Assembly: GCA_029932675.1 (NCBI GenBank)
Contig: JAOZPP010000007.1
Coordinates: 3,124-67,123, forward strand
DNA from: a bacterium
GTDB taxonomy: Bacteria > SM23-81 > DAOVCL01
Reading direction: 5' to 3'
DNA length: 64,000 bases
In this document: piece by piece, positions 1 through 64,000 of the stretch
Position numbering within the stretch: the first letter of the stretch is position 1
Layout of the letters: each line of letters opens with the position of its first letter
Program-made: the position numbers and the translations under genes
The notes under the pieces: model-generated
Told to the model about the DNA's origin: nothing
Seen by the model: only the letters and a program-made list of their open reading frames with translations
Database searches by the model: none

Positions 1-1786
1 CCCTACTCCCATAGGGGATCAACATTAGGCTACCAGCCCCCACAGCGGAGAACCGCTCATCCAGGGAGCTATCATAGAGGATAGAGGGCCGGCCTACCTC
101 AAAGCCATCCCTGTCTGCACAGACAGGCCCATCCGCTAACAGGGAGAGAAGTCCATTTACCTCCCCCTCACCGAGGTTATGGCTTGCCCCCACTTCCATC
201 CCCTTGCTCCCATCCCCGGTGTAGGCCACAAACCCCCTGTCGGCTCCCAAAACCTCAATCACTTGGCCAAAAACCTCCCCCAAATCCCCTGAGGACAACC
301 CCTGCAAAAACTCATACTTCCTGGAGGGAAACCTCTCCAGCCTTTGGTTAAGTTCAAGTTTTAAGGCTCGCACCTCCTTGAGCTTTTCAGCCTCTCCCTT
401 AGCCCGCAGGAGCTTCTCCGCTCCCTCCAAGGTTTCAATCGCCTTCTTGAAGGAAGGCTCTGCCCTGGCAATCTGGAGCAGCGCCAGGGCCTGATAGAAC
501 TCCGCCCCTTGGATTTGGGCAAAGAGCCTCTGGGCTTCCCGCAAGAGGTCAAGTTCACCCCTTAGCTCCCCCTGGGCTAAAAGGGTATGGGCTAACTCAA
601 ACCTGTCCTCCAGGGAACGGAGGACACATACTGACTTCTCAAAGTTGGCCTCTGCAGCCTTAGAATCGCCTTTGGCCTGAGCGAGCCGGCCCATCGTGCG
701 GTAACAGCATCCCTCTTCAAACCTGTCTCCCAAGGACTGGGAAACCCTCAGAGCCTCCTGGATACATCTTGAAGCCTCATCAAGGTCCTTCCCCTCAGCT
801 ATGAGCAAGTCTGCCCTCCTCCTCTGCACCTGATTGATGATGTCCTTTTGCCCCAGCTTTCTCCCTATATCCAATGTCCTCTGGTAATAGTCCCTGGCAA
901 GGTCGAGATCTCCGTTTTCCTTAGCCACATCTCCCAGGGACTCAAGGGACATCGCTTCTTCCCTTCTGTAGCCGTGCTCTTGAGCCAGGGTTAAGGCTCT
1001 TTTCAGTAAATCCTCAGCCGGTTGTCTTTGGAGAGCCTTCAGACGTCCAAGGGATATATATCCATGAGCCAAAGGAATTGGATCGCCCATTCTTTTCTTA
1101 ATCTCAAGACTGCGATTTAAGTAGTCCTCTGCCTTTACCCACTTTCCAGTTTTCCTATACACTGTACCTATGTTGTTCAATATAGCACCCTCTTCTCGCT
1201 TCCTCCTGACTCTCTTAGAGATAGCCAGCCCTTTTTCCAGATTCTCAAGGGCCATCCCCCAATCTCCCGTTGCCATTCCCCAAAATGCCAAATCGTTGTA
1301 TGAGTTTAATGTCTCCCCCTCATCATCTGCTCGACGGAATGTGGAAAGGCTGTCCTGAAGATAATCCTTTGCCTGCCCATAATCGCCTAACTGAGCGAAC
1401 GCCCGACCGAGAAACCGCTGGGAGAGTCCTACTAGCCTACTGTGCTCAGTCCTCTTGTAGGACTCATAGACCTTCAAACTGAGATCCCTGGCCTCTTCAC
1501 TTTTTCCCATCTCCAACAGCACATTTGCCACAAGGAGCCGGGCTTTGGCCAATTCTATCTCATCTCCCAACTGAGCGAAACTGTCCTCTGCTTCCCTTGC
1601 CTCCTTGAGGGCTAAATCAAGTTCTCCACTCCGCAGATAACAGAAGGCTAAATCCTTCTTAATTTTTGCCTTCTCTTTGGACCTTGCCTTCTTCAGAGCC
1701 CTTTGGTAAAGCCCTATCGCCTGGGAGAACTTCCCACGGCCCTGATAATCCCTGGCCGATTTAATTAGCTCTGCAAGTTTTTCCAT
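1..1786 (-). CDS. TPR-GAF regulator, C-terminus beyond window (partial)
   Basis: The frame is open from an ATG at 1786 to the window edge, giving 595 residues without a stop, so the 3' end is outside. The visible part starts MEKLAELIKSARDYQGRGKF and is a long run of TPR-like helical repeats (for example ILNNIGTVYRKTGKWVKAED) to about residue 500. A GAF-like segment follows, ending AGSLMLIPYGS at the edge. The same order and closing motif (TSLMFVPFG) occur in the regulator at 58245-61139, which continues into an AAA+ domain and a Fis-type helix-turn-helix. I infer that this gene does too. It starts 24 bp after the stop of a small secreted-peptide gene. The TPR part is likely a sensor for a peptide or protein ligand, but the ligand is unknown. 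Confidence 0.75.
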   Translation of the reverse strand, partial: MEKLAELIKSARDYQGRGKFSQAIGLYQRALKKARSKEKAKIKKDLAFCYLRSGELDLALKEAREAEDSFAQLGDEIELAKARLLVANVLLEMGKSEEARDLSLKVYESYKRTEHSRLVGLSQRFLGRAFAQLGDYGQAKDYLQDSLSTFRRADDEGETLNSYNDLAFWGMATGDWGMALENLEKGLAISKRVRRKREEGAILNNIGTVYRKTGKWVKAEDYLNRSLEIKKRMGDPIPLAHGYISLGRLKALQRQPAEDLLKRALTLAQEHGYRREEAMSLESLGDVAKENGDLDLARDYYQRTLDIGRKLGQKDIINQVQRRRADLLIAEGKDLDEASRCIQEALRVSQSLGDRFEEGCCYRTMGRLAQAKGDSKAAEANFEKSVCVLRSLEDRFELAHTLLAQGELRGELDLLREAQRLFAQIQGAEFYQALALLQIARAEPSFKKAIETLEGAEKLLRAKGEAEKLKEVRALKLELNQRLERFPSRKYEFLQGLSSGDLGEVFGQVIEVLGADRGFVAYTGDGSKGMEVGASHNLGEGEVNGLLSLLADGPVCADRDGFEVGRPSILYDSSLDERFSAVGAGSLMLIPYGSR

Positions 1787-1810
1787 CTATCTCCCTCTCA
1801 ATGGAAAAAG

Positions 1811-2179
1811 CTATTTCCTGAAAACCATCTGCCAGAATAAGAGGAACCTCATCCACCAGTTGGAAGGATGACTTCTGGGCTTGGTGATTTCTCTATGCTC
1901 TCCCTGATAGCTTCCTATCTGAGTCGAACTGTTGGAGGAATACTGAGTCATAGAATGGTTGGCAGGATCAGATACTCCCTGGTTATCTCCACCCGATGGC
2001 CCTGAGTCTCCTCCCGAACCACCCTTGCCCGGATGAGATAACCAATCCCACGGCTCGGCGGCCATAAGCATACATCTCTCTGGCCCTGTGTTTGCGGATG
2101 CCCTCTTCACCGGCAAGAAGCTAAAAGCAGATAAAAGAAAGGCTATGCTCAATAAGATAATCCCAAGCTTTTTCATCAT
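1811..2179 (-). CDS. small secreted peptide, partner of TPR-GAF regulator
   Basis: A 122-residue protein with a clear signal peptide: basic MMKKLG, a hydrophobic core to about residue 20, and a probable cleavage after ASA near residue 29. The mature part is Gly/Ser/Pro-rich and ends in an aromatic, basic helix-like tail (WWMRFLLFWQMVFRK). It is paralogous to the protein at 57904-58227: both have ANTG-x-ER-x2-ML/MA-x-A-x-PW just after the cleavage site and W-x2-RF-x2-F near the C-terminus. Both sit directly upstream of a TPR-GAF regulator gene. No known family is recognised. A secreted signal or a ligand of the regulator is one possibility; a lipid- or envelope-associated peptide is another. 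The Shine-Dalgarno is GAGGTGATAG before tandem ATGs. Confidence 0.7.
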   Translation of the reverse strand: MMKKLGIILLSIAFLLSAFSFLPVKRASANTGPERCMLMAAEPWDWLSHPGKGGSGGDSGPSGGDNQGVSDPANHSMTQYSSNSSTQIGSYQGEHREITKPRSHPSNWWMRFLLFWQMVFRK

Positions 2180-2224
2180 CTATCACCTCACAGAAGAAAA
2201 TCCCCCGTGGGAATCTTATTGTAA

Positions 2225-2253
2225 AAAATAACAAATTCCTTGCAGAAAGTCAA
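2225..2253 (-). promoter_or_regulatory. sigma70-type promoter for the secreted-peptide/regulator pair
   Basis: On the minus strand TTGACT (2253-2248) and TATTTT (2230-2225) are separated by 17 bp, about 45 bp upstream of the peptide ATG at 2179. The -35 box is preceded by an A-rich run and TCC, as in the promoter at 57133-57160. Confidence 0.5.
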
Positions 2254-2300
2254 GGATTTTTTGAGCTGGGCTTTTTGCTCTTCATTTGTAACCTTTTGAC

Positions 2301-2328
2301 TTGACAACCCCCAGCGAAGCTATATATT
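2301..2328 (+). promoter_or_regulatory. sigma70-type promoter of selC
   Basis: TTGACA (2301-2306) and TATATT (2323-2328) with a 16-bp spacer lie just upstream of the tRNA, which begins at 2339. Spacing to the mature 5' end fits a short leader. It probably also drives selB. Confidence 0.7.
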
Positions 2329-2338
2329 TTAGCTCTGC

Positions 2339-2433
2339 GGAGGTGGATGGGGGCTGGTGTCCCTGCTGGACTTCAAATCCAGATCCCCCGAGAGGATCGG
2401 GGGGGTAGGTTCGATTCCTACACACCTCCGCCA
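2339..2433 (+). tRNA. selC: tRNA-Sec (anticodon TCA)
   Basis: This 95-nt selenocysteine tRNA has a 5-bp anticodon stem (CTGGA/TCCAG) closing the loop CTTCAAA with anticodon TCA. A long variable arm has seven pairs around CCCCCGA/TCGGGGG. The T arm is GTAGG-TTCGATT-CCTAC, and the acceptor GGAGGTG pairs with CACCTCC, followed by discriminator G and an encoded CCA. The eighth acceptor pair typical of bacterial tRNA-Sec would be G opposite A, a mismatch. selB begins 43 bp downstream. It reads UGA as selenocysteine, which the HdrA gene at 4599-7001 requires. Confidence 0.96.
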
Positions 2434-2476
2434 TTTCATCCTTAAAGGTGATAACCCTCGGCAAGGAATAAGGCAT

Positions 2477-4315
2477 ATGGGAGTGATAATCGGGACAGCC
2501 GGCCATGTCGATCATGGGAAGACAGAGCTGATCAAGGCTTTGACCCACATCGATACTGATAGACTAAAGGAAGAGAAGGAAAGAGAAATATCAATCGAAT
2601 TAGGGTTTGCATGGATTGACCTTCCAAAATCTGGCAGGGTGGGAATAATAGATGTGCCCGGGCATGTGAGGTTCTTAAAGAACATGCTTGCCGGAACGGG
2701 GGGGGTAGATGTGACATTGCTCGTTGTAGCCGCTGATGAGGGGATAATGCCGCAGACAAGGGAACACTTTGAGATCATGAGACTGTTAGGGGTGGGGAAT
2801 ATGGTGGTAGCAGTAACCAAGAAAGATCTCGTGGATGAGGAGACCATTGAGCTGGTGAAAGGGGAAATAGGAGAATTCCTCGCTGGAACCCCCTTCGCTG
2901 GTTGCCCTGTGATCATTACCTCTTCCCAGGCCGGCGATGGATTGGATGAACTTAAGGAAGAATTGGACAAGGTCTGTGCAAAGTTGCCCCCAAAACCCCA
3001 GATCGATATATCTAGGCTCTTTGTGGACAGGGCATTCGAAATGAAGGGTTTTGGCACAGTGGTCACCGGAACTCTGGTATCGGGGAAGATCAGTCAAGAC
3101 GATCAACTATTCATCTACCCAAGAGGGATAAGGACAAGGGTCAGGGGGGTTCAGGTTCATTATGAGCGGAGGAGGGAGGCCTGGGCTGGCGAACGGGTAG
3201 CGCTTAACCTCGCAGGAGTGAAGAGAGACCAGGTGAGACGGGGCTGCGTAATTTCAGGGGTAGAATACCTTAAACCCACAAAGAGGGTCACCATAAGCCT
3301 AGAGATCCTCCCTTCAGTAAAGGTCCTTAAGGATTGGACAAGGGTGAGGCTCTACAGCGGGAGCGCGGAGCTTTTCGGCCGTATCTCCCTGTTAGGGTCA
3401 AATGAAAGAAGAGGCGGAGAGAGAACCTTTGCCCAGATCTTTCTGGAACAACCCCATACCTTCCTGGTCGGAGACAGATTCGTGCTCAGAAACTATTCTC
3501 CCCTCTGGCTCATTGGTGGTGGAAAGATACTGGGCACATCATCTCAGAGGCTCAAGAAAACGGATAGATCCATTCTCCCCCAGCTTGAGGCCATAGAGAT
3601 TGGGGGAGCAGAGGCGGCGGTGCTCCTGGAGTTGGAGGACAGTCCCCAAAGGGAAGAGCAACTGCTGAGCAAAATCGGGCTCTCTTCGATGAGGCTGAGG
3701 AAGATCATCAACAAACTTGAAACAGAGGGGAAGGTAATTACTTTAAACCACTACCTTATTGCCAAAAAGGCCTTTACAAATCTAAAGAAGAACATCCTTT
3801 CCCTACTCCATAAATACTATGAAAAACATCCTTTGAGGCTCTATATGAAACGGAGAGAACTTGCGCAGAGGCTCTCCCTGTCTAAGGAGGTCCTCAACGA
3901 CCTCCTCCCCTTTATTGAGGAGCTCCGCTGCGAGGAGGAAAGGGTCTCCCTCAAAGGGTATAAACCTCAGTGGAAGGATGAGGAACTGACCAAGCGGAAG
4001 GCCATCGAAGAGGAGTTCTTGAGCTCAGGTTTCCAACCGCCAAAACCGGAAGTCAACGAAATTTTCAAAACCCTCCTTGAGGATGGGACTATTGTAAAGA
4101 TAGGGGAGGACATATTCCTTCACAGGGAGATGCTGCGGAGGGGAAAGGAGAAGGTAGTGGCACTCATCAGAGATAGGGGTGAGGCAACGATCAGCGAGAT
4201 AAAGGACGTCCTCTGCACATCCCGAAAATATACGCTCCCCTTTGTGCAATACTTAGATAGTCTGGGGGTTACCAAAAGGATCGGCGATAAGAGGGTGCTG
4301 GCCAGGGAGGAATAG
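2477..4315 (+). CDS. selB: selenocysteine-specific elongation factor SelB
   Basis: A 612-residue translational GTPase that delivers Sec-tRNA to UGA codons followed by a SECIS hairpin. The N-terminal EF-Tu-like domain has the P-loop GHVDHGKT (residues 9-16), the switch motif DVPGH, and the base-recognition motif TKKD. Two beta-barrel domains follow, and the C-terminal third shows winged-helix repeats that bind SECIS RNA. The frame opens further upstream inside the tRNA gene, but the ATG at 2477 (MGVIIGTAGHVDHGK) fits the family N-terminus and has an AAGGAATAAGG-like ribosome site. The order promoter-selC-selB is compact. Length is normal for the family. Confidence 0.96.
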   Translation: MGVIIGTAGHVDHGKTELIKALTHIDTDRLKEEKEREISIELGFAWIDLPKSGRVGIIDVPGHVRFLKNMLAGTGGVDVTLLVVAADEGIMPQTREHFEIMRLLGVGNMVVAVTKKDLVDEETIELVKGEIGEFLAGTPFAGCPVIITSSQAGDGLDELKEELDKVCAKLPPKPQIDISRLFVDRAFEMKGFGTVVTGTLVSGKISQDDQLFIYPRGIRTRVRGVQVHYERRREAWAGERVALNLAGVKRDQVRRGCVISGVEYLKPTKRVTISLEILPSVKVLKDWTRVRLYSGSAELFGRISLLGSNERRGGERTFAQIFLEQPHTFLVGDRFVLRNYSPLWLIGGGKILGTSSQRLKKTDRSILPQLEAIEIGGAEAAVLLELEDSPQREEQLLSKIGLSSMRLRKIINKLETEGKVITLNHYLIAKKAFTNLKKNILSLLHKYYEKHPLRLYMKRRELAQRLSLSKEVLNDLLPFIEELRCEEERVSLKGYKPQWKDEELTKRKAIEEEFLSSGFQPPKPEVNEIFKTLLEDGTIVKIGEDIFLHREMLRRGKEKVVALIRDRGEATISEIKDVLCTSRKYTLPFVQYLDSLGVTKRIGDKRVLAREE

Positions 4316-4320
4316 GCCTC

Positions 4321-4358
4321 TGGTAAACCATCGCTGATCAGGTCAGTTTACCATTTTT
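4321..4358 (+). terminator. probable rho-independent terminator after selB
   Basis: An 8-bp inverted repeat TGGTAAAC/GTTTACCA encloses a 16-nt loop region with its own TGATCA core. ATTTTT follows directly. It starts 5 bp after the selB stop. The long loop makes this a moderate call. Confidence 0.55.
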
Positions 4359-4396
4359 CCAAAGTTTAATATTGGCCTCTAAGTCTTCCCGAGACT

Positions 4397-4540
4397 TCAG
4401 TCCCCCTTCCCCTTGGGCAGGGGGCGAACGCTATTTGAGCCACATTTAGGGCATTCCCTCTCTTCAGGAACCTTCCTATCGTAGGTCCCCTTATAGGTAT
4501 AGCCACACCGCAGACATTTGAAGGTTACCTCTTCAGCCAT
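4397..4540 (-). CDS. 47-residue zinc-ribbon protein
   Basis: A short open frame from ATG at 4540 to TGA encodes a 47-residue protein with two CxxC knuckles: CLRC at residues 9-12 and CPKC at 30-33. This is a rubredoxin-like or zinc-ribbon fold. It is the last gene of the minus-strand redox block, 58 bp after the stop of the selenoprotein HdrA. It may bind zinc or a single iron and could be a small electron carrier or a structural accessory. The arrangement of Cys pairs with a basic Pro/Lys-rich tail is typical of tiny regulatory zinc ribbons. No specific function can be given. Confidence 0.7.
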   Translation of the reverse strand: MAEEVTFKCLRCGYTYKGTYDRKVPEERECPKCGSNSVRPLPKGKGD

Positions 4541-4598
4541 ACTTCCATTTCTCCATTCATCTGGGAGAAAAGTGGGTTGAGGACAGACTGCGGAGGCC

Positions 4599-7001
4599 CT
4601 ATTTCCCTTTCTCCTCTGATAGAATCCTCATGGTCTCCTCTATCTCCTCCCTTGTTACCGTCTTTCTCAGCTCCTCAACGGCATGCATTACCCTCGTCCA
4701 TTTTACTGCCTCTGCGGCGGAGATCCACTCGAGCTGTAGCCTCTCCGGCCTGATCCCCTTTTGTTCCATCTTATCCCACAACTTCTCCACCCTTTTCTGT
4801 GTCCACCTGTTTGCATCTATATAATGACAATCAGCGAAGTGACATCCGGAGATGAGCACCACTGGGGCTCCCTTCCTAAAGGCGTGCCAAACGAATTTCT
4901 CAGCCACCCTCCCACTACACATCGTCCTAATCACCCTTCCACTTGGGGGATACTGCATCCGGGAGAGCCCGGCTAGGTCTGCCCCCCCGTATGAGCACCA
5001 GTTACAGGCAAAGATACAAACCTTCTCCTCAGGTCTTTCCTCAAACATCGCATCTATCATTGCTATTATCTGGTCATCGGTGAAATGTCTCATCCTCAAG
5101 GCATCGAACCTACACTCCGCCCCACAGGTGCCACAACCCTTACAGGCCGCCTCGACAATTGAGGCAGGGGTTTTGGCCTTCCTATCCACAGTTATTGAAC
5201 CGTAAGGACAAACATCAACACATATTCCACAGGCCTTGCACAGATCGGGAATGACCTCCGAAGTAATCGCCTCCACCTTTACCTTACCGGCGGAAAGGAG
5301 CGTCTCCGCCCTTGATGCCGCTCCCGATGCCTGGATAACAGATGCCTTAATGTCTTTGGGCGATTCACAACACCCAGCTAAGAATACCCCGCCTGTCGGC
5401 GCATCAATGGGGTTTAACTGATAATGGGTCTCCATAAGGAAGCCATCTGCCGCCTTAGAAAGGGTAAGGAGCCTTTGCACCGTTTCGGTATCCGGTCTGG
5501 GAATCACTCCTATGGAGAGCACAACCATCTCGAACTCATGCCTTTGGATCTTGCCAGTTGTTGTATTCTCCACTGTGAGGACCAGATTTCTTGTCTTTCG
5601 ATCCTCAACGATATCGCCAGGAATGCCCCTTATATACTTAACCCCCACTTCTTTGCTCCGCTTATAGAGCTCTTCGTAGCCCTTCCCAAAGGCTCGTATA
5701 TCCATATAAAAGACCGTGCAGTCAATTTCGGGGTGATGTTCCTTGAGATAAAGGGTATCTTTAATAGTATTCATACAACAGATGTTGCTGCAATAGGGGT
5801 TGCCACGCCTCTCCGCCCTTGAGCCCACACACTGAACGAAGGCAATGCTCTTGGGAACCTTACGGTCAGTTGGCCTTAAAAGCTCACCCCTTGTAACATA
5901 TCCTGGGCCGGTAAGGATCTCAAACTCCCAAGAGGTAATGACATTTTCGTATTTAGTGTAGCGATATTCATCAAGTATAGTAGGATCACAGACATCCATC
6001 CCTGTCGCTACAATGGCCACTCCTACATCAAGCTCTAAGATTTCATCCTTTTGATCATAGTCAATGGCCCTTGGGTCACAGACCTCTGCACATGCACCGC
6101 AGGCGATTGGATTGTTGCCGAGACAATCCTCCATATCGATGAGATAGGACGCGGGAACGGCCTGAGCAAAGGGTATATATATCGCCTTCCTCGTTGCCAG
6201 CCCGAGTTGGTGTTCATCAGGTTTGACAACAGGGCACACCTTTACACACTCACCGCAAGCGGTACAGGCTATTTCATCCACATACCTTGCCTTTTTGCGA
6301 ACCTTTACATGGAAGTTGCCGATATAGCCCGTGATCTCCTCTATCTCCGAATATGCGAGAAGTTTAATCTTAGGATGTCGACCGACATCCATCATCCTCG
6401 GACCGAGGATTCATATCGCTCAGTCCATAGTGGGGAAGGTCTTATTGATATAAGACATCAACCCACCGATGGTCGGTTCCTTCTCAACCAGATAGACTTG
6501 GTAGCCCGCGTCAGCAAGGTCCAAAGACGCCTGAATTCCAGCTATTCCTCCCCCTATAACGAGGGCGGCCTGGGTAACCGGGACCTCGAGCTCCTCTTGC
6601 GGCTCCAGGAGTCTTGCCTTAGCCACCGCTACCTTGACGATGTCCTTCGCCTTTTCAGTGGCCTTCTTCCTATCCGAATGAACCCAACTACAGTGCTCCC
6701 TGATATTTGCCATCTCAAAGAGATAGGGGTTGAGACCAGCGTCAGCGCAGCATCTCCTGAAGGTTGGCTCATGCATCCGCGGGGTGCAACTGGCAACCAC
6801 CACGCGATTTAGGTTCTTCTCCTTGATAAACCGTTTTATCTCCTGCTGGCCAGGTTCGGCACAGGTATATCTGTTCTTCACCGAGAAGACCACATTGGGA
6901 AGGGTCCTGGCCCATTCTGTAACCTCATCACAATCTACCGTGCCAGCAATATTTATCCCGCACTCACAGACGAATACTCCTATCCTCGGCTCTTCCGCCA
7001 A
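4599..7001 (-). CDS. hdrA: HdrA-MvhD fusion selenoprotein with two Sec residues
   Basis: One gene read through two in-frame UGA codons (6422-6420 and 6413-6411). The reconstructed product, about 800 residues, reads FPTMDUAIUILGPRM where the window's other complete HdrAs read for example FPTLDCSQCILTPKM; frame and homology continue on both sides. Order: N-terminal HdrA domain ([13 protein letters not shown]), FAD Rossmann motif ([11 protein letters not shown]), the UxxU site, inserted ferredoxin domain ([12 protein letters not shown]), a second flavin-fold part, C-terminal two-cluster ferredoxin ([24 protein letters not shown]), then MvhD ([24 protein letters not shown]). Two hairpins with GGUC loops follow the UGAs. 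The start is probably TTG at 7001, 8 nt after AGGAGG; a GTG at 7010 would add three residues. HdrA is the FAD subunit that bifurcates electrons; MvhD links it to a donor. The HdrD-like partner lies immediately upstream. Confidence 0.92.
6373..6390 (-). promoter_or_regulatory. SECIS-like hairpin 2 (GGUC loop)
   Basis: On the mRNA strand a perfect 7-bp stem (GGATGTC/GACATCC) closes the tetraloop GGTC. The loop begins 27 nt after the second UGA (6413-6411), within the usual bacterial range. The loop matches the GGUC core of the classical fdhF SECIS. Confidence 0.75.
6394..6410 (-). promoter_or_regulatory. SECIS-like hairpin 1 (GGUCC loop)
   Basis: On the mRNA strand a perfect 6-bp stem (ATCCTC/GAGGAT) closes the loop GGTCC. 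The loop starts 15 nt after the first UGA (6422-6420). The hairpin begins directly after the second UGA, so it best serves the first one. It is separated by 3 nt from hairpin 2. Confidence 0.75.
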
Positions 7002-7006
7002 TCCAA

Positions 7007-8179
7007 TCACCTCCTTTCCATTAGATTTTCTGCTACAAAGGTAGCTAAATCCTGAATTTCGATCTTGGCCCTTTTGGCCCTATCACGGTCAGCTTGCGCA
7101 CATTTAAAATGGATCATACATTTGGGACAAGAGGTAATCAATAAACCTGCGCCCGTTCTTCTGGCCTCTTCCAGCCGCGCCACCTGAATCTGTTTAGACC
7201 AAGTGCCACAAGTCATCCATCCACTCGTTCCGCAGCAGATAGCTTCCCTTCTATTCTTCCCCATTTCATACAATTTGTTTCCCTCAACAGCAGCTATCAC
7301 TTCCCTTGGTTCTTCATAAACCCCAGCAAATCTCCCCAATCGGCAAGGGTCTTGGAAAGTTACCTTTCTTGGTTTTCGGCCTTCGGCCTTCGGTTTTCGG
7401 AACTTCAGTTCAGGAAGGTTCTCCGATAGAAGCTGTGAAATATGGATTACCTCCACCTCCATTTTACCGACGTATTTCGGATATTCCTGCTTGAGCATAT
7501 AATAACACTCAGGGCAAGAGGTTATAACCCTCTTGGCCCCAGTGGCTTTAATTGCCTCCCAATTCAGTTGGGCCAATATCTTGAAGCTTTCCAAATCTCC
7601 GGTCCAATAGAGGTCGTGACCACAGCACCTTTCATCAGGCATTAATACCGGTGTTATCCCCAGATAGTTAAGTATCTTAACGGTACTTTTAGCGATATTG
7701 AGTAGATCGAGATCGAGGTAGGCAAAAAATGTATCAAAATAGGGAAGACAACCAACAAAATAGAGGTACTCCCCTTTCTCTGCTGTTTCGAGACCCCTCG
7801 AAAGCCAGCCTAATCTATTCTGTCGCAGCTCCGCTGAAGCCATCATCCTCATTATGGACTGGAGGGCTCCGTTATGGGAAAGAACACCCCCTTGGCCCAT
7901 TTTATGGGCTACAATCCTTAGATCCCTTATGAATTCCGGGAACCGCACATCGAAATCGCATCTCTCAAAACACAGACCACAATTCAAACAAGACCAGAGG
8001 AGTTCGTCCCTCAACAGCACATCCGTTGTTTCAAACAAGGCCTTTCGCACGGTAACTCGGGGGAGACACACCCCATTGAGAAGGGAGATGGGACATACCG
8101 AACTGCATTTACCACACTCAACGCAATTATAGGCTTTGGTTCTCTTTACTATATTCTGAATCTCTGTCTTAATTTCCAC
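7007..8179 (-). CDS. HdrD-like protein (fused HdrC-HdrB type)
   Basis: A 390-residue iron-sulfur protein. The N-terminal HdrC-like part has two [4Fe-4S] motifs ([12 protein letters not shown] and [12 protein letters not shown]). The rest has two CCG domains of HdrB type (RCCGHDLYW with TSCPECYYM, and ICCGTSGWM with TSCPKCMIH), which in the family hold noncubane clusters that reduce disulfides or related substrates. It starts with GTG at 8179, and its stop overlaps the SD region of the Sec-HdrA, so the two are translationally close. It is the likely catalytic partner of that HdrA. The linker between the two CCG domains holds a short repetitive in-frame insertion ([15 protein letters not shown] 7371-7400). 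The true substrate is unknown. Confidence 0.85.
7371..7400. repeat. in-frame TTCGG-rich repeat insertion
   Basis: A 30-bp stretch built from GGTTTTCGG and CCTTCGG units sits inside the HdrD-like gene. Related sequence lies at 36174-36203 and, more distantly, at 28631-28697 and 37269-37312. Confidence 0.55.
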
Positions 8180-8181
8180 GG

Positions 8182-10473
8182 TTACCTGGCTTTCTTTATG
8201 GCTTCTGCAAATGAGGAGATGATTTCATCGAACCTCTCCGGTTCATCAGATGACAGCCGCTCAAACTTCACCCTCTCCGCACTAATGCCCAGGGTGCGCA
8301 AAATGCTCTTGGCCCTTTGGAAGTTTTGCTCTGCCGTTTCGTTACCGCTAATATAATGACACTCCCCCTGAGGGCATCCTATCCCGATGACCCCTTCGGC
8401 CCCATTCTCAAAGGCTCTAAGAATAAGGGCTGGGCTAATCCGGCCAGAACAGATAACTCGGATTACCCTAAGACCAGCGACTTCCTCCACATCTTCTATC
8501 AAGTTATATACCCAGTTACAGACAAAACAGACTATTCCCTTCTTGGTTAAGGACTGCTCAACAAAGCGATTAATCCGGCCATCACTGTAATGGCCCATCG
8601 TTATAGCACTCGATGGACAAATAGTCGCACAGACGCCACATCCCTTGCATAGGGCTTGGTCAATAATGGAGATCTTTACCCCATTCTCCTGCTCATATAA
8701 TTGGGGAGCGGAATAGTCACAGATCTCCACACAATCCCCACAGCCCCGACAGAGGTCATCCCTTACCTTAGCAATTACGGGCTCCACTATAACGGGATAA
8801 CCCTCCCCCTTAGCCCAGGACAATTCACCTTGTAGGGGTTCGTTGCTTAGAGGGAATTGAGCATAATCAACAGGGACCCTTAGCAATAGACCAGATGCCT
8901 CACCTGGGATGGTCAAGGCCACCAATCTCTTATCACAGTTGGGAGTACATTCAGCACATTCAAAACAGAGACCACACCTTAAACATCTCGTTGATTCCTC
9001 CACTGCTCTTTTTTTGGCAATCCCCAGCTCAACCTCCTTAAAACTCCTCCTCTTCTGGAGGGAAAGTTTACGCATCTGTGCCCTTTCCTTCTTTCCCTTT
9101 GGTTGGGTTGGTATTTCGAATTCCACCCTCTCCCTTGGTTTAGCTTCGTCCCTTAGTGGCTTACCCTGAAGGTACCTATCAATTGACCTTGCCGCTAAAT
9201 GGCCTGCTGCTATAGCCTCAATCACCGTCCTGGGACCGGTGACGCAATCACCGCCGGCAAAGATACCTGGGAGATTGGTGGCTAGGGTTTCCTGATCAAC
9301 AAGGAATGAATTCCATTTTGATATCTTTAAGCCGTGTACCTTTGGCAGCCAGGATAGATCCGGCTCCTGGCTGATAGCAGGGATTATTGTGTCCGCCTCT
9401 ATCTGGAACTCAGATCCCTTAATGGAAACCGGGCGCCTTCTACCACTAGAATCTGGTGGCCCCAACCTGTTTCTTATACATTTCATACCAACTACTTTGC
9501 CATCTTCGCCTATTATCTGCACAGGGGAAGCCAGGTAGTGCATCTTAACCCCTTCCCTCTCCGCTTCCTCAACTTCCCATGCGTTAGCAGGCATCTCCCT
9601 CCTCGATCTTCTGTAGACGATATGGACGTTAGAGCCCAGTCTAAGCGCTGTTCTGGCTGAATCAATGGCCGCATTTCCTCCCCCGATTACCACGACCTTC
9701 TTCCCGATCTTCGCCTTCCCCGTCAGGTTTACTGCCCGAAGAAAGGTAATACAGTCCAGAAAACCCTCAAATTCATCTTCCCCCGGGATTCTAAGTTTTA
9801 AGCCCTTGTGCGCGCCAACGGCGATAAATATGGCCCCATAACCCTGTCTCTGCAGCTTATTAAGATCTCTGATTCTGGTATTCAGTTCGATTTTAACCCC
9901 GAGCTCCCTTATGGCGTCGATCTCGGTTTTTATGATCTCCCTGGGAAGTCTGTATTCAGGGATACCAGTGTATAACATCCCCCCGGCAACTGGCAATTCC
10001 TCAAATACAGTAACCCTGTATCCTAACCTGACCAAATCATGGGCAGCAGTCAAACCGGCTGGACCTGAACCAATAACGGCTATCTTCTCCCTTCTGCTGC
10101 TTTTAATGGGCTCATTTTTGATCCTCCCCTTGTTGAGCTCATAATCAGCCAAGAATCTCTTCAGGGCACAGATAGCAAGCGCTTGATCGACCTCGTTGCG
10201 GCGACACTCCGTTTCACAGGGATGGACACATACCCGTCCACAAATCCCTGGAAAAGGGTTGTCCCTCTTGACCACTTCGAGGGCTTTCTCAAACTTGCCC
10301 ACGGATATTAACCCCAAATAGGCCTTCACATCTGTATCTATCGGACAGCCCACTTTGCACTTCGATGGCTCTATTTTTCGAATAGGATATCTACCCCGAC
10401 CTATCTGGGGAAACTGAAGATAGACCTCTTTTGTCTTGAGCGCAGTGATGATGTCTGCAGTAGACGTTTTCAT
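8182..10473 (-). CDS. GltD-type NAD(P)H oxidoreductase fused to ferredoxin and MvhD domains
   Basis: A 763-residue fusion. The N-terminal cysteine-rich domain and two dinucleotide folds match the glutamate synthase small subunit/NfnB family: FAD motif IGSGPAGLTAAHD near residue 135 and NAD(P)H motif IGGGNAAIDSAR near 265. A CLRCGLCFECAEC cluster region follows, then a two-cluster ferredoxin (CRGCGDCVEICD, CKGCGVCATICP). The last ~130 residues are MvhD-like (ICSGRI, GCPQGECHY), but the usual CNWC is CNWV. It lies between the 2-oxoacid oxidoreductase genes and the HdrD-like/Sec-HdrA genes. I infer that it transfers electrons between NAD(P)H or ferredoxin and that HdrA. No glutamate synthase large subunit is nearby. 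Confidence 0.85.
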   Translation of the reverse strand: MKTSTADIITALKTKEVYLQFPQIGRGRYPIRKIEPSKCKVGCPIDTDVKAYLGLISVGKFEKALEVVKRDNPFPGICGRVCVHPCETECRRNEVDQALAICALKRFLADYELNKGRIKNEPIKSSRREKIAVIGSGPAGLTAAHDLVRLGYRVTVFEELPVAGGMLYTGIPEYRLPREIIKTEIDAIRELGVKIELNTRIRDLNKLQRQGYGAIFIAVGAHKGLKLRIPGEDEFEGFLDCITFLRAVNLTGKAKIGKKVVVIGGGNAAIDSARTALRLGSNVHIVYRRSRREMPANAWEVEEAEREGVKMHYLASPVQIIGEDGKVVGMKCIRNRLGPPDSSGRRRPVSIKGSEFQIEADTIIPAISQEPDLSWLPKVHGLKISKWNSFLVDQETLATNLPGIFAGGDCVTGPRTVIEAIAAGHLAARSIDRYLQGKPLRDEAKPRERVEFEIPTQPKGKKERAQMRKLSLQKRRSFKEVELGIAKKRAVEESTRCLRCGLCFECAECTPNCDKRLVALTIPGEASGLLLRVPVDYAQFPLSNEPLQGELSWAKGEGYPVIVEPVIAKVRDDLCRGCGDCVEICDYSAPQLYEQENGVKISIIDQALCKGCGVCATICPSSAITMGHYSDGRINRFVEQSLTKKGIVCFVCNWVYNLIEDVEEVAGLRVIRVICSGRISPALILRAFENGAEGVIGIGCPQGECHYISGNETAEQNFQRAKSILRTLGISAERVKFERLSSDEPERFDEIISSFAEAIKKAR

Positions 10474-10476
10474 CCT

Positions 10477-10782
10477 CTAACCTTTATTCCCTCTTGGAAC
10501 TTGCTGCCCACCCTTCCCCTCCTTCTCCCCTTTGGCTGTGGACCATATAGCAAACTCTGGACAGATCATCTCGCAAAGCCCGCAATTCACGCAGTTCTCG
10601 GGGTTTTTCACCCGCGGAGGGTGATAGCCCTTAGAGTTGAACTCCTCTGACATCTCCAGCACATCCCTTGGGCAGAACTCTACACAGAAACCGCACCCCT
10701 TGCATCTGTCCTTTATTATATGAACTTTGCCCTTGGGGACTTCTATTTTGTCTAAGTCATAAGGTGTTCGCCAGTACTTCAC
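10477..10782 (-). CDS. korD: 2-oxoacid:ferredoxin oxidoreductase delta subunit (ferredoxin)
   Basis: A 101-residue two-cluster ferredoxin with CKGCGFCVEFCP and CVNCGLCEMICP motifs. It starts at GTG 10782 and ends with a short basic tail. It is the last gene of the Kor cluster, matching the delta subunit that passes electrons from the catalytic beta-subunit cluster to external ferredoxin. The spacer to the gamma gene is 10 bp. Confidence 0.85.
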   Translation of the reverse strand: MKYWRTPYDLDKIEVPKGKVHIIKDRCKGCGFCVEFCPRDVLEMSEEFNSKGYHPPRVKNPENCVNCGLCEMICPEFAIWSTAKGEKEGKGGQQVPRGNKG

Positions 10783-10792
10783 GCTTGGATTC

Positions 10793-11320
10793 CTATCTCT
10801 TATAATGGTATCCCCTGTTAAATGCCTCCAAGTTAAGCTTCACAAACCTTTTGGGTACTGAATCTGCAACTGCCTTTTCCATTCCTTCCTTAGAGACCAA
10901 TTTGGTGACTGCAGTGAAGAAACCGAGCATAACCACATTTGCGATGATCCTGTTTCCCAACTCCTCGGCAAATCTTGTGGCGGGAATGGAAAAGACCTTA
11001 ATCCTGCCCCGAGGCGGCTTGGGCTTCACCAAGTCCTCATCTATCAGAAGCAATCCTTCCTCACTCAACTCCGGCTCAAACTTCTCATAACCTGCTTGAG
11101 ACATAGCCACAAGGACATCCGATACCGTAACATAAGGATAGAGCACCTTGCTCTCCGAAAGCACCAATTGGGAACTACAAGCTCCACCTCTTGCCTCTGG
11201 TCCAAATGATTGATTCATAGTGGCGAACTTATTGTCATAAATGGCGGCAGCCTTCCCAACGATGATCCCTGATCTAATGATACCTTGCCCTCCGTAACCA
11301 GCAAATCTAATCTCAGCCAT
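10793..11320 (-). CDS. korC: 2-oxoacid:ferredoxin oxidoreductase gamma subunit
   Basis: A 175-residue protein with the family signature RFAGYGGQGIIRSG at its N-terminus and GPEARGGACSSQL further on. The gamma subunit is needed for assembly and CoA-dependent turnover in OFOR enzymes. I chose ATG 11320 (MAEIRFAGYGG) because GGGGGTTAAG precedes it and the homologous N-terminus begins there; the frame opens ten codons earlier. It follows the degenerate beta gene and precedes the ferredoxin gene. One gamma and one delta serve two alpha and two beta genes. Confidence 0.88.
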   Translation of the reverse strand: MAEIRFAGYGGQGIIRSGIIVGKAAAIYDNKFATMNQSFGPEARGGACSSQLVLSESKVLYPYVTVSDVLVAMSQAGYEKFEPELSEEGLLLIDEDLVKPKPPRGRIKVFSIPATRFAEELGNRIIANVVMLGFFTAVTKLVSKEGMEKAVADSVPKRFVKLNLEAFNRGYHYKR

Positions 11321-11321
11321 C

Positions 11322-12083
11322 TTAACCCCCATATGGGATGAACTCATCACCCAATACGCTACTCAGTTGAGCATTGTATGAATCGATGAAAGTAGGCCGC
11401 TCTTTGTCCGTAAATTTCCCTACCACAATCTTCCCTTCAGGGGTAATCCCTACGTTCCTTGGGTCTTCACCGTCTCTGATCACCGAATTTTCGTAGTAGA
11501 AGTTCACCAAATCAGATTCAATCTCCTTAATCCTTCTGTAATAATTTGGCCCTGGTAAGAGGACTTCAATCACACAAAACCCCCGCTTCTTCAAAGCTTC
11601 GGAAACAGAGAGAGTAAGTTCATCCGTATGCAAAGCCGTCCATCTTGCCGTATAAATGGCACCGCAAGAATTGGCGAGATGGGGCACATTAAAGGGTTCC
11701 TCAAAAGTAGAATAAGGAGAGAACGATGGAGGGATTGAAGGAGCTAATTCTCCCGCTATCTTCCTATAGACAAAATTGTTCACACATATAACAAGGAGAT
11801 CCATATTTCTCCTTCCCGCATGCACAAAATGGTTTCCCCCTAGGGTCACGAGATCGCCAATGATTGGAACTACCTGGAGAGCGGGATTACCCAATTTTAG
11901 CCCTGTCCCAAAAGCGATAGCCCGTCCCCGAATTGTATGAAAGAAGTCGATATGGAGGTGATTAACAACTCCAGGATCAAAGGGGATATCAGACACCACA
12001 GAGACCTTTATTGGATCCACCCCTGATCTCTCTATCCCCTTAGCGAAGGCAGTTATAAATGGGTTCATTTCGCCTCTTCCCAT
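11322..12083 (-). CDS. korB2: degenerate KorB paralogue lacking cluster and TPP motifs
   Basis: A 253-residue beta-subunit homologue, clearly related to the intact copy at 13341-14195 (shared HTxxGRAIAF, GGNHFxHA, VICVNNF, ARWTALH). Compared with that copy it lacks the N-terminal CPGC region. The GIGCTGR site is replaced by SDIPFDPG (residues 31-38), GDGD by IGD, MTGGQ by KIAGE (108-112), and the fourth Cys site SPCAMYY by LPGPNYY. All four [4Fe-4S] ligands and the TPP/Mg motifs are therefore gone, yet the frame is intact and the scaffold well conserved. It is probably a structural or regulatory pseudo-subunit of the Kor complex, not a pseudogene. Confidence 0.82.
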   Translation of the reverse strand: MGRGEMNPFITAFAKGIERSGVDPIKVSVVSDIPFDPGVVNHLHIDFFHTIRGRAIAFGTGLKLGNPALQVVPIIGDLVTLGGNHFVHAGRRNMDLLVICVNNFVYRKIAGELAPSIPPSFSPYSTFEEPFNVPHLANSCGAIYTARWTALHTDELTLSVSEALKKRGFCVIEVLLPGPNYYRRIKEIESDLVNFYYENSVIRDGEDPRNVGITPEGKIVVGKFTDKERPTFIDSYNAQLSSVLGDEFIPYGG

Positions 12084-12086
12084 CGA

Positions 12087-13328
12087 TTACTCACTTAGCT
12101 TAATCCTCTCCTCAAAGACCAACCTCTCCAATCTCGTCTTCTGTTCTATGACCCCTTCAACCCTCCCCTCCAATCTCCTCGCATATTCAATAGCATTATA
12201 TATGTCATCGGGATGGTGAACTCCCGCCCCGCCGTGGGGAACAAGGATAACATTAGCCATTCCATGACTACAGCGCTCCACTTCAAAAGCAATCTGCCCA
12301 TAATTTATCTCTGGGACCACAAAGGCCTTTACTTTTTTGGCCAGTTCAGCTATCCTCTCGTCGGGGAAAGGCCAGACTGTGACCAGCCTGAGGCTACCTA
12401 CCCTGATCCCCTCTTCCCTAGCCATCTCAATCCCCCTTACCGCAACCCTCGAAGATATCCCATAGGAGATAACAACAACTTCCGCATCTTCTAACCCTTC
12501 TTCCTTTAACTCAATAATCTTATCCTTGTTAAGCCTAATCTTGTCCACAAGTCGTTTGGTATAAACAGATTGACACCCCCCATTTTCTGCTGGATAACCC
12601 CTTTCATCATGAGTTAGCCCGGAGATATACAGGTTATACCCATCACCTGCCTTAGCCATTTTAGGGATAAGGTCCTCATCTGGCTTGAATGGTAGATACT
12701 TATCCTTTGGACCAGCATAGAACCTTCTGGGCTCAATCTCAATTTCATCAGCGGGGGGGATAACTACCTTCTCTGTCATATGACCCACGCATTCATCAGA
12801 CATTATCATCACAGGACAGCGATACCTCTCCGCTAAATTGAACGCCTTAATTGTGTAATCAAATAGCTCCTGCGGGGAATCGGGAGATAAGGCGATAAGC
12901 TCATAGTCCCCATGCGACCCCCAGCGTGACTGCATCATATCCGCTTGTCCTGTTTTGGTCGGAACCCCGGTTGATGGCCCCCCTCGTTGGATGTTTAACA
13001 GAACAAATGGGGTCTCCAACATCGCCCCAAATCCAATAGTCTCCATCATAAGGGAGTAGCCCGGCCCAGAAGTTATAGTCATTGACTTAACTCCTGCCCA
13101 GGAAGCCCCTACTACAGCAGCTATGGAACCTAATTCATCCTCCATTTGAATAAACATCGCCCCCGCTTTAGGAGCTATGCGGGCAAACGCCTCTGCTGCT
13201 TCAGTTGATGGTGTAATTGGATAGCCGGCCACAAACTTACATCCGGCCGCTAAAGCACCATAACCAGATGCGACATCACCGTCTATATAATATACACCTG
13301 TATTTACATCCTTTGGATTAGCTCTCAT
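12087..13328 (-). CDS. korA2: 2-oxoacid:ferredoxin oxidoreductase alpha subunit, canonical copy
   Basis: A 413-residue alpha subunit. It has the canonical substrate and TPP-contacting motifs: GYPITPSTEAAE near residue 35, MEDELGSIAAVVGAS, and NIQRGGPSTGVPTKTGQAD near 112. With KorB it forms the active site that oxidises 2-oxoglutarate (or another 2-oxoacid) to the acyl-CoA with ferredoxin as acceptor, or the reverse. It lies between an intact beta gene and a degenerate one, with 12-bp and 3-bp spacers. The 2-oxoglutarate assignment rests on its linkage to SucCD; pyruvate or branched-chain oxoacids are not excluded. Confidence 0.88.
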   Translation of the reverse strand: MRANPKDVNTGVYYIDGDVASGYGALAAGCKFVAGYPITPSTEAAEAFARIAPKAGAMFIQMEDELGSIAAVVGASWAGVKSMTITSGPGYSLMMETIGFGAMLETPFVLLNIQRGGPSTGVPTKTGQADMMQSRWGSHGDYELIALSPDSPQELFDYTIKAFNLAERYRCPVMIMSDECVGHMTEKVVIPPADEIEIEPRRFYAGPKDKYLPFKPDEDLIPKMAKAGDGYNLYISGLTHDERGYPAENGGCQSVYTKRLVDKIRLNKDKIIELKEEGLEDAEVVVISYGISSRVAVRGIEMAREEGIRVGSLRLVTVWPFPDERIAELAKKVKAFVVPEINYGQIAFEVERCSHGMANVILVPHGGAGVHHPDDIYNAIEYARRLEGRVEGVIEQKTRLERLVFEERIKLSE

Positions 13329-13340
13329 CTCGGTCAGAGT

Positions 13341-14195
13341 TTATGGGGTTCCATCCTTCATCTCACTGAGCCATCTATTATATGATTCTAAATATGAAGG
13401 ACGCTCTCTATCGACGAATTTACCTACTATAATCTTCGTTTGAAATCCAATATCGAGGTTCTTCGTATCTTCCCCATGCTTTATCTCTGCATTATCATGA
13501 TAGAATTTCATCATATCAAGACCATCTCCCAATCTGTTGATCCTGGAATAATACATTGCACAGGGGGAGATAACTTCGACCACTGAGAACCCCCTTTTAT
13601 TTAGCGCCTCGACCAGAGAATTAGTGAGTCTGCGCACATGTAAAGCTGTCCATCTTGCCACATATACAGCACCCGATGAATCAGCTATATATGGAATATT
13701 GAATGGGGGCTCCACACACCCAAAGGGTGAAGTAGTAGCGTATGCCTTAAGAGGGGTGGTGGGAGCTACCTGCCCTCCAGTCATCGCATAGATGAAGTTA
13801 TTCACACATATAACCAGCATATCCATATTTCTTCTCGCAGCGTGGATAAAATGATTTCCCCCAATTGATATCAAATCCCCGTCGCCGGAGAAGACAACAA
13901 CTTTTATCTCCGGATTCCCCAACTTAATCCCTGTGGCAAAGGCAATTGCCCGACCATGGGTGGTATGAAATGAATCGATCTTCACATAGCCAGCTACCCT
14001 GCCAGTACAGCCTATACCGGAGACGATGGCTACCTTGTCTAAATCGATTTTCGCCTTGTCGAGGGCAGCAGCAAAAGCACTCACCGCTATACCGATTCCA
14101 CACCCTGGACACCAGATATGAGGGATCCTATCCATACGAAGCAAATTGTCCATGGGATGTTTCACCCTGCTCTTAACCGCCTTCAATACCGTCAT
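13341..14195 (-). CDS. korB1: 2-oxoacid:ferredoxin oxidoreductase beta subunit, canonical copy
   Basis: A 284-residue beta subunit with all catalytic signatures. The [4Fe-4S] ligands are C29 and C32 (WCPGCGIG), C63 (GIGCTGR) and C212 (SPCAMYY). The Mg/TPP motif is GDGD (104-107), with VNNFIYAMTGGQ following. It binds TPP and the cluster that takes up the first electrons. Its operon neighbour korA1 is degenerate while korA2 is canonical, so the working site is probably KorA2-KorB1. Confidence 0.9.
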   Translation of the reverse strand: MTVLKAVKSRVKHPMDNLLRMDRIPHIWCPGCGIGIAVSAFAAALDKAKIDLDKVAIVSGIGCTGRVAGYVKIDSFHTTHGRAIAFATGIKLGNPEIKVVVFSGDGDLISIGGNHFIHAARRNMDMLVICVNNFIYAMTGGQVAPTTPLKAYATTSPFGCVEPPFNIPYIADSSGAVYVARWTALHVRRLTNSLVEALNKRGFSVVEVISPCAMYYSRINRLGDGLDMMKFYHDNAEIKHGEDTKNLDIGFQTKIIVGKFVDRERPSYLESYNRWLSEMKDGTP

Positions 14196-14211
14196 CTTTA
14201 TCTTCTCCTGC

Positions 14212-15414
14212 TCACCCGTGATATTGGATAATTCCTTCTCTTACCTTCTTTTCTTGACAGACCTTTCTGATCGCCGAGAGCAAATCATCCTCGAACCCCT
14301 TCTCCTCATAAGGAACAAACACAACGTTTGCTCTCCCATGGCTACATCTCTCCACTTCAAGGACCATCTGTCCGTAATTCATCTCTGGAACCACAAAGGC
14401 CTTTACCTTCTTGGCCAGTTCAGCTACCCGCTTATCAGGAAAGGGCCAAACCGTAACAAGCTTAAGGCTACCCACCTTTACCCCAGATCTTCTTGCCTCG
14501 CCCATTGCCTTGAGTGCCGCTCTTGAGGGAGCTCCATAAGAAATGATCACCACCTCGGCATCCTCGGTGTCGGCTTCCTGGACTTGAACGATCTCATCCA
14601 CATAGCGACGTATTTTCCTCACTAAAGGGTGAACGTTATACTCCTGACATTCTTCGGTCATAATGGGATAACCGCGATCATCATGGGTCAATCCCGTCAC
14701 ATGAAACCTGTACCCATCACCTATGTCTACCATAGGGGGGACGAAATCCCTATCCCTTTTAAACGGTAAATACCTACTCTTTGCTCCCCGGTAATATCTC
14801 CGTGGTTCAACCATAATCTCCGATGGAGGGGGAATCACCACCTCCTCCTTTCGATGAGCCACTTCTCGATCCGCCATGACCATAACGGGGACCCGGTAGC
14901 GCTCAGAGAGGTTAAACGCCTTGATGGTAAAATCAAACATCTCCTGGGGAGAACTGGGGGAAAGGGCAATTATCTCATAGTCACCATGGGAACCCCACCT
15001 GGCTTGCATCATATCACCCTGAGCTGGACGATCTGGAGTACCAATAGATGGGCCCACTCTTTGCACATCGACTATTACGCAGGGGGTCTCCAACATTACG
15101 GCCAAGCCAAGATGCTCCATCATCAAGGAAAACCCTGGGCCTGAGGTTATAGTCATAGACCTCTTACCAGTCCAAGAGGCACCCAAAACGGCGGCAAGGG
15201 CTGAGATCTCATCTTCCATCTGGATGAATGTAGCCCCCACATCTTTAGCCCTTTCCAAGAACCACTCCCAGGCCTCAATCGCGGGGACGATGGGGTAAGC
15301 GGCCAGAAAACGACACCCAGCCGCCAAGGCACCCTCGACACAGGCCTGATTTCCATTGAGGCTATGAACCCCAGTAAGAACTCCCTTTGGATCAGCTCTC
15401 ATCAACCTTCTCAT
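14212..15414 (-). CDS. korA1: divergent 2-oxoacid:ferredoxin oxidoreductase alpha subunit
   Basis: A 400-residue alpha-subunit paralogue. The overall fold is kept ([32 protein letters not shown]), but the substrate-binding motif YPITPSTE is YPIVPAIE, and RGGPSTGVPTKTGQAD is [16 protein letters not shown]. The conserved glutamate stretch remains. Loss of the Thr and Ser residues suggests altered or no catalysis. It starts at ATG 15414, overlapping the sucD stop by 4 bp, so it is translationally coupled to sucD. It probably pairs with KorB2 as a non-catalytic half; a different substrate is the alternative. Confidence 0.82.
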
Positions 15415-16280
15415 TTTAACGAAGCCTTCATCAAAATTCCCACCTCCGCAGGTTCCTTGGCCACCCTTATACCCACGCTTTCAAATGCCTCCATCTTCCC
15501 CTTTGCAGTTCCCGCCCCACCGGAGATAATTGCCCCAGCATGCCCCATCCTCTTACCTGGAGGGGCGGTGAGACCGGCGATGAAGGCCACTACAGGCTTG
15601 TGGCAATGCTCCTGGTAATACCTCGCTGCCTCCTCCTCATCCTGTCCACCTATCTCCCCGACGAGGACTACCCCCTTCGTCTGCTCATCCTCTTCGAAAA
15701 GTTCCAGGCAGTCAATGAACTTGAGCCCGATGATGGGGTCACCGCCAACTCCGATGCAGGTGGATATCCCCAACCCAGCATCGACGATATGGGTGGCTAT
15801 CTCGTAGGTCAAGGTGCCACTCCGGGAGATTACGCCGATCTGCCCTGGCTTAAATATGTGGCCGGGCAATATGCCCACCTCACATTTGCCAGGAGATATC
15901 ACCCCAGGGCAATTGGGGCCAATGAGTTTAACCCCCCTATCGGATAGAAACCTTACCACCTTCACCATATCCAGGGTAGGGATCCCTTCAGCTATACAGA
16001 CGATCAGTTCTACACCTGCATCCCCTGCCTCATAGAGGGCATCAACCGCGAATTTATAGGGGACAAATATAACAGAGGTATTGGCGCCAGTCTTCTCTAC
16101 TGCCTCTCTCACCGTGTTGAAAACGGGGATCCCCTCCACCACCTCCCCACCCTTTCCAGGGGTAACACCAGCGACCACTTTTGTCCCATACTCTCGCATT
16201 CTTTTCGTATGGAACGAACCATCCCTTCCGGTTATTCCCTGGACAACCAGCCTCGTGTTTTCGTCAACTAAAATACTCAT
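15411..16280 (-). CDS. sucD: succinyl-CoA synthetase alpha subunit
   Basis: A 289-residue subunit with the N-terminal CoA-binding Rossmann motif ([13 protein letters not shown]), [20 protein letters not shown], and the phosphohistidine motif [10 protein letters not shown] near residue 246. It forms the heterotetramer with SucC, converting succinate, CoA and ATP or GTP to succinyl-CoA. A 4-bp overlap joins it to korA1, tying succinyl-CoA to 2-oxoglutarate chemistry. A promoter-like site lies 65-93 bp upstream. Confidence 0.94.
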
Positions 16281-16344
16281 AAAAGAAAACTCCTCATCTC
16301 CAAATACTCAACGATATAGGCTTGGTAGTGAACAAAGTAACCGA

Positions 16345-16373
16345 ATTAAAAGGGATAAAAGATCCCTTGTCAA
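16345..16373 (-). promoter_or_regulatory. promoter with palindromic spacer upstream of sucD-kor
   Basis: On the minus strand TTGACA (16373-16368) and TTTAAT (16350-16345) are 17 bp apart. The spacer is itself a perfect dyad, AGGGAT-N5-ATCCCT, filling the whole gap between the boxes, as expected for a repressor or MerR-like operator. It lies in the 163-bp sucC-sucD gap and would give sucD-kor a separate transcript start. Confidence 0.55.
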
Positions 16374-16443
16374 GGGCTTTTTTCGCCCTCACCAAGAAAA
16401 ACTTAAGAATCAGCGCTCACCTCTTAACTGGCCCAGGCATCCG

Positions 16444-17598
16444 TCATTCGGATATGGAATTTTGTCGCCCCCTTGCCAGTTCTATCGCCTTCCTCGCTCC
16501 CTCCGCCATAGAGGAGACGGGGATAAGGGGAGTGGACTTTAGAATATCCCTTGCCCTCTCCTCATTGGTCCCGGTTAGCCTGACCACAATGGGGATATTC
16601 AGGGGGAATTTCTCCATCGCCTCCACTATACCATTGGCCACATCATCGCATCTGGTGATGCCACCGAAGATGTTGAAAAATACCGCCCTCACATTCTTGT
16701 CTCGGAGAAGGATCTCCATCGCATTGGTCACTTTTTCCGGTGACGAACTCCCCCCGATGTCCAAAAAGTTCGCTGGTTCCCCTCCATATCTCTTTATTAG
16801 GTCCATGGTGGCCATAGCCAAGCCCGCCCCATTTACCACACAACCAATGTTTCCCTGAAGTTTAATGTAAGAGAGGCCCTTTGCCTTGGCCTCTATCTCT
16901 TGCTCCTCCTCGGGGGTTACCTCCCGCATCGCCTCAATCTCCCTTTGCCGGTAGAGACCATTATCATCTATGTTTATCTTTGCATCTATGGCCCAGACCT
17001 CGCCATTGGGGGTGACGACCAGGGGGTTTATCTCCGCCAAGGAGGCATCAGATTCCATAAACGCTTGATAGAGCCTGGTGAGCACAGAGGATGCCTCTCT
17101 CACTGGCTGGTACTCTTCATAGAGCTTGAAGCACATACCCCTCGCCTGGTGGGGGAGGAGTCCAGTTAGTGGGTCCACAGCAAATTTGTGTATCTTCTCT
17201 GGGGTTTCCCTAGCCACCTCCTCAATGTCTACCCCCCCAGCAGGGGAGACCATAACCACGGGCCTTTTGCTACTCCGATCCACGACTATACCCATATAGG
17301 CCTCTGATTTGATATCTACAGCCTGAGTTACCAGCACCTTATTAACTACCTCCCCCTTTATCTCCATTCCCAGGATCTCCGTTGCATGCTCCTCTGCCTC
17401 CTCAGGGGTAGTGGCCAGCTTAACCCCCCCAGCCTTTCCCCTTCCCCCAACGAGTACCTGTGCCTTTACAGCTACCGGACCACCGATCTCCTCAGCGATC
17501 CTTCTTGCCCCTTTTGGATCTAAGGCTACCTTACCTTGGGGAACGGGGATACCGTATTTCCTAAATATTTCCTTTGCCTGATATTCGTGGATTTTCAT
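16444..17598 (-). CDS. sucC: succinyl-CoA synthetase beta subunit
   Basis: A 384-residue subunit with an ATP-grasp domain. Visible are the N-terminal MKIHEYQAKEIFRKYGIPVP, the basic VLVGGRGKAGGVKLA segment, the metal-binding region AEINPLVVTPNG, and the C-terminal DIGGSSSPEKV and FFNIFGGITRCD. It binds nucleotide and succinate, partnering SucD. The length matches the bacterial family. The gene precedes sucD with a 163-bp gap containing a second promoter. A 28-bp dyad lies upstream at 17671-17698. Confidence 0.94.
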   Translation of the reverse strand: MKIHEYQAKEIFRKYGIPVPQGKVALDPKGARRIAEEIGGPVAVKAQVLVGGRGKAGGVKLATTPEEAEEHATEILGMEIKGEVVNKVLVTQAVDIKSEAYMGIVVDRSSKRPVVMVSPAGGVDIEEVARETPEKIHKFAVDPLTGLLPHQARGMCFKLYEEYQPVREASSVLTRLYQAFMESDASLAEINPLVVTPNGEVWAIDAKINIDDNGLYRQREIEAMREVTPEEEQEIEAKAKGLSYIKLQGNIGCVVNGAGLAMATMDLIKRYGGEPANFLDIGGSSSPEKVTNAMEILLRDKNVRAVFFNIFGGITRCDDVANGIVEAMEKFPLNIPIVVRLTGTNEERARDILKSTPLIPVSSMAEGARKAIELARGRQNSISE

Positions 17599-17670
17599 GA
17601 TCTACCCAGGGAAGATATAAGCCCCTGCTCTCCCTCCTAATAATGAGATTTTTTGCCCGAATACTCCTCT

Positions 17671-17698
17671 CACCTACCCCTACCGGTAGGGGCAGGTG
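17671..17698. repeat. 28-bp dyad between VOC gene and sucC
   Basis: A 14-bp inverted repeat (CACCTACCCCTACC and its complement, one G-T pair) with no loop residues to spare, centred on CCGG. It ends 8 bp before the stop of the upstream gene. No T-run follows on the minus strand, so it is either a factor-binding palindrome or a hairpin that limits read-through. Confidence 0.55.
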
Positions 17699-17706
17699 AT
17701 ACTAAC

Positions 17707-18057
17707 TCATTTGCCCTGAAAGAGACCAACTATATTGCCATCTGGATCCTTGAGGTGGGCGAACCAACCGACATTGGGGATCTCCGTCTTGGGCACGGCA
17801 ACTGAACCCCCCAGTTCCCTTGCCCGCTGGAGGTAAGGCTCGATCTCCCCTACCTCTATGTAGACAGAGGGAGATTCCCCTGGATGAACTTCATCTACCT
17901 TCATAATCCCCCCACCTGGCCCCTCTGGTGGATCAAAGGTGAGGTAATCCCCTCCCAAAGGTTGGAACTTCCACCCAAAAAGGCCGGAGAAGAACCCTTT
18001 AGTCCGTTCCAGATCGGTTGAGGACCATTCGATATGACAGAATGCATGTCTTGTCAT
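17707..18057 (-). CDS. VOC (glyoxalase/bleomycin-resistance fold) protein
   Basis: A 116-residue single-domain VOC protein starting MTRHAFCHIEWSSTDLERTKGFF and ending with the typical KDPDGNIVGLFQGK. It keeps the H-x-E-W metal region at the N-terminus and the second betaalphabetabetabeta repeat. I chose ATG 18057 because AGGAGAT lies 7 nt upstream. An open frame extends 12 codons further and overlaps frdA. The product could be a metal-dependent isomerase or lyase such as methylmalonyl-CoA epimerase-like, or a lyase for a reactive aldehyde; the sequence does not settle which. Confidence 0.75.
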   Translation of the reverse strand: MTRHAFCHIEWSSTDLERTKGFFSGLFGWKFQPLGGDYLTFDPPEGPGGGIMKVDEVHPGESPSVYIEVGEIEPYLQRARELGGSVAVPKTEIPNVGWFAHLKDPDGNIVGLFQGK

Positions 18058-18079
18058 CTTTCTATCTCCTTTCCCTGGT

Positions 18080-19735
18080 TCAGAATATATCAATCATCCT
18101 GGCCAGGACTGCTTTCCCCCTATAGTCGGGAAGAAGCATAGGTGACCGTCTATCAGTTCTGATACCGGCCTCCTTAAGCTCCTTCACATATCTCTCCACA
18201 TGGTTCAACCCAAGCTTGCCCACCCTCACCCCCTTCTTCACATACTGCGCTGCAAAGATCCCTGCCCTTCTCCCAAAGACCATACAGTCAAGGGTGGAGT
18301 TGCCCATCAACCTGTTCTTTCCGTGCACCCCCCCGGAGACCTCCCCTGCCACAAAGAGTCCCTCTACGTTCGTTCTGGCCTGGGGATCGATCTCCACCCC
18401 ACCGTTCTGATAATGGAGGGTGGGAAAGACCAGGACGGGATCCTTTATCATATCAATCCCAAACCTCTTAAACATCCTCACCATACCGGGGAAGGACCTC
18501 TCTAAGTATCCCTCCCCATTGATCAGGTCGATCCGAGGGGTATCAAGCCATACGCCCTTCATCCCGGTAGGGGTAGTAATCCCATTGTTCCGCACATAGC
18601 ATTCCCGGATAAGTGCCGACGCCTCAACATCCCGCGGCTCCAGGGGGAATACAAAGGCTTCCCCCCTCTTGTTCACCGGCTGGGCACCTGAGCTGCGCAG
18701 CTTTTCGGTGAGCAGAAGTCCCACTATCTGCTGCGGGAAGGCGGCACCCGTAGGGTGGTATTGCACGGTATCGGTATCCCTTAGTTTCGCCCCCGCCCGA
18801 TAGGCCATAACCACACCGTCACAGGTGGCTCCATAATGGTTCGTCGTGGCAAAGCCCCTTATATGTAACCTCCCAAACCCTCCGGTGGCCAAGATGGTAG
18901 CCTTTGCCTTCACCACTTTGTATTCCTCCGTCTCCATATTCCACAATATCGCCCCTACCACCTTACCCCCCTCATCGGTGAGCAGCTCAATGGCTGGATA
19001 AAACTCCAGGACCGGAATCTCCCTGCTTCTGAATTCGTCCCTGATCACCCGCAGCTCCTCAAGCCCAGTATAATCCCGACAGGCGTGCATCCTCTTTCTA
19101 CAAGTCCCACCACCCCATTTCTCCTCAAAATACCCATCCTCATTTTTATCGAACATAGCTCCCAACCCCTCAAGCCATTTGATGATAAATGGGGCATCCT
19201 CGACAAGTGCCCGCAGTACATCCCTTTTGTTGGTGAAATGTCCCCCTCCATAGGCATCGATGAAGTGAATGGCTGGGCTGTCGTTGGGCCTATCTGCCGC
19301 CTGGGTTCCCCCCTCAGCCATCATAGAGTTGGAGTCGCCATGCCGCAATTTGTTGGTAAGGAGGATCTTTCCCTTGGGTATTCCGGAATCATTTGCCCAG
19401 AGAGCAGCAGTAGTACCAGCCAGACCACCGCCGATGATCAGGATATCCGTCTCATAATCGACCTTCCCTAAATCGATCTCCCCCGGTTGTATCAGAGGAT
19501 ATGCCTCCAGCAGATCAACGACCTCGTTTGGCGCTATATCCCCCTTGTTCTGTCCTATCCTTATCTTCCTCTTACCCCCGGGGGCGTAATCGGGATGTAG
19601 TTTAAGGACCTCCTCCCGCTCCTCCTTGGTCATCGCCCGCGGCTGCTCCATCCTCTTAGGCCTAGTGCGATTGACCACTTCGATGGACTCCCGCATATAT
19701 TCTGGATAGCCGCCAATGAATCTTAATTCGGGCAT
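18080..19735 (-). CDS. frdA: soluble fumarate reductase/succinate dehydrogenase flavoprotein
   Basis: A 551-residue flavoprotein of the FrdA/SdhA family. The FAD-binding motif IIGGGLAGTTAALWA comes after an N-terminal extension of about 90 residues. It has the active-site signature QYHPTGAAFP, the NKRGEAF segment, and the C-terminal GEVSGGVHGKNRLMGNS. Start ATG 19735 has GGAGGGAGCG just upstream. It lies next to an Fe-S subunit and no membrane anchor gene is present, so the enzyme is probably cytoplasmic, like thiol- or ferredoxin-linked fumarate reductases. With SucCD and Kor it completes fumarate to 2-oxoglutarate. Aspartate oxidase is less likely given the partner. Confidence 0.86.
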   Translation of the reverse strand: MPELRFIGGYPEYMRESIEVVNRTRPKRMEQPRAMTKEEREEVLKLHPDYAPGGKRKIRIGQNKGDIAPNEVVDLLEAYPLIQPGEIDLGKVDYETDILIIGGGLAGTTAALWANDSGIPKGKILLTNKLRHGDSNSMMAEGGTQAADRPNDSPAIHFIDAYGGGHFTNKRDVLRALVEDAPFIIKWLEGLGAMFDKNEDGYFEEKWGGGTCRKRMHACRDYTGLEELRVIRDEFRSREIPVLEFYPAIELLTDEGGKVVGAILWNMETEEYKVVKAKATILATGGFGRLHIRGFATTNHYGATCDGVVMAYRAGAKLRDTDTVQYHPTGAAFPQQIVGLLLTEKLRSSGAQPVNKRGEAFVFPLEPRDVEASALIRECYVRNNGITTPTGMKGVWLDTPRIDLINGEGYLERSFPGMVRMFKRFGIDMIKDPVLVFPTLHYQNGGVEIDPQARTNVEGLFVAGEVSGGVHGKNRLMGNSTLDCMVFGRRAGIFAAQYVKKGVRVGKLGLNHVERYVKELKEAGIRTDRRSPMLLPDYRGKAVLARMIDIF

Positions 19736-19779
19736 CGCTCCCTCCAATCAAAAATGCAGATAAAGACTACCTTACCACC

Positions 19780-20538
19780 TCAGTCCGGTTCCCTCTCCCT
19801 CTCCGCATAGATCCTCTCCAGTTCCTCATCCGTGGCTTTCAAAAGCCTATCCATCTCCTCCTTGAATCTGCCTTCCTCTATTTCCTTCACCCTCTGTTCA
19901 GCGTTCTTCTCCAATGGGTTGAGGTATTTCCCGTACATCCTCCTCCCCAGTTGAGCGACGTGATAGTGAACGATCTCCGCAGGGCATCTTATGGCACAGA
20001 GCCCACACTGGATGCAATCGAAGGAGCCGTCTGCAACGGCCCTAAAGTCGCCTCTCAAGGCGGCCTGAATATAATCCATCACCTCTAAATCTTGCGGACA
20101 GGCCTTCGTGCAGGTGTTACAGCTCACACATCTGGCGATCTCCGGGAAGTACTTCAGGAATACCGAGGGCTCAGGCTTCTCCCGGCCAAGGTCGTAGCTT
20201 GGCTTCTCTGCGGGGGAAAAGGGGATCTGCACGAGGAACATCCCATCTTCCACCCTTGTCTGGCAGGCCATCGCGGTCTGAAGCCTATACTCCCCCTTCT
20301 TCCTATAGACCGTGGAACAGGCACCGCAGAAGCCCGCTCTGCAGCCACACCCGCGAACGAACCTATACCCAGCGTATTCCATAGCCTGCATAATGGTGAG
20401 GGCAGCAGGAACCTTATATGCCTTACCCATTATATAGATTTCAACCCAATGTTCTATATCTTTTTCTTCTATACCAGTTGTTACCGACCTGCTTGCCTTT
20501 TTTATCTCGTCGATTACGTTTATCTTCCTCTCGGCCAT
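19780..20538 (-). CDS. frdB: fumarate reductase iron-sulfur subunit
   Basis: A 252-residue protein. An N-terminal [2Fe-2S] domain has ligands C66, C71, C74 and C92 (CRAGFCGAC...AC), and two [4Fe-4S] motifs follow, CVSCNTCTKACP and CIQCGLCAIRCP. Unlike membrane SdhB, the second cluster motif is a full CxxCxxCxxxCP, as in TfrB/HdrC-linked reductases. It lacks the CCG domains that full TfrB has at the C-terminus. The long charged C-terminal tail has no known role. It is transcribed just before frdA with a 44-bp spacer. Confidence 0.85.
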   Translation of the reverse strand: MAERKINVIDEIKKASRSVTTGIEEKDIEHWVEIYIMGKAYKVPAALTIMQAMEYAGYRFVRGCGCRAGFCGACSTVYRKKGEYRLQTAMACQTRVEDGMFLVQIPFSPAEKPSYDLGREKPEPSVFLKYFPEIARCVSCNTCTKACPQDLEVMDYIQAALRGDFRAVADGSFDCIQCGLCAIRCPAEIVHYHVAQLGRRMYGKYLNPLEKNAEQRVKEIEEGRFKEEMDRLLKATDEELERIYAEREREPD

Positions 20539-20563
20539 AGTCGCTCCTTACTTTCGAAATCAG

Positions 20564-20600
20564 GGGAGGAGACCGGAGGTGGCCCTACCGGCCTCCTCCC
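20564..20600. repeat. GC-rich dyad between hydrogenase protease and frdB genes
   Basis: An inverted repeat, GGGAGGA...TCCTCCC with inner CCGG/CCGG pairing, lies in the 111-bp gap upstream of frdB. On the minus strand it would be a stable hairpin. There is no T-run, so attenuation or an operator is more likely than a terminator. Confidence 0.4.
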
Positions 20601-20649
20601 TTAAGTTTATGGGCCAAAAGCAAGCGCTTCGCTGGGCCTTTTTAGGAAC

Positions 20650-21114
20650 TTATCCCCCTCCATCGAACAGGCTCGACTTTGAGATTATCTCCTCAGCCAA
20701 TTGGGGGATTTTGGCCTTTAGCTGAGGACTACATCCCTCGTGGAAAGTGGTTGTATCTGCAACCTCTATGGCGTATATCTCGATCTCCTCTGGGATCGGG
20801 CAACCCAATCTTCTCCCCAGCTCTATAGCCGCCTTCAGACCTACCCCATGGCTGAACGAGGGGGGTGGCCCATTGCCCAGATCCTCTAAACTCAACCTGT
20901 GGAGCTGCCCGGGGCAGGCCTTCTCTGTCCTCACGGAGTCAATGATCACCACCCTCTCATACCCGGCGATCTCCTCTACAAGCCTTATCCCCCCCACACT
21001 GGCTTCAGTCATCTCCACGCTGGGAAACCGCCTCTTCACCTCTCTGGCCACCAGAATGCCTACCCCATCGTCTGTAAGGAGGGGATTGCCAACCCCTACG
21101 AGGAGCGTCCTCAT
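20650..21114 (-). CDS. [NiFe] hydrogenase maturation protease
   Basis: A 154-residue endopeptidase of the HyaD/HoxW/FrcD family. It has the N-terminal GVGNPLLTDDGVG, in which the acidic residues bind nickel, VIIDSV, and a later SHGVGL. It removes the C-terminal tail of the hydrogenase large subunit after Ni insertion. The start codon overlaps the stop of mvhA by 4 bp, so it is dedicated to that subunit, whose 26-residue tail after the DPCxxCxxH motif is its substrate. Confidence 0.92.
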   Translation of the reverse strand: MRTLLVGVGNPLLTDDGVGILVAREVKRRFPSVEMTEASVGGIRLVEEIAGYERVVIIDSVRTEKACPGQLHRLSLEDLGNGPPPSFSHGVGLKAAIELGRRLGCPIPEEIEIYAIEVADTTTFHEGCSPQLKAKIPQLAEEIISKSSLFDGGG

Positions 21115-22571
21115 AACCTGCGTAAGGTCCTCTCAATCTTCCCTTCCGGGTTCCTGATGTTCACCTCCAAGGGCATATCTCCCGGCAGTGAATGGGTAGC
21201 GCAAGCCAGACAGGGATCGTAGGCCCTAAAGGCCATCTCTACCATATTGAGCAGTCCGTCTGATACCTTCCCCCCCTTTATCAGCCCCTTAGCTGCTTTC
21301 TCGATTGACATACAGATCGCCGCGGAGTTGTTCACCGTGGCCACGATCAAGTTCACCTCAGTGAGGATGCCCCGTTCATCGGTCTTGTAGTGATGATATA
21401 ATGTCCCCCGGGGGGCTTCCACCACACCAATCCCCTCCTTGGGGGTGGCGGTAGGGACATTCCTCACCTGGGGGTCGAGGATCTCCTCATCCTGGGCCAA
21501 CTCCAAGAGCCTCTCTGCCGCATAGAGAAGCTCCACCAGCCTCGCCCAGTGATAGGCCAGGGTATTATGAGCTGGCTTCCCCCCCAAAGTATCATATAGT
21601 TTCTCATACTCCTCCTGCGCAAGAGGGGTAGCCATCCCCTCAGAGGCATTTAGCCTAGCCAAGGGGGCAACCCGGTAGACACCGCTATCCTTTCCGTCCA
21701 CAAAACCTTTCCAACCCACATCCTTGAGGTAGGGGAATTTTATGTAGCTCCAGGGCTCCACATGCTCAGCAATATATTTGAGGTATTCCCGCGGTTTGAA
21801 CTTAACGAACTCGTGGCCGGCGGGATCGACTACCCGGATGTCACCATCGTAGAAGTTGACCTTGTTATTCTCATCCACCAACCCCATATAGTAAGTTTGG
21901 TGCTTATAGATATCCCCCACCACCACATCTACATACTCCTTGTTCTTCAGGACGATATCCTCAAAGGCCTTCAAGGCAAATCGGGCAAACTCCACAGCAT
22001 CTTTCCCTGTCTGGATGTACTCCTCCCTGTCCTCCTTGCTTACGCCCTTGGAGACCCCTCCGGGGAGGTTACACACCGGATGGATAACCCGTCCCCCTTG
22101 CTTGGTGATGATCTCACGGAGCCTTTTCCTAATCTCGATCACCTTCTTGCCAGCATCGAGGCCGACCTTCTGGATCACTCCTAAGATGTTCCTCTCCGCT
22201 GCTGGCGCCTGGGGGCCGACGATGAAATCCGGCCCTCCTAAGAAGAAGAAGTGCAGGGTATGGTCTTCCGCCATAAAGGCTGAGTTCACTAGCTCCCTGA
22301 TCTTCTTGGCCGCTGGTGGTGGGTCGACACCGAAGAGGTCATCGAGTGTCTTTCCCGAGGCCATGTGATGGGTAGTGGGACAGACACCGCATATCTTAGG
22401 AGTGAGCCTGGGCATCTCCTCAGCCATCCTCCCCTCACAGAACTTCTCAAACCCCCTTAGCTCAGGAACCTGGAAGAATGCCTTATCCACATCCCCTTTT
22501 TCATCGAGGAATATCTCTATCTTCCCATGCCCCTCCAACCTGGTTATGGGGTCAATTGTGATCCTTTTCAT
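21111..22571 (-). CDS. mvhA: [NiFe] hydrogenase large subunit, group 3c (MvhA-like)
   Basis: A 486-residue large subunit with the nickel ligands ICGVC (C61, C64) and DPCLAC (C454, C457), followed by ATH and a 26-residue tail to be cleaved. All four ligands are cysteine, so it is not a NiFeSe enzyme although the organism makes Sec. It oxidises H2 and feeds electrons through MvhG and MvhD to HdrA for bifurcation. The order HdrA-MvhD-membrane protein-MvhG-MvhA-protease supports an Mvh-Hdr complex. A 178-bp gap separates it from mvhG. Confidence 0.94.
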   Translation of the reverse strand: MKRITIDPITRLEGHGKIEIFLDEKGDVDKAFFQVPELRGFEKFCEGRMAEEMPRLTPKICGVCPTTHHMASGKTLDDLFGVDPPPAAKKIRELVNSAFMAEDHTLHFFFLGGPDFIVGPQAPAAERNILGVIQKVGLDAGKKVIEIRKRLREIITKQGGRVIHPVCNLPGGVSKGVSKEDREEYIQTGKDAVEFARFALKAFEDIVLKNKEYVDVVVGDIYKHQTYYMGLVDENNKVNFYDGDIRVVDPAGHEFVKFKPREYLKYIAEHVEPWSYIKFPYLKDVGWKGFVDGKDSGVYRVAPLARLNASEGMATPLAQEEYEKLYDTLGGKPAHNTLAYHWARLVELLYAAERLLELAQDEEILDPQVRNVPTATPKEGIGVVEAPRGTLYHHYKTDERGILTEVNLIVATVNNSAAICMSIEKAAKGLIKGGKVSDGLLNMVEMAFRAYDPCLACATHSLPGDMPLEVNIRNPEGKIERTLRRL

Positions 22572-22749
22572 CTTTCACCTCTCATTGATAGTAGTAAGTA
22601 ACAGGCGACAGGTGTTGGGGCCAATTGAGGGTTCTCCTCCACCCCCTTTATTAGCTTCAATACCGATCGCTGCTAAACCTCCCCTTTCGAAGCAGAACCC
22701 ATAGCCCTGCCACCTCACCTTGAGACGTGGTCCCATAGCTTGTCACCCG

Positions 22750-23730
22750 TTACTTCATTATCCTCCTTCTTAACAGCGAAGAGGGAAGGCTATACATGTA
22801 GAAGAGGCCTGCCGGATCGGGGATCTGATCGATTAACTTCTCGACCTCCTCATCGGTCATCTTCTCCTCTTCCTCTATCCCCAAAAGGGAGGCAACAAAG
22901 GAGAGCGACCTCGCCCCTTGATCCCTGGCCCCCTTGGTGGGCCCGAAGCATCCCCGGCAGGGCATACAGGCATTGATACACCTTTCGCCGCAACCCGATC
23001 TTGTAGCCGGGCCTAAGCAGATAACCCCCTGGGCTAAAAAACACTTCTCCGGATCCAAGATCACCTCATATGGCCTCTTTACCTCCTTCAGCGAAAGCTT
23101 CTCAGGCTTAGAGTCAGCCAGAGGACAGGTATCGCACAAGGACTTGTCTGGGGCCAAGACCGCCCCCTTCTCCGGTAGCTTTCCCTCTAAGATGGCGGTT
23201 ATTGCATTCATTATCAGGTCCGGTGGTGGAGCACATCCGGGGAGGTAGTAGTCTACCGGGATCACCTGATCGAGGGTGTGCACGGTATCCCAGAACTCCG
23301 GTATAGTGAGCTCCTTACCGGCCACCGCTGTCCTGGTCTGGGGGAGGACCCCTTCAGGGTTATCCATTGTAGGCACGCCCTTATATACCCTTTCGAATAT
23401 CGTCTCCCTGTTCCAGAAGTTGGCCAGTCCAGGTATTCCGCCCAGGTGGGCACAGGAGCCGAAGGCAACAACGAGGCCGGACTTGCGCCTCAAGAGCTTA
23501 ACCATCTCCCCCTGTTCCTCCGTGCGGATGGCCCCATTGATGAAGCTCACCGCTATCTCCCCATCGGCCATCCCTTCCACATCAGCCTTCTTGAAGTCCA
23601 TGGCCACGGGCCAGAAGATGATATCCACAGCCTCAACCACCTTGAGGATATCCTCGGCCAGATCCACCACCGCCTCCTCACACCCCCCGCAGGAGGCGCA
23701 CCAATAAAGTGCCACTTTTGGTTTAGCCAT
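22750..23730 (-). CDS. mvhG: [NiFe] hydrogenase small subunit (MvhG-like)
   Basis: A 326-residue small subunit. The proximal-cluster motif WCASCGGCEEA is at residues 10-20, with FGSCAHLGG and LPGCAPPPD further on, and the medial/distal cluster region holds CDTCPLAD and GRCINACMPCRGCFGP-like cysteines. It has no Tat signal, so it is cytoplasmic. I chose ATG 23730 because GAGGGGG lies just upstream; the open frame extends five codons. It relays electrons from the NiFe site to MvhD. Confidence 0.92.
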   Translation of the reverse strand: MAKPKVALYWCASCGGCEEAVVDLAEDILKVVEAVDIIFWPVAMDFKKADVEGMADGEIAVSFINGAIRTEEQGEMVKLLRRKSGLVVAFGSCAHLGGIPGLANFWNRETIFERVYKGVPTMDNPEGVLPQTRTAVAGKELTIPEFWDTVHTLDQVIPVDYYLPGCAPPPDLIMNAITAILEGKLPEKGAVLAPDKSLCDTCPLADSKPEKLSLKEVKRPYEVILDPEKCFLAQGVICLGPATRSGCGERCINACMPCRGCFGPTKGARDQGARSLSFVASLLGIEEEEKMTDEEVEKLIDQIPDPAGLFYMYSLPSSLLRRRIMK

Positions 23731-23741
23731 AACTAACCCCC

Positions 23742-24041
23742 TCACTTATCCTTAGGCCTGGCGACTACAACATCACGGGAGATATCCAGGCTTGGCTTGG
23801 AGATAGCTACGATTATCCCCCAGCAAGCAAATATGGCCACAGTGATGAGGGCCCCTAAGCCTAAATCGTGCAGTAAATTGTCAGAAACAAGGATGAGTTC
23901 GCCGTTCCAGATGTGGTCCACTATCCCGAAGATAGCCCCCCCAAGGAGCAAAAGGTTAAGCCACCAAACCCGTGGGCTCTTTCGGGACCTCCTTGTGGCC
24001 GATACGATGATCGATGCGGCCAATGGCACTGTGTAGCACAT
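23742..24041 (-). CDS. small membrane protein in Mvh-Hdr operon
   Basis: A 99-residue protein with three likely membrane segments: residues about 2-14, 27-43 (WWLNLLLLGGAIFGIVD) and 60-81 (LGALITVAIFACWGIIVAIS), separated by a basic SRRSRK-like loop. The tail is charged. It sits between mvhD and mvhG with 12-bp and 24-bp spacers, so it is part of the hydrogenase unit. Mvh and Hdr are normally soluble, so this protein could tether the complex to the membrane. I do not recognise a named family. Confidence 0.72.
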   Translation of the reverse strand: MCYTVPLAASIIVSATRRSRKSPRVWWLNLLLLGGAIFGIVDHIWNGELILVSDNLLHDLGLGALITVAIFACWGIIVAISKPSLDISRDVVVARPKDK

Positions 24042-24065
24042 TCCAACCTCCTCTCTGAAATGGAC

Positions 24066-24476
24066 TCAACCGCTAAGGGGTAACCGTAAAGGCCCCAACT
24101 CCCTAATTGTCTCCGCCATCTCATTTGCCACCTTGGCAAACCTCTCCCCCTCCCCTGCAGCAACCCAGTCGACCTTCACCCTTTCCGGTTCCACCCCAAA
24201 TTGGGCAAGGGCCTTCCTCAACAGGAGCATCCTCCTCCTGGTTTTGTAGTTCCCCTTCTTGTAATGGCAATCTCCAGGATGACATCCCAAGATCAAGACC
24301 CCACTTGCCCCCTCCCTAAAGGCCTGGAGCACAAGCTCGGTATCCACCCTACCGCTGCACATCACCCTGATAGGCCTTATGTTTGCAGGATATTCCAGCC
24401 TGGCATTACCCGCTTTATCCGCCCCCTCATAGGAGCACCAGTTACAGAGGAAGCTGACGATGGTCGGCTCATTCAT
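24066..24476 (-). CDS. mvhD: MvhD, [2Fe-2S] electron-transfer subunit
   Basis: A 136-residue MvhD with the full set of family motifs: CNWCSYEGAD, VMCSGRVDTE, and GCHPGDCHYKKGNYKTRRR. It links the hydrogenase to HdrA. The ATG at 24476 overlaps the hdrA stop (ATGA). The neighbouring mvhG and mvhA identify it as the true hydrogenase-linked copy among six free-standing MvhD genes in the window. Confidence 0.92.
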   Translation of the reverse strand: MNEPTIVSFLCNWCSYEGADKAGNARLEYPANIRPIRVMCSGRVDTELVLQAFREGASGVLILGCHPGDCHYKKGNYKTRRRMLLLRKALAQFGVEPERVKVDWVAAGEGERFAKVANEMAETIRELGPLRLPLSG

Positions 24477-26407
24477 CTTACTACCTCCCTGATTTCGGCA
24501 AATATCTCCTCGTTGGTAAAGTGCTTTGCCCGGGCAGCACCCGTAGGACAGGCAGCCACACAGGTACCACATCCCCGGCAGAGGGTATCGTCGACGACAG
24601 CCACCTTCTTCTCCTCGTCTCGGGATATGGCGGAGTAGGGGCAGATGGAGATACAGGTATTACAGCCCCCGCAGATCTCCTCGTCTATCACCGCCACTAT
24701 CGGTTCCAACTCCAACTTCTCACCCGGTATGAGCCGGGAGAGTATCCTTCCGGCGGCTGCTCCACCCTGGGCAACCGCATCCCCGATATCCTTTGGACCC
24801 TGGCAACATCCCGCGATGAAGACACCCTCAAGTGGGGTCCCAAAGGACTTCATCAGGGGGTGCTCCTCGGAGAAGAAGCCCCTTTCGTCAAGGGGTATAT
24901 CGAGGATGGCGGCAAGTTTTGCGGTGTCCGGATTGGGTTCAATGGCAGGAGCCAGCACAACCATATCCACAGCCAAGCTCTTGCTTGTGGAGTCGGCCTT
25001 GTATTCTACAACCAGACCCTTACCATCTCTGCTAACCCTCTCGCTGCCATTGCTTCTGATGAACTCCACACCCTTTTCAACCACCTCTTCATATAATCTC
25101 TGATGTTCCTTCTTGGGCAGACAGAGGTCGGTGTAGAAACTATACACCTCCACCCCAGGGATCTTCTCCTTTAACAGATGGGCCAATTTTACCGAATACA
25201 TACAGCATATACCTGAGCAGTGTCCCTTCTCCTTCCTGCCCACACAGTAGACGAAGGCGACGGACCTGGGCTCCCGGCCATCCTTGAGAAGGATCTTCCC
25301 CCCAGTAGGGCCATTGGAGGCGTTCAACCTCTCCAACTCCAGGCCTGTCAAAACATTGTCGAACCTCCCATATCCGTATTGGGCAAGGGAGGAAGGGTTA
25401 AATTGGGTAGAACCCGTGGCCAAGATAATCGCCCCCACCCTCTTCTCCTCAATCCTATCCTGATCATCGAAGTCGATGGCATCAAACGGACAGGCCTCCT
25501 GGCAGGCATTGCACTCCCCTCCTTTTAGCTTTATGCAGTTGGCCTCATCTATAACCGGCACATTGGGAAGTGCACCGGCAAAGGGGATGTAGATAGCCTT
25601 CCGCTTGGAAAGCCCCTCGTCGAACTCGTTGGAGACCTCTACCGGACAGGGCTCAAAACAGGCACTACACCCAATGCAGGCCTCCTCCGATACATACCTC
25701 GCCTTTCTCCTGATCTTGACGGTGAAGTTCCCATACGAGCCAACAACCCCTTCCAGCTCACCATAGGTAATGGCCTCGATGTTCTCTTTCTGCAGGACCT
25801 CCTGAAGTTCAGGGGCGAGCATACAGGGGGCACACTCCATGGTCTGATAGACCTCCTCGAACCTGGCCCCCAACCCCCCAATACAGGGGCTCTTCTCCAG
25901 TAGGTAGACCTTTCTCCCCTTCTGGGCAAGGGTGAGCGTCGCCTCCAACCCCGCCACCCCACTCCCCACTACGAGGACATCGGGGTGGATCTCAATCTCC
26001 TTTTTCTCTATGGGCTCCTGGAGGGTGGCCCTCATCGTTGCCGCCCGCACCAGGCTCTTTGCCTTGGCTGTGGCCTGGGCCGGGTCTGGGGTAACCCAGG
26101 CACACTGCTCCCTGATGTTCGTCATCTGCAGGAGATAGGGGTTCAAACCCACCCCTTCACAGGCCCGCATGAACTTCTGCTCATACTGCTTGGGGGTACA
26201 AGCGGCGATCACCACCCTCGTTAGTCCACCCTTGCGTATCTCCTCCTGAAGGAACCTTATCCCATCCTCCGAACAGAGGAGGTTGTGGCTCTTTGCCGTC
26301 ACCACATCCTCGATCCCTTCAGCCTCAGCCACAACGGAGTCGACATCGATCCTATCCCCTATGTTTGGCCCGCACTTGCATACAAAAACGCCTATCCTCT
26401 CTGCCAT
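24473..26407 (-). CDS. hdrA: HdrA, bifurcating FAD subunit (Mvh-linked)
   Basis: A 644-residue HdrA carrying all modules. Domain order is the N-terminal domain (GVFVCKCGPNIGD), FAD motif (VVGSGVAGLEA), CxxC site (MECAPCML), inserted ferredoxin (CIGCSACFEPCP, CNACQEACPF), CSGICC cluster region, and C-terminal two-cluster ferredoxin (CGGCNTCISICP, CRGCGTCVAACP). Start ATG 26407 follows GGAGGAGAGA closely. It is coupled to mvhD by a 4-bp overlap and lies upstream of the hydrogenase genes, so it is the likely partner for H2-driven bifurcation. Its HdrB is not adjacent; the HdrC-type gene at 26814 is. Confidence 0.92.
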   Translation of the reverse strand: MAERIGVFVCKCGPNIGDRIDVDSVVAEAEGIEDVVTAKSHNLLCSEDGIRFLQEEIRKGGLTRVVIAACTPKQYEQKFMRACEGVGLNPYLLQMTNIREQCAWVTPDPAQATAKAKSLVRAATMRATLQEPIEKKEIEIHPDVLVVGSGVAGLEATLTLAQKGRKVYLLEKSPCIGGLGARFEEVYQTMECAPCMLAPELQEVLQKENIEAITYGELEGVVGSYGNFTVKIRRKARYVSEEACIGCSACFEPCPVEVSNEFDEGLSKRKAIYIPFAGALPNVPVIDEANCIKLKGGECNACQEACPFDAIDFDDQDRIEEKRVGAIILATGSTQFNPSSLAQYGYGRFDNVLTGLELERLNASNGPTGGKILLKDGREPRSVAFVYCVGRKEKGHCSGICCMYSVKLAHLLKEKIPGVEVYSFYTDLCLPKKEHQRLYEEVVEKGVEFIRSNGSERVSRDGKGLVVEYKADSTSKSLAVDMVVLAPAIEPNPDTAKLAAILDIPLDERGFFSEEHPLMKSFGTPLEGVFIAGCCQGPKDIGDAVAQGGAAAGRILSRLIPGEKLELEPIVAVIDEEICGGCNTCISICPYSAISRDEEKKVAVVDDTLCRGCGTCVAACPTGAARAKHFTNEEIFAEIREVVR

Positions 26408-26418
26408 TCTCTCCTCCT

Positions 26419-26817
26419 TCATTCTATCGGCCCCAATCCCCTCATCTCCTCCACAAAACCCCTTATGGTCTGCCCTAACTTCGCGCTCTCCCCGGTGGAG
26501 AATGACTCAAACCTTACCCTCTGGGGTTCAATCCCCATCTGTGCCAGAAGGTTTTGCAGCAACAGGACCCTCCTCCTGGCTTTGTAGTTCCCGTTGTGCT
26601 CGCATTCCTCAGGAGGGCATCCGGCAACCAACACCCCCCAGGCACCTTGGGAGAAGGCCTCGAGGATGAGCTCCGGGCTAACCCTCCCCGAACACATGGT
26701 GACAATGGGGTCAACCAGGCCCTTGGCCCCGGTGGGGGCCGCCGAATGGGAGAGCTGCAGCCCTGGATAGACAGACCAATTGCAGCAGAAGACGACTACC
26801 TTTGCTTCTTCCCTCAT
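26419..26817 (-). CDS. divergent MvhD-like protein lacking usual cysteines
   Basis: A 132-residue MvhD homologue starting MREEAKVVVFCCNWSVYPG. The canonical CNWC is CNWS, the GAD triad is absent, and GCHPGDCHY is GCPPEECEH. MCSGRV and the NYKARRRVLLL helix remain. Cluster binding is therefore probably changed. It overlaps the upstream HdrC-like gene (ATGA) and precedes hdrA. The start at 26817 was chosen over a longer upstream frame because of this coupling and the family N-terminus. It may be an adaptor rather than an electron carrier. Confidence 0.8.
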   Translation of the reverse strand: MREEAKVVVFCCNWSVYPGLQLSHSAAPTGAKGLVDPIVTMCSGRVSPELILEAFSQGAWGVLVAGCPPEECEHNGNYKARRRVLLLQNLLAQMGIEPQRVRFESFSTGESAKLGQTIRGFVEEMRGLGPIE

Positions 26818-27374
26818 CTGGCCCCTCCCTGAATGGAGCTTAACACCCTTCCACGGAGTTCCCTCTGGGATACTCCCCACCCAGGGCTTTGGGTGATCGC
26901 CCCTGAAGGACAGGTGGCCGTGCACACCCCGCAGCCCTCACATTTGACCCTATCGACGAGGAGCTTCCCATCCTCTCCCTGTGAGATCGCTTCTGCCTTG
27001 CAGACGGAGATGCAGATCCCACATCGGCTACAGAGCTCATCATCAATTATCGCCGTGGAGCCCTGAACCTCCAGTCCCAGCTCCCGCAACTCCGCCCTAA
27101 CATCCCTGATGATATCTGTGACAGGGACATTTGCCGAACAGTTCTTCTCACAGTTTTTGCAGTTGAAACACTGGAAAAACCTCTCGGCGACATAGAGGGA
27201 TGGCTTAACCTCACCGGAGAGCAGCCCATAGGCGAGTAGAAGTTGGCCCCGCGGCGTATCGGCCTCCCAATGGGAGGTCTTAAAGAGATGACAAAGTTCG
27301 TAGCAGTAACCGCATCTAATGCAAATGTTTAACTCCGCCTCCCATTCCCTCAATCTCTCAAATCTTCCTTTCAT
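26814..27374 (-). CDS. HdrC-like protein with extra two-cluster ferredoxin
   Basis: A 186-residue protein with four [4Fe-4S] motifs. The first half is HdrC/GlcF-like (CIRCGYCYELCH, CFNCKNCEKNCS) and resembles the N-terminus of the HdrD-like protein at 50455. The second half is a ferredoxin (CSRCGICISVCK, CEGCGVCTATCP). It is a short electron wire between MvhD-type proteins and HdrA. No CCG domain is present, so it is not catalytic by itself. The gene overlaps the next one by 4 bp. Confidence 0.82.
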   Translation of the reverse strand: MKGRFERLREWEAELNICIRCGYCYELCHLFKTSHWEADTPRGQLLLAYGLLSGEVKPSLYVAERFFQCFNCKNCEKNCSANVPVTDIIRDVRAELRELGLEVQGSTAIIDDELCSRCGICISVCKAEAISQGEDGKLLVDRVKCEGCGVCTATCPSGAITQSPGWGVSQRELRGRVLSSIQGGAR

Positions 27375-27385
27375 AGTTCCCCCCT

Positions 27386-27799
27386 CTAATCCTTCAATGG
27401 TCCCAGCTCGTCGACCCTCTCTATAAATTCATTAACCACCTGAGCGAACTTTGCCCCCTCAGATGCGGATATCCACTCCAGTCGTAAGCGATCAGGCTCA
27501 ATGCCGAAGTCGGAAAGAAGCTTCCTTAAAAGAAAGATCCTCCTTTGCGTCTTGTAGTTCCCATTCTGATAATGACAGTCCCCGGGGTGGCAGCCAGCAA
27601 CCAGAACCCCCCAAGCACCTCTCTCAAATGCCTTCAGGATTAGCTCTGGATCGACCCTGCTTGAGCACATCGTAGGGATTATTGTGAAATTGGGCAACAT
27701 CTTCATCCTTGACGTGCCCGCCAAATCGGCTGCTGCCGATGAGCACCACTTACAACAAAAGGCAATGACTTTAAGCTGAAAATCCGTTTCCGTTTTCAT
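27386..27799 (-). CDS. mvhD: MvhD/FlxD-like electron-transfer protein
   Basis: A 137-residue MvhD with CCKWCSSAAAD, TMCSSRVDPE and GCHPGDCHYQNGNYKTQRR. It starts 3 bp after the stop of the 1503-residue HdrA gene, so it is its immediate partner by position. It would carry electrons into or out of the tandem HdrA. The variant GAD to AAD in the first motif is minor. Confidence 0.9.
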   Translation of the reverse strand: MKTETDFQLKVIAFCCKWCSSAAADLAGTSRMKMLPNFTIIPTMCSSRVDPELILKAFERGAWGVLVAGCHPGDCHYQNGNYKTQRRIFLLRKLLSDFGIEPDRLRLEWISASEGAKFAQVVNEFIERVDELGPLKD

Positions 27800-27802
27800 C
27801 CT

Positions 27803-30800
27803 CTATACCGTAGCTGCATTCACCATTGCCATGGTCTGCTGCGATTTGAAGCCCAGTTGTTGGATGGCTCCTGATGGACAGGAGGAAGCGCAGTTGCCAC
27901 AGCCCTTACAGAGCGCCTTATTCACTTGCGAAACCCTCCTGTTTCCCCTCTCAATCAGTTCCGGCGCCTCATAAGGGCAGACAGATACACAAACGCCGCA
28001 GCCAGCGCAGATATCCTCGTTCACCGAGGCGGTAATCGCCTCTGCTTCGTATTGCTGCTTGGAGATGATAGTGGCCGCGCGGGCAGCAGCCGCTTTCGCC
28101 TGAGCAATGGTCTCTTCAATTGCCTTTGGGCTGTGGGCTAAACCGGCCAAGAACACACCTTCGGTGGCAAAATCAACGGGGCGAAGTTTAACATGGGCCT
28201 CCAAGAAGAAGCCATCATCATTTAGGGGCACTTTTAACATCTGAGAGATGTCTGGGGCATCTCCCCGGGGGATTATGGCCGGGGAGAGCACTACAAGATC
28301 TGGCTCGATCACCAGTTGACCTCCCAAAATGGGATCCTTTACCTTCACAATCAAATCGGTTTTCGGCGATGACCGAGTGACTATGGGCTTTTCGTCCTTG
28401 TCATACCTGATGAACGTTATCCCGCTCTGCCTCGCCCTCTGGTAATACTCTTCAACCAGCCCATAGGTCCTTACTTCCCTATATAAAATGTATATTTGGG
28501 CCTTAGGGTTTAGCTCCCGCAGCTTGAGTGCGTTCTTCACCGCCTCTTGGCAACATACCCGTGAACAGTAGGGATGTTCATCATCCCTTGAACCCACACA
28601 CTGGATCATTACCACGGTCTTCGGCAGCCGGTATTTGGTGTTCGGTTCCCGGGTTTCGGGCCTCCGCGACAACCGATGACCGATGACCGATAACCGGTGC
28701 TCCAGCTCGAGCTGGGTTATAACCCTCTCATCCTCTCCATAGAGGTACTCTTTTGGCCTCGATTCCACTGCCCCAGTTGCTATGATCACCACACCATGCT
28801 CAATTTCGGTACTCATCGCCGGCCGATTACCATTTACCGACAACCGTGTTTTATAGTTCCCAATGTAGCCCTCTATGGAATCGATGCTTGTCCCCGTATA
28901 TAGTTTAATTCGCGGATTCCCTTCCAATTCCTTGATTAGGGAGTTCAGATACCCCTGCACATCGTTACCATCAATAGTGTAGTAGATGTTCTTTAGGTTG
29001 CCGCCTAAGGTCTCCTCCCTCTCCGCGAGGTAGACCTCAAAGCCCTGTTCGGCAAGGGAGAGGGCAGCAACCATCCCGGCCAGCCCCCCCCCAATGACTA
29101 ATCCCCTCTGATCAACGGGGAGCATAACCTTGGGCAGGGGCTCTAATAACCTCGCCTTGGCCACAGCCATCTGGAGGAGGGCCTTTGCCTTGGCCGTTGC
29201 CCTTTCCGGCTGGTTCATATGGACCCAGGAACACTGGTCCCTAATATTGGCCATCTCAAAGAGAGAGGGGTTAAGCCCTGCCTCCCGCAGCGTCTCCTGG
29301 AACAGGGGCTCGTGGGTTCGCGGGGAACAGGAGGCAACAACTACCCTGTTTAGCCCATATTCCTCTATTGCCGCTTTGATCCTCTCCTGGGTGTCCTGGG
29401 AGCAGGTAAAGAGGTTATCCTCTGCATAGACCACATTGGGTAAGGTTTTGGCATACTCCACTACAGAAGGGACATCTACCACACTGCCGATGTTTATTCC
29501 ACAGTGGCATACAAAGCAACCGATCCTGGCCGGTTGACCTTCAACCTCCTTCTCCGGAGGGTATCTCTTTTCGATGACCTCCTGACCACGGGCTACAGAG
29601 AGAAGCTCGGCCGTTGCGGCAGCAGCACCTGATGCCTGCATCACCGTCTCCGGGATATCCTTGGGCGAGGAGGCGGCACCACAAACGAATATCCCCGGTC
29701 TGGTTGTCTCTATGGGGGAGAACTTCGGAGTAAGGAAGAACTTATGCTTGTTTAATCGTAACCCTAATTTATCGGAGAGGGCCAACGCCTTCTCTGAGGG
29801 CTCAAAGCCAACGGAGAGGACGACGAGGTCAAATTCCTCAGATACCTGTCTGCCCTCCTCAGTGGTATAGTAAACCTGTAGATTCCCTGAGCCCTCTATC
29901 TCCTTAACCTTACCAACCCTTGAACGAACAAACCTTACCCCGTACTCCTCTTTTGCCCGCTCGTAATATTTGTCAAAGTCCTTTCCGTAGGCCCGAATAT
30001 CCATAAAGAAGATTGTGGCTTCAACCTCCTTTAAATGCTCCTTAGCGATAATAGCCTCCTTAATTGCATACATACAGCAGACCGAGGAACAATATGGATG
30101 ACCGACATCATCATCCCGAGAGCCCACGCATTGTATCCAGGCAATCCTTTTCGGTCCCTTCCCGTCCGATGGACGCTGCACCTTTCCCTGATAGGGGCCT
30201 GAGGCAGAGAGGAGCCGTTCAAATTGAATACTGGTGATCACGTTTGGGTACTTTGTATAGCCATATTCGTGCTTCAACTGGGGGTTGAACTTCTCTGCGC
30301 CAGGGGCCAAGATGACTGAGCCCACATCGATATCCAGGCTCTCTCCCACCATTGAATGGAGAACTGCATTGGCCTCACATACCCTCTGGCATTCCAAGCA
30401 CTCCGAACAGAGCCCACACTCCAAACACCGATTTGCCTCTTCAACGGCCATCTCCTCAGTAAAGCCGAGTTCCACCTCCTGGAAGCCACTGACTCGCTCC
30501 TCGAGGGGGAGGAGGGGCATAACCTGCCGGGGCCTCCTCTCGGCGAATTGGGGCGGTTCCCTCTGGGGGAGTTCTCTCGCCGAATCCTCCCTACCCCTCC
30601 GCAAGTCCTCTCCCCTTAAGAACCTGTCTATAGATATAGCAGCCTCATGGCCATGGGCCACGGCCTCCACCACTGAGGCAGGACCACTCACCACATCACC
30701 CCCAGCAAATATGCCCTCGACATTGGTGGCCAGGGTCAGCGAATCAACTTCAATGGTCCCCATCGGTGTTATCCTGATACCCATCTCCTCCAGAAAGGAG

Positions 30801-32314
30801 GTCTCCGAGACCTGACCGATTGCTATTATCACCGTATCACAATCGAGAGAGGTCTCCACCTGGGGATCAAAGGTGGGATTGAAGTTGCCGGCGGCATCGA
30901 AGACAGAACTGCAGCGAACAAGCTTTATCCGGCTTATCAGACCGTCATGGCCCACAATCTCTTTCGGCCCCCAGGAAGGGTGGATCTTTACCCCCTCTTC
31001 CAATGCTGCCTCGATCTCCCACTCATGGGCAGGCATCTCCTGGCGGCGTTCCAGGCAAGCAAGGTGCACCTCTCTGGCTCCCAGGCGCATGGAGCAACGG
31101 GCTACATCGATGGCCACATTGCCGCCACCAATAACCACCACCTTCTTACCTATCTTCACTTCCTTATCGGTATTTACTGCCTTCAGAAAGTCTAATCCAA
31201 GTAGTACCCCAGGAAGGTCACCCCCCTTGAGCTTTAATCCCTTGCTCCCCTGTGCCCCAATGGCAAAAAAGAAGGCTTTATAACCCTCCTCCCTTAACTT
31301 CTCCAAATCCGTTTGTGAAGTAATCGGTGTATTGGCCTTCAGTTCGATCCCCTCCTCCTTGAGGATCTCATTGATCTCCCATTCTATCTCCTCCCTGGGC
31401 AACCTATAGGCCGGAATACCCATCCTCATCATCCCTCCCGCTGCGGGGCTTGCCTCAAATATGGTCGTTGGATAGCCAAGGGCAGATAAGTAATAGGCAC
31501 AGGCCAAGCCTGCTGGCCCAGCTCCAATAATGGCTACTTTACCCTTCCCCTCTGAGGGTTTTCCTGGCTCGGTCTTACCTTCAGCGGTGGGGAGCTCATC
31601 CTTATGGGCGGAAACCCAGTCAGCGACAAACCTCTTTAGTGTGGCAATGGCTATTGGCTCATCATATTCCCCTCTTCTGCAGTAAGTCTCACAGGGGTGA
31701 TGACAAACCCGGCCACAGATCGAAGGGAAGGGGTTGTCTTGGCGGATGAGATCGTAGGCCTCCCTATATTTCCTTTCCGAGATGAGGGCAATGTAGCCCT
31801 GAGCGTGTACACCGGCAGGACAATTTACCTGACAGGGGGGCCTTGCCTTCTTGTCTATGGCAAAGGCATTTGGATAGGCCTGGGGGAAGAGCCTGAAGAC
31901 TGCCTTTCGATTTACGAGGGCCTCATCGAATTCAGAGGCCACCTCCACTGGACAGGCCTTCTCACACTCACCGCAACCAGTGCATTTATCAAGATCAATA
32001 TATCTTGGCCGCTTGAAGACCCTCACCGTGAAGTTGCCTGCTTCCCCGGTTATCCCCTCTATTTCAGCGCCGGAGAGCAGCTCTATGTTCAGATGTCGGC
32101 CACACTCAACCAGCTTGGGGGACATAATACACATGGCACAATCGTTGGTGGGGAATGTTTTGTCCAATTGGGCCATTATCCCTCCAATGGCCGGAGAGTC
32201 TTCAAGAAGGTAAACCTTAAATCCTGAATTGGCTAGGTCTAAGGATGCTTGGATGCCAGCTATCCCGCCGCCAACAACGAGGACAGCACCAGTTTTTTTA
32301 TTGCCCTTTTTCAT
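27803..32314 (-). CDS. hdrA: giant tandem HdrA with embedded GltD-type NAD(P)H module
   Basis: A 1503-residue three-flavin fusion. Residues 1-155 are the start of a first HdrA (FAD motif [11 protein letters not shown], site FPTNDCAMC at 54-62, cluster CTGCGECEKACP at 111-122). At about 155-655 a GltD/NfnB-like module is inserted within the ferredoxin insertion domain: PPCQVNCPAGVHAQG, FAD motif IIGAGPAGLACAYY near 262, NAD(P)H motif VIGGGNVAIDVAR near 394, and a Cys-rich exit CLECGLCSECLEC near 630. The first HdrA then resumes to ~905. From ~930 a second HdrA begins (IGCFVCHCGINIG) and ends in two [4Fe-4S] motifs (CAGCGVCVSVCP, CKGCGNCASSCP). The second half lacks the CxxC site and inserted ferredoxin. 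It lies between hdrC and mvhD behind FlxDCBA. I infer NAD(P)H-dependent electron bifurcation or confurcation. Confidence 0.9.
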   Translation of the reverse strand: MKKGNKKTGAVLVVGGGIAGIQASLDLANSGFKVYLLEDSPAIGGIMAQLDKTFPTNDCAMCIMSPKLVECGRHLNIELLSGAEIEGITGEAGNFTVRVFKRPRYIDLDKCTGCGECEKACPVEVASEFDEALVNRKAVFRLFPQAYPNAFAIDKKARPPCQVNCPAGVHAQGYIALISERKYREAYDLIRQDNPFPSICGRVCHHPCETYCRRGEYDEPIAIATLKRFVADWVSAHKDELPTAEGKTEPGKPSEGKGKVAIIGAGPAGLACAYYLSALGYPTTIFEASPAAGGMMRMGIPAYRLPREEIEWEINEILKEEGIELKANTPITSQTDLEKLREEGYKAFFFAIGAQGSKGLKLKGGDLPGVLLGLDFLKAVNTDKEVKIGKKVVVIGGGNVAIDVARCSMRLGAREVHLACLERRQEMPAHEWEIEAALEEGVKIHPSWGPKEIVGHDGLISRIKLVRCSSVFDAAGNFNPTFDPQVETSLDCDTVIIAIGQVSETSFLEEMGIRITPMGTIEVDSLTLATNVEGIFAGGDVVSGPASVVEAVAHGHEAAISIDRFLRGEDLRRGREDSARELPQREPPQFAERRPRQVMPLLPLEERVSGFQEVELGFTEEMAVEEANRCLECGLCSECLECQRVCEANAVLHSMVGESLDIDVGSVILAPGAEKFNPQLKHEYGYTKYPNVITSIQFERLLSASGPYQGKVQRPSDGKGPKRIAWIQCVGSRDDDVGHPYCSSVCCMYAIKEAIIAKEHLKEVEATIFFMDIRAYGKDFDKYYERAKEEYGVRFVRSRVGKVKEIEGSGNLQVYYTTEEGRQVSEEFDLVVLSVGFEPSEKALALSDKLGLRLNKHKFFLTPKFSPIETTRPGIFVCGAASSPKDIPETVMQASGAAAATAELLSVARGQEVIEKRYPPEKEVEGQPARIGCFVCHCGINIGSVVDVPSVVEYAKTLPNVVYAEDNLFTCSQDTQERIKAAIEEYGLNRVVVASCSPRTHEPLFQETLREAGLNPSLFEMANIRDQCSWVHMNQPERATAKAKALLQMAVAKARLLEPLPKVMLPVDQRGLVIGGGLAGMVAALSLAEQGFEVYLAEREETLGGNLKNIYYTIDGNDVQGYLNSLIKELEGNPRIKLYTGTSIDSIEGYIGNYKTRLSVNGNRPAMSTEIEHGVVIIATGAVESRPKEYLYGEDERVITQLELEHRLSVIGHRLSRRPETREPNTKYRLPKTVVMIQCVGSRDDEHPYCSRVCCQEAVKNALKLRELNPKAQIYILYREVRTYGLVEEYYQRARQSGITFIRYDKDEKPIVTRSSPKTDLIVKVKDPILGGQLVIEPDLVVLSPAIIPRGDAPDISQMLKVPLNDDGFFLEAHVKLRPVDFATEGVFLAGLAHSPKAIEETIAQAKAAAARAATIISKQQYEAEAITASVNEDICAGCGVCVSVCPYEAPELIERGNRRVSQVNKALCKGCGNCASSCPSGAIQQLGFKSQQTMAMVNAATV
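28631..28697. repeat. in-frame low-complexity repeat insertion in giant hdrA
   Basis: A stretch of imperfect units (TTCGGTTCCCGGGTTTCGGG, CCGATGACCGATGACCGATAA) encodes HRLSVIGHRLSRRPETREP between two conserved HdrA strands. The paralogue at 36285 has a different sequence at this position. Compare 7371-7400, 36174-36203 and 37269-37312. Confidence 0.6.
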
Positions 32315-32320
32315 CTATTC

Positions 32321-32785
32321 TCACAGACTCGTCTTGCTGTTCACCATCGTGATTATCGCCTTCCGTTGCCCTTCTTCAGGCTTTAAGAGGTACTTCACCA
32401 TATTGCACCTCAGGTCCTGGATGAACCTGTCCAATTCCTCTATCTGGGAAAGTCTTTCTTTGGGGGCATATCCAGCCTTTACGGCCATCTCCCGTAAAAC
32501 ACCCATGACATCAGCGAACTCGACGTTTTGGGGGCAACGGGCATAACAGGTATGACAGCGAGCACACATCCAGATTATATCGGAGGAGAGCACTTCCTTA
32601 CGCATACCCAAGATTGCCATTCTGATAATCTTCCGAGGATCATATTCTTCATTTACCTCGGCAACAGGACAACTGGCTGTGCAAGTCCCACAGGTGAAAC
32701 ACCGCTTGAAGTTTTCTGCCCCTGGATAGGAGGTGATCTCGTCTTTAAATCTTGGATCTAACTCGCTTAACTTAATTTCATCCAT
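32321..32785 (-). CDS. hdrC: HdrC, two-cluster iron-sulfur subunit
   Basis: A 154-residue HdrC with CFTCGTCTASCP and CARCHTCYARCP, the two [4Fe-4S] motifs that wire HdrA to HdrB. It lies between flxA and the giant hdrA with a 6-bp gap to the latter. No hdrB follows in this subcluster; the HdrB at 49171 or the HdrD-like protein may serve, or the acceptor differs. Confidence 0.9.
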   Translation of the reverse strand: MDEIKLSELDPRFKDEITSYPGAENFKRCFTCGTCTASCPVAEVNEEYDPRKIIRMAILGMRKEVLSSDIIWMCARCHTCYARCPQNVEFADVMGVLREMAVKAGYAPKERLSQIEELDRFIQDLRCNMVKYLLKPEEGQRKAIITMVNSKTSL

Positions 32786-32884
32786 CTTGCCTCCAAAAGT
32801 AAGTAGCAGGTTTTAAAGATTTCTTTAGATCGATGGGAGCCCATCCCCAAGGACAACCTCAGCAAGCGTTACCCCCCTTCCCCT

Positions 32885-33715
32885 TCACCCCTCATATTCT
32901 GGTAATCTCTGAAGCTCCGCATACGAAAATACTGGTCCATCCAGACAAACATATTTTGAACCGATGTTGCATCTGCCACACTTACCAATCCCACACTTCA
33001 TCCTCCGTTCCAGTGAAGTATAGATCCTCTCCGGTGGAAACCCGAGTTCCAGGAGAACAGGTAGGGTAAATTTTATCATTACTGGAGGCCCACAAACCAC
33101 TGCCCAAGCACCCTTTGGATTGGGAGCTATCTCTTTTGTCACTGTGGGGACGAAACCAACCCTTTTATCCCAGCCAGCTACTGGTTTATCAATCGTCAGA
33201 TAGAGGTTGAGGTCACCCCTCTTCTCCCATTCAGCCAGTTCATCCCTATAGAGGAGCAGACCTGGCCTGCGAGCCCCATAGATAATCGTAATGTCCTTAA
33301 ATTCATCCCTATTGGCACAGAGGTAAACCGTTAGCGCCCTCAGGGTAGTAAAGGCGAAGCCACCTCCGATGATGACTACATTTTCTCCTCTGAACCTCTC
33401 TATAGGATAGGAATTGCCCAGTGGACCCCGTAGGCCAATTATGTCCCCTTCTTCAAGATAGTGAAGGGCTGTGGTCACCACCCCTATCCTGTTCACAGTG
33501 AATCTCAGGAATTCACGCTCAGTCGGCGAGCTGGCAATCCCGAATGGTGCTTCACCTTTACCCATAATGGAGAGCTGACAGAACTGTCCGGGCATAAACT
33601 CAAACCTCTCCTCTTTACTATCGAAGCTGACATCAAAGGTCTTCAGGGTTTTATCATCAGACTCCACCCTCACCCTGCTCACCTTTACTGGGATTGGGAT
33701 GTAGGGATTTCTCAT
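32885..33715 (-). CDS. flxA: FlxA-like FAD/NAD(P)H-binding reductase
   Basis: A 276-residue ferredoxin-NADP reductase-fold protein. The FAD-binding region (MPGQFCQLSIMG, FGIASSP) is followed by the NAD(P)-binding GGGFAFTTLRAL and VVCGPPVMIKF. Near the C-terminus are four cysteines (MKCGIGKCGRCNIG...VCLDGP) for a [2Fe-2S] cluster, as in sulfhydrogenase gamma, dihydroorotate dehydrogenase B and FlxA. It would oxidise NAD(P)H for the HdrA complex. It stands at the end of the flxDCBA order and precedes hdrC. Confidence 0.86.
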   Translation of the reverse strand: MRNPYIPIPVKVSRVRVESDDKTLKTFDVSFDSKEERFEFMPGQFCQLSIMGKGEAPFGIASSPTEREFLRFTVNRIGVVTTALHYLEEGDIIGLRGPLGNSYPIERFRGENVVIIGGGFAFTTLRALTVYLCANRDEFKDITIIYGARRPGLLLYRDELAEWEKRGDLNLYLTIDKPVAGWDKRVGFVPTVTKEIAPNPKGAWAVVCGPPVMIKFTLPVLLELGFPPERIYTSLERRMKCGIGKCGRCNIGSKYVCLDGPVFSYAELQRLPEYEG

Positions 33716-33736
33716 GGTTCGGTGTGCGGCATTCGT

Positions 33737-34768
33737 TTATCGGCTTTCGACAATAAACGATTTAACGGCCTTAATTACCTCCCTTATATCTAAGTTCACC
33801 GGGCAACCCCTAATGCACCTTCCACAGCCCACACATCCAAACTCCCCCAAATTATCTAAAAAATAACTAAATTTATGCATTATCCTCTGCCTCAGCCTCT
33901 CCTTTGGGGTTGGCCTGGGGTTAGTGCCTGCAGCTTCTTGAGTAAAAAGCTTAAACATACAGCTATCCCATATGCGAATTCGCTCCCCCTTCTCCTGGCT
34001 GCCTTCCTCTTGAATATCAAAACAGTGACAGGTGGGACATAAGTAACTACAAGCAGCGCAAGAGAGGCACTTCTGGGAGATATCCTCCCAGAGGTCCTCC
34101 TCCCATAGGGCCAGCAACCTCCCCTTAAGGGAGCTGATCTCCACCCGCTCGCTCAGGGATGACTCTGCCTTCCGCCTTATCTCCTCCGCTACTTTTCGGT
34201 CATCTCCTGTCGCTCCTAAGAGGGAAGTCCCTCTTAGACATTCCTCCCCCTTTTTGCTGCAGGGTTCAACAAGGTAGGCATCCCCGATGTCTGTAAGGAA
34301 TATATCTGTTCCCTCCTTATTAAAGGGACCTAAGTTAAACCAATGACAGAAGCAGGTGGATAGGGGAGCGTTACATCCCAAGGTGAGAAGGAGGGAATTG
34401 GTCCGCCTCGCCTTCCAATAGGGGTCCTCATATTCACCTTCAGCAAAGACCCTATCCAATAGAATGATGCCTTTGGTATCGCAAGGCCTTACACCAAAGA
34501 GGGCTATAGGTTTGGCTTTGTAAGTCGAATGCTTTACCTCCCCTCCTTCATAGCTGAGCAGGGTTTCTCTTTGGGGGAAGAATACCTCCTTGGGTGGGAG
34601 GTCGGTATTGAAATAGTGATCAAGGCTTGGCTTCCCTCCGGGTTTCATCTGCCCAAAGGAGAGCTGGTCGTCCACCCTCCGGGGGAGGAAGAGGTTATAT
34701 TTCTGGCTCAAATATAAAAGGAACCCTTCTAAGTTATCCTTCTCCAGCTTGAAGATCTCTTCACTCAT
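33737..34768 (-). CDS. flxB: FlxB-like iron-sulfur subunit
   Basis: A 343-residue protein of the HydB/AsrA/FlxB family. The N-terminal domain has the signature FGVRPCDTKGI, and the C-terminal part carries two [4Fe-4S] motifs (CLSCAACSYLCPTCHC and CVGCGRCIRGCP). Such subunits pass electrons between the FlxA flavin and HdrA-bound clusters. The start overlaps the flxC stop by 4 bp. Anaerobic sulfite reductase A is the nearest alternative, but no AsrC is present. Confidence 0.86.
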   Translation of the reverse strand: MSEEIFKLEKDNLEGFLLYLSQKYNLFLPRRVDDQLSFGQMKPGGKPSLDHYFNTDLPPKEVFFPQRETLLSYEGGEVKHSTYKAKPIALFGVRPCDTKGIILLDRVFAEGEYEDPYWKARRTNSLLLTLGCNAPLSTCFCHWFNLGPFNKEGTDIFLTDIGDAYLVEPCSKKGEECLRGTSLLGATGDDRKVAEEIRRKAESSLSERVEISSLKGRLLALWEEDLWEDISQKCLSCAACSYLCPTCHCFDIQEEGSQEKGERIRIWDSCMFKLFTQEAAGTNPRPTPKERLRQRIMHKFSYFLDNLGEFGCVGCGRCIRGCPVNLDIREVIKAVKSFIVESR

Positions 34769-35748
34769 AAGATAAACTCTTGCTTATCGTTCTCATCATA
34801 AGTGGCCAGCGGTGGTGTGACCTCAAGGCTCAGGCCGGCGGTGTAGCCAAACCTCTCCTTTACCTCCTTTTCAATTCTCACCCACAGGGGGTTCAAATTT
34901 ATACCTACTGGGCAGGCCCGCACACAGGCGCCACAACTGACACACCTCCCCGCAGTGTGCAAGGCGCGCACTATATGAAATATCAACGTATCAGAGCTGT
35001 CTGGTCCCTTGCCGAACCATTGGGGATGGGTCTCGTCGACGAAGCACTGCTCACAGTAACATAGTGGGCAGGCATCCCTGCAGGCATAACAGCGGATGCA
35101 CCTACTTGCCTCGTGTTCAAAGTATCTCCACCGCTCGTCAGAGGAGAGCCTCTCAAACTCCTCCAGGGCTTTAAATTCATCCCGAGCCGAACTACCCTCC
35201 CTGGGTCTGCCGATAAAGAGATCATAAAGGGGAGGATTGGGGTGTTGACAACCCAGGCAGACATCGCAGAGGACCTCCTCTTTATCTAAGGTGATCTTGA
35301 AACCCCTCCCCTCAACCATAATCTCCCTCCCCCCAGAACCCGGGAGAACTGGAAGACTTACTCTTAGGACCTCCTCCCCACCCGTTTTCTTCCTCACTTT
35401 TCTGGTATCTACAACCCCCTCACAGGGCACCCCAATTATTACTATATCCTCTCGCTTTACCTGCCCTTCAATTATAAGCTGAACTACTGACCGACCATCG
35501 CACCCCTTGCACACTATTCCGATCTTTGAACCCCTATTTTCGGTTTTCACCCTTGGTAGATACTTCGCCAAGTTATTGCTGGAGGTGAGATCAAAGATGA
35601 GGCTACCCGCCTCCTCCTCAGTTTTAACTAAATAGGGAGTGGAACGCAAGGGGAGGCTACCCTTTCTATAGCCGATGATAAGGTCGACAACCTTATCTGC
35701 GAGCAGTTTTCTTGCCTGTTCCCTCAATTGTTCGTTTATCGAGGCCAT
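34765..35748 (-). CDS. flxC: FlxC-like iron-sulfur protein
   Basis: A 327-residue protein. The N-terminal half resembles FrhB/formate dehydrogenase beta (GIVCKGCDGRSVVQL, GVPCEGVVD). The C-terminal half has CIRCYACRDACPLCYCEQC and CVSCGACVRACP, with the terminal PPLATYDEN also seen in the FrhB-like pair at 40795-43105. It belongs to the FlxABCD unit that couples NADH oxidation to HdrABC. It shares architecture with the two FrhB-like proteins, so all three are probably one family within the window. Confidence 0.84.
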   Translation of the reverse strand: MASINEQLREQARKLLADKVVDLIIGYRKGSLPLRSTPYLVKTEEEAGSLIFDLTSSNNLAKYLPRVKTENRGSKIGIVCKGCDGRSVVQLIIEGQVKREDIVIIGVPCEGVVDTRKVRKKTGGEEVLRVSLPVLPGSGGREIMVEGRGFKITLDKEEVLCDVCLGCQHPNPPLYDLFIGRPREGSSARDEFKALEEFERLSSDERWRYFEHEASRCIRCYACRDACPLCYCEQCFVDETHPQWFGKGPDSSDTLIFHIVRALHTAGRCVSCGACVRACPVGINLNPLWVRIEKEVKERFGYTAGLSLEVTPPLATYDENDKQEFIL

Positions 35749-35758
35749 ATTTTCTCTT

Positions 35759-36208
35759 CTATCTTGGCTTCACCAACCTTTTCGCTGGCCCAAGCTGTTG
35801 CACATCATAAGTGACCTTTTTCACTACTTCAGCGAATTTCTCCCCTTCACCCGCGGATACCCAGGAGAACTGCACCCTCCCCGGTTCCACCCCAACGAAC
35901 TCCAAGGCTGTTTTCAGGATAGCAAACTTCCTCCTGGCCACATAATTGCCAGAGATATAATGACAATCTCCCGGATGACATCCGGAGATAAGCACACCAT
36001 CGAAACCGTTCTGAAGACATTTAAGGACGAAGAGAGGGTTTATCCTTCCAGAACAGGGGACCCTAACCACGCGGATATTCGGCGGATATTGGATACGGGA
36101 CACCCCGGCCAAATCTGCCCCTGCATAGGAGCACCAGGTGCAGAGGAAGGCGATTATTTTGGGTTGCCAGGGTTGGTCTTCGGTCTTCGGTTTTCGTCCT
36201 TCGCTCAT
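35759..36208 (-). CDS. flxD: FlxD (MvhD family) electron-transfer subunit
   Basis: A 149-residue MvhD-family protein with CTWCSYAGAD, VPCSGRINPL and GCHPGDCHYISGNYVARRK. It joins the Flx module to HdrA. The first 14 residues (SEGRKPKTEDQ) are encoded by a TTCGG-rich repeat (36174-36203) and are absent from the paralogues, so the gene has gained an N-terminal leader from repeat DNA. It follows the tandem HdrA gene after a 76-bp gap. Confidence 0.9.
   Translation of the reverse strand: MSEGRKPKTEDQPWQPKIIAFLCTWCSYAGADLAGVSRIQYPPNIRVVRVPCSGRINPLFVLKCLQNGFDGVLISGCHPGDCHYISGNYVARRKFAILKTALEFVGVEPGRVQFSWVSAGEGEKFAEVVKKVTYDVQQLGPAKRLVKPR
36174..36203. repeat. TTCGG-rich repeat at the 5' end of flxD
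   Basis: Units of GGTCTTCGG and GGTTTTCG encode the extra N-terminal residues GRKPKTED of flxD. The same units occur at 7371-7400. Confidence 0.6.
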
Positions 36209-36284
36209 TTCCTTAGCGCTTTAATTAGGTTCCTGATCATCCTTGAGATGTGACCTGTCTCCTCCAGGATATTGTTCACTTCCT

Positions 36285-39200
36285 CTAACCGGTTACTGAA
36301 CTAACCGCCTCAAATATCTGTTTGTTGGTGAATCCCCTTAAATCTATGGCCCCAGATCTACAGGATGCACTACAGGCGCCGCAGCCTTTACAGAGCGCCT
36401 CATTTATCTCGGCCACTTGCCTATGATCTGTGGTCTCCTCTTTCATCTCTATCGCTGAATAGGGACATACCTCGATACATACTCCACACCCTGAACATAG
36501 GTACGGGTTGACCCAGCATATCGTACCCTCTGACTCGATGGTCTTCTTGCTTAGGAGGGTCAAAGCCCTTGCCGCAGCGGCCTTGGCCTGCACAATTGAT
36601 TCATCGATATATTTGGGGCTATGGGCAAGCCCACACATAAAAACTCCATCATTGGCGAAATCTACTGGCCTTAACTTCAGGTGGGCCTCCAAGAAGAATC
36701 CCTCTTTGTTCAGGGGAACCTTAAGCAGCTTTGCCAACTCCTCATTTTGAGCTGGAGCATCTATGGGCACGGAGAGCACTAACAGATCGGCCTCGATGAC
36801 AATTTTTTGCCCCAGTATTGGATCAAAGACGGTTACACTTAAACGACTTTCCGGATCTTCCCTGTCGATAGGCTCAACCAGGGGTTTATTATCTAAGTCA
36901 TACCTAAGGAAGCAGACCCCCTGATCACGTGCCTTCCCATAGTATCTCTCTCTTAACCCATAAGTTCTAATATCCCTGTAGAGAATGTAAACATTTGTGG
37001 TAGGCCTCATTTCCTTTATTTTTATTGCGTTCTTTATTGCCTCGCCACAGCAGACACGGCTGCAATAGGGACGATCCCCCTGACGAGAATCCACACATTG
37101 AACCATCACCACTGTTCGCAGGTCGAGGAACGGTAAGTGGGAATTGGCCAAGTAACTCTCTAACTCCCTTTGGGTGAGGACCCTCTTGTTTTCACCCCTT
37201 AAGTATTCCTTAGTCTTATGTTCCTCCGCCCCAGTGGCCACGATTACCACACCGTGTTCAATCTCAGTATTCGGTTTGCGGTCTCCGGCCTTCGCCGATA
37301 ACCGATTACCGTTAAATGACAAGCGTGTTTTAAAGTTTCCTACATATCCGCTAATCTCCTCAATATGCGCATTGGTATAGACCGTGATATGTTTCTCCCC
37401 TTTTACCCTCTCCACGGTCTCCTGGAGCAGTCTCTGTGAATCTTCGCCCTCCAATGTATAGTAGATATTCCGCAGATTGCCTCCCAGTTGGTCCTCCTTT
37501 TCCACCAGGATGACCTCATAACCAGCATCGGCCAGGGATAGGGCAGCCACCATACCGGAGAGTCCACCCCCAATCACCAGGGTTCGAGGGTTAATCTCTA
37601 TAGGAAGCCTCTTCAACGGGGAAAGCTCCCTGGCCTTGGCCACCCCCATACTCACCAGGTCCTTTGCTTTCTCTGTGGCCAATTCCGGTTCATCCATATG
37701 TGCCCAACTACACTGATCCCTGATATTGGCCATCTCAAATAGGTATTGGTTCAAACCAGCCTCCCGCAAGGTCTCCCGGAAGAGTGGCTCATGGGTCCTG
37801 GGGGTGCAGGCGGCAACTACGACCCTATTGAGGTTATGCTCCTTAATCCTTTCCTTAATGGTATTCAAACAGTCCTGGGAGCAGGCATAGAGGAGATCCT
37901 CTGCATGCACCACATAGGGCAGACCTTTGGCAAATTCGACAACCTCACCCACAGCCACAACCCCAGCGATATTTATCCCACAATGGCAGATAAAGCAACC
38001 AACCCTGGGGCGATCACCGACCACATCCCTCTCCTCAGGGAATTGTTTCCTCGATAACTTCTCTTGTCTTTCTAAAGCCAAAAGTCTCGTGCAAGAGGCA
38101 ACAGCAGCAGAGGCCGACATCACCGATTCAGGGATGTCTTTGGGCCCACTCGTCGCCCCACAAACGAATATGCCGGAACGCATCGTGCTCAATGGGGAGA
38201 AGGGGTCAGTTTGACAAAATCCATATCGGTCGAGTTTGATGTTCAGCTTATCTGCCAACTCCCCTAACCCTTTCCGGGGTTCTAAGCCCACGGAAAGGAC
38301 AATTAGATCGAACTCCTGGGTATCCCTTTTACCGTTTTCGTGAGTGAACTGAAGCCTTAAGCTATTACCATTTGATCCGCTGATCTCAGCTCCTCGAGCG
38401 CGAATGAACTTAACCCCGAACTGGGACTCTGCCCTCTCATAATACTTATCAAAGTCCTTCCCAAAGGCTCGGATATCCATAAAGAAGATGGAGGTCTCTA
38501 AACCCTTAATATGTTCTTTGGCGATAATTGCCTCTTTGATTGCATACATACAGCAAACGGAGGAACAATAATCGTTGCCCATTCCCAAGTCCCTTGAGCC
38601 CACACATTGAACAAAGGCAATACTCCTTGGGGGCTTACCATTTGATGGGCGCAGGATATGGCCCCTCTGTGGGCCGGAAGCTGAGAGCATCCTTTCAAAT
38701 TCAATGGAGGTTACTACATCCCTATATCTTTTATAACCATATTGGCCATAAGCTAATGGGTTATAAGGATCGATCCCAGTTGCTAAAATAACCGCGCCAC
38801 AATTTAAAACGATCTCCCTGTCCTCGTCCTCAAAATTTATGGCCGATGCTGGACAGGTCTTCTCACATAACCTACATGCCCCCTTAGTTAGATAGAGACA
38901 ATGTTGGGCATCTATGAGGTAGTTCGAGGGGATGCTTTGCAGGAAATATCGGTAAATCGCCTTCCGTTGGCGAAGGCCCATATCAAACTCATCGGTTACC
39001 TTTACTGGGCACTTCTCCTCACAGAGGCCACAGGCCACACATTTTTGGGGATCGACGTATTTGGCGCGTTCTACTATGGAACAGGTGAAATTGCCGGCTT
39101 CACCGGATATGGAAGCAAGTGAGGAGTTGGTGTAAAATGTAATACTGGGATGCCGCGCACACTCACTCATCTTCGGGGCGAGGATACATATGGAACAATC

Positions 39201-39365
39201 GTTGGTGGGAAATGTCTTGTCTAATTGGGGCATCCGGCCGCCAATGGAGGGGGTCTCCTCTACCAAGTGAACGTCTGCACCCAATTCGGCCAGGTCAAGG
39301 GCGGCCTGAATCCCCGCTATCCCCGCGCCGACGACTAAGACGGATTTATTATGGTTACCCTCCAT
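36285..39365 (-). CDS. hdrA: tandem-fused HdrA (two HdrA modules)
   Basis: About 1026 residues. The first module has the FAD motif VVGAGIAGIQA, site FPTNDCSICIL, and the inserted ferredoxin (CVACGLCEEKCP, CRLCEKTCPA). The second begins with VGCFICHCGINIAG, has VIGGGLSGMVA, lacks the CxxC site and inserted ferredoxin, and ends in CSGCGVCIEVCP and CKGCGACSASCR. It is the same layout as the giant HdrA but without the GltD module. ATG 39365 (MEGNHNKSVLVVGAG) is the likely start; an in-frame TTG lies 26 codons upstream. It leads the flxDCBA-hdrC group. Two flavins in one chain suggest a dedicated bifurcating dimer. Confidence 0.87.
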   Translation of the reverse strand: MEGNHNKSVLVVGAGIAGIQAALDLAELGADVHLVEETPSIGGRMPQLDKTFPTNDCSICILAPKMSECARHPSITFYTNSSLASISGEAGNFTCSIVERAKYVDPQKCVACGLCEEKCPVKVTDEFDMGLRQRKAIYRYFLQSIPSNYLIDAQHCLYLTKGACRLCEKTCPASAINFEDEDREIVLNCGAVILATGIDPYNPLAYGQYGYKRYRDVVTSIEFERMLSASGPQRGHILRPSNGKPPRSIAFVQCVGSRDLGMGNDYCSSVCCMYAIKEAIIAKEHIKGLETSIFFMDIRAFGKDFDKYYERAESQFGVKFIRARGAEISGSNGNSLRLQFTHENGKRDTQEFDLIVLSVGLEPRKGLGELADKLNIKLDRYGFCQTDPFSPLSTMRSGIFVCGATSGPKDIPESVMSASAAVASCTRLLALERQEKLSRKQFPEERDVVGDRPRVGCFICHCGINIAGVVAVGEVVEFAKGLPYVVHAEDLLYACSQDCLNTIKERIKEHNLNRVVVAACTPRTHEPLFRETLREAGLNQYLFEMANIRDQCSWAHMDEPELATEKAKDLVSMGVAKARELSPLKRLPIEINPRTLVIGGGLSGMVAALSLADAGYEVILVEKEDQLGGNLRNIYYTLEGEDSQRLLQETVERVKGEKHITVYTNAHIEEISGYVGNFKTRLSFNGNRLSAKAGDRKPNTEIEHGVVIVATGAEEHKTKEYLRGENKRVLTQRELESYLANSHLPFLDLRTVVMVQCVDSRQGDRPYCSRVCCGEAIKNAIKIKEMRPTTNVYILYRDIRTYGLRERYYGKARDQGVCFLRYDLDNKPLVEPIDREDPESRLSVTVFDPILGQKIVIEADLLVLSVPIDAPAQNEELAKLLKVPLNKEGFFLEAHLKLRPVDFANDGVFMCGLAHSPKYIDESIVQAKAAAARALTLLSKKTIESEGTICWVNPYLCSGCGVCIEVCPYSAIEMKEETTDHRQVAEINEALCKGCGACSASCRSGAIDLRGFTNKQIFEAVSSVTG
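37269..37312. repeat. in-frame repeat insertion in tandem hdrA
   Basis: TTCGG/CCGATAACCGATTACCG-type units encode the segment NRLSAKAGDRKPN at a variable loop of the second HdrA module. The GltD-containing paralogue has a shorter variant here (near 28810-28850). Confidence 0.5.
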
Positions 39366-39496
39366 AACCTCAGAATTTTCTCTTATCTTGAATGGAACCT
39401 TCTTCGTGGCTCCTGTGGCTGCCCATTTAGTTAGTTTGGACAACCACTGCTTAATTAAGCTCCCCTGATAGTTACCTTTTTTCTATAATCCTTGAC

Positions 39497-39943
39497 TTAT
39501 AAATAATCTTGTAAGACCAAAATTTTTATCTCTTTTACTTGCTTAAGCTTATTGTCGTTGGTAAGAAAAACCTCAGCTCCCACCTCGATGGCAGTAGATA
39601 GCTGGATCGCATCCAAGCCATGTAGTTTGGAGTATTTCCCCCTGAGTCGTCCTGCCCTCTCCGCTATGTCCGCTGATATCTCCATAAGATTGAGATTCCT
39701 TCCCTTTCTCAAAAACTCTGCAAACCTTCTTGCCAACTCCTCTTGCCCCATGTGAATCGGCTTAGGAAGAACTTCAGCAAGGGTTATGACTGAAGAAAAG
39801 GCAACCAATGTCCCAGCTTGAAAAGCATAAACTACTTCCTTAGCAAGAGGGCCAAATTGAGGATGAGCCTCAATATAATAGATGATAGGTGCAGTGTCTA
39901 TGAAGACCGTATTGATCTGAGAAAGCTCGTGTGCTAATGTCAT
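39497..39943 (-). CDS. vapC: PIN-domain ribonuclease toxin (VapC family)
   Basis: A 148-residue PIN domain with the acidic residues in place: FIDTAPIIYYIE near residue 15, TLAEVLPKP near 55, GLDAIQLSTA near 107 and FLTNDNKL near 130. VapC toxins cleave tRNA or rRNA loops. Its start overlaps the stop of the antitoxin gene by 4 bp. It is the only toxin-antitoxin pair in the redox locus and sits between two Hdr subclusters. Confidence 0.85.
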   Translation of the reverse strand: MTLAHELSQINTVFIDTAPIIYYIEAHPQFGPLAKEVVYAFQAGTLVAFSSVITLAEVLPKPIHMGQEELARRFAEFLRKGRNLNLMEISADIAERAGRLRGKYSKLHGLDAIQLSTAIEVGAEVFLTNDNKLKQVKEIKILVLQDYL

Positions 39944-40158
39944 TCCCTATCTTCCCTTAATCGGTTAATATACTCTTGGGCATTCTCGCCTTCCCAGAGC
40001 CCTTTCCCAAGCCCATAAAGCTCACCCCAATCAAGATATTCCCTTTTAATAACCCCCTTTTCCCTTAATTGATGGATAAGTTTCTCCACCAATTCTAACT
40101 GCTCTTCAAGTGTAAGCTTCTTAGTTTCCTTTTGGATTTTCTCTAACAGGGTCTGCAT
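39940..40158 (-). CDS. vapB: VapB-type antitoxin
   Basis: A 72-residue protein. The N-terminal 35 residues form an amphipathic helix region (TLEEQLELVEKLIHQLREKG), and the C-terminal tail (LWEGENAQEYINRLRED) would wrap the PIN toxin. It overlaps vapC by 4 bp, the usual antitoxin-first order. There is no obvious AbrB or RHH fold, so DNA binding is uncertain. Confidence 0.75.
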   Translation of the reverse strand: MQTLLEKIQKETKKLTLEEQLELVEKLIHQLREKGVIKREYLDWGELYGLGKGLWEGENAQEYINRLREDRE

Positions 40159-40279
40159 CTTCCCCTCTCTCCCATCATCTATTTATGGCTTTTTGTATTC
40201 AGCCTATACTCCTTACTGCCTGGATAAGGCTTAGATCCCTTTGCGCCTTCAAACCCTAACCCCTTCCTTTATATATGAA

Positions 40280-40322
40280 GCTTCGCCCAATTTATCTCAT
40301 CTATACTTGATTGAGGCGAAGC
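40280..40322. repeat. GCTTCGCC inverted repeat between vapB and mvhD
   Basis: GCTTCGCC (40280-40287) and GGCGAAGC (40315-40322) can pair around a 27-nt AT-rich loop in the 201-bp gap. It could end the FrhB/MvhD transcript or be an operator of vapBC. No T-run supports a terminator. Confidence 0.35.
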
Positions 40323-40359
40323 TCCGCCAATCCTTTAATCCGTTAATTTCCTAACTGTT

Positions 40360-40785
40360 TTACAGGAAGACCTCTTTCTTTACCGGATTGGGACCCTTCT
40401 TCTTTATCCTCTCGGTGTAATCGGTAATCACATCGGCAAACCGCCGCCCCTCGGAGGCAGAGATCCAGGAGAGCCTCAACCTATCTGCCTCCAGACCTAA
40501 CTCCTCAAAGATCTTCCTCAACACCGCGTAGCGTCTCCGGGTATAATAGTTCCCTCGCTGATAGTGGCAGTCGCCTGGATGACAGCCGGCCACCAGCACA
40601 GCATCCGCCCCCCTTAAGAAGGATGATATCACAAAGAGCGGATCCACCCTGCTCGAACACATCACCCGGATGGGCAGGATGGAAGGTGGATACTGGATAC
40701 GGGAGACCCCAGCCAGATCGGCACCTGCATAGGTGCACCATTTACAGAGGAAGCCTATTATCCGCGGCATAAAATCTTCTTCCAT
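40360..40785 (-). CDS. mvhD: MvhD-like electron-transfer protein
   Basis: A 141-residue MvhD with CKWCTYAGAD, VMCSSRVDPL and GCHPGDCHYQRGNYYTRRR. A second ATG five codons in (MPRIIGF) is an alternative start. Its C-terminal GPNPVKKEVFL matches that of the copy at 46118 (GPNPVKEKTSL), so the two are recent duplicates flanking the split-HdrA/FrhB group. Confidence 0.9.
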   Translation of the reverse strand: MEEDFMPRIIGFLCKWCTYAGADLAGVSRIQYPPSILPIRVMCSSRVDPLFVISSFLRGADAVLVAGCHPGDCHYQRGNYYTRRRYAVLRKIFEELGLEADRLRLSWISASEGRRFADVITDYTERIKKKGPNPVKKEVFL

Positions 40786-40794
40786 AACTCCTTC

Positions 40795-41901
40795 CTATTC
40801 CTCTATTTCGGTAAGTTCCACCTCTTCAAATGTGGCCAAGGGGACATCCTCCTCCACATCTTTGCCAGGGATGTAATCAAATATCTTCTGAACTGCCTCC
40901 CCAACCTGTAGGAAGATGGCCGAAAGCGGAATGTCAACCGGGCAAACATCGGTGCAACTACCGCATCCGACGCAGGATATGCCCACATGGGTAAGCCTCC
41001 CTAAATGATAGAATATCGTATTGGGGGGGATCCTTACCCCACCACGCTTCTTCAGTTCCTCCTCATAAGTGGAGGGCTCATACTCATAGTCAAAGGAGTC
41101 AAAGGTGCATAGATTACAATAACAGATTGGACAAGCACTGCGACAACCCCGGCAGCCGATACACCTACTAAAGATCTCTATCAATCCATCCATACCCAAC
41201 CCACTCAGTTGCCCTTGATCGTAGAGGCTCTTCTTCTCCGCCAACCTCTCCTCCCGGTGAGCATGCAGCTCGGCGGTTTCCAACTCCCCTTCAGAGAGTT
41301 TACCCCCTACCCCCTTCACCAATTCGGCTCCCTTGGCTGTGTTGAGAAAGAGGATACACCTCTTGTCCACATCTTTGTTACCAACAAGAGATATGGTAAT
41401 ATCTGCGTTATAGGGGATGAAATGCTCACAGGCCCTACAGGTGGGCCTTATCTCCGGAACGACCTTGCCACTTTTCACCGCTTCCCAATATTGGGTCTGT
41501 TTCCCCTCGATCTCTCCATTGGCAGAGGCCTTTAAGGGATAGACCCCAGGGCAGGTGAAGGAGATAAACAAAAAGCCCTCTAAGCTGCCCTGTTCCCTTT
41601 TCACCAGCTCCACCAAAGCCCTGAGCTCGCAAGGCCTAACCACCACGGCCACCGGACCTTCAACAGGCCCCTTTAAGGTGAGACGGGAAAGTAACTGACC
41701 GGCATTACTGGGCATTGAGGGAAATAAGGGCACGGCTTCCTCCATCATCTGAGGGTCGGTTATCAGTGAGTAGTTCACCGCTCCATTTGTGGTCCTTCTC
41801 AACGCAAAGACAGCCTTGACCTGGCCATTCCTCAGGCTCTGGCCGAGCAGCTCGCGAATCCCCGCCTCAGTGCCCTTGTCTAATTCCAGAAACTTAGCCA
41901 T
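40795..41901 (-). CDS. FrhB/FlxC-like iron-sulfur protein
   Basis: A 368-residue protein. The N-terminal half has the FrhB/FdhB signature VVVRPCELRALVEL and FTCPGVYPL, plus CRACEHFIP. The C-terminal half carries CIGCRGCRSACPICYCNLC and CVGCGSCTDVCP, ending PLATFEEVEL. Family members bind FAD and clusters and move electrons between a carrier (F420, NAD(P)H or formate dehydrogenase) and HdrA. It overlaps or abuts a paralogue upstream. No hydrogenase or FdhA gene is next to it, so its donor is unknown. Confidence 0.82.
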   Translation of the reverse strand: MAKFLELDKGTEAGIRELLGQSLRNGQVKAVFALRRTTNGAVNYSLITDPQMMEEAVPLFPSMPSNAGQLLSRLTLKGPVEGPVAVVVRPCELRALVELVKREQGSLEGFLFISFTCPGVYPLKASANGEIEGKQTQYWEAVKSGKVVPEIRPTCRACEHFIPYNADITISLVGNKDVDKRCILFLNTAKGAELVKGVGGKLSEGELETAELHAHREERLAEKKSLYDQGQLSGLGMDGLIEIFSRCIGCRGCRSACPICYCNLCTFDSFDYEYEPSTYEEELKKRGGVRIPPNTIFYHLGRLTHVGISCVGCGSCTDVCPVDIPLSAIFLQVGEAVQKIFDYIPGKDVEEDVPLATFEEVELTEIEE

Positions 41902-43105
41902 CTTTCTCCTTGGTTTCCGAGGATGCTCCCTGTGGGGCGTCCTCTACCTCCTCTAATTCTTCCTCCTTATAGGTGGCCAGAGGGATGGGTTCATCCGTGC
42001 TTCTCCCAGGGAGATACCCGAAATACTCCTGGGCCTCATCGGCAACCAGGCTAAACACCTGAGCTACTGGGATATCCATTGGACAGGCGTCCTCACATGT
42101 CCCGCAGGATACGCAGGAGAGGCTCATATGGGACATCCTACCTACCTGAAAGAGAATTGTATCGGGTAAAAAACGGATGCTTCCCCAATCCCCTGCCCTT
42201 CTCAAGTAATCATCGGGGGGATGTTTTACCGCCTCCGAGTCGAAGTAGCAGAGCCGACAGTAGCAGACAGGACAGACTCGCATACAGTTGTGACAATTAA
42301 TGCATTTGTCGAATGTTTCCAGCAGATTATTCAACCCCCTCACCTTAGATTTCATCTCCTCTTGAGCCCTTCTTCTTTCCTCCCCCCTCTTTTTGGTCAG
42401 CTCATTGGCTCGATCTCTCCAAGCAGAAAGGATATCCCCTCCCGCCGCAGGGACGAGATCCAACTTCGCCAATATCTCCTCGCCCGCAGGGCTGTAAGGT
42501 ATAAGAAGAACCTCACCATCTTCTATCCCTAACAGTCCAATGTGCAGGTCCACAACCATACCAGCTCCATCATCGGATAGGGGAGCAGTAAACCGATGGC
42601 ATATCTGGCAAACTGGCCTTACCTTCCTATCCCCCCACTTTTCCAACACCTCCCCGAATGCGGCCATCCCTTTCTCTGGGTCGGCAGCGAAATCCTTCAC
42701 CGGTAGAACACCGGGGCAATCGATGCTGATCAGAAATATGTTCTCTAAATCCACTTGGGCGAGCTTAAAGAGCTCTATAGTCGCCCTTACCTCACAGGGA
42801 CGCATCAGGGCAGCGACTTTCCTTGGTGCCTTACCCCGGCGGGTAAGACTAGAGACTGCCTTCCCCCCCTGAACTGGCATAATTGGCGGTAACGGAGAGC
42901 CCCTATCCTCAAGAAGTGCTTTGTCCTGCACCAGAACATAGGGGAAAGAATCGCCGCCTGGAGCCTTCACCGGGAGAAGGAGGGCATCAAAGCATCCCTC
43001 CGCCAATGTCCTCTTCAGGAAACCGAGGACGGTCTCCAGAGAGCTTTTCCCCCCGCTGAAAGCTGCCCCTTTCAAGCCCTCCCCTTCCTTCTTGGGATCA
43101 CTCAT
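41894..43105 (-). CDS. FrhB/FlxC-like iron-sulfur protein, second copy
   Basis: A 403-residue paralogue of the protein at 40795-41901, with ALMRPCEVRATIEL, IDCPGVLPV, CQICHRF, CINCHNCMRVCPVCYCRLC and CVSCGTCEDACP, ending PLATYKEEEL. A charged segment (about 235-265) is extra. It overlaps the next gene by 8 bp and is itself overlapped 4 bp with the upstream HdrA. The tight coupling of two such proteins suggests a heterodimer acting with the split HdrA pair. Confidence 0.82.
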   Translation of the reverse strand: MSDPKKEGEGLKGAAFSGGKSSLETVLGFLKRTLAEGCFDALLLPVKAPGGDSFPYVLVQDKALLEDRGSPLPPIMPVQGGKAVSSLTRRGKAPRKVAALMRPCEVRATIELFKLAQVDLENIFLISIDCPGVLPVKDFAADPEKGMAAFGEVLEKWGDRKVRPVCQICHRFTAPLSDDGAGMVVDLHIGLLGIEDGEVLLIPYSPAGEEILAKLDLVPAAGGDILSAWRDRANELTKKRGEERRRAQEEMKSKVRGLNNLLETFDKCINCHNCMRVCPVCYCRLCYFDSEAVKHPPDDYLRRAGDWGSIRFLPDTILFQVGRMSHMSLSCVSCGTCEDACPMDIPVAQVFSLVADEAQEYFGYLPGRSTDEPIPLATYKEEELEEVEDAPQGASSETKEKDG

Positions 43106-44796
43106 CTCAATGTCTCCATAAGCTCATGATAAATCTGTCTAAATGTAAAATGTCTATGCCGAGCAGCGCCTGAGGGACAGGCTGCCGCACAATTGCCACA
43201 CCCACGACAGAGGACCTCATTGACTACAGATATCCTCCTGAGCTCATCAAATGTTATCGCATTGTAGGCACAGACAGAGATACAGGTCTTGCAACCGATA
43301 CAGAACGCTTCCGATATCTCGGAGACCTTCACCTCTGGTTCCAACTTGCGCCCCGGAACCAGCGAAGCCAATATCTTCCCCGCGGCAGCCTCCGCTTGCA
43401 CTATGGATTCAGAGATCCCCTTTGGCCCCTGAGCGCAGCCAGCGATGTAGATGCCCTCCAAGGAGGTGGATACCGGCCCGAGCTTCTCATGTTCCTCGAT
43501 AAAGAAACCCTCAACTCCCCGGCCTATATTCAGGATCTCCGCAAGCTTAGCGGAACCATGAGCCGGCTCCATTGCTGTAGCCAAGATCACCATATCAAAA
43601 TTGCGCACCTCTAACCTACCGGATTCAGAGCTGTAATTTACCGCTACCCCCCCTTCCCCTTCGGAGATCTCCACCTTTTCAGCCCTAATGAAGTCAACTC
43701 CCTTTCCTTTGGTCTCCTCGTAAAACCTCTGATAAGGCTTGCCCGGGAGACAGAGGTCGGAATAGAATTGGCAAACCTGCACCTCCGGGATTTTTGACTT
43801 CAAATACTGGGCTAACTTGAGGGAATAGAGACAACAAACCCGGGAGCAGTAGCCCTTCTCCTGGCGGCCGACGCAATGGATGATGGCTACCGAGCGGGGA
43901 GCTCTCCCATCCTTGAGGAGGACCTTCCCCTGGGTGGGACCATCAGGGGAATTCATCCTCTCAAATTCCCCGGCAGTATAGACATTGTCCACCTTCCCAT
44001 ATCCATACTGAGGCAGCCCGCTGACATCAAACTCCTGCAGCCCAGTGGCCACAACAACTGCTCCCACATTGAGCTCCCTCTCCTCACCCCCCTTTTTCCT
44101 CACCGTAACCACAAAGTTGCCGAAGAAACCCAAAAGTTGCTCTACCTCGCTTTCAGTCATCAGCTCAATGTTCTTGTTCTCCACCACCTGCTTGATCTTT
44201 GGCTCCAATAGGGCAGAGGCAGATTCCATCCTGGGGAAGAGTTGCGCAAACCCCTTTACCTTACCGCCAATTGAGGACTCCCTCTCCACCAAGTAGACCT
44301 TCCTGGCCCTACTAGCCAAAAGCAAGCTGGCCTCAATCCCAGCAACTCCTGCCCCGATTACCAATACATCTGGGTTTGCCTCTATCTCCTTCTTTTCTAA
44401 GGGGATGTGGTAACGGACCCGACTAATTGCTGCCCGCACATACCTTATCGCCTTTTCGGTGGCTTCATCCTTGTCCTCGATGATCCAGGCACATTGCTCA
44501 CGGATGTTGGCAAGCTGAAAGAGGTAGGGGTTGAGGCCGGCCTCTTCACACACATTCATAAAGGTGAGCTCATGCTGCTTTGGGGAACAGGCAGCAACCA
44601 CCAAATGGGTCAGGCCGTGTTTCTCGATGTTCTCCTTGAGGAACTTCTTCCCCTCTTCGGAGCAGAGAAGTTTGTACCTCTCCGCCACTGCCACACCCTC
44701 AATGGAAGAAACTGCAGCGAGCACCCTTTCAATGTCCACCTTCTCCGCTATATTAGGTCCACATTCACATACATAGACGCCTATTTTCTCTTCCAT
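43102..44796 (-). CDS. HdrA-like protein, second half of a split HdrA pair
   Basis: A 564-residue protein. It has the N-terminal domain (GVYVCECGPNIAE), FAD motif (VIGAGVAGIEASL) and C-terminal ferredoxin (CIGCKTCISVCA, CRGCGNCAAACP). The usual CxxC site is MESASALL, so both cysteines are lost, and the inserted ferredoxin domain is absent. This is the same composition as the second module of the fused HdrAs at 36285 and 27803. ATG 44796 (MEEKIGVYVCECG) is the likely start. It follows the complementary HdrA-like gene with a short overlap. QmoB is a distant analogue. Confidence 0.86.
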   Translation of the reverse strand: MEEKIGVYVCECGPNIAEKVDIERVLAAVSSIEGVAVAERYKLLCSEEGKKFLKENIEKHGLTHLVVAACSPKQHELTFMNVCEEAGLNPYLFQLANIREQCAWIIEDKDEATEKAIRYVRAAISRVRYHIPLEKKEIEANPDVLVIGAGVAGIEASLLLASRARKVYLVERESSIGGKVKGFAQLFPRMESASALLEPKIKQVVENKNIELMTESEVEQLLGFFGNFVVTVRKKGGEERELNVGAVVVATGLQEFDVSGLPQYGYGKVDNVYTAGEFERMNSPDGPTQGKVLLKDGRAPRSVAIIHCVGRQEKGYCSRVCCLYSLKLAQYLKSKIPEVQVCQFYSDLCLPGKPYQRFYEETKGKGVDFIRAEKVEISEGEGGVAVNYSSESGRLEVRNFDMVILATAMEPAHGSAKLAEILNIGRGVEGFFIEEHEKLGPVSTSLEGIYIAGCAQGPKGISESIVQAEAAAGKILASLVPGRKLEPEVKVSEISEAFCIGCKTCISVCAYNAITFDELRRISVVNEVLCRGCGNCAAACPSGAARHRHFTFRQIYHELMETLR

Positions 44797-44819
44797 CCCA
44801 GCACCTCTACATTTCCTAT

Positions 44820-46121
44820 TCAAGGCAAGAGTGAGATTATTCTCCCCACCGCTGCCTCCGATTGGGCCACCGAGCCCTGAATATTCTTTGGCCCTTGGGC
44901 ACAGCCCACGATAAAGATCCCCTCCCTCGGTGTAGCCACAGAGGAAAATTCTGGATGCTCCTCAGCAAAGAATCCCGCATCGTCTTGGGCGATGTTAAAC
45001 ACCTTGGCTAAGTCCGCTGCATCTGCCCTGGGTTCAATTGCCGGGGCCAGAATCACCATATCTACTTCCAGACTACCTGCTTTCCCACTGGGTAAATTAT
45101 ATTTAACCCGCAGGTTCCCATTCTCCTTTGCCACCTCCACCACCTCAGCCCGGATGAGATCCCCTCCCATACCCTTCACCTTCTCGGAGAACCTCTGGGC
45201 AGACTTCCCTGGAATACAGAAGTCAGTATAAAGCTGAGCCACCTCAACCGTAGGGAGCTTGGACTTTAAGTAGTGAACGAACTTGAGCGCATACATACAA
45301 CAGACTGCAGAGCAGTAACCCCTCTCCTTCCTCCCCACACAGTGGATGATGGCCACGGACTTTGGTGGATTTCCATTGGGGAGGAGGATCTCTCCCCCCG
45401 TTGGGCCATTGGAAGCAAAGAGCCTCTCAAATTCAAAGGCGGTGTAAACCCCGCCGACCTTCCCATACCCATATTGGGGGCTCCTCCGCGGATCGAAAAG
45501 GTCATATCCAGTGGCTACCACGATCGCCCCCACCTTAATCTCGAGCTCCTCATCCTGCTGATCAAAATCTATAGCCTCGAAGACGCAAGCTTCCTGACAG
45601 GCTTGGCAGGTCTTGTCCTCACCAGTAAAACGGAGGCAATGCTCCCGATCAATGGCAGGGACATTGGGCAACGCACCAGCACAGGGGATATAGATTGCCT
45701 TCCTCTCCCCTAACCCCTCCTCAAACTCATTCTTTAAGCTGACCGGGCAGGGGTCAAAGCAGGCACCACATCCGATGCAGGCCTCCAAGTCTACCCAGCG
45801 GGCGTTCCTCTTCACCGTTACCTTAAAATCGCCCAACCCCCCCTCAACTCTCACCACCTGGCTCAAGGTGAGGAGCTCAATCCTCTCAGCCTGGAGCGTC
45901 TCCTGTTGTTTTGGCGCTATCATACAGGTAGAACACTCCAAGTTAGTAAAAACCTCCTCAAACTTAATAACATTACCCCCTATGGAGGGGGACTTCTCCA
46001 CCAAATAGACCTTCCGGCCAGCCTGGGCAAGCAACAGGCTGGCCTCAATCCCGGCGATCCCCGCTCCCACCACCAACACATCCTTACTCTGATTTGTGGC
46101 TTCCAACTTTTCACCCCTCAA
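44820..46121 (-). CDS. HdrA-like protein, first half of a split HdrA pair
   Basis: A 433-residue short HdrA (QmoA-like in size). It lacks the N-terminal domain and the C-terminal ferredoxin but keeps the FAD motif (VVGAGIAGIEASLL), the site LECSTCMI, and the inserted ferredoxin (CIGCGACFDPCP, CQACQEACVFEA). It matches the first module of the fused HdrAs. The start codon is TTG at 46121, overlapping the mvhD stop, or TTG at 46106 with AGGGGTG upstream. Together with the 43102 product it supplies one full set of HdrA cofactors plus a second flavin. Confidence 0.86.
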   Translation of the reverse strand: MRGEKLEATNQSKDVLVVGAGIAGIEASLLLAQAGRKVYLVEKSPSIGGNVIKFEEVFTNLECSTCMIAPKQQETLQAERIELLTLSQVVRVEGGLGDFKVTVKRNARWVDLEACIGCGACFDPCPVSLKNEFEEGLGERKAIYIPCAGALPNVPAIDREHCLRFTGEDKTCQACQEACVFEAIDFDQQDEELEIKVGAIVVATGYDLFDPRRSPQYGYGKVGGVYTAFEFERLFASNGPTGGEILLPNGNPPKSVAIIHCVGRKERGYCSAVCCMYALKFVHYLKSKLPTVEVAQLYTDFCIPGKSAQRFSEKVKGMGGDLIRAEVVEVAKENGNLRVKYNLPSGKAGSLEVDMVILAPAIEPRADAADLAKVFNIAQDDAGFFAEEHPEFSSVATPREGIFIVGCAQGPKNIQGSVAQSEAAVGRIISLLP

Positions 46122-46546
46122 AGAGAAGTCTTTTCCTTAACCGGATTTGGCCCCAACCCCTTTATGTGCTCGGTGAATTCAGTAACCACCTCCTTAAACC
46201 GGGGCCCCTCGGAGGCGGAGATCCAGGATAGCCTGAACCTCTCCGGCTCCAGGTCCAGGGTCTCCATAACCTTCCTCAAAAGGGCGAACCTCCGGCGCGC
46301 ATAGTAGTTCCCCTTTTCATAATGGCAGTCACCTGGATGGCAACCAGCGACCAGGACACCATCTGCCCCGCGGAGAAAGGCGGTCACTATGAGCACTGGA
46401 TCTACCCTGCTGGAGCACATCACCCTAATAGAGGATATGGCTGGGGGCATCTTCAGCTTGCTTGAACCGGCAAGGTCTGCCCCGGCATAGGAACACCAGT
46501 TACAGAGAAAGCCAACTATCTTGGGGTTGTATTCCTTATCCGCCAT
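46118..46546 (-). CDS. mvhD: MvhD-like electron-transfer protein
   Basis: A 142-residue MvhD with CNWCSYAGAD, VMCSSRVDPV and GCHPGDCHYEKGNYYARRR. It is coupled by overlap to the split HdrA pair and follows tusA. It is closely related to the copy at 40360, including the C-terminal GPNPVKE tail. Confidence 0.9.
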   Translation of the reverse strand: MADKEYNPKIVGFLCNWCSYAGADLAGSSKLKMPPAISSIRVMCSSRVDPVLIVTAFLRGADGVLVAGCHPGDCHYEKGNYYARRRFALLRKVMETLDLEPERFRLSWISASEGPRFKEVVTEFTEHIKGLGPNPVKEKTSL

Positions 46547-46567
46547 TTTAGACCAATTGCCTCATGG

Positions 46568-46792
46568 TTAGAACTGGATCTGGGCCTTGAACTTGCCACC
46601 CCCTTCATCAGCACAGACGAGCAGGGTTTTGCCCGTCTTCTGACACCAGGCCTCTATATCCTTGGGAAACGAAGGGCAATCCGCCAATACCTCTAAGAGA
46701 TCCCCCGGCGATAGCTCTTTGGCCTTCACTGCTACCTTCAATACCGGCTGGGGGCACTTCAACCCCAATACATCAAGCGTATGGGTAGCCAT
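46568..46792 (-). CDS. tusA: TusA-family sulfur carrier
   Basis: A 74-residue TusA/SirA protein with the sulfur-binding motif LGLKCPQPVLK (C13). Three further cysteines are at 39, 50 and 60. TusA proteins hold a persulfide on the motif Cys and hand it to DsrE-type or catalytic partners. It lies after dsrE and hdrABC and before an MvhD gene. This suggests that a protein-bound polysulfide or persulfide is a substrate or product of the adjacent Hdr complex, or else a role in Sec or cofactor sulfur supply. Confidence 0.88.
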   Translation of the reverse strand: MATHTLDVLGLKCPQPVLKVAVKAKELSPGDLLEVLADCPSFPKDIEAWCQKTGKTLLVCADEGGGKFKAQIQF

Positions 46793-46829
46793 CTTTCCTC
46801 CTTTTTAAAAAGGTGTTATTTTCAACCCA

Positions 46830-47186
46830 TTAGAACGAAAAGGTTATCGTCGCATCCTTGATCTCGTTCATAAAAGTGGTCGCTCCCACCACCTCTACCC
46901 CCTCCCGGAGGTCTTCTTCCTTCAAGCCCTTTGCCTCTAAGGCCAGCTCACAGAGATATATCTTGCCCCCTAAACTCCGCACACCATCATATAGCTCAAT
47001 TAGGTCAGGCAAACCCTTAGCCTCCCTCATCTCCTCCATCTTCCCCTTCACCAGGGCAAGGGAGCCTCCGGGAGTGAAGAAAAGAACTACCTCATCCCCT
47101 GACGCCGCTGCCGCGGAGCCCAATATAAATGGAGGGAAGATCTTCCCCGGCTCCGCACTATTGCATACCATCGCTACCTTAGCCAT
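46830..47186 (-). CDS. DsrE-family sulfurtransferase-like protein
   Basis: A 118-residue DsrE/DsrF-fold protein. It has a cysteine near the N-terminus (MVCNSAEPG) and a second in YLCELALEAKG near residue 79, the usual position of the sulfur-binding Cys in DsrE2-like proteins. It starts at the second of two tandem ATGs, 6 nt after GGAGG. It is next to tusA and downstream of hdrABC. A TusA-DsrE pair is known from sulfur-oxidising Hdr-like systems, but the Hdr proteins here are of the bifurcating type. Confidence 0.8.
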   Translation of the reverse strand: MAKVAMVCNSAEPGKIFPPFILGSAAAASGDEVVLFFTPGGSLALVKGKMEEMREAKGLPDLIELYDGVRSLGGKIYLCELALEAKGLKEEDLREGVEVVGATTFMNEIKDATITFSF

Positions 47187-47219
47187 CATCTACCTCCTTT
47201 AAGTAAAAATTGGGGGGAA

Positions 47220-49181
47220 CTACTTTATGGTAACCGCTTCGCTCATCCTGAACAACTGACTATCCTGGAGGTTGCGCTGCTGGGCAGCTCCGGATGGACA
47301 GGCCGCTACACAACTGCCACAACCCTCACAGAGCACCTCATTGACCACTGCTATCCGCTTGCCCTTTATGACCTCTATCTCCCTTGCCTCGTAGGGACAC
47401 AACGGCACACACAGTCCACAACCGCTACATATGTCCTCATTCACTGTAGCCACCGCTGGGTCATGGTGTAGTTGTTCTTGGCCAAACATCTCCAGGGCCT
47501 TCGAGGCAGCACCGGAGGCTTGAGCCACAGTATCGGGGATGTCCCGCGGCGCCTGGCCACATCCAGCAAGGAATATCCCTGGGGTAAGCGTCTCCACTGG
47601 CCGCAGTTTTGGATGGGCCTCAGTGAGGAACCCATTTGTATCCACCTGAATCTTCAACTTCCGGATTAGCTCCTCCACCCCTGGGGAGGGGACGATGGCC
47701 ATTCCGAGGACAACGAGGTCGCAGCTTACCTCCAAGGGCTTTCCGGAGAGGGTGTCTGCGGCCATAATAACAAGCTCTCCATTGTTCTCATAGATCTTCG
47801 AGACCTTGCCCCTTATGTAAGTTACATGATCCTCCTCCTGGGCCCGCTGGACGAACTCCTCGTATCCCTTGCCATCCGAACGGATATCGATATAGAAGAC
47901 GATGGCCTCTCCATCAGGCACCCGGTGTTTGTAGAGCATAGCATGCTTAGTAAGATACATACAGCAGACCTTTGAACAGTAAGGCTTATGGAGTTCCGGG
48001 TCTCGTGAGCCAACACAGGAGATGAAAGCTACCCTCTTGGGAACCTTGCCATCGGAGGGGCGCCGCACCACCCCTTGGGTCGGTCCCGAGGCGGAAAGCA
48101 ACCTCTCAAATTGCAGCCCATTAATCACATCCTGATACCTCCCCCCCCCATACTCCCCTATGTTCTCCATCCCATAAAGGTCATAGCCAGTGGCCACCAC
48201 TATAGCCCCTACCTCCTCCTCGATGATCTCCTCCTGCTGTTCATAATCTATCGCCCCCGTGGGACAGAGCTTCTCACAAATGCGGCACTTCCCGGTTTGG
48301 AACCAGAGGCAATGCGCGGCATCGATCACTGGTTTGGCAGGAACAGCCTGCGGGAAGGGGATGTAGATGGCCTTCCTCTTGGCCAGCCCCTCCTCGAACT
48401 CGGAGGGAACCTCCACCGGGCACTTCTCCATACATATCCCACAGCCAATGCACTTGTCGAAGTCCACCCACCTCTTCTTTTTCCTTATCCTTACCTTGAA
48501 GTTGCCCACATATCCGGATACTTCCTCAACTTCAGAGTAGGTGTATAGCCTGATCTGCGGATGGTGACCGACCTCGACCATCTTAGGGGTGAGTATACAC
48601 TGGGAGCAGTCCAGGGTGGGGAAGGTCTCCGATAGCTGGATCATATGTCCACCAATGGAGGGCTGCTTTTCCACCAGGATCACCTCATATCCCGCGTTGG
48701 CCGTATCCAGCGCCGCCTGGATCCCAGCAATCCCCCCCCCGATGACCAAAGCCCGCTTGGTTATTGGTATAGCTATGGGAGTAAGCTCCTCATTCAGTTT
48801 GACCTTTTCGATGACCGTCTTCACGATCTTAATCGCCTTCACGGTGGCCTCGGCCCGATCGGAGTGAACCCAACTGCAATGCTCCCTGATATTGGCTATC
48901 TCACATCGATAAGGGTTTATCCCCACCCGGGCAACTGTATTCCTAAAGGTTACCTCATGCAAGGTAGGTGAACAGGAGGCGACAACCACACCATTAAGGC
49001 TCTTCTTCCTTATCCGCTCCTGGATCATCCCCTGACCGGGGTCTGAGCACATGTAGATGTAGTCCTCAGCATGAACGACACCTGGATAATCCTTTATCGC
49101 CGCAACCACCGCCTTCACATCCACCGTGGTGGCGATGTTTATCCCACAATGGCAGACAAATACACCTATCCTATTCTCCAT
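47220..49181 (-). CDS. hdrA: HdrA, canonical copy in an hdrCBA unit
   Basis: A 653-residue complete HdrA. It has the N-terminal domain (GVFVCHCGINIATT), FAD motif ([14 protein letters not shown]), site FPTLDCSQCILTPKM, inserted ferredoxin (CIGCGICMEKCP, CRICEKLCPTGA), cluster region CSKVCC, and C-terminal ferredoxin (CSGCGLCVPLCP, CEGCGSCVAACP). It overlaps hdrB by 11 bp. With HdrC and HdrB directly upstream this is the only complete hdrCBA set in the window. It can serve as the reference for comparing the six divergent HdrA genes. Confidence 0.95.
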   Translation of the reverse strand: MENRIGVFVCHCGINIATTVDVKAVVAAIKDYPGVVHAEDYIYMCSDPGQGMIQERIRKKSLNGVVVASCSPTLHEVTFRNTVARVGINPYRCEIANIREHCSWVHSDRAEATVKAIKIVKTVIEKVKLNEELTPIAIPITKRALVIGGGIAGIQAALDTANAGYEVILVEKQPSIGGHMIQLSETFPTLDCSQCILTPKMVEVGHHPQIRLYTYSEVEEVSGYVGNFKVRIRKKKRWVDFDKCIGCGICMEKCPVEVPSEFEEGLAKRKAIYIPFPQAVPAKPVIDAAHCLWFQTGKCRICEKLCPTGAIDYEQQEEIIEEEVGAIVVATGYDLYGMENIGEYGGGRYQDVINGLQFERLLSASGPTQGVVRRPSDGKVPKRVAFISCVGSRDPELHKPYCSKVCCMYLTKHAMLYKHRVPDGEAIVFYIDIRSDGKGYEEFVQRAQEEDHVTYIRGKVSKIYENNGELVIMAADTLSGKPLEVSCDLVVLGMAIVPSPGVEELIRKLKIQVDTNGFLTEAHPKLRPVETLTPGIFLAGCGQAPRDIPDTVAQASGAASKALEMFGQEQLHHDPAVATVNEDICSGCGLCVPLCPYEAREIEVIKGKRIAVVNEVLCEGCGSCVAACPSGAAQQRNLQDSQLFRMSEAVTIK

Positions 49182-50037
49182 AGATTAGCTCACTGGGATT
49201 AAAAAGGTTGAGCTCGAACCCTAAATCCTCCCTCCCTACCCCCAGTGCTGCGCCCAGGATTTGGGTAAAGTAAACAACTGGCATCTCCTCAAAATCCGTC
49301 CATTTCCCCTTCACATCCTTCTGTCTGGTCTCCAGGTTGAATTGGCATAAGGGGCAACTGGTGGCCAGGATGTTGGCACCAATGCTGCGGGCTAGGTTGA
49401 TCATCTTACGGGTCCTCTCCGCCACCAGGTCCACCTGGTCTACGGTCTGGTAGGCTCCACAGCACTCATTCCGGTAAGGGAAATCAACGGTCTGGACACC
49501 TAACGATTCAAATAGATCTTCAAAAACGCTCGGATTCTCAGGGTCATCAATGGCCGCTTCACCTGGCCTGAGCAACAGGCATCCATAGTAGGGAGCAACC
49601 TTTAACCCTGCGAGCTTCCTCTTCACCTTCTTAGCGATTTGGTCAAATCCTATCTCATCCCTCAGAAATCCTAAGATATGCAATACCTCCACATCCCCCT
49701 CATAATCCCTCTCCCGATACATAAACTCGTTCATCTTTTCACTGGCCTCTTTGTCCTCCCTAAAGAAGAGGTTTGCCTGTTTTAACGTATTGTAACACAT
49801 GGAGCACAGGGTAAGGACCTTTGAACCATCCTCCTCCCTTACCCTAATCAGATTCCTCACTGGAGCCAATTTGTGCATTAGGTCATCAGAGGCAAGAGAA
49901 TAAACCGTGCCACAACAGTTCCATCGTTTCAGCTCAACGAGCTCAACATTGAGTACCTTGAGGGCGGCGATAGCGGAATCCTCGAAGTTCTTCGCCGTGG
50001 TCTTCAGTGTACATCCTGGATAATATGGTATCCTCAT
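49171..50037 (-). CDS. hdrB: HdrB, CCG-domain catalytic subunit
   Basis: A 288-residue HdrB with two CCG domains: YYPGCTLKTTAKNF, WNCCGTVYS and CSMCYNTL in the first, and YYGCLLLRP, ECCGAYQ and TSCPLCQFNL in the second. These ligate the two noncubane [4Fe-4S] clusters that cleave disulfides such as CoM-S-S-CoB in methanogens. The bacterial substrate is unknown; with TusA/DsrE next door a sulfur-carrier persulfide is a candidate. It is followed by hdrA with overlap. Confidence 0.94.
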   Translation of the reverse strand: MRIPYYPGCTLKTTAKNFEDSAIAALKVLNVELVELKRWNCCGTVYSLASDDLMHKLAPVRNLIRVREEDGSKVLTLCSMCYNTLKQANLFFREDKEASEKMNEFMYRERDYEGDVEVLHILGFLRDEIGFDQIAKKVKRKLAGLKVAPYYGCLLLRPGEAAIDDPENPSVFEDLFESLGVQTVDFPYRNECCGAYQTVDQVDLVAERTRKMINLARSIGANILATSCPLCQFNLETRQKDVKGKWTDFEEMPVVYFTQILGAALGVGREDLGFELNLFNPSELIYGE

Positions 50038-50038
50038 C

Positions 50039-50416
50039 TTATGCCGTCTGCTTTCTGAAATTTCCCACTAAGGCAATCGGCGGCAATTCGTTGATCTCCC
50101 CTTGGGCTACCTTCTTTATATCTATGTGATCGACATTCCTCCGGAGGTGGATCTGTCTCAGAGCCTCCATTATTTTGGCCAAATCGATCCCCCGGGGACA
50201 TCTCACCGTGCAGGTGAAGCAACTTGCACATATCCATATCGTCTTGGAATTTAGTGCATCATCCACTCGCTTGGTCTGCACCAACCTGATTACTTCATTG
50301 GGAAGTATGTCCATCTGCCACACGCTTGGACAGCCACCAGAACATTTCCCGCATTGATAGCAGCCATAAAGGTTTTGTCCGGAAAGCTCGGCAACCTTAT
50401 CGATTAGCTCCTGCAT
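50039..50416 (-). CDS. hdrC: HdrC, two-cluster iron-sulfur subunit
   Basis: A 125-residue HdrC with CYQCGKCSGGCP and CASCFTCTVRCP. It links HdrA to HdrB. A single base separates it from hdrB. The C-terminal region is a typical short helical tail. Confidence 0.94.
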   Translation of the reverse strand: MQELIDKVAELSGQNLYGCYQCGKCSGGCPSVWQMDILPNEVIRLVQTKRVDDALNSKTIWICASCFTCTVRCPRGIDLAKIMEALRQIHLRRNVDHIDIKKVAQGEINELPPIALVGNFRKQTA

Positions 50417-50454
50417 AGTTCCTCACTAAATAAATTGACCCTTCAAATCCCTCA

Positions 50455-51510
50455 TTACCTCAATGCCTCCCAAACAAGGTCAAGGAGATTCACAACCTTG
50501 AGCTTGCCACCACCCCTTTGGGCTGCATTCCCAATATTAAACTCACAGGTTGGGCAAAGTGTGGCCAGGATATCTACCCCTCTTCCCAAGGCTTGATCCA
50601 TCCTCCTCTCCGCAAGCCTTTCCGCAAGTGGACCGTCAGAGACAAGCAGTCCACCACCACCACCACAACATTCTGCCCCTTTGCCCTTGGTGGGAAGCTC
50701 TATTAAATCTACACCAATCTGTTTTAATATTTCCCTGGGCTCATCAACCATACCCATCCCTCTGGCCAAGTTACAGGGATCATGATAGGTTGCCTTCAAT
50801 CCAAGCTTCTTGGGATTATAATAAGGCAGCCTCTTGGCAACCTCCTCAATTATATACTTGGGCTTGAGGTCGGGATAGTTCTTCCCAATGAAAAAGGCGC
50901 AGGTCGTGCACATACAGATAAATTCTTTGTAGGGAAACTTTTTGCGAAATTTGTCCTGCTGAGCCTTGAGTTCGTCCTTATACCCTAAGACCCCAAAGGG
51001 CATACCACAACAGGTCTCATCCACCACTTTTGGCTTTATACCAAGTCTCCTTAAGATCTCCAGGTATCTTTTCGCATCATCAGCCCTCTCCAAGAAGCGA
51101 CATCCCAGCAGGACTGGGGTCTCTCCCCCCTGGATGGGGGGATGGATCTCTCTCCCAAAGATGTTCCCCGTGCGTTTGATCTTATCCAAGAGGTCCAGAT
51201 GAGCATCGTACTTAAAACCGGCATTAACAAGGTCTGCCCGGGCCGCGGTGAGGATATCGGGGATGGAGACATTTGCCGAACAACGTTCCACACAATCCCG
51301 ACAGAAGGAACACTGAAAGATCTTATCCGCCAAATATTTTGTTGGCTCAACCTCACCGGAGAGCAACCCATAGGCCAACACAGCTTTTCCCCTGGGCCCA
51401 TCCGCTTCCCAGCTTAGCTGTTTGAATACAGGGCAACCCTCAAAGCAGTAAGCACACCTTATGCAGATATTAAGCTCATTTTCCCATTCCTTCAAATATT
51501 TTGTCTTCAT
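50455..51510 (-). CDS. GlcF/HdrD-like iron-sulfur oxidoreductase
   Basis: A 351-residue protein. The N-terminal part has two [4Fe-4S] motifs (CIRCAYCFEGCP, CSFCRDCVERCS), followed by two CCG domains (TCCGMPFG with CTTCAFFIG; ECCGGGGGLLVSD with LCPTCEFNI). It resembles glycolate/lactate oxidase iron-sulfur subunits and HdrD. A GlcD-type flavoprotein is two genes upstream, so the two may form a lactate or hydroxyacid dehydrogenase passing electrons to HdrABC, whose genes follow at once. PEP carboxykinase lies between them. Confidence 0.86.
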   Translation of the reverse strand: MKTKYLKEWENELNICIRCAYCFEGCPVFKQLSWEADGPRGKAVLAYGLLSGEVEPTKYLADKIFQCSFCRDCVERCSANVSIPDILTAARADLVNAGFKYDAHLDLLDKIKRTGNIFGREIHPPIQGGETPVLLGCRFLERADDAKRYLEILRRLGIKPKVVDETCCGMPFGVLGYKDELKAQQDKFRKKFPYKEFICMCTTCAFFIGKNYPDLKPKYIIEEVAKRLPYYNPKKLGLKATYHDPCNLARGMGMVDEPREILKQIGVDLIELPTKGKGAECCGGGGGLLVSDGPLAERLAERRMDQALGRGVDILATLCPTCEFNIGNAAQRGGGKLKVVNLLDLVWEALR

Positions 51511-51531
51511 CTTCCCTCTCTCGAGGAGAAA

Positions 51532-53406
51532 TCAAGCTTGGAACTTATCTGGAGCTATATAGTCTCCATATCTCCCCTTCGCCTCAAGCAACCTCTGCCT
51601 CTCTTCCTCTAAGACTTGGAAGAGCAGGGGAGGTGGATCGGAGACAGTAGTCTCGTAAATCTCCTTAATCCTATCGATCTTGGCCAAGTTCTCGGGTATC
51701 CTGAGGGTGAACTGAGCTCTATAGTCCACCTCCGAATACTCCTTATGCAGCACTTCCTTAAATAACCGTTTCAGGTCCTCATATTTGGGTAGGTAACCAA
51801 CTGGTGTCTTCAGAGCATCAATATCTTTATGCACCCTCAGTTCCATCCATTTAAGCCAGACCTTCTTATCGGTCTTTTCATTCATAAAATTCCCCTCTTT
51901 GTCCTTGAGGAAGTAGTTCACCCCAAAGATGAGTGGGGGATTGCGAAGCGATTTACCGAATTCCAAGTTCATCTCGATGTATTTCTCTATAGGAACGGAG
52001 AGGAAGTCGAGGTTGGACATAGGGTTAAATTTCCTCACCCCCTCTTTGCCCAGGGTAGCGGCTGTGGTCTCCGACTCCAACGATGCCCCCTTAGTAATTA
52101 TCCCATGTGCCCAATCAAAGGCCTGAGCCACTGGCACCCAGGTATCTGAATCCCGTCCACCATAGATTATCCCCCCCAACTCCACCCCTTTTGGTTCATT
52201 GAGCATGGGATCTAAATTCTCTAATCTCCTTAAATCTATTGTAAACCTGGCGTTCTTATGCGAAGGTGGTATCTCATTCCCTTCAGCATCTTTCTTCCCC
52301 CGGAACCACTCCCCGGAGTGATTTTGCCCTCTATCTGGGATTTCCTCCCCCATTCCAATCCAATAGGGCCTGTTGTCTACCCCAATGAGCACATTAGAGA
52401 ATATGATCTCATTGGGACTATGGAGCACTTTCCATATTATGGGGTCGTCCTTGGCGTTGACACCCATTATTATCCCAAACATTCCTGACTCCACATTAAC
52501 TGCATAGGCCTTGCCATCCCTTTTTCTAATATAGGCTATGTCATCTCCAACGATGGTCTCACCAGGGATCAAGGCAGTAGAGGTTTTCCCACAAAGGGAA
52601 GGGAACGCGCCACTAAAATATGTAACCCTCCCCTTTGGGCCGTGAACCCCCATAATGAGCATATGCTCGGTCAACCAGCCCTCTCTTGAGGCCCTGTTTA
52701 TGGCCAGCCGCATTGCCAATTTCTTCAGTCCAATGGTATTGCCCCCATACTGGGTATTGGCACAATATACAGTGTCCTGCTCCAAGTCGATGTATACCCT
52801 CCGCTTATCGATATTTACGCTTGTCTTCCTTTCATCCAACTCCCCGGCACTGTGCACAAACTTGAAGAACCGAGCAGATCTACCCTGTCTCTTAAACTCC
52901 TCATACCCCCACCTATATAACAGGTCCTCACTGTGGGCCACATAAGCGGAATCGGTGAGTTGCACACACGGTATGGAGAACTCTGAATTGGTGGGGCCAA
53001 GGCAGAAGAACCTAACATAAAGCTCGTGGCCCTGCATGATATTCTCCATAATCTGGTGGATCTCCTTTAGCCCTTCGGCTCTATCTATCGCATTGAGATT
53101 AGAGCCCAAATCAACTCCCTTTGGTAAAAGGAACTTGGTACGCGGTTTATCCCTTGCCTGGTCATAATACCCATCGAAATGGACGGTCCACCCCTCAACA
53201 GCAAGCCTCTTCTCCTCTCCATTTCTTATTGCCGCTTCCCTAATGTAGCGGATGTCCTCCGGTGAATCGGTGGAGACAAATACCTTCTCAGGGTTGCACA
53301 GCCCCACATACTGGGCAACGAACTTATGGAGTTGGGGATTATCTATTCCTAAAAGTTTCTGATAACCTTCCTCCCCCAATTTTTTCCTCAGCATCTCACT
53401 GTCCAT
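51532..53406 (-). CDS. pckG: phosphoenolpyruvate carboxykinase (GTP)
   Basis: A 624-residue GTP-type PEPCK. It has the P-loop FPSLCGKTSTAL, the metal motif GDDIAYIR, the guanine-binding NYFLKD region and the N-terminal RFFCLGPTNSEF substrate loop. It interconverts oxaloacetate and PEP. Length and motifs are typical. It lies inside the lactate/Hdr gene group, so lactate carbon probably passes through C4 acids to PEP, or PEP is carboxylated for fermentation to succinate. Confidence 0.94.
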   Translation of the reverse strand: MDSEMLRKKLGEEGYQKLLGIDNPQLHKFVAQYVGLCNPEKVFVSTDSPEDIRYIREAAIRNGEEKRLAVEGWTVHFDGYYDQARDKPRTKFLLPKGVDLGSNLNAIDRAEGLKEIHQIMENIMQGHELYVRFFCLGPTNSEFSIPCVQLTDSAYVAHSEDLLYRWGYEEFKRQGRSARFFKFVHSAGELDERKTSVNIDKRRVYIDLEQDTVYCANTQYGGNTIGLKKLAMRLAINRASREGWLTEHMLIMGVHGPKGRVTYFSGAFPSLCGKTSTALIPGETIVGDDIAYIRKRDGKAYAVNVESGMFGIIMGVNAKDDPIIWKVLHSPNEIIFSNVLIGVDNRPYWIGMGEEIPDRGQNHSGEWFRGKKDAEGNEIPPSHKNARFTIDLRRLENLDPMLNEPKGVELGGIIYGGRDSDTWVPVAQAFDWAHGIITKGASLESETTAATLGKEGVRKFNPMSNLDFLSVPIEKYIEMNLEFGKSLRNPPLIFGVNYFLKDKEGNFMNEKTDKKVWLKWMELRVHKDIDALKTPVGYLPKYEDLKRLFKEVLHKEYSEVDYRAQFTLRIPENLAKIDRIKEIYETTVSDPPPLLFQVLEEERQRLLEAKGRYGDYIAPDKFQA

Positions 53407-53516
53407 GTTATTCTCCTCAAATTAGGATAAGCATCCAACCTTTAACGAATTCCCAGACAGTTCTATAATTTTAACCTCAACATATACCTCTTCTGCATTC
53501 CCAGGAATTAATCGCC

Positions 53517-54950
53517 TTAACCCCTCACTAAGTATCTCAGCTTTGTCGCCGTTACCCAATCATCTGGGGCATCCTGTAATTTATGGGGGTTCAGGATGTT
53601 GTTCGGGTCAAGGGCTTTCTTAATCGCCCTCATCACAGGAAGAAGATCATTCCTTGCCTTCTTCCAGGAAGGCGCCTTAGAAAGGGCGATTCCATGTTCG
53701 CCGGATGTGACCCCACCTATTTTGTCCACATAGTCGTAGAGCTCCTCCACTACCCTTCTTGCATCTTCCCATTGCTCCTTCTTCCGCACATCCATCATTA
53801 TCTTCGTATGGATGACCCCCGATCCACAATGGCCATATACGGACATTATCACATTGTTCCGTTCAGCGATCTCATGGATCTTCTCCGCGCACTCCGCTAC
53901 CTTAGAATTAGGAACAGCCATATCATCAGCTAAATCAGTGCAAATTATCCCTTCTTTATATCTGGATAAGGAGGCGAAGAGCTTCTTCCTTCCGGTGTAT
54001 ATCCTGGTCCGCTCCTTGGCATCATAACTCATTTGGATCCCGAAGCCATTGTGTTTCTCACAGATCCTCTTCATCCCCTCCATCTCATAATCCACCGCCT
54101 CCTTAACCTTGCCATCAGCTTCGAAAAGTATGATTGCCGCCACATCAGGCAAACCCAAGCTCAGGTTTTTGTTCACCGCAGTTATGCCAATGTTGTCCAT
54201 CAGCTCAAGCATCGAGGGCGAGGACCCGCTGGCCATTATTTCTGATATCGTCTCCCCAGCCTCCTCCAGCTTGTTGAAATTGGCAATCCCAAGGCACCTG
54301 AACTTCGGCAAGGGAACAACTTTTAGGGTCGCCTCCACCACTATACCCAAGGTGCCTTCAGAGCCAACCATAAGCTTCTCCAGTTGATATCCCGCCGTGG
54401 ATACCCGGGTGTTTGCCCCCAAGTTAACTAGATCCCCATTCGCCAATACGACCTTCATCCCTAAGACTGAGTCCCTTGTCGCTCCGTATTTCACTGATCT
54501 TAAACCACTTGTGTTAGCTCCGATCTCCCCACCAATAGTGGCTATCCTGGAGGAGGCCGGTGCCGGCGGCCAAAAGAAGCCATAGGGTTTAAGGGCCCGG
54601 TTCAGATCATCATCAACCACGCCAGGCTCAACCCTGCAGAGCACATCTTGCAGCCTGATCTCCAAGATGCGGTTCATCTGTTTCATATCCAACACGATCC
54701 CACCATCTATTGGAGTAGTATGGCCAGAGGTACTGGAACCCGCCCCTCTGGGAATGACCGGGATCAACTCTGCATTGGCATATCTCATAATCCTCTGCAC
54801 TTCTTCAATAGTCTTCGGCCTTACCACAACCCAGGGCAATGCCTCGTGCACAGATGCATCAGAACCATAGACATAGAGATCAGCGGGATTATCCCTAATG
54901 TTTTCCTCACTGACGATCTTCTTTAGGTCCTTAATAAGCGCCTCTTTCAT
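53517..54950 (-). CDS. GlcD-type FAD-linked dehydrogenase (D-lactate/2-hydroxyacid)
   Basis: A 477-residue flavoprotein of the FAD_binding_4/VAO family. It shows the PP-loop IPRGAGSSTSGHTTP, GGEIGANTSGLRSVKYGATRD and VGSEGTLGIV, with the C-terminal GEHGIALSKAPSWK. It oxidises a 2-hydroxyacid such as D-lactate. ATG 54950 is the likely start; an in-frame TTG lies four codons earlier. It follows larA by 12 bp. With LarA (racemase) and the GlcF/HdrD-like protein it makes a lactate-oxidation set. Confidence 0.87.
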   Translation of the reverse strand: MKEALIKDLKKIVSEENIRDNPADLYVYGSDASVHEALPWVVVRPKTIEEVQRIMRYANAELIPVIPRGAGSSTSGHTTPIDGGIVLDMKQMNRILEIRLQDVLCRVEPGVVDDDLNRALKPYGFFWPPAPASSRIATIGGEIGANTSGLRSVKYGATRDSVLGMKVVLANGDLVNLGANTRVSTAGYQLEKLMVGSEGTLGIVVEATLKVVPLPKFRCLGIANFNKLEEAGETISEIMASGSSPSMLELMDNIGITAVNKNLSLGLPDVAAIILFEADGKVKEAVDYEMEGMKRICEKHNGFGIQMSYDAKERTRIYTGRKKLFASLSRYKEGIICTDLADDMAVPNSKVAECAEKIHEIAERNNVIMSVYGHCGSGVIHTKIMMDVRKKEQWEDARRVVEELYDYVDKIGGVTSGEHGIALSKAPSWKKARNDLLPVMRAIKKALDPNNILNPHKLQDAPDDWVTATKLRYLVRG

Positions 54951-54962
54951 TTTTTCCCCCAA

Positions 54963-56231
54963 TTAAAAATTCTGATTTGGTCGTCTTATTAGCGGCACTG
55001 TTATGCTCCCATCCATTAAAAATAACACCTTTGCCTCAGGCCCTTTCTCCTCAATTGCTCGATCGATTGCCTCCTGGACCGAATGGAAAGGTTTGATGAA
55101 GACGGCCTCCATCTCCTGGGCATCAAGGTCTGTTACCCCCCACATCTGGGCCCAGGTGGCTATCTCCGCCATCTTCGCCGCCTTATGATAACCCAACTTG
55201 TAGCCCTTCTCTATCTCCGCCAGCGCCTCCTCTGGGGTATGAGACCGGGAGAGCAGATCGAAGAATACCCGGTCCCCAATCCCGGTTCTGCACTGGGAAA
55301 CCATAATGAGGATACCCCCCTCCTTCAAGGCCAATTTCCCGTTGTCCAAAGCCTTCTGGGATTGATAGAGGTCAACATCCATCGGATAGGGCGCGACTGA
55401 AACAACTACATCTGCCCTCTCCTCCGTCTCCACACAGAATACCTCCCTTGCCTTGGCTATAGCAGCATAGAACGAGTCGTGAATATGACCTGCGGTAGCT
55501 GCATATAACCTTCGTTCGCGGTCAAGCACGGTCTGGATGGAGAATATCTCTTTATCTTTAATTGTCTCCAAGGCGTCTATCATATCCTCATGGACTGGGT
55601 TCCCTTCTAAGGCAAGGGCGCGAGCCCGGGGATCGAGAGCATACTTGTGATTTTGCTCTACCGTCTTATAGCTGGCGATACCGGGGAGAAACGATTTTCT
55701 GCCCCCCGTGTAACCGGCGAAATAATGTGGTTCCACAGAACCTATGGGGACCAGTTTATCCGCCTGAAGACCTAACCTATTTACCCACATCTCGGTGCCG
55801 TTCTTCGAAGTTCCTATATACACCATATCCTCGGTTTTCTTGGAGTCATGAACGAAGATCCTCTCCTGGAACTCCCCATAATATCTCCCAAAGATAAATC
55901 TAAACTCCTCATCCGTAGGTGCCCGATGAATCCCAGTGGCCACTATGAATCTGATGGCTTTATCCTTGATCTTATCATAAATGATCTCCAGAACCTTCGC
56001 CGTTGGGGTTGGCCTCGTCCCGTCATTGACGATGAACAAAACATCCTTGGCATCGGAGAGAAACTCCTCAAATCTCTTGGAGTTTATTGGGTTCTCGATA
56101 GCCTTGACTAAGGTCTCCCTCTCATCTGAGACCTCCACCTCATTGGGATAGAGGATCCCTAACACATTTCTCTCGGGGACCTGAACCCCAACCTCTCCCT
56201 TTCCATAGGGAATTTTTATCTCCATGGCCAT
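54963..56231 (-). CDS. larA: nickel-pincer lactate racemase LarA family
   Basis: A 422-residue LarA homologue. The conserved residues are visible: D70 in NDGTRPTP, H102 in TGIHRAPT, H169 in EPHYFAGYTGGRK, and K179, which in LarA carries the nickel-pincer cofactor. It interconverts L- and D-lactate or another 2-hydroxyacid. The cofactor makers LarB, LarC and LarE are not in the window. ATG at 56231 or two codons later is possible. It is upstream of the FAD dehydrogenase gene in the same unit. Confidence 0.88.
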   Translation of the reverse strand: MAMEIKIPYGKGEVGVQVPERNVLGILYPNEVEVSDERETLVKAIENPINSKRFEEFLSDAKDVLFIVNDGTRPTPTAKVLEIIYDKIKDKAIRFIVATGIHRAPTDEEFRFIFGRYYGEFQERIFVHDSKKTEDMVYIGTSKNGTEMWVNRLGLQADKLVPIGSVEPHYFAGYTGGRKSFLPGIASYKTVEQNHKYALDPRARALALEGNPVHEDMIDALETIKDKEIFSIQTVLDRERRLYAATAGHIHDSFYAAIAKAREVFCVETEERADVVVSVAPYPMDVDLYQSQKALDNGKLALKEGGILIMVSQCRTGIGDRVFFDLLSRSHTPEEALAEIEKGYKLGYHKAAKMAEIATWAQMWGVTDLDAQEMEAVFIKPFHSVQEAIDRAIEEKGPEAKVLFLMDGSITVPLIRRPNQNF

Positions 56232-56262
56232 AAGATAATATGAAGTTACCTTTCAGTTCGTT

Positions 56263-57012
56263 TCAGATCTCCCCACCACCGAGAATCATATCGAGCAGCT
56301 TCCGCGGCCTTTCATCCTCGGGATTATATTTGATGGCCAGTTTGAGGCTCTCTACAGCATTCTTCCATTCGCGGACCCCCCAATAGGCCTCACCGAGATG
56401 GTAATAGGCAGTGGTGTGCTCCGGGTTCTTCTCAATAACCTTTTTTAGATGGGGGATCGCCTCCGCATACTTCCTGCGGGTTAGATAGAGAATCCCCAAC
56501 CTATAATGGGCAATTGTCGATTCAGGGCTAACTTTGAGAAATGCTCGATAATCCTCAAAGGCCCTGTCCATCTTGCCCCGATAGAAGTGCACCATCCCCA
56601 GCCAATAATGGGCTATAGAGAAGTCCGGGTCCAATTCAAGGACCTTCTTCAGCATTAATTCGGCATCCTTAAGTCTCGCCACCCGGAAATAAGCGATGCC
56701 CAGGGAATAATAGGCATTTGCATAGTCCGGTTTGAGCTCTATGGTCCTCTTATAACTGGAGATGGCCCCGTTGACATCGCCCATTAAGTAGAGAATAACC
56801 GCATAAATCATATTAGCTTCAGCATCATCTGGAAGAAGCTCGACCGCCCTCTTCGCCTCCTGCAGGGCGAGTTTCATCTTCCCCATCATCCGATATGTCA
56901 AGGAGTTTCGTACATGAACTTCTGGGCAGGGGCCCTCCTGGAGTTCAGTCTTATCATAGGGACACCAAATATAATCTTCAGGGAATTTCCGACCACAAAT
57001 TTTACATATCAT
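56263..57012 (-). CDS. zinc-ribbon TPR protein heading the redox operon
   Basis: A 249-residue protein. An N-terminal zinc ribbon (CKICGRKFPEDYIWCPYD) is followed by about six TPR units (for example YANAYYSLGIAYFRVARLKDAE, here in parts: YYSLGIAYFR, HYWLGMVHFY, HYRLGILYLT, YYHLGEAYWG). It is the first gene of the minus-strand block, 121 bp downstream of a promoter-like site. It may be a scaffold or assembly protein. There is no signal peptide, so it is cytoplasmic. Confidence 0.82.
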   Translation of the reverse strand: MICKICGRKFPEDYIWCPYDKTELQEGPCPEVHVRNSLTYRMMGKMKLALQEAKRAVELLPDDAEANMIYAVILYLMGDVNGAISSYKRTIELKPDYANAYYSLGIAYFRVARLKDAELMLKKVLELDPDFSIAHYWLGMVHFYRGKMDRAFEDYRAFLKVSPESTIAHYRLGILYLTRRKYAEAIPHLKKVIEKNPEHTTAYYHLGEAYWGVREWKNAVESLKLAIKYNPEDERPRKLLDMILGGGEI

Positions 57013-57132
57013 AATTGAATCTCTCGGCTATTGGTAACCTCTCTCAGAAATTGCCCTAAGAAGATTTGACATCTGGATCAATAGGAGATAGATTGTGCAT
57101 ACTATCACAGAATCAACATACCCAGAATACTG

Positions 57133-57160
57133 AAAATAATAGGTTTCTTTGCCTTGTCAA
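57133..57160 (-). promoter_or_regulatory. promoter for the redox block
   Basis: On the minus strand TTGACA (57160-57155) and TATTTT (57138-57133) have a 16-bp spacer. The start of the TPR gene is 121 bp downstream. The -35 box is preceded by a long A-run, as at 2225-2253. Confidence 0.55.
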
Positions 57161-57391
57161 GGATTTTTTTTGTTTTTGATGAAAAAGGAGGGCAATATTT
57201 ATTCTCTAACTTGTGAAAAAATTCACAAAATTTGCCTCATATTGCTCAGGCAAAAAATTGGAGAGCGAGGGAAAATTCACTTAGGGAAATCTCTCAGGCT
57301 GAGGAACCCGAATTATTCATAAAAATAAAAACCTGCAGGTAGCTGCAAACTGCCAATAGCGGAGCGCTCAGAACCCCTGATCTGACTGAGG

Positions 57392-57411
57392 CATCCCGAC
57401 TTATCGGGATG
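57392..57411. repeat. CATCCCGA hairpin
   Basis: A perfect 8-bp palindrome CATCCCGA/TCGGGATG with a 4-nt loop in the non-coding region. It has no T-run. Confidence 0.5.
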
Positions 57412-57597
57412 TCACCTCACTTTTGGTGATCTGGTTATCCCTAACATTTGGGGTGATGGCAGGCTAAAAAGGAATCGAAGAATTTCTGTTCCTTATTAAT
57501 TCTTTGTAGCATGTTTGGATTTCTGTTCATCCTGTCAATCCCCTCTAAAATGGTGGGAAGTGCTGGGTCAAGGTAATCGACGTACATCAAAAAAAGC

Positions 57598-57626
57598 TTG
57601 ACAGAAAATGATTTTTGCTTTATATT
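57598..57626 (+). promoter_or_regulatory. sigma70-type promoter of second peptide-regulator pair
   Basis: TTGACA (57598-57603) and TATATT (57621-57626) are exactly 17 bp apart. The peptide ATG is 278 bp downstream, so the transcript would have a long structured leader with several palindromes. Confidence 0.65.
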
Positions 57627-57722
57627 TGATGTTGGGTTTTGTGAGTTTACAGAGCTACGGGCTTTTTTTGTTTCCTCACACTTGCCACAATAACCAGGAA
57701 GAACTTACCAATTTGATTATGA

Positions 57723-57748
57723 GGTGGCAGAACCCTGATTCTGCCACC
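57723..57748. repeat. palindromic repeat, GGTGGCAGAA family (copy 1)
   Basis: GGTGGCAGAA and TTCTGCCACC pair around CCCTGA. Other copies are at 61431-61456, 61533-61560 and 62269-62294. An adjoining long imperfect inverted repeat runs about 57759-57810 (ACTCCTGT...ACAGGAGT). Confidence 0.75.
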
Positions 57749-57816
57749 ACCTGCTTGTGGAGTGGTGTGACTCCTGTCACAGCCTACGCCAACAGGAGTT
57801 GCCACACTCCATACTT

Positions 57817-57850
57817 GCCGTCAGAACCGGGGTTCTGACAGCTCGGTGAA
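57817..57850. repeat. palindromic repeat, GTCAGAA-CGGGG-TTCTGAC family (copy 1)
   Basis: GTCAGAA and TTCTGAC pair around CCGGGG. The element starts GCC and ends GCTCGGTGAA; the same borders occur in the copy at 61875-61908. A third, shorter copy is at 63940-63961. Confidence 0.75.
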
Positions 57851-57903
57851 AAAGGTTTTTCATTCTTAATTCTCAATTCCCCCCCTTGTGAGGTGATGGT
57901 AAG

Positions 57904-58227
57904 ATGGTAAAGAAATTTTCGGTTGGCCTGTTGGTTTTGGTGGTTTTGCTTGGTCCTATTAGTAGCTTCTGGGTAAAGCCAGCACAGGCCAATACCGGGG
58001 ATGAGCGTCGGGTAATGCTCTGCGCCGCCTGGCCGTGGGAGGATGGGGGATGGAGTATGGCAACTCCTCCGGGTTCAGATCAAAATCCGGCAACTTCCCC
58101 AACCAATTCTGTCAGGTCAGCAGGCAAACCTGAGCTCCAAAAAGTTCAGCGGAAACCGCAGAAGTCGTTCTGGTCTCGCTTCCAATTCTTCCTTTTTAAC
58201 CTCGGGCTACCCTTTGGGGATAAGTAG
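57904..58227 (+). CDS. small secreted peptide, second copy
   Basis: A 107-residue protein with a signal peptide (MVKKFSVGLLVLVVLLGP core) and a probable cleavage after AQA near residue 29. The mature start NTGDERRVMLCAAWPW matches the homologous NTGPERCMLMAAEPW of the protein at 1811-2179. A Pro/Ser/Asn-rich middle leads to the aromatic tail FWSRFQFFLFNLG. It is followed almost without gap by the TPR-GAF-AAA+ regulator gene. The family is not recognised. Two linked copies with the same partner argue that it works with the regulator. Confidence 0.72.
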   Translation: MVKKFSVGLLVLVVLLGPISSFWVKPAQANTGDERRVMLCAAWPWEDGGWSMATPPGSDQNPATSPTNSVRSAGKPELQKVQRKPQKSFWSRFQFFLFNLGLPFGDK

Positions 58228-58244
58228 GGATGGAGGTGGGTAGA

Positions 58245-61139
58245 ATGAGAAGAGCCAGGACAAAGCCACGGAAGGAAGAGGTGGCACTGCGGGAGCTAAA
58301 GGAGAAGGTGGAAACCCTTCTCAAGGCGGGGGAGTATGCGCAGGTTGTGGAGGAGATAGAGGCTTTTTCCCAGGGATATACTCCTAAGGAAAGGGACCTG
58401 GATTGGGCGGAACTACAGGTGAGATTGTCCTTTGCCCAGGAGCAGTTGGGCAGGTATGATACTGAGGCAGCCGAGGCGGCATACGAGGCATTAAAGCTCA
58501 CCGACAGACGAAGGGAAGTAGGTACGGTTGAGTGGATATTGGGGAAGATACTCTTGGGTTTGGGAGAAACAAAGAGTGCGCTCAGGTATTTGAGGAATAG
58601 TTTCTCTGAATTTGATAGAATGGAGGATGAAAAAAGGAAGGCCCAGGTTCTTAATACGTTGGGTCAAGGCTATTTCCTCAGCGGGTGTTTAAAGGAGGCC
58701 GTTAAATATCTCACTGAGTCTCTCGATTTATGCAAGAGGGAAGCTAAGGATGATCAGCGGCTTAAGGCAATGATTTCGAGCAACCTGGGGACTTGCCATA
58801 TCTTGACAGGTAAGTGGCCCTTGGCCTCCAAGTTGCTTAGATCAAGCTTGATGTTCTATGAAGCGTTGAATGACACATTGAGAATTTGTAGGAGACTGTG
58901 TGGGCTTTGTAGGCTCTATATCCTGCAGAGGAGGTGGGATAAAGCCTCTGAAATCACTGAGCTCTTGGAGCGGGCCCAAAGGCTGGCCCAAGAGGGCGGG
59001 TATCAAAGGGAGTTGGCCACAGTCTGGGAGACAAGGGGCTGGTGGGAGGTGGCTCTGGCCCAGCGGGAGGGTGGCTCTCATTTAGGGGCAGCAGAGCAGG
59101 CTTTGATACAGGCCCTGCAGATTGGCCAGCGGATAGCCCCCCAGGGCGATATAGTGATGGAGGCAAGTGAGAGGTTAGGCTGGGTCTGCCTTATGCGGGG
59201 CAGCCTGGAGGGTGCTTTAAGCTATGGGGAGCGCAGCCTGAGGCTTGCCCGGCGGCTGGGCTCCGTTTATGACGAAGGGCTGGCCCACAGGCTCTTAGGG
59301 GCAGTCTATCAGAAGAGGGGCAAGAGAGGAAAGGCGAAGGAGCATTTCTCCCGCAGCATCTCCCTTTTGGAGGAGGCGGAGGCTCGGTATGACCTGGGGA
59401 TAAGTCTCCTTTACAGTGGAAGCCTTCTGGTTAAGGATGGGGACTTTCGCCCTGAGGGGGAGAGGCAGTTGCTGGAGGCTGGGAGGGTATTTGAGGAACT
59501 CAAGCTCAGCTACTGGCTGGGAAGGTGCATTGCCCAGAGGGCTCGGGGGTTGATCCTGGATAACCGCTTGGACAAGGCCAGGGAGGCTCTTGAGAGGGCA
59601 AGGTCGTTGCTGGAGGAGGCTGGAGAGGGGGAGGCCTTGAGGGAAGTTGAAGAGGTGGAGGCCCAATGGGAGGGGGCCTCTGGTCAGGCGATTGCCCAGG
59701 CCAGGGAGGAGCAGGAGCTTTTGGAGAGGTTGGGGCAGACATCTGTTGAAGAGCTGGGTAAGCTCCTCCAGGAGGTAGCTCAGAGGGTAGCAGCCCAGCG
59801 GGGGCTTATTGGATACAGGGGCAGTGAGAGGATGGTCTTAGGAGGGCATTGGGGGATGGAGGAGGGAGAGGCCAGGGAGCTTCTCCAGGAGTTGGTGGAT
59901 GGGGAGGTGCTTAGGCCCAGGCAGCCAGTTATCTCCTCTTTCGGCTCAGAGGATGCGAGATTTCCCTTTCTGAGGGGCAGGGGGATAACCAGCCTGATGT
60001 TTGTTCCCTTTGGGTTAAACAGCAAGGTAGAGGGACTTCTCTATCTGGACAGGAGATCAGGGGGGCCCTTTCGGCAGAGGGAGATGGATTTCTTTGTGCG
60101 GGCAGCAGGGATGTTGCAGTTTAAGGTGGTGGAGTTTCAGAGGGATGAGCTCCTTCGGGAGAACCTTCTGCTCAAGGAAAGGCTGGAGGAGGAGTATGGC
60201 TTTGGCAACATAGTCACTGTCAACCCCAAACTGAAGCAAGCTCTGCGGACTGCTCAAAGGTTCAAGGATTCCGGACTTCACATTCTCCTCCAGGGGGAGA
60301 CAGGGACCGGAAAAGAACTTTTGGCCAGGGCCATTCACTATAGCAGCGAGAGGAGGGGAAAAAAGTTTGTGCCGGTAAACTGTGCCGCCTTCACCGACAC
60401 CCTTTTGGAGAGCGAGTTCTTTGGCCACAAGAGGGGTTCCTTTACCAATGCCCTTCAGGACAAGAGGGGGCTTTTTGAGGAAGCCGATGGGGGGACCTTG
60501 TTCTTGGATGAGGTAACCAATGCCAGTGAGGAGTTGCAGGCTAAGCTGTTGCGGGCGATAGAGGAGATGGAGGTAAGGAAGGTAGGGGAGACCAGATCTA
60601 AGAAGGTGGATGTGCGGATAATTGGGGCCACCAACAGGGACCTGGGGGAGATGGTAGAGGCTGGTAAATTCCGCAAGGACCTCTACTACAGGCTCAAGGG
60701 GGTGGAGATAGAGCTACCTCCCTTAAGGGAGAGGAAGGAGGATATCCCGCCGCTTATCAACCATTTCCTCAATCTCTCTGCCCAGAAGGGAGGGGGGAGG
60801 ATAAAGGGGGTAACCCAGGAGGCGATGGAACTTCTTGTTGCCTATGACTGGCCGGGGAATGTGCGGGAGTTGAAGAACGAGGTGGAGAGGGCGGCGGTCT
60901 TAGCCGAAGGTGGTTGGATTACTCCAGAGCATTTGTCCAAGGGGGTAAGGGCAGCCAAGTCGGATGCCCAGGAAACCTCATTAAGCCTTGAGGTAAGGGG
61001 AGCGCTAAAGGAGATGGAAAAGAGGATCATTCAGGAGGCGATAAGGAGAGCTGGAGGTTCGAAATATCAGGCTTTAAAGCTGTTGGGGATGAGCAAAAGC
61101 ACATTTTATCGCAAGGTTAAGGAATATAGGATAGATTAG
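58245..61139 (+). CDS. TPR-GAF-AAA+ (NtrC-type) transcription regulator
   Basis: A 964-residue regulator. Residues ~1-480 are TPR-like repeats, ~490-630 a GAF-like domain (GITSLMFVPFG, GLLYLDRRSGG), ~655-880 an AAA+ sigma54-activator domain, and the end a Fis-type HTH (YQALKLLGMSKSTFYRKVKE). Walker A is GETGTGKE near 684 and Walker B is GGTLFLDEV. The sigma54-contact loop GAFTGA is GSFTNA, so sigma54 coupling may be altered. There is no receiver domain, so input probably comes through TPR or GAF. ATG 58245 has GGAGGT 7 nt upstream; ATG 58230 is an in-frame alternative. It is paralogous to the truncated gene at 1-1786. Confidence 0.9.
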   Translation: MRRARTKPRKEEVALRELKEKVETLLKAGEYAQVVEEIEAFSQGYTPKERDLDWAELQVRLSFAQEQLGRYDTEAAEAAYEALKLTDRRREVGTVEWILGKILLGLGETKSALRYLRNSFSEFDRMEDEKRKAQVLNTLGQGYFLSGCLKEAVKYLTESLDLCKREAKDDQRLKAMISSNLGTCHILTGKWPLASKLLRSSLMFYEALNDTLRICRRLCGLCRLYILQRRWDKASEITELLERAQRLAQEGGYQRELATVWETRGWWEVALAQREGGSHLGAAEQALIQALQIGQRIAPQGDIVMEASERLGWVCLMRGSLEGALSYGERSLRLARRLGSVYDEGLAHRLLGAVYQKRGKRGKAKEHFSRSISLLEEAEARYDLGISLLYSGSLLVKDGDFRPEGERQLLEAGRVFEELKLSYWLGRCIAQRARGLILDNRLDKAREALERARSLLEEAGEGEALREVEEVEAQWEGASGQAIAQAREEQELLERLGQTSVEELGKLLQEVAQRVAAQRGLIGYRGSERMVLGGHWGMEEGEARELLQELVDGEVLRPRQPVISSFGSEDARFPFLRGRGITSLMFVPFGLNSKVEGLLYLDRRSGGPFRQREMDFFVRAAGMLQFKVVEFQRDELLRENLLLKERLEEEYGFGNIVTVNPKLKQALRTAQRFKDSGLHILLQGETGTGKELLARAIHYSSERRGKKFVPVNCAAFTDTLLESEFFGHKRGSFTNALQDKRGLFEEADGGTLFLDEVTNASEELQAKLLRAIEEMEVRKVGETRSKKVDVRIIGATNRDLGEMVEAGKFRKDLYYRLKGVEIELPPLRERKEDIPPLINHFLNLSAQKGGGRIKGVTQEAMELLVAYDWPGNVRELKNEVERAAVLAEGGWITPEHLSKGVRAAKSDAQETSLSLEVRGALKEMEKRIIQEAIRRAGGSKYQALKLLGMSKSTFYRKVKEYRID

Positions 61140-61212
61140 GTTTCCATTTTTGGGAATAGTTCTAATTTTGGGAATTTAATTTATCTTCTTATTTTAAAGG
61201 GAGATCCTGGAT

Positions 61213-61244
61213 TAAAAGAGTCCCATTAGTGGGACTCTTTTTTA
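61213..61244 (+). terminator. rho-independent terminator of the regulator gene
   Basis: A 9-bp perfect stem AGAGTCCCA/TGGGACTCT with loop TTAG is followed by a run of T. It lies 74 bp after the stop. The A-run before the stem may make it bidirectional. Confidence 0.88.
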
Positions 61245-61430
61245 TTGTTTAGACGGAACTCTAATAAATGTAATCCGTAACTCTTTGATTTCAAGTGGTT
61301 TGGCAGATAGTCATTTTTGGGCACGCTTTTTGCTACATAGCTAAGTGTCTCCGCTTGTCCGTGGCTTGGGTGGGCAAGGAGAAGCTGATGCTGTCTTCTT
61401 TGGTGGTTGGAGGCAGCATTAGGGGACATT

Positions 61431-61456
61431 GAGGTGACAGAACCCTGTTCTGCCAC
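61431..61456. repeat. palindromic repeat, GGTGGCAGAA family (copy 2)
   Basis: A slightly degenerate copy (GGTGACAGAACCCTGTTCTGCCACT read in parts: GGTGACAGAA, TTCTGCCACT) of the repeat at 57723-57748. Confidence 0.65.
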
Positions 61457-61532
61457 TTAACAGAGCGGAGACGCCCGTAGGCTCTTCCTTGTCTGCCCCT
61501 CCGATAGGGGATACAATGACCCAAATTACATC

Positions 61533-61560
61533 GAGGTGGCAGAACCCCGATTCTGCCACC
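61533..61560. repeat. palindromic repeat, GGTGGCAGAA family (copy 3)
   Basis: GGTGGCAGAA and TTCTGCCACC around CCCCGA. This is the best-preserved copy beside 57723-57748. Confidence 0.75.
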
Positions 61561-61837
61561 CACTACCTACCTGCCCTGACGGAAGATGGAGAAGGGGCAA
61601 AGCGAGGGCAGGGTAGAGTGTGACCCGATAGCCTCCTTACGGGCCGGAGGAGAGCTATTGATGGGGGGAGCTGCCCTCGGATGAGCTTGGTCACCGCAGA
61701 ATTCCGGTTTGCCTCTCGCCTTGCCTCTCACCAACCTGGCGGGCTCCATTGGGTTCCTGGGGTCCGCCAGGAGGCTCAATGTAAAAGTTGGTAGGTTTCC
61801 CCTCCCATTCGGGGAATGCACCTATCACCTTCCACCT

Positions 61838-61871
61838 AAAACCTGCTATTTGAGGAGGAATGATCCTTATG
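61838..61871 (+). repeat. 34-bp direct repeat, left copy
   Basis: An exact copy of 61912-61945, beginning AAAACCTGCTATTTGAGGAG. The right copy carries the ribosome site and ATG of the small gene at 61943. The 40 bp between copies hold the palindromic element at 61875-61908. Confidence 0.85.
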
Positions 61872-61874
61872 CCT

Positions 61875-61908
61875 GCCGTCAGAATCGGGGTTCTGACGGC
61901 TCGGTGAA
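61875..61908. repeat. palindromic repeat, GTCAGAA-CGGGG-TTCTGAC family (copy 2)
   Basis: It has GCCGTCAGAA and TTCTGACGGC around TCGGGG, then TCGGTGAA. It is flanked by the 34-bp direct repeats, which looks like an insertion with target duplication or a 74-bp tandem duplication. Confidence 0.8.
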
Positions 61909-61911
61909 GGA

Positions 61912-61945
61912 AAAACCTGCTATTTGAGGAGGAATGATCCTTATG
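61912..61945 (+). repeat. 34-bp direct repeat, right copy
   Basis: Identical to 61838-61871. It contains GAGGAGG and ends in the ATG of the small ORF at 61943. Confidence 0.85.
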
Positions 61946-62107
61946 GAATCGAATGAGAAAAAGCCGAGGGGGAAGATGAACTTAGAGCTTGACCAGGAGA
62001 AGCCACCAAAGAAAAAGAAGGGGGTGTGGCAGAGGATCTTAGAGGTGTTGGAGGAGGAGGTGAGAAAAGGGAGGGAGGAGGAGAGCAGAGATCCCAGTGA
62101 CTGGTAG
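61943..62107 (+). CDS. 54-residue charged small protein
   Basis: A 54-residue frame, highly charged. The lysine-rich first half (KKPRGKMNLELDQEKPPKKKK) leads to an amphipathic acidic helix (WQRILEVLEEEVRKG) and ends SRDPSDW. AGGAGG lies upstream, and an in-frame ATG three codons earlier is possible. The codon use looks real and the helix is plausible, but no family is recognised. It is preceded by a duplicated copy of its own 5' leader. Confidence 0.5.
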   Translation: MESNEKKPRGKMNLELDQEKPPKKKKGVWQRILEVLEEEVRKGREEESRDPSDW

Positions 62108-62457
62108 AGGATTTTGGGAAATAAAAAGGGGTTGACTAAACCTGGCATTGGTGGTAAAATGTTAAACAACAGTGCACAGGGATCAGCAAAACTTCGAATG
62201 TAAAATAAATAATGTCGAAAGCGAAGTGGTAGAACCCTTCTACTCGGCTTTAGCCGAGGGCTTCTCAGAGGTGGCAGAAGCCCCCTTCTGCCACCAGTTG
62301 GAATACTGAGAAAAACCTACCACGGATAAACACGGACGATGCACAGAAAAGTAGGAATCAATATAAACCTCATTCTTAATTCTTCATTCTCAATTGCCTT
62401 TCCCCATGAGATTCAGTGGTAAACTGTTACAAAAACCCTAACCAAAAGGAGGGTGAT
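62108..62457. other. 350-bp intergenic region
   Basis: It holds a palindrome TGGTAGAA...TTCTAC near 62227, a CTCGGCTTTAGCCGAG hairpin, the GGTGGCAGAA repeat at 62269-62294, and a fragment CCACGGATAAACACGGACG. AT-rich CATTCTTAATTCTTCATTC resembles the sequence at 57860. No gene seen. Confidence 0.6.
62269..62294. repeat. palindromic repeat, GGTGGCAGAA family (copy 4)
   Basis: GGTGGCAGAA and TTCTGCCACC around GCCCCC. Confidence 0.7.
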
Positions 62458-63924
62458 ATGAAAGCTTTGATAAAGTTTTTGGCCCTGGTGTTCGTCTTGG
62501 GCACGACAGAGGGGAAAGTTATTCGCATCCCTCAGGACTGGCCCTATATCCAGACGGGGATAGAGATGGCCACTGATGGGGATACGGTATTAGTTGCCCC
62601 AGGCAGATATTTAATCACTCACCCCTCTAAGAGGATAAACTTTCAGGGTAAGGCGATACTTTTGACCAGTGAGAAGGGGGCTGATTCCACTGTTATAGAT
62701 GGGTGGGAGGAGTATGGTCCCATAGTTACCTTTGAATCTGGGGAGGATACAAATTCAATCATAGATGGGTTCACCATCACTAATGGCAGAAGCAAGCGGG
62801 GGGCAGGGATACTCTGCAGGAATAACTCCTCTCCCAAGATTTGCAACAACATAATAACTGGTAATGAAGTCGATGATGTCTATGATCCTGATTTTGGTGG
62901 CCTTGGCGCTGGAATCTGCTGTGATACGGCCTCCCCAGTGATAGTGGGGAATGTGATCACAAAGAACCATTGCCAGGGGGCCTACGATTTCCTCGGTTCA
63001 GGAGGAGGTATATTCCTGAGGAACTCGTCAGCATCAATACTGAACAATACCATCTCCGAAAATTGGGCCACATGGGGAGGTGGAATCGCTAATGTTTTTA
63101 GTAATTATGTAAGGATAGAGAGGAATGAAATAGAAAGAAATGAGGCTAAGGAGGGATGGATAAACGCGGGAGCTGGCGTCTATTGTGTTTTTGGATCATC
63201 CATTCTCATTGCTGATAATACAGTTACCGGGAATTTTGGGACTGAATACTGTGAAGGAGGGGGAATATACTGTAAAAGCAACTCCGTTATCATAGTGGGA
63301 AACACCATCACCAATAACTCAGCCTCCCCAGTTGGGGGTATCTACACCTCCAGCTCTTCTGCACAGGTTTCGGAAAACAACATCTATGGCAATACCCATT
63401 ATGGCCTCTATAGTTCGGACACCACTGGGGTAGTGGACGCGGATAGCAACTGGTGGGGAGACAAGACCGGGCCCTATCACCCTACCTTAAACCCTGGAGG
63501 GCTGGGGGATACGGTGAGCAACTGGGTTGATTTTGAGCCCTGGCTGAGCAAGCCCGCTGGGGTAGGTGATGATCCATCGCCCAGAGCTTTGCCTCAGGGT
63601 TTCAGCCTCTCCCAGAACTGGCCGAATCCGTTTAACGAAAATACCGTGATTCGTTACTCGTTGCTCGTAGGTCGTCAAGGACAGTCAGGGGAGGGGGGGT
63701 CACGAGCACGAACTACGAGCACGAGCTACGTTAGCTTAAAGGTCTACAACATCTTGGGTCAGGAGGTGAGAACCCTGGTGGACGAGAAGTTGAAGCCTGG
63801 GAAATATGAAGCAGTGTGGAATGGGAAGAGTAATAGCGGGATGGCTGTAGCATCAGGAGTCTATTTCTATCGGCTTAAGGTAGGGAAGTTCGGTCAAACA
63901 AGGAAGATGGTGCTTCTGCGGTAA
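62458..63924 (+). CDS. secreted right-handed beta-helix protein with FlgD-like sorting domain
   Basis: A 488-residue protein. The signal peptide MKALIKFLALVFVLGTTEG is followed by a parallel beta-helix (repeats such as SSPKICNNIITGNE, SASILNNTISENWA, NSVIIVGNTITNNSA), as in pectate-lyase-fold surface proteins. The last ~90 residues are the FlgD-like/type IX-like C-terminal domain (FSLSQNWPNPFNENTVIRYSL, VSLKVYNILGQEVRTL, ASGVYFYRLKVG). ATG 62458 has AAGGAGGGTGAT upstream. A repeat-derived insertion (63651-63730) splits the C-terminal domain after IRYSL. It is exported to the cell surface; the ligand or substrate is unknown. Confidence 0.88.
   Translation: MKALIKFLALVFVLGTTEGKVIRIPQDWPYIQTGIEMATDGDTVLVAPGRYLITHPSKRINFQGKAILLTSEKGADSTVIDGWEEYGPIVTFESGEDTNSIIDGFTITNGRSKRGAGILCRNNSSPKICNNIITGNEVDDVYDPDFGGLGAGICCDTASPVIVGNVITKNHCQGAYDFLGSGGGIFLRNSSASILNNTISENWATWGGGIANVFSNYVRIERNEIERNEAKEGWINAGAGVYCVFGSSILIADNTVTGNFGTEYCEGGGIYCKSNSVIIVGNTITNNSASPVGGIYTSSSSAQVSENNIYGNTHYGLYSSDTTGVVDADSNWWGDKTGPYHPTLNPGGLGDTVSNWVDFEPWLSKPAGVGDDPSPRALPQGFSLSQNWPNPFNENTVIRYSLLVGRQGQSGEGGSRARTTSTSYVSLKVYNILGQEVRTLVDEKLKPGKYEAVWNGKSNSGMAVASGVYFYRLKVGKFGQTRKMVLLR
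63651..63730. repeat. dyad-rich insertion inside the FlgD-like domain
   Basis: CTCGTTGCTCGTAG on the left and CTACGAGCACGAG on the right form an imperfect inverted repeat with direct repeats CACGAGCACGA/TACGAGCACGAG. It adds about 25 residues (GRQGQSGEGGSRARTTSTS) between two beta-strands that are normally joined by a short turn. Confidence 0.6.
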
Positions 63925-63939
63925 GAGGATAGGTAGGGT

Positions 63940-63961
63940 GTCAGAATCGGGGTTCTGACGC
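63940..63961. repeat. palindromic repeat, GTCAGAA-CGGGG-TTCTGAC family (copy 3)
   Basis: GTCAGAA and TTCTGAC around TCGGGG, 15 bp after the stop of the beta-helix gene. It lacks the GCTCGGTGAA border of the other copies. Confidence 0.7.
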
Positions 63962-64000
63962 CTCAGGAGGAACCGTCTGGGAGAGGGGATAATGGAATGA

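Follow-up and report, generated by a model that had tools for sequence, protein, structure and literature searches.

The locus described here raises the question whether the conserved CxxC site of an HdrA protein can be encoded by two UGA codons, both read as selenocysteine (Sec) and each provided with a SECIS element of its own. Reviews give HdrA as a CxxU protein with one Sec (PMC13188914, PMC9312934, PMC2398784), and Sec-containing HdrA has been reported from Deltaproteobacteria, Firmicutes, Methanococcales and Asgard archaea. A preliminary description of the window, i.e. the whole stretch of 64,000 nucleotides of bacterial DNA that was analyzed, rightly treated single-Sec HdrA as known, the CxxU Sec lying at the same site, and claimed two Sec codons with a hairpin each. 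Comparison across phyla supports this claim, hairpin 1 occurring only where UGA1 is. As judged from sequence, it is highly probable that double-Sec (UxxU) bacterial HdrA arose once from a CxxU form, spread between phyla and uses one SECIS per UGA.

The hdrA gene and its two UGA codons

4599..7010, minus strand: hdrA-mvhD fusion gene (HdrA2 family), 803 amino acids with both UGAs read through, matching NF040770, an FlpD/MvhD domain and 5odc_A
6420..6422, minus strand: UGA1, codon 197, predicted first Sec, aligning with Cys194 of 5odc_A
6411..6413, minus strand: UGA2, codon 200, predicted second Sec, equivalent to the known CxxU Sec and aligning with Cys197 of 5odc_A

On inspection, the minus-strand frame is free of stops from about 7079 to 4602 except for the two TGA codons, and the gene contains no frameshift and no in-frame TAA or TAG. 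The NF040770 profile (NCBIfam HdrA2) matches residues 9-790 with 1137.2 bits against a curated cut-off of 1100 and thus identifies a full-length member of the family, while the solved HdrA 5odc_A aligns over 650 residues (E=1.6e-248). The MvhD domain fused to the C-terminus (FlpD/MvhD, residues 664-780 of 803) contains Cys only and no Sec. Homology to HdrA is present on both sides of the double UGA, and the frame together with the 5odc_A and HdrA2 matches bears out the proposed pair of in-frame UGAs at the CxxC site. With both read as Sec, the site peptide is FPTMD-U-AI-U-ILGPRM (DUAIUILGPRM). All Cys columns that are at least 95% conserved in the compared HdrA set are kept in the window protein, with Sec at 197 and 200, and 49 of 49 HdrA sequences compared have Cys or Sec at both columns. 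Known CxxU HdrA has Cys in the first column and one Sec, whereas the window gene and 11 others carry UGA at this first position.

In agreement with the preliminary count, the two columns are both Cys in exactly five further HdrA modules of the window, which start near 48752, 46076, 39347, 32287 and 25975 (minus strand). HdrA-type modules are densely clustered from 24473 to 49181 (minus strand), a multi-module fusion of 1503 amino acids among them, and three HdrA-like modules (44364, 37580 and 29110) are without both of the CxxC cysteines.

UxxU homologues in other genomes

Among the genes that a protein search of relatives yielded, one had two TGAs (79% identity) and several had a single TGA. 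In addition, 84,980 species genomes were scanned with a motif pattern that required TGA in both columns. The pattern fixed the residues F/Y-P-T-x-D-U-x-x-U-I-(L/F) and, in the last two codons, the first bases, all of which are therefore conserved by construction; the third bases of these codons and everything downstream were left free. The scan returned 14 matches, 11 of which are HdrA in frame with UxxU; the homologue search suggested in the preliminary description hence added 11 genes, for a total of 12 UxxU genes in 11 genomes. The other three matches (L054, L061 and L062) were rejected as chance pattern matches without HdrA context. Gemmatimonadota are represented by CP070758.1, evidently identical with genome G061, and Cloacimonadota by three genes from two MAGs; the other sources are Neomarinimicrobiota, Stahlbacteria, one 'Deltaproteobacteria' MAG and four CSMAG bacteria. 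One Cloacimonadota MAG, RS_16_45, holds two UxxU HdrA genes on different contigs (L058 339-370; L063 6111-6142). No HdrA with UxxU was found in the literature searched, of which coverage was partial, so that an earlier mention is possible.

UGA1 might not encode Sec at all, acting instead as a stop or being read through inefficiently in a pseudogene or split gene, and the downstream ATG at 6395 could start a product of 598 amino acids. This is very unlikely, since 11 further genes from divergent genomes show the double UGA between intact flanks, the UGA1 column always holds Cys or Sec, and the frame is uninterrupted by frameshift, TAA or TAG. Although the window comes from a draft genome of 116 contigs, the chance that the double UGA is a sequencing or assembly error is negligible: separate assemblies, among them the single-contig MAG CP070758.1, have an identical 50 nt at the site, and ten more genes show the same double UGA. 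The preliminary description had named as contrary observations Cys codons at either position, relatives in which the gene is truly split, and hairpins that are not conserved; none of these was seen in the assembled sequences compared. Sec at both positions is the preferred reading of the site.

Structure of the two hairpins

6394..6410, minus strand: hairpin 1, proposed SECIS for UGA1, AUCCUCG-GUC-CGAGGAU, 7 bp, -8.1 kcal/mol, unique to the UxxU clade
6373..6390, minus strand: hairpin 2, putative SECIS for UGA2, GGAUGUC-GGUC-GACAUCC, 7 bp, -9.4 kcal/mol, common to CxxU HdrA

Folding reproduced the two perfect hairpins of the preliminary description (7 bp each), whose GGUC cores start 15 nt past UGA1 and 27 nt past UGA2, respectively. 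If the distance is measured to the apical loop closed by the 7-bp stem, hairpin 1 has a spacing of 16 nt, the lower limit of the usual range. According to the bSECIS model, the apical loop has 3-9 nt with a G in the first two positions, the stem has 4-16 bp, the distance from the UGA is 16-37 nt and the MFE is <= -7.5 (PMC13188914). The folding check of the segment placed both elements within these published constraints, hairpin 1 with loop GUC, 7 bp, 16 nt and -8.1, and hairpin 2 with loop GGUC, 7 bp, 27 nt and -9.4; binding of SelB to either is putative. When synonymous codons were resampled according to the codon usage of the gene, the hairpin-1 position gained a stem of 7 bp or more in 4.9% of draws and the hairpin-2 position in 3.8%, and both 7-bp hairpins appeared together in 0.19%. 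On sequence grounds, the pair is taken to be more than chance, with conservation as a stronger argument than resampling.

Proposed assignment of the hairpins to the UGA codons

The comparison set consisted of 12 UxxU, 17 CxxU (single-Sec homologues from the HdrA2 family) and 24 CxxC genes. All 17 single-Sec homologues are CxxU, reading DCSIU or DCAIU followed by ILGPK or ILAPK. Among the bacterial genes compared, this single-Sec HdrA (NF040770) resembles the window gene in family, CxxC site, second-Sec column and hairpin 2, but differs in having Cys in the first column, no hairpin 1 and Lys where UxxU has Arg. A CxxU subclade (L080, L081, L083 and L084) has PKA in place of PKM after Sec and retains hairpin 2.

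Hairpin 2 is present in both CxxU and UxxU genes, with 95% of cells paired in either group. A compensatory change from U-A to C-G occurs at one pair in 8 of the 17 CxxU genes, and two pairs show double changes in UxxU. Since CxxU genes have hairpin 2 alone, it is indicated that this element suffices for UGA2, and it is best read as the ancestral SECIS that goes with UGA2. In L059, from the 'Deltaproteobacteria' MAG (downstream of 7049), the hairpin-2 loop is GGGU in place of GGUC and the Arg of DVGRHP is replaced by Leu, while hairpin 1 is intact.

A perfect hairpin 1 is found in 12/12 UxxU, 0/17 CxxU and 0/24 CxxC genes. The residue that completes it is R in all 12 UxxU and K in all 17 CxxU genes; the fourth pair is broken throughout the latter because their codon at this place is AAG or AAA (Lys) instead of the AGG (Arg) of UxxU. 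In UxxU, the same-codon fractions at the hairpin-1 codons I, L, G, P and R are 1.0, 1.0, 0.70, 1.0 and 1.0 against a gene background of 0.44. The corresponding fractions for I, L, G, P and K in CxxU are 0.33, 0.51, 0.23, 0.30 and 0.78 (background 0.42), i.e. variation like background, Lys excepted. The two codons between the UGAs vary in UxxU (0.33 and 0.47). Exclusive co-occurrence with UGA1 and codon conservation together tie hairpin 1 to UGA1. Of the earlier expectation that both hairpins would be kept by compensatory changes, the part concerning hairpin 2 held; hairpin 1 is kept as well but is unvarying and shows no such changes, which leaves no room for a covariation test. As the UxxU genes form one clade, the conservation of hairpin 1 represents a single evolutionary origin sampled repeatedly.

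Alternatively, both positions could be Sec with hairpin 2 alone serving both UGAs, its loop lying 36 nt from UGA1 and hence inside the usual 16-37 nt (PMC13188914), while hairpin 1 would be a helper or have another role. This arrangement is improbable in view of the occurrence of hairpin 1 exactly with UGA1 and its absence from all 41 compared genes without UGA1; moreover, its codons are frozen in UxxU only, and a residue was changed from Lys to Arg to complete the stem. One hairpin for each UGA is the preferred assignment.

Probable origin and spread of UxxU HdrA

In a maximum-likelihood tree built with the trait site columns masked, the 12 UxxU genes form a single clade (100/99) nested in CxxU, the clade of all Sec-HdrA has support of 95/97, and CxxC genes lie outside. 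This nesting is most simply explained by a single gain of the first Sec, starting from a CxxU HdrA. The UxxU clade comprises at least five named phyla, G003, a genome of the window's own phylum, has a CxxU gene placed elsewhere in the tree, and a same-genus genome has no close HdrA2. Together, these observations point to horizontal spread of UxxU HdrA between phyla.

Selenocysteine machinery

2339..2433, plus strand: selC, tRNA-Sec
2477..4315, plus strand: selB, Sec-specific elongation factor, directly after selC, start inferred at MGVIIGTAGHVDHGK

Both selC and selB had been placed in the window by the preliminary description and were recovered there; with selA and selD, found elsewhere in the genome, they make up the full Sec-decoding set. 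Of 10 other UxxU genomes tested, 9 had SelB above the cut-off; the one without was the L064 MAG, which is possibly incomplete. A scan for in-frame UGA followed by a GGUC hairpin, covering 1.97 of 3.03 Mb, returned only the two HdrA sites as convincing. A codon-usage score alone did not recover Sec genes, a Sec formate dehydrogenase was sought and none was found, and a single-gap pattern for further hairpin-2 copies gave 0 matches in the genome, its spacing range not including hairpin 2 itself. At L205 (G000:C98, 1368-2954, minus strand), the GUPYCP (UxxC) motif of a secreted Omp28-like/thioredoxin-like protein includes an in-frame UGA, with two hairpins behind it; this protein is probably a second selenoprotein of the window's genome.

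Gene neighborhood

7007..8179, minus strand: HdrBC-like subunit (Fer4 and two CCG domains by domain search), conserved upstream neighbor
8182..10473, minus strand: NfnB/GltD-like flavoprotein fused to MvhD (domain search), conserved neighbor
10477..13328, minus strand: neighboring genes, presumably ferredoxin and 2-oxoacid:ferredoxin oxidoreductase (Kor-like) subunits, named by sequence resemblance from general knowledge

At loci with long enough flanks, UxxU genes sit downstream of an HdrBC-like gene, usually together with the NfnB/GltD-like flavoprotein carrying MvhD. The window, L051, L056 and L059 have Kor-like genes close to UxxU hdrA, and such genes likewise neighbor the CxxC sisters L065 and L066. 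The HdrBC-like gene is adjacent and conserved; electron bifurcation in an HdrABC complex is putative.

Proposed mechanism and relation to known systems

A published study reports that Cys197 of one HdrA extends to the partner HdrA and serves there as a ligand of the N-terminal Fe-S cluster (PMC9012536); it gives the organism as M. wolfeii, and its numbering is assumed to be that of the solved chain 5odc_A. For Cys194, the UGA1 column, no published role was found in the literature searched. By analogy with the published HdrA structures, Sec200 would be the inter-subunit cluster ligand and Sec197 its neighbor in the same CxxC, and the Sec pair may tune, protect or relay electrons at the N-terminal cluster.

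Sequence comparison shows that UGA2 at codon 200 has retained the ancestral hairpin 2 and that the UGA at 197 comes, in the UxxU clade only, with the SECIS-like hairpin 1, which is built into the codons after UGA2 and includes the Lys-to-Arg change. In the proposed mechanism, the ribosome would read UGA1 with SelB-Sec-tRNA on hairpin 1, unwind this hairpin over the next three codons and then read UGA2 with SelB on hairpin 2. In the protein, the Sec200 selenolate would reach across the HdrA dimer and act as a ligand of the N-terminal [4Fe-4S] cluster, as suggested by the published structures, and the pair could tune or protect the electron-transfer site of an HdrABC-MvhD complex whose probable partners are a 2-oxoacid:ferredoxin oxidoreductase and a pyridine-nucleotide flavoprotein. 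The balance tips slightly towards the full combination, namely two codon-dedicated SECIS elements, the first directly behind UGA2, used in relay by one ribosome for UGAs nine nt apart, and a Sec pair acting as selenolate ligand and neighboring selenol at the Fe-S cluster bridging the HdrA dimer, a natural double-selenium electron-transfer site.

UxxU also occurs in other prokaryotic families, i.e. a Prx-like thiol:disulfide oxidoreductase, a putative mercuric reductase/metal-binding protein and an FmdB-like regulator (PMC13188914), which are unrelated to HdrA; a statement on one SECIS per UGA in these families was not found in the literature searched. In archaea, FrhD/MvhD/VhuD, a partner subunit of HdrA, can likewise hold more than one Sec (PMC13188914), but archaeal SECIS elements are mostly in the 3'-UTR, in contrast to the local hairpin downstream of each UGA in the window gene. 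In HdrA as previously described, the site holds at most one Sec.

Standard annotation would split or truncate UxxU hdrA genes. Both Sec residues of this flavin-based electron-bifurcating enzyme would lie at the reported cluster-ligand site. The UxxU genes would offer a clean natural case of a second Sec gained together with its own SECIS, and they open to experiment the question of how SelB and the ribosome cope with UGAs that are nine bases apart and followed by two hairpins in a row.
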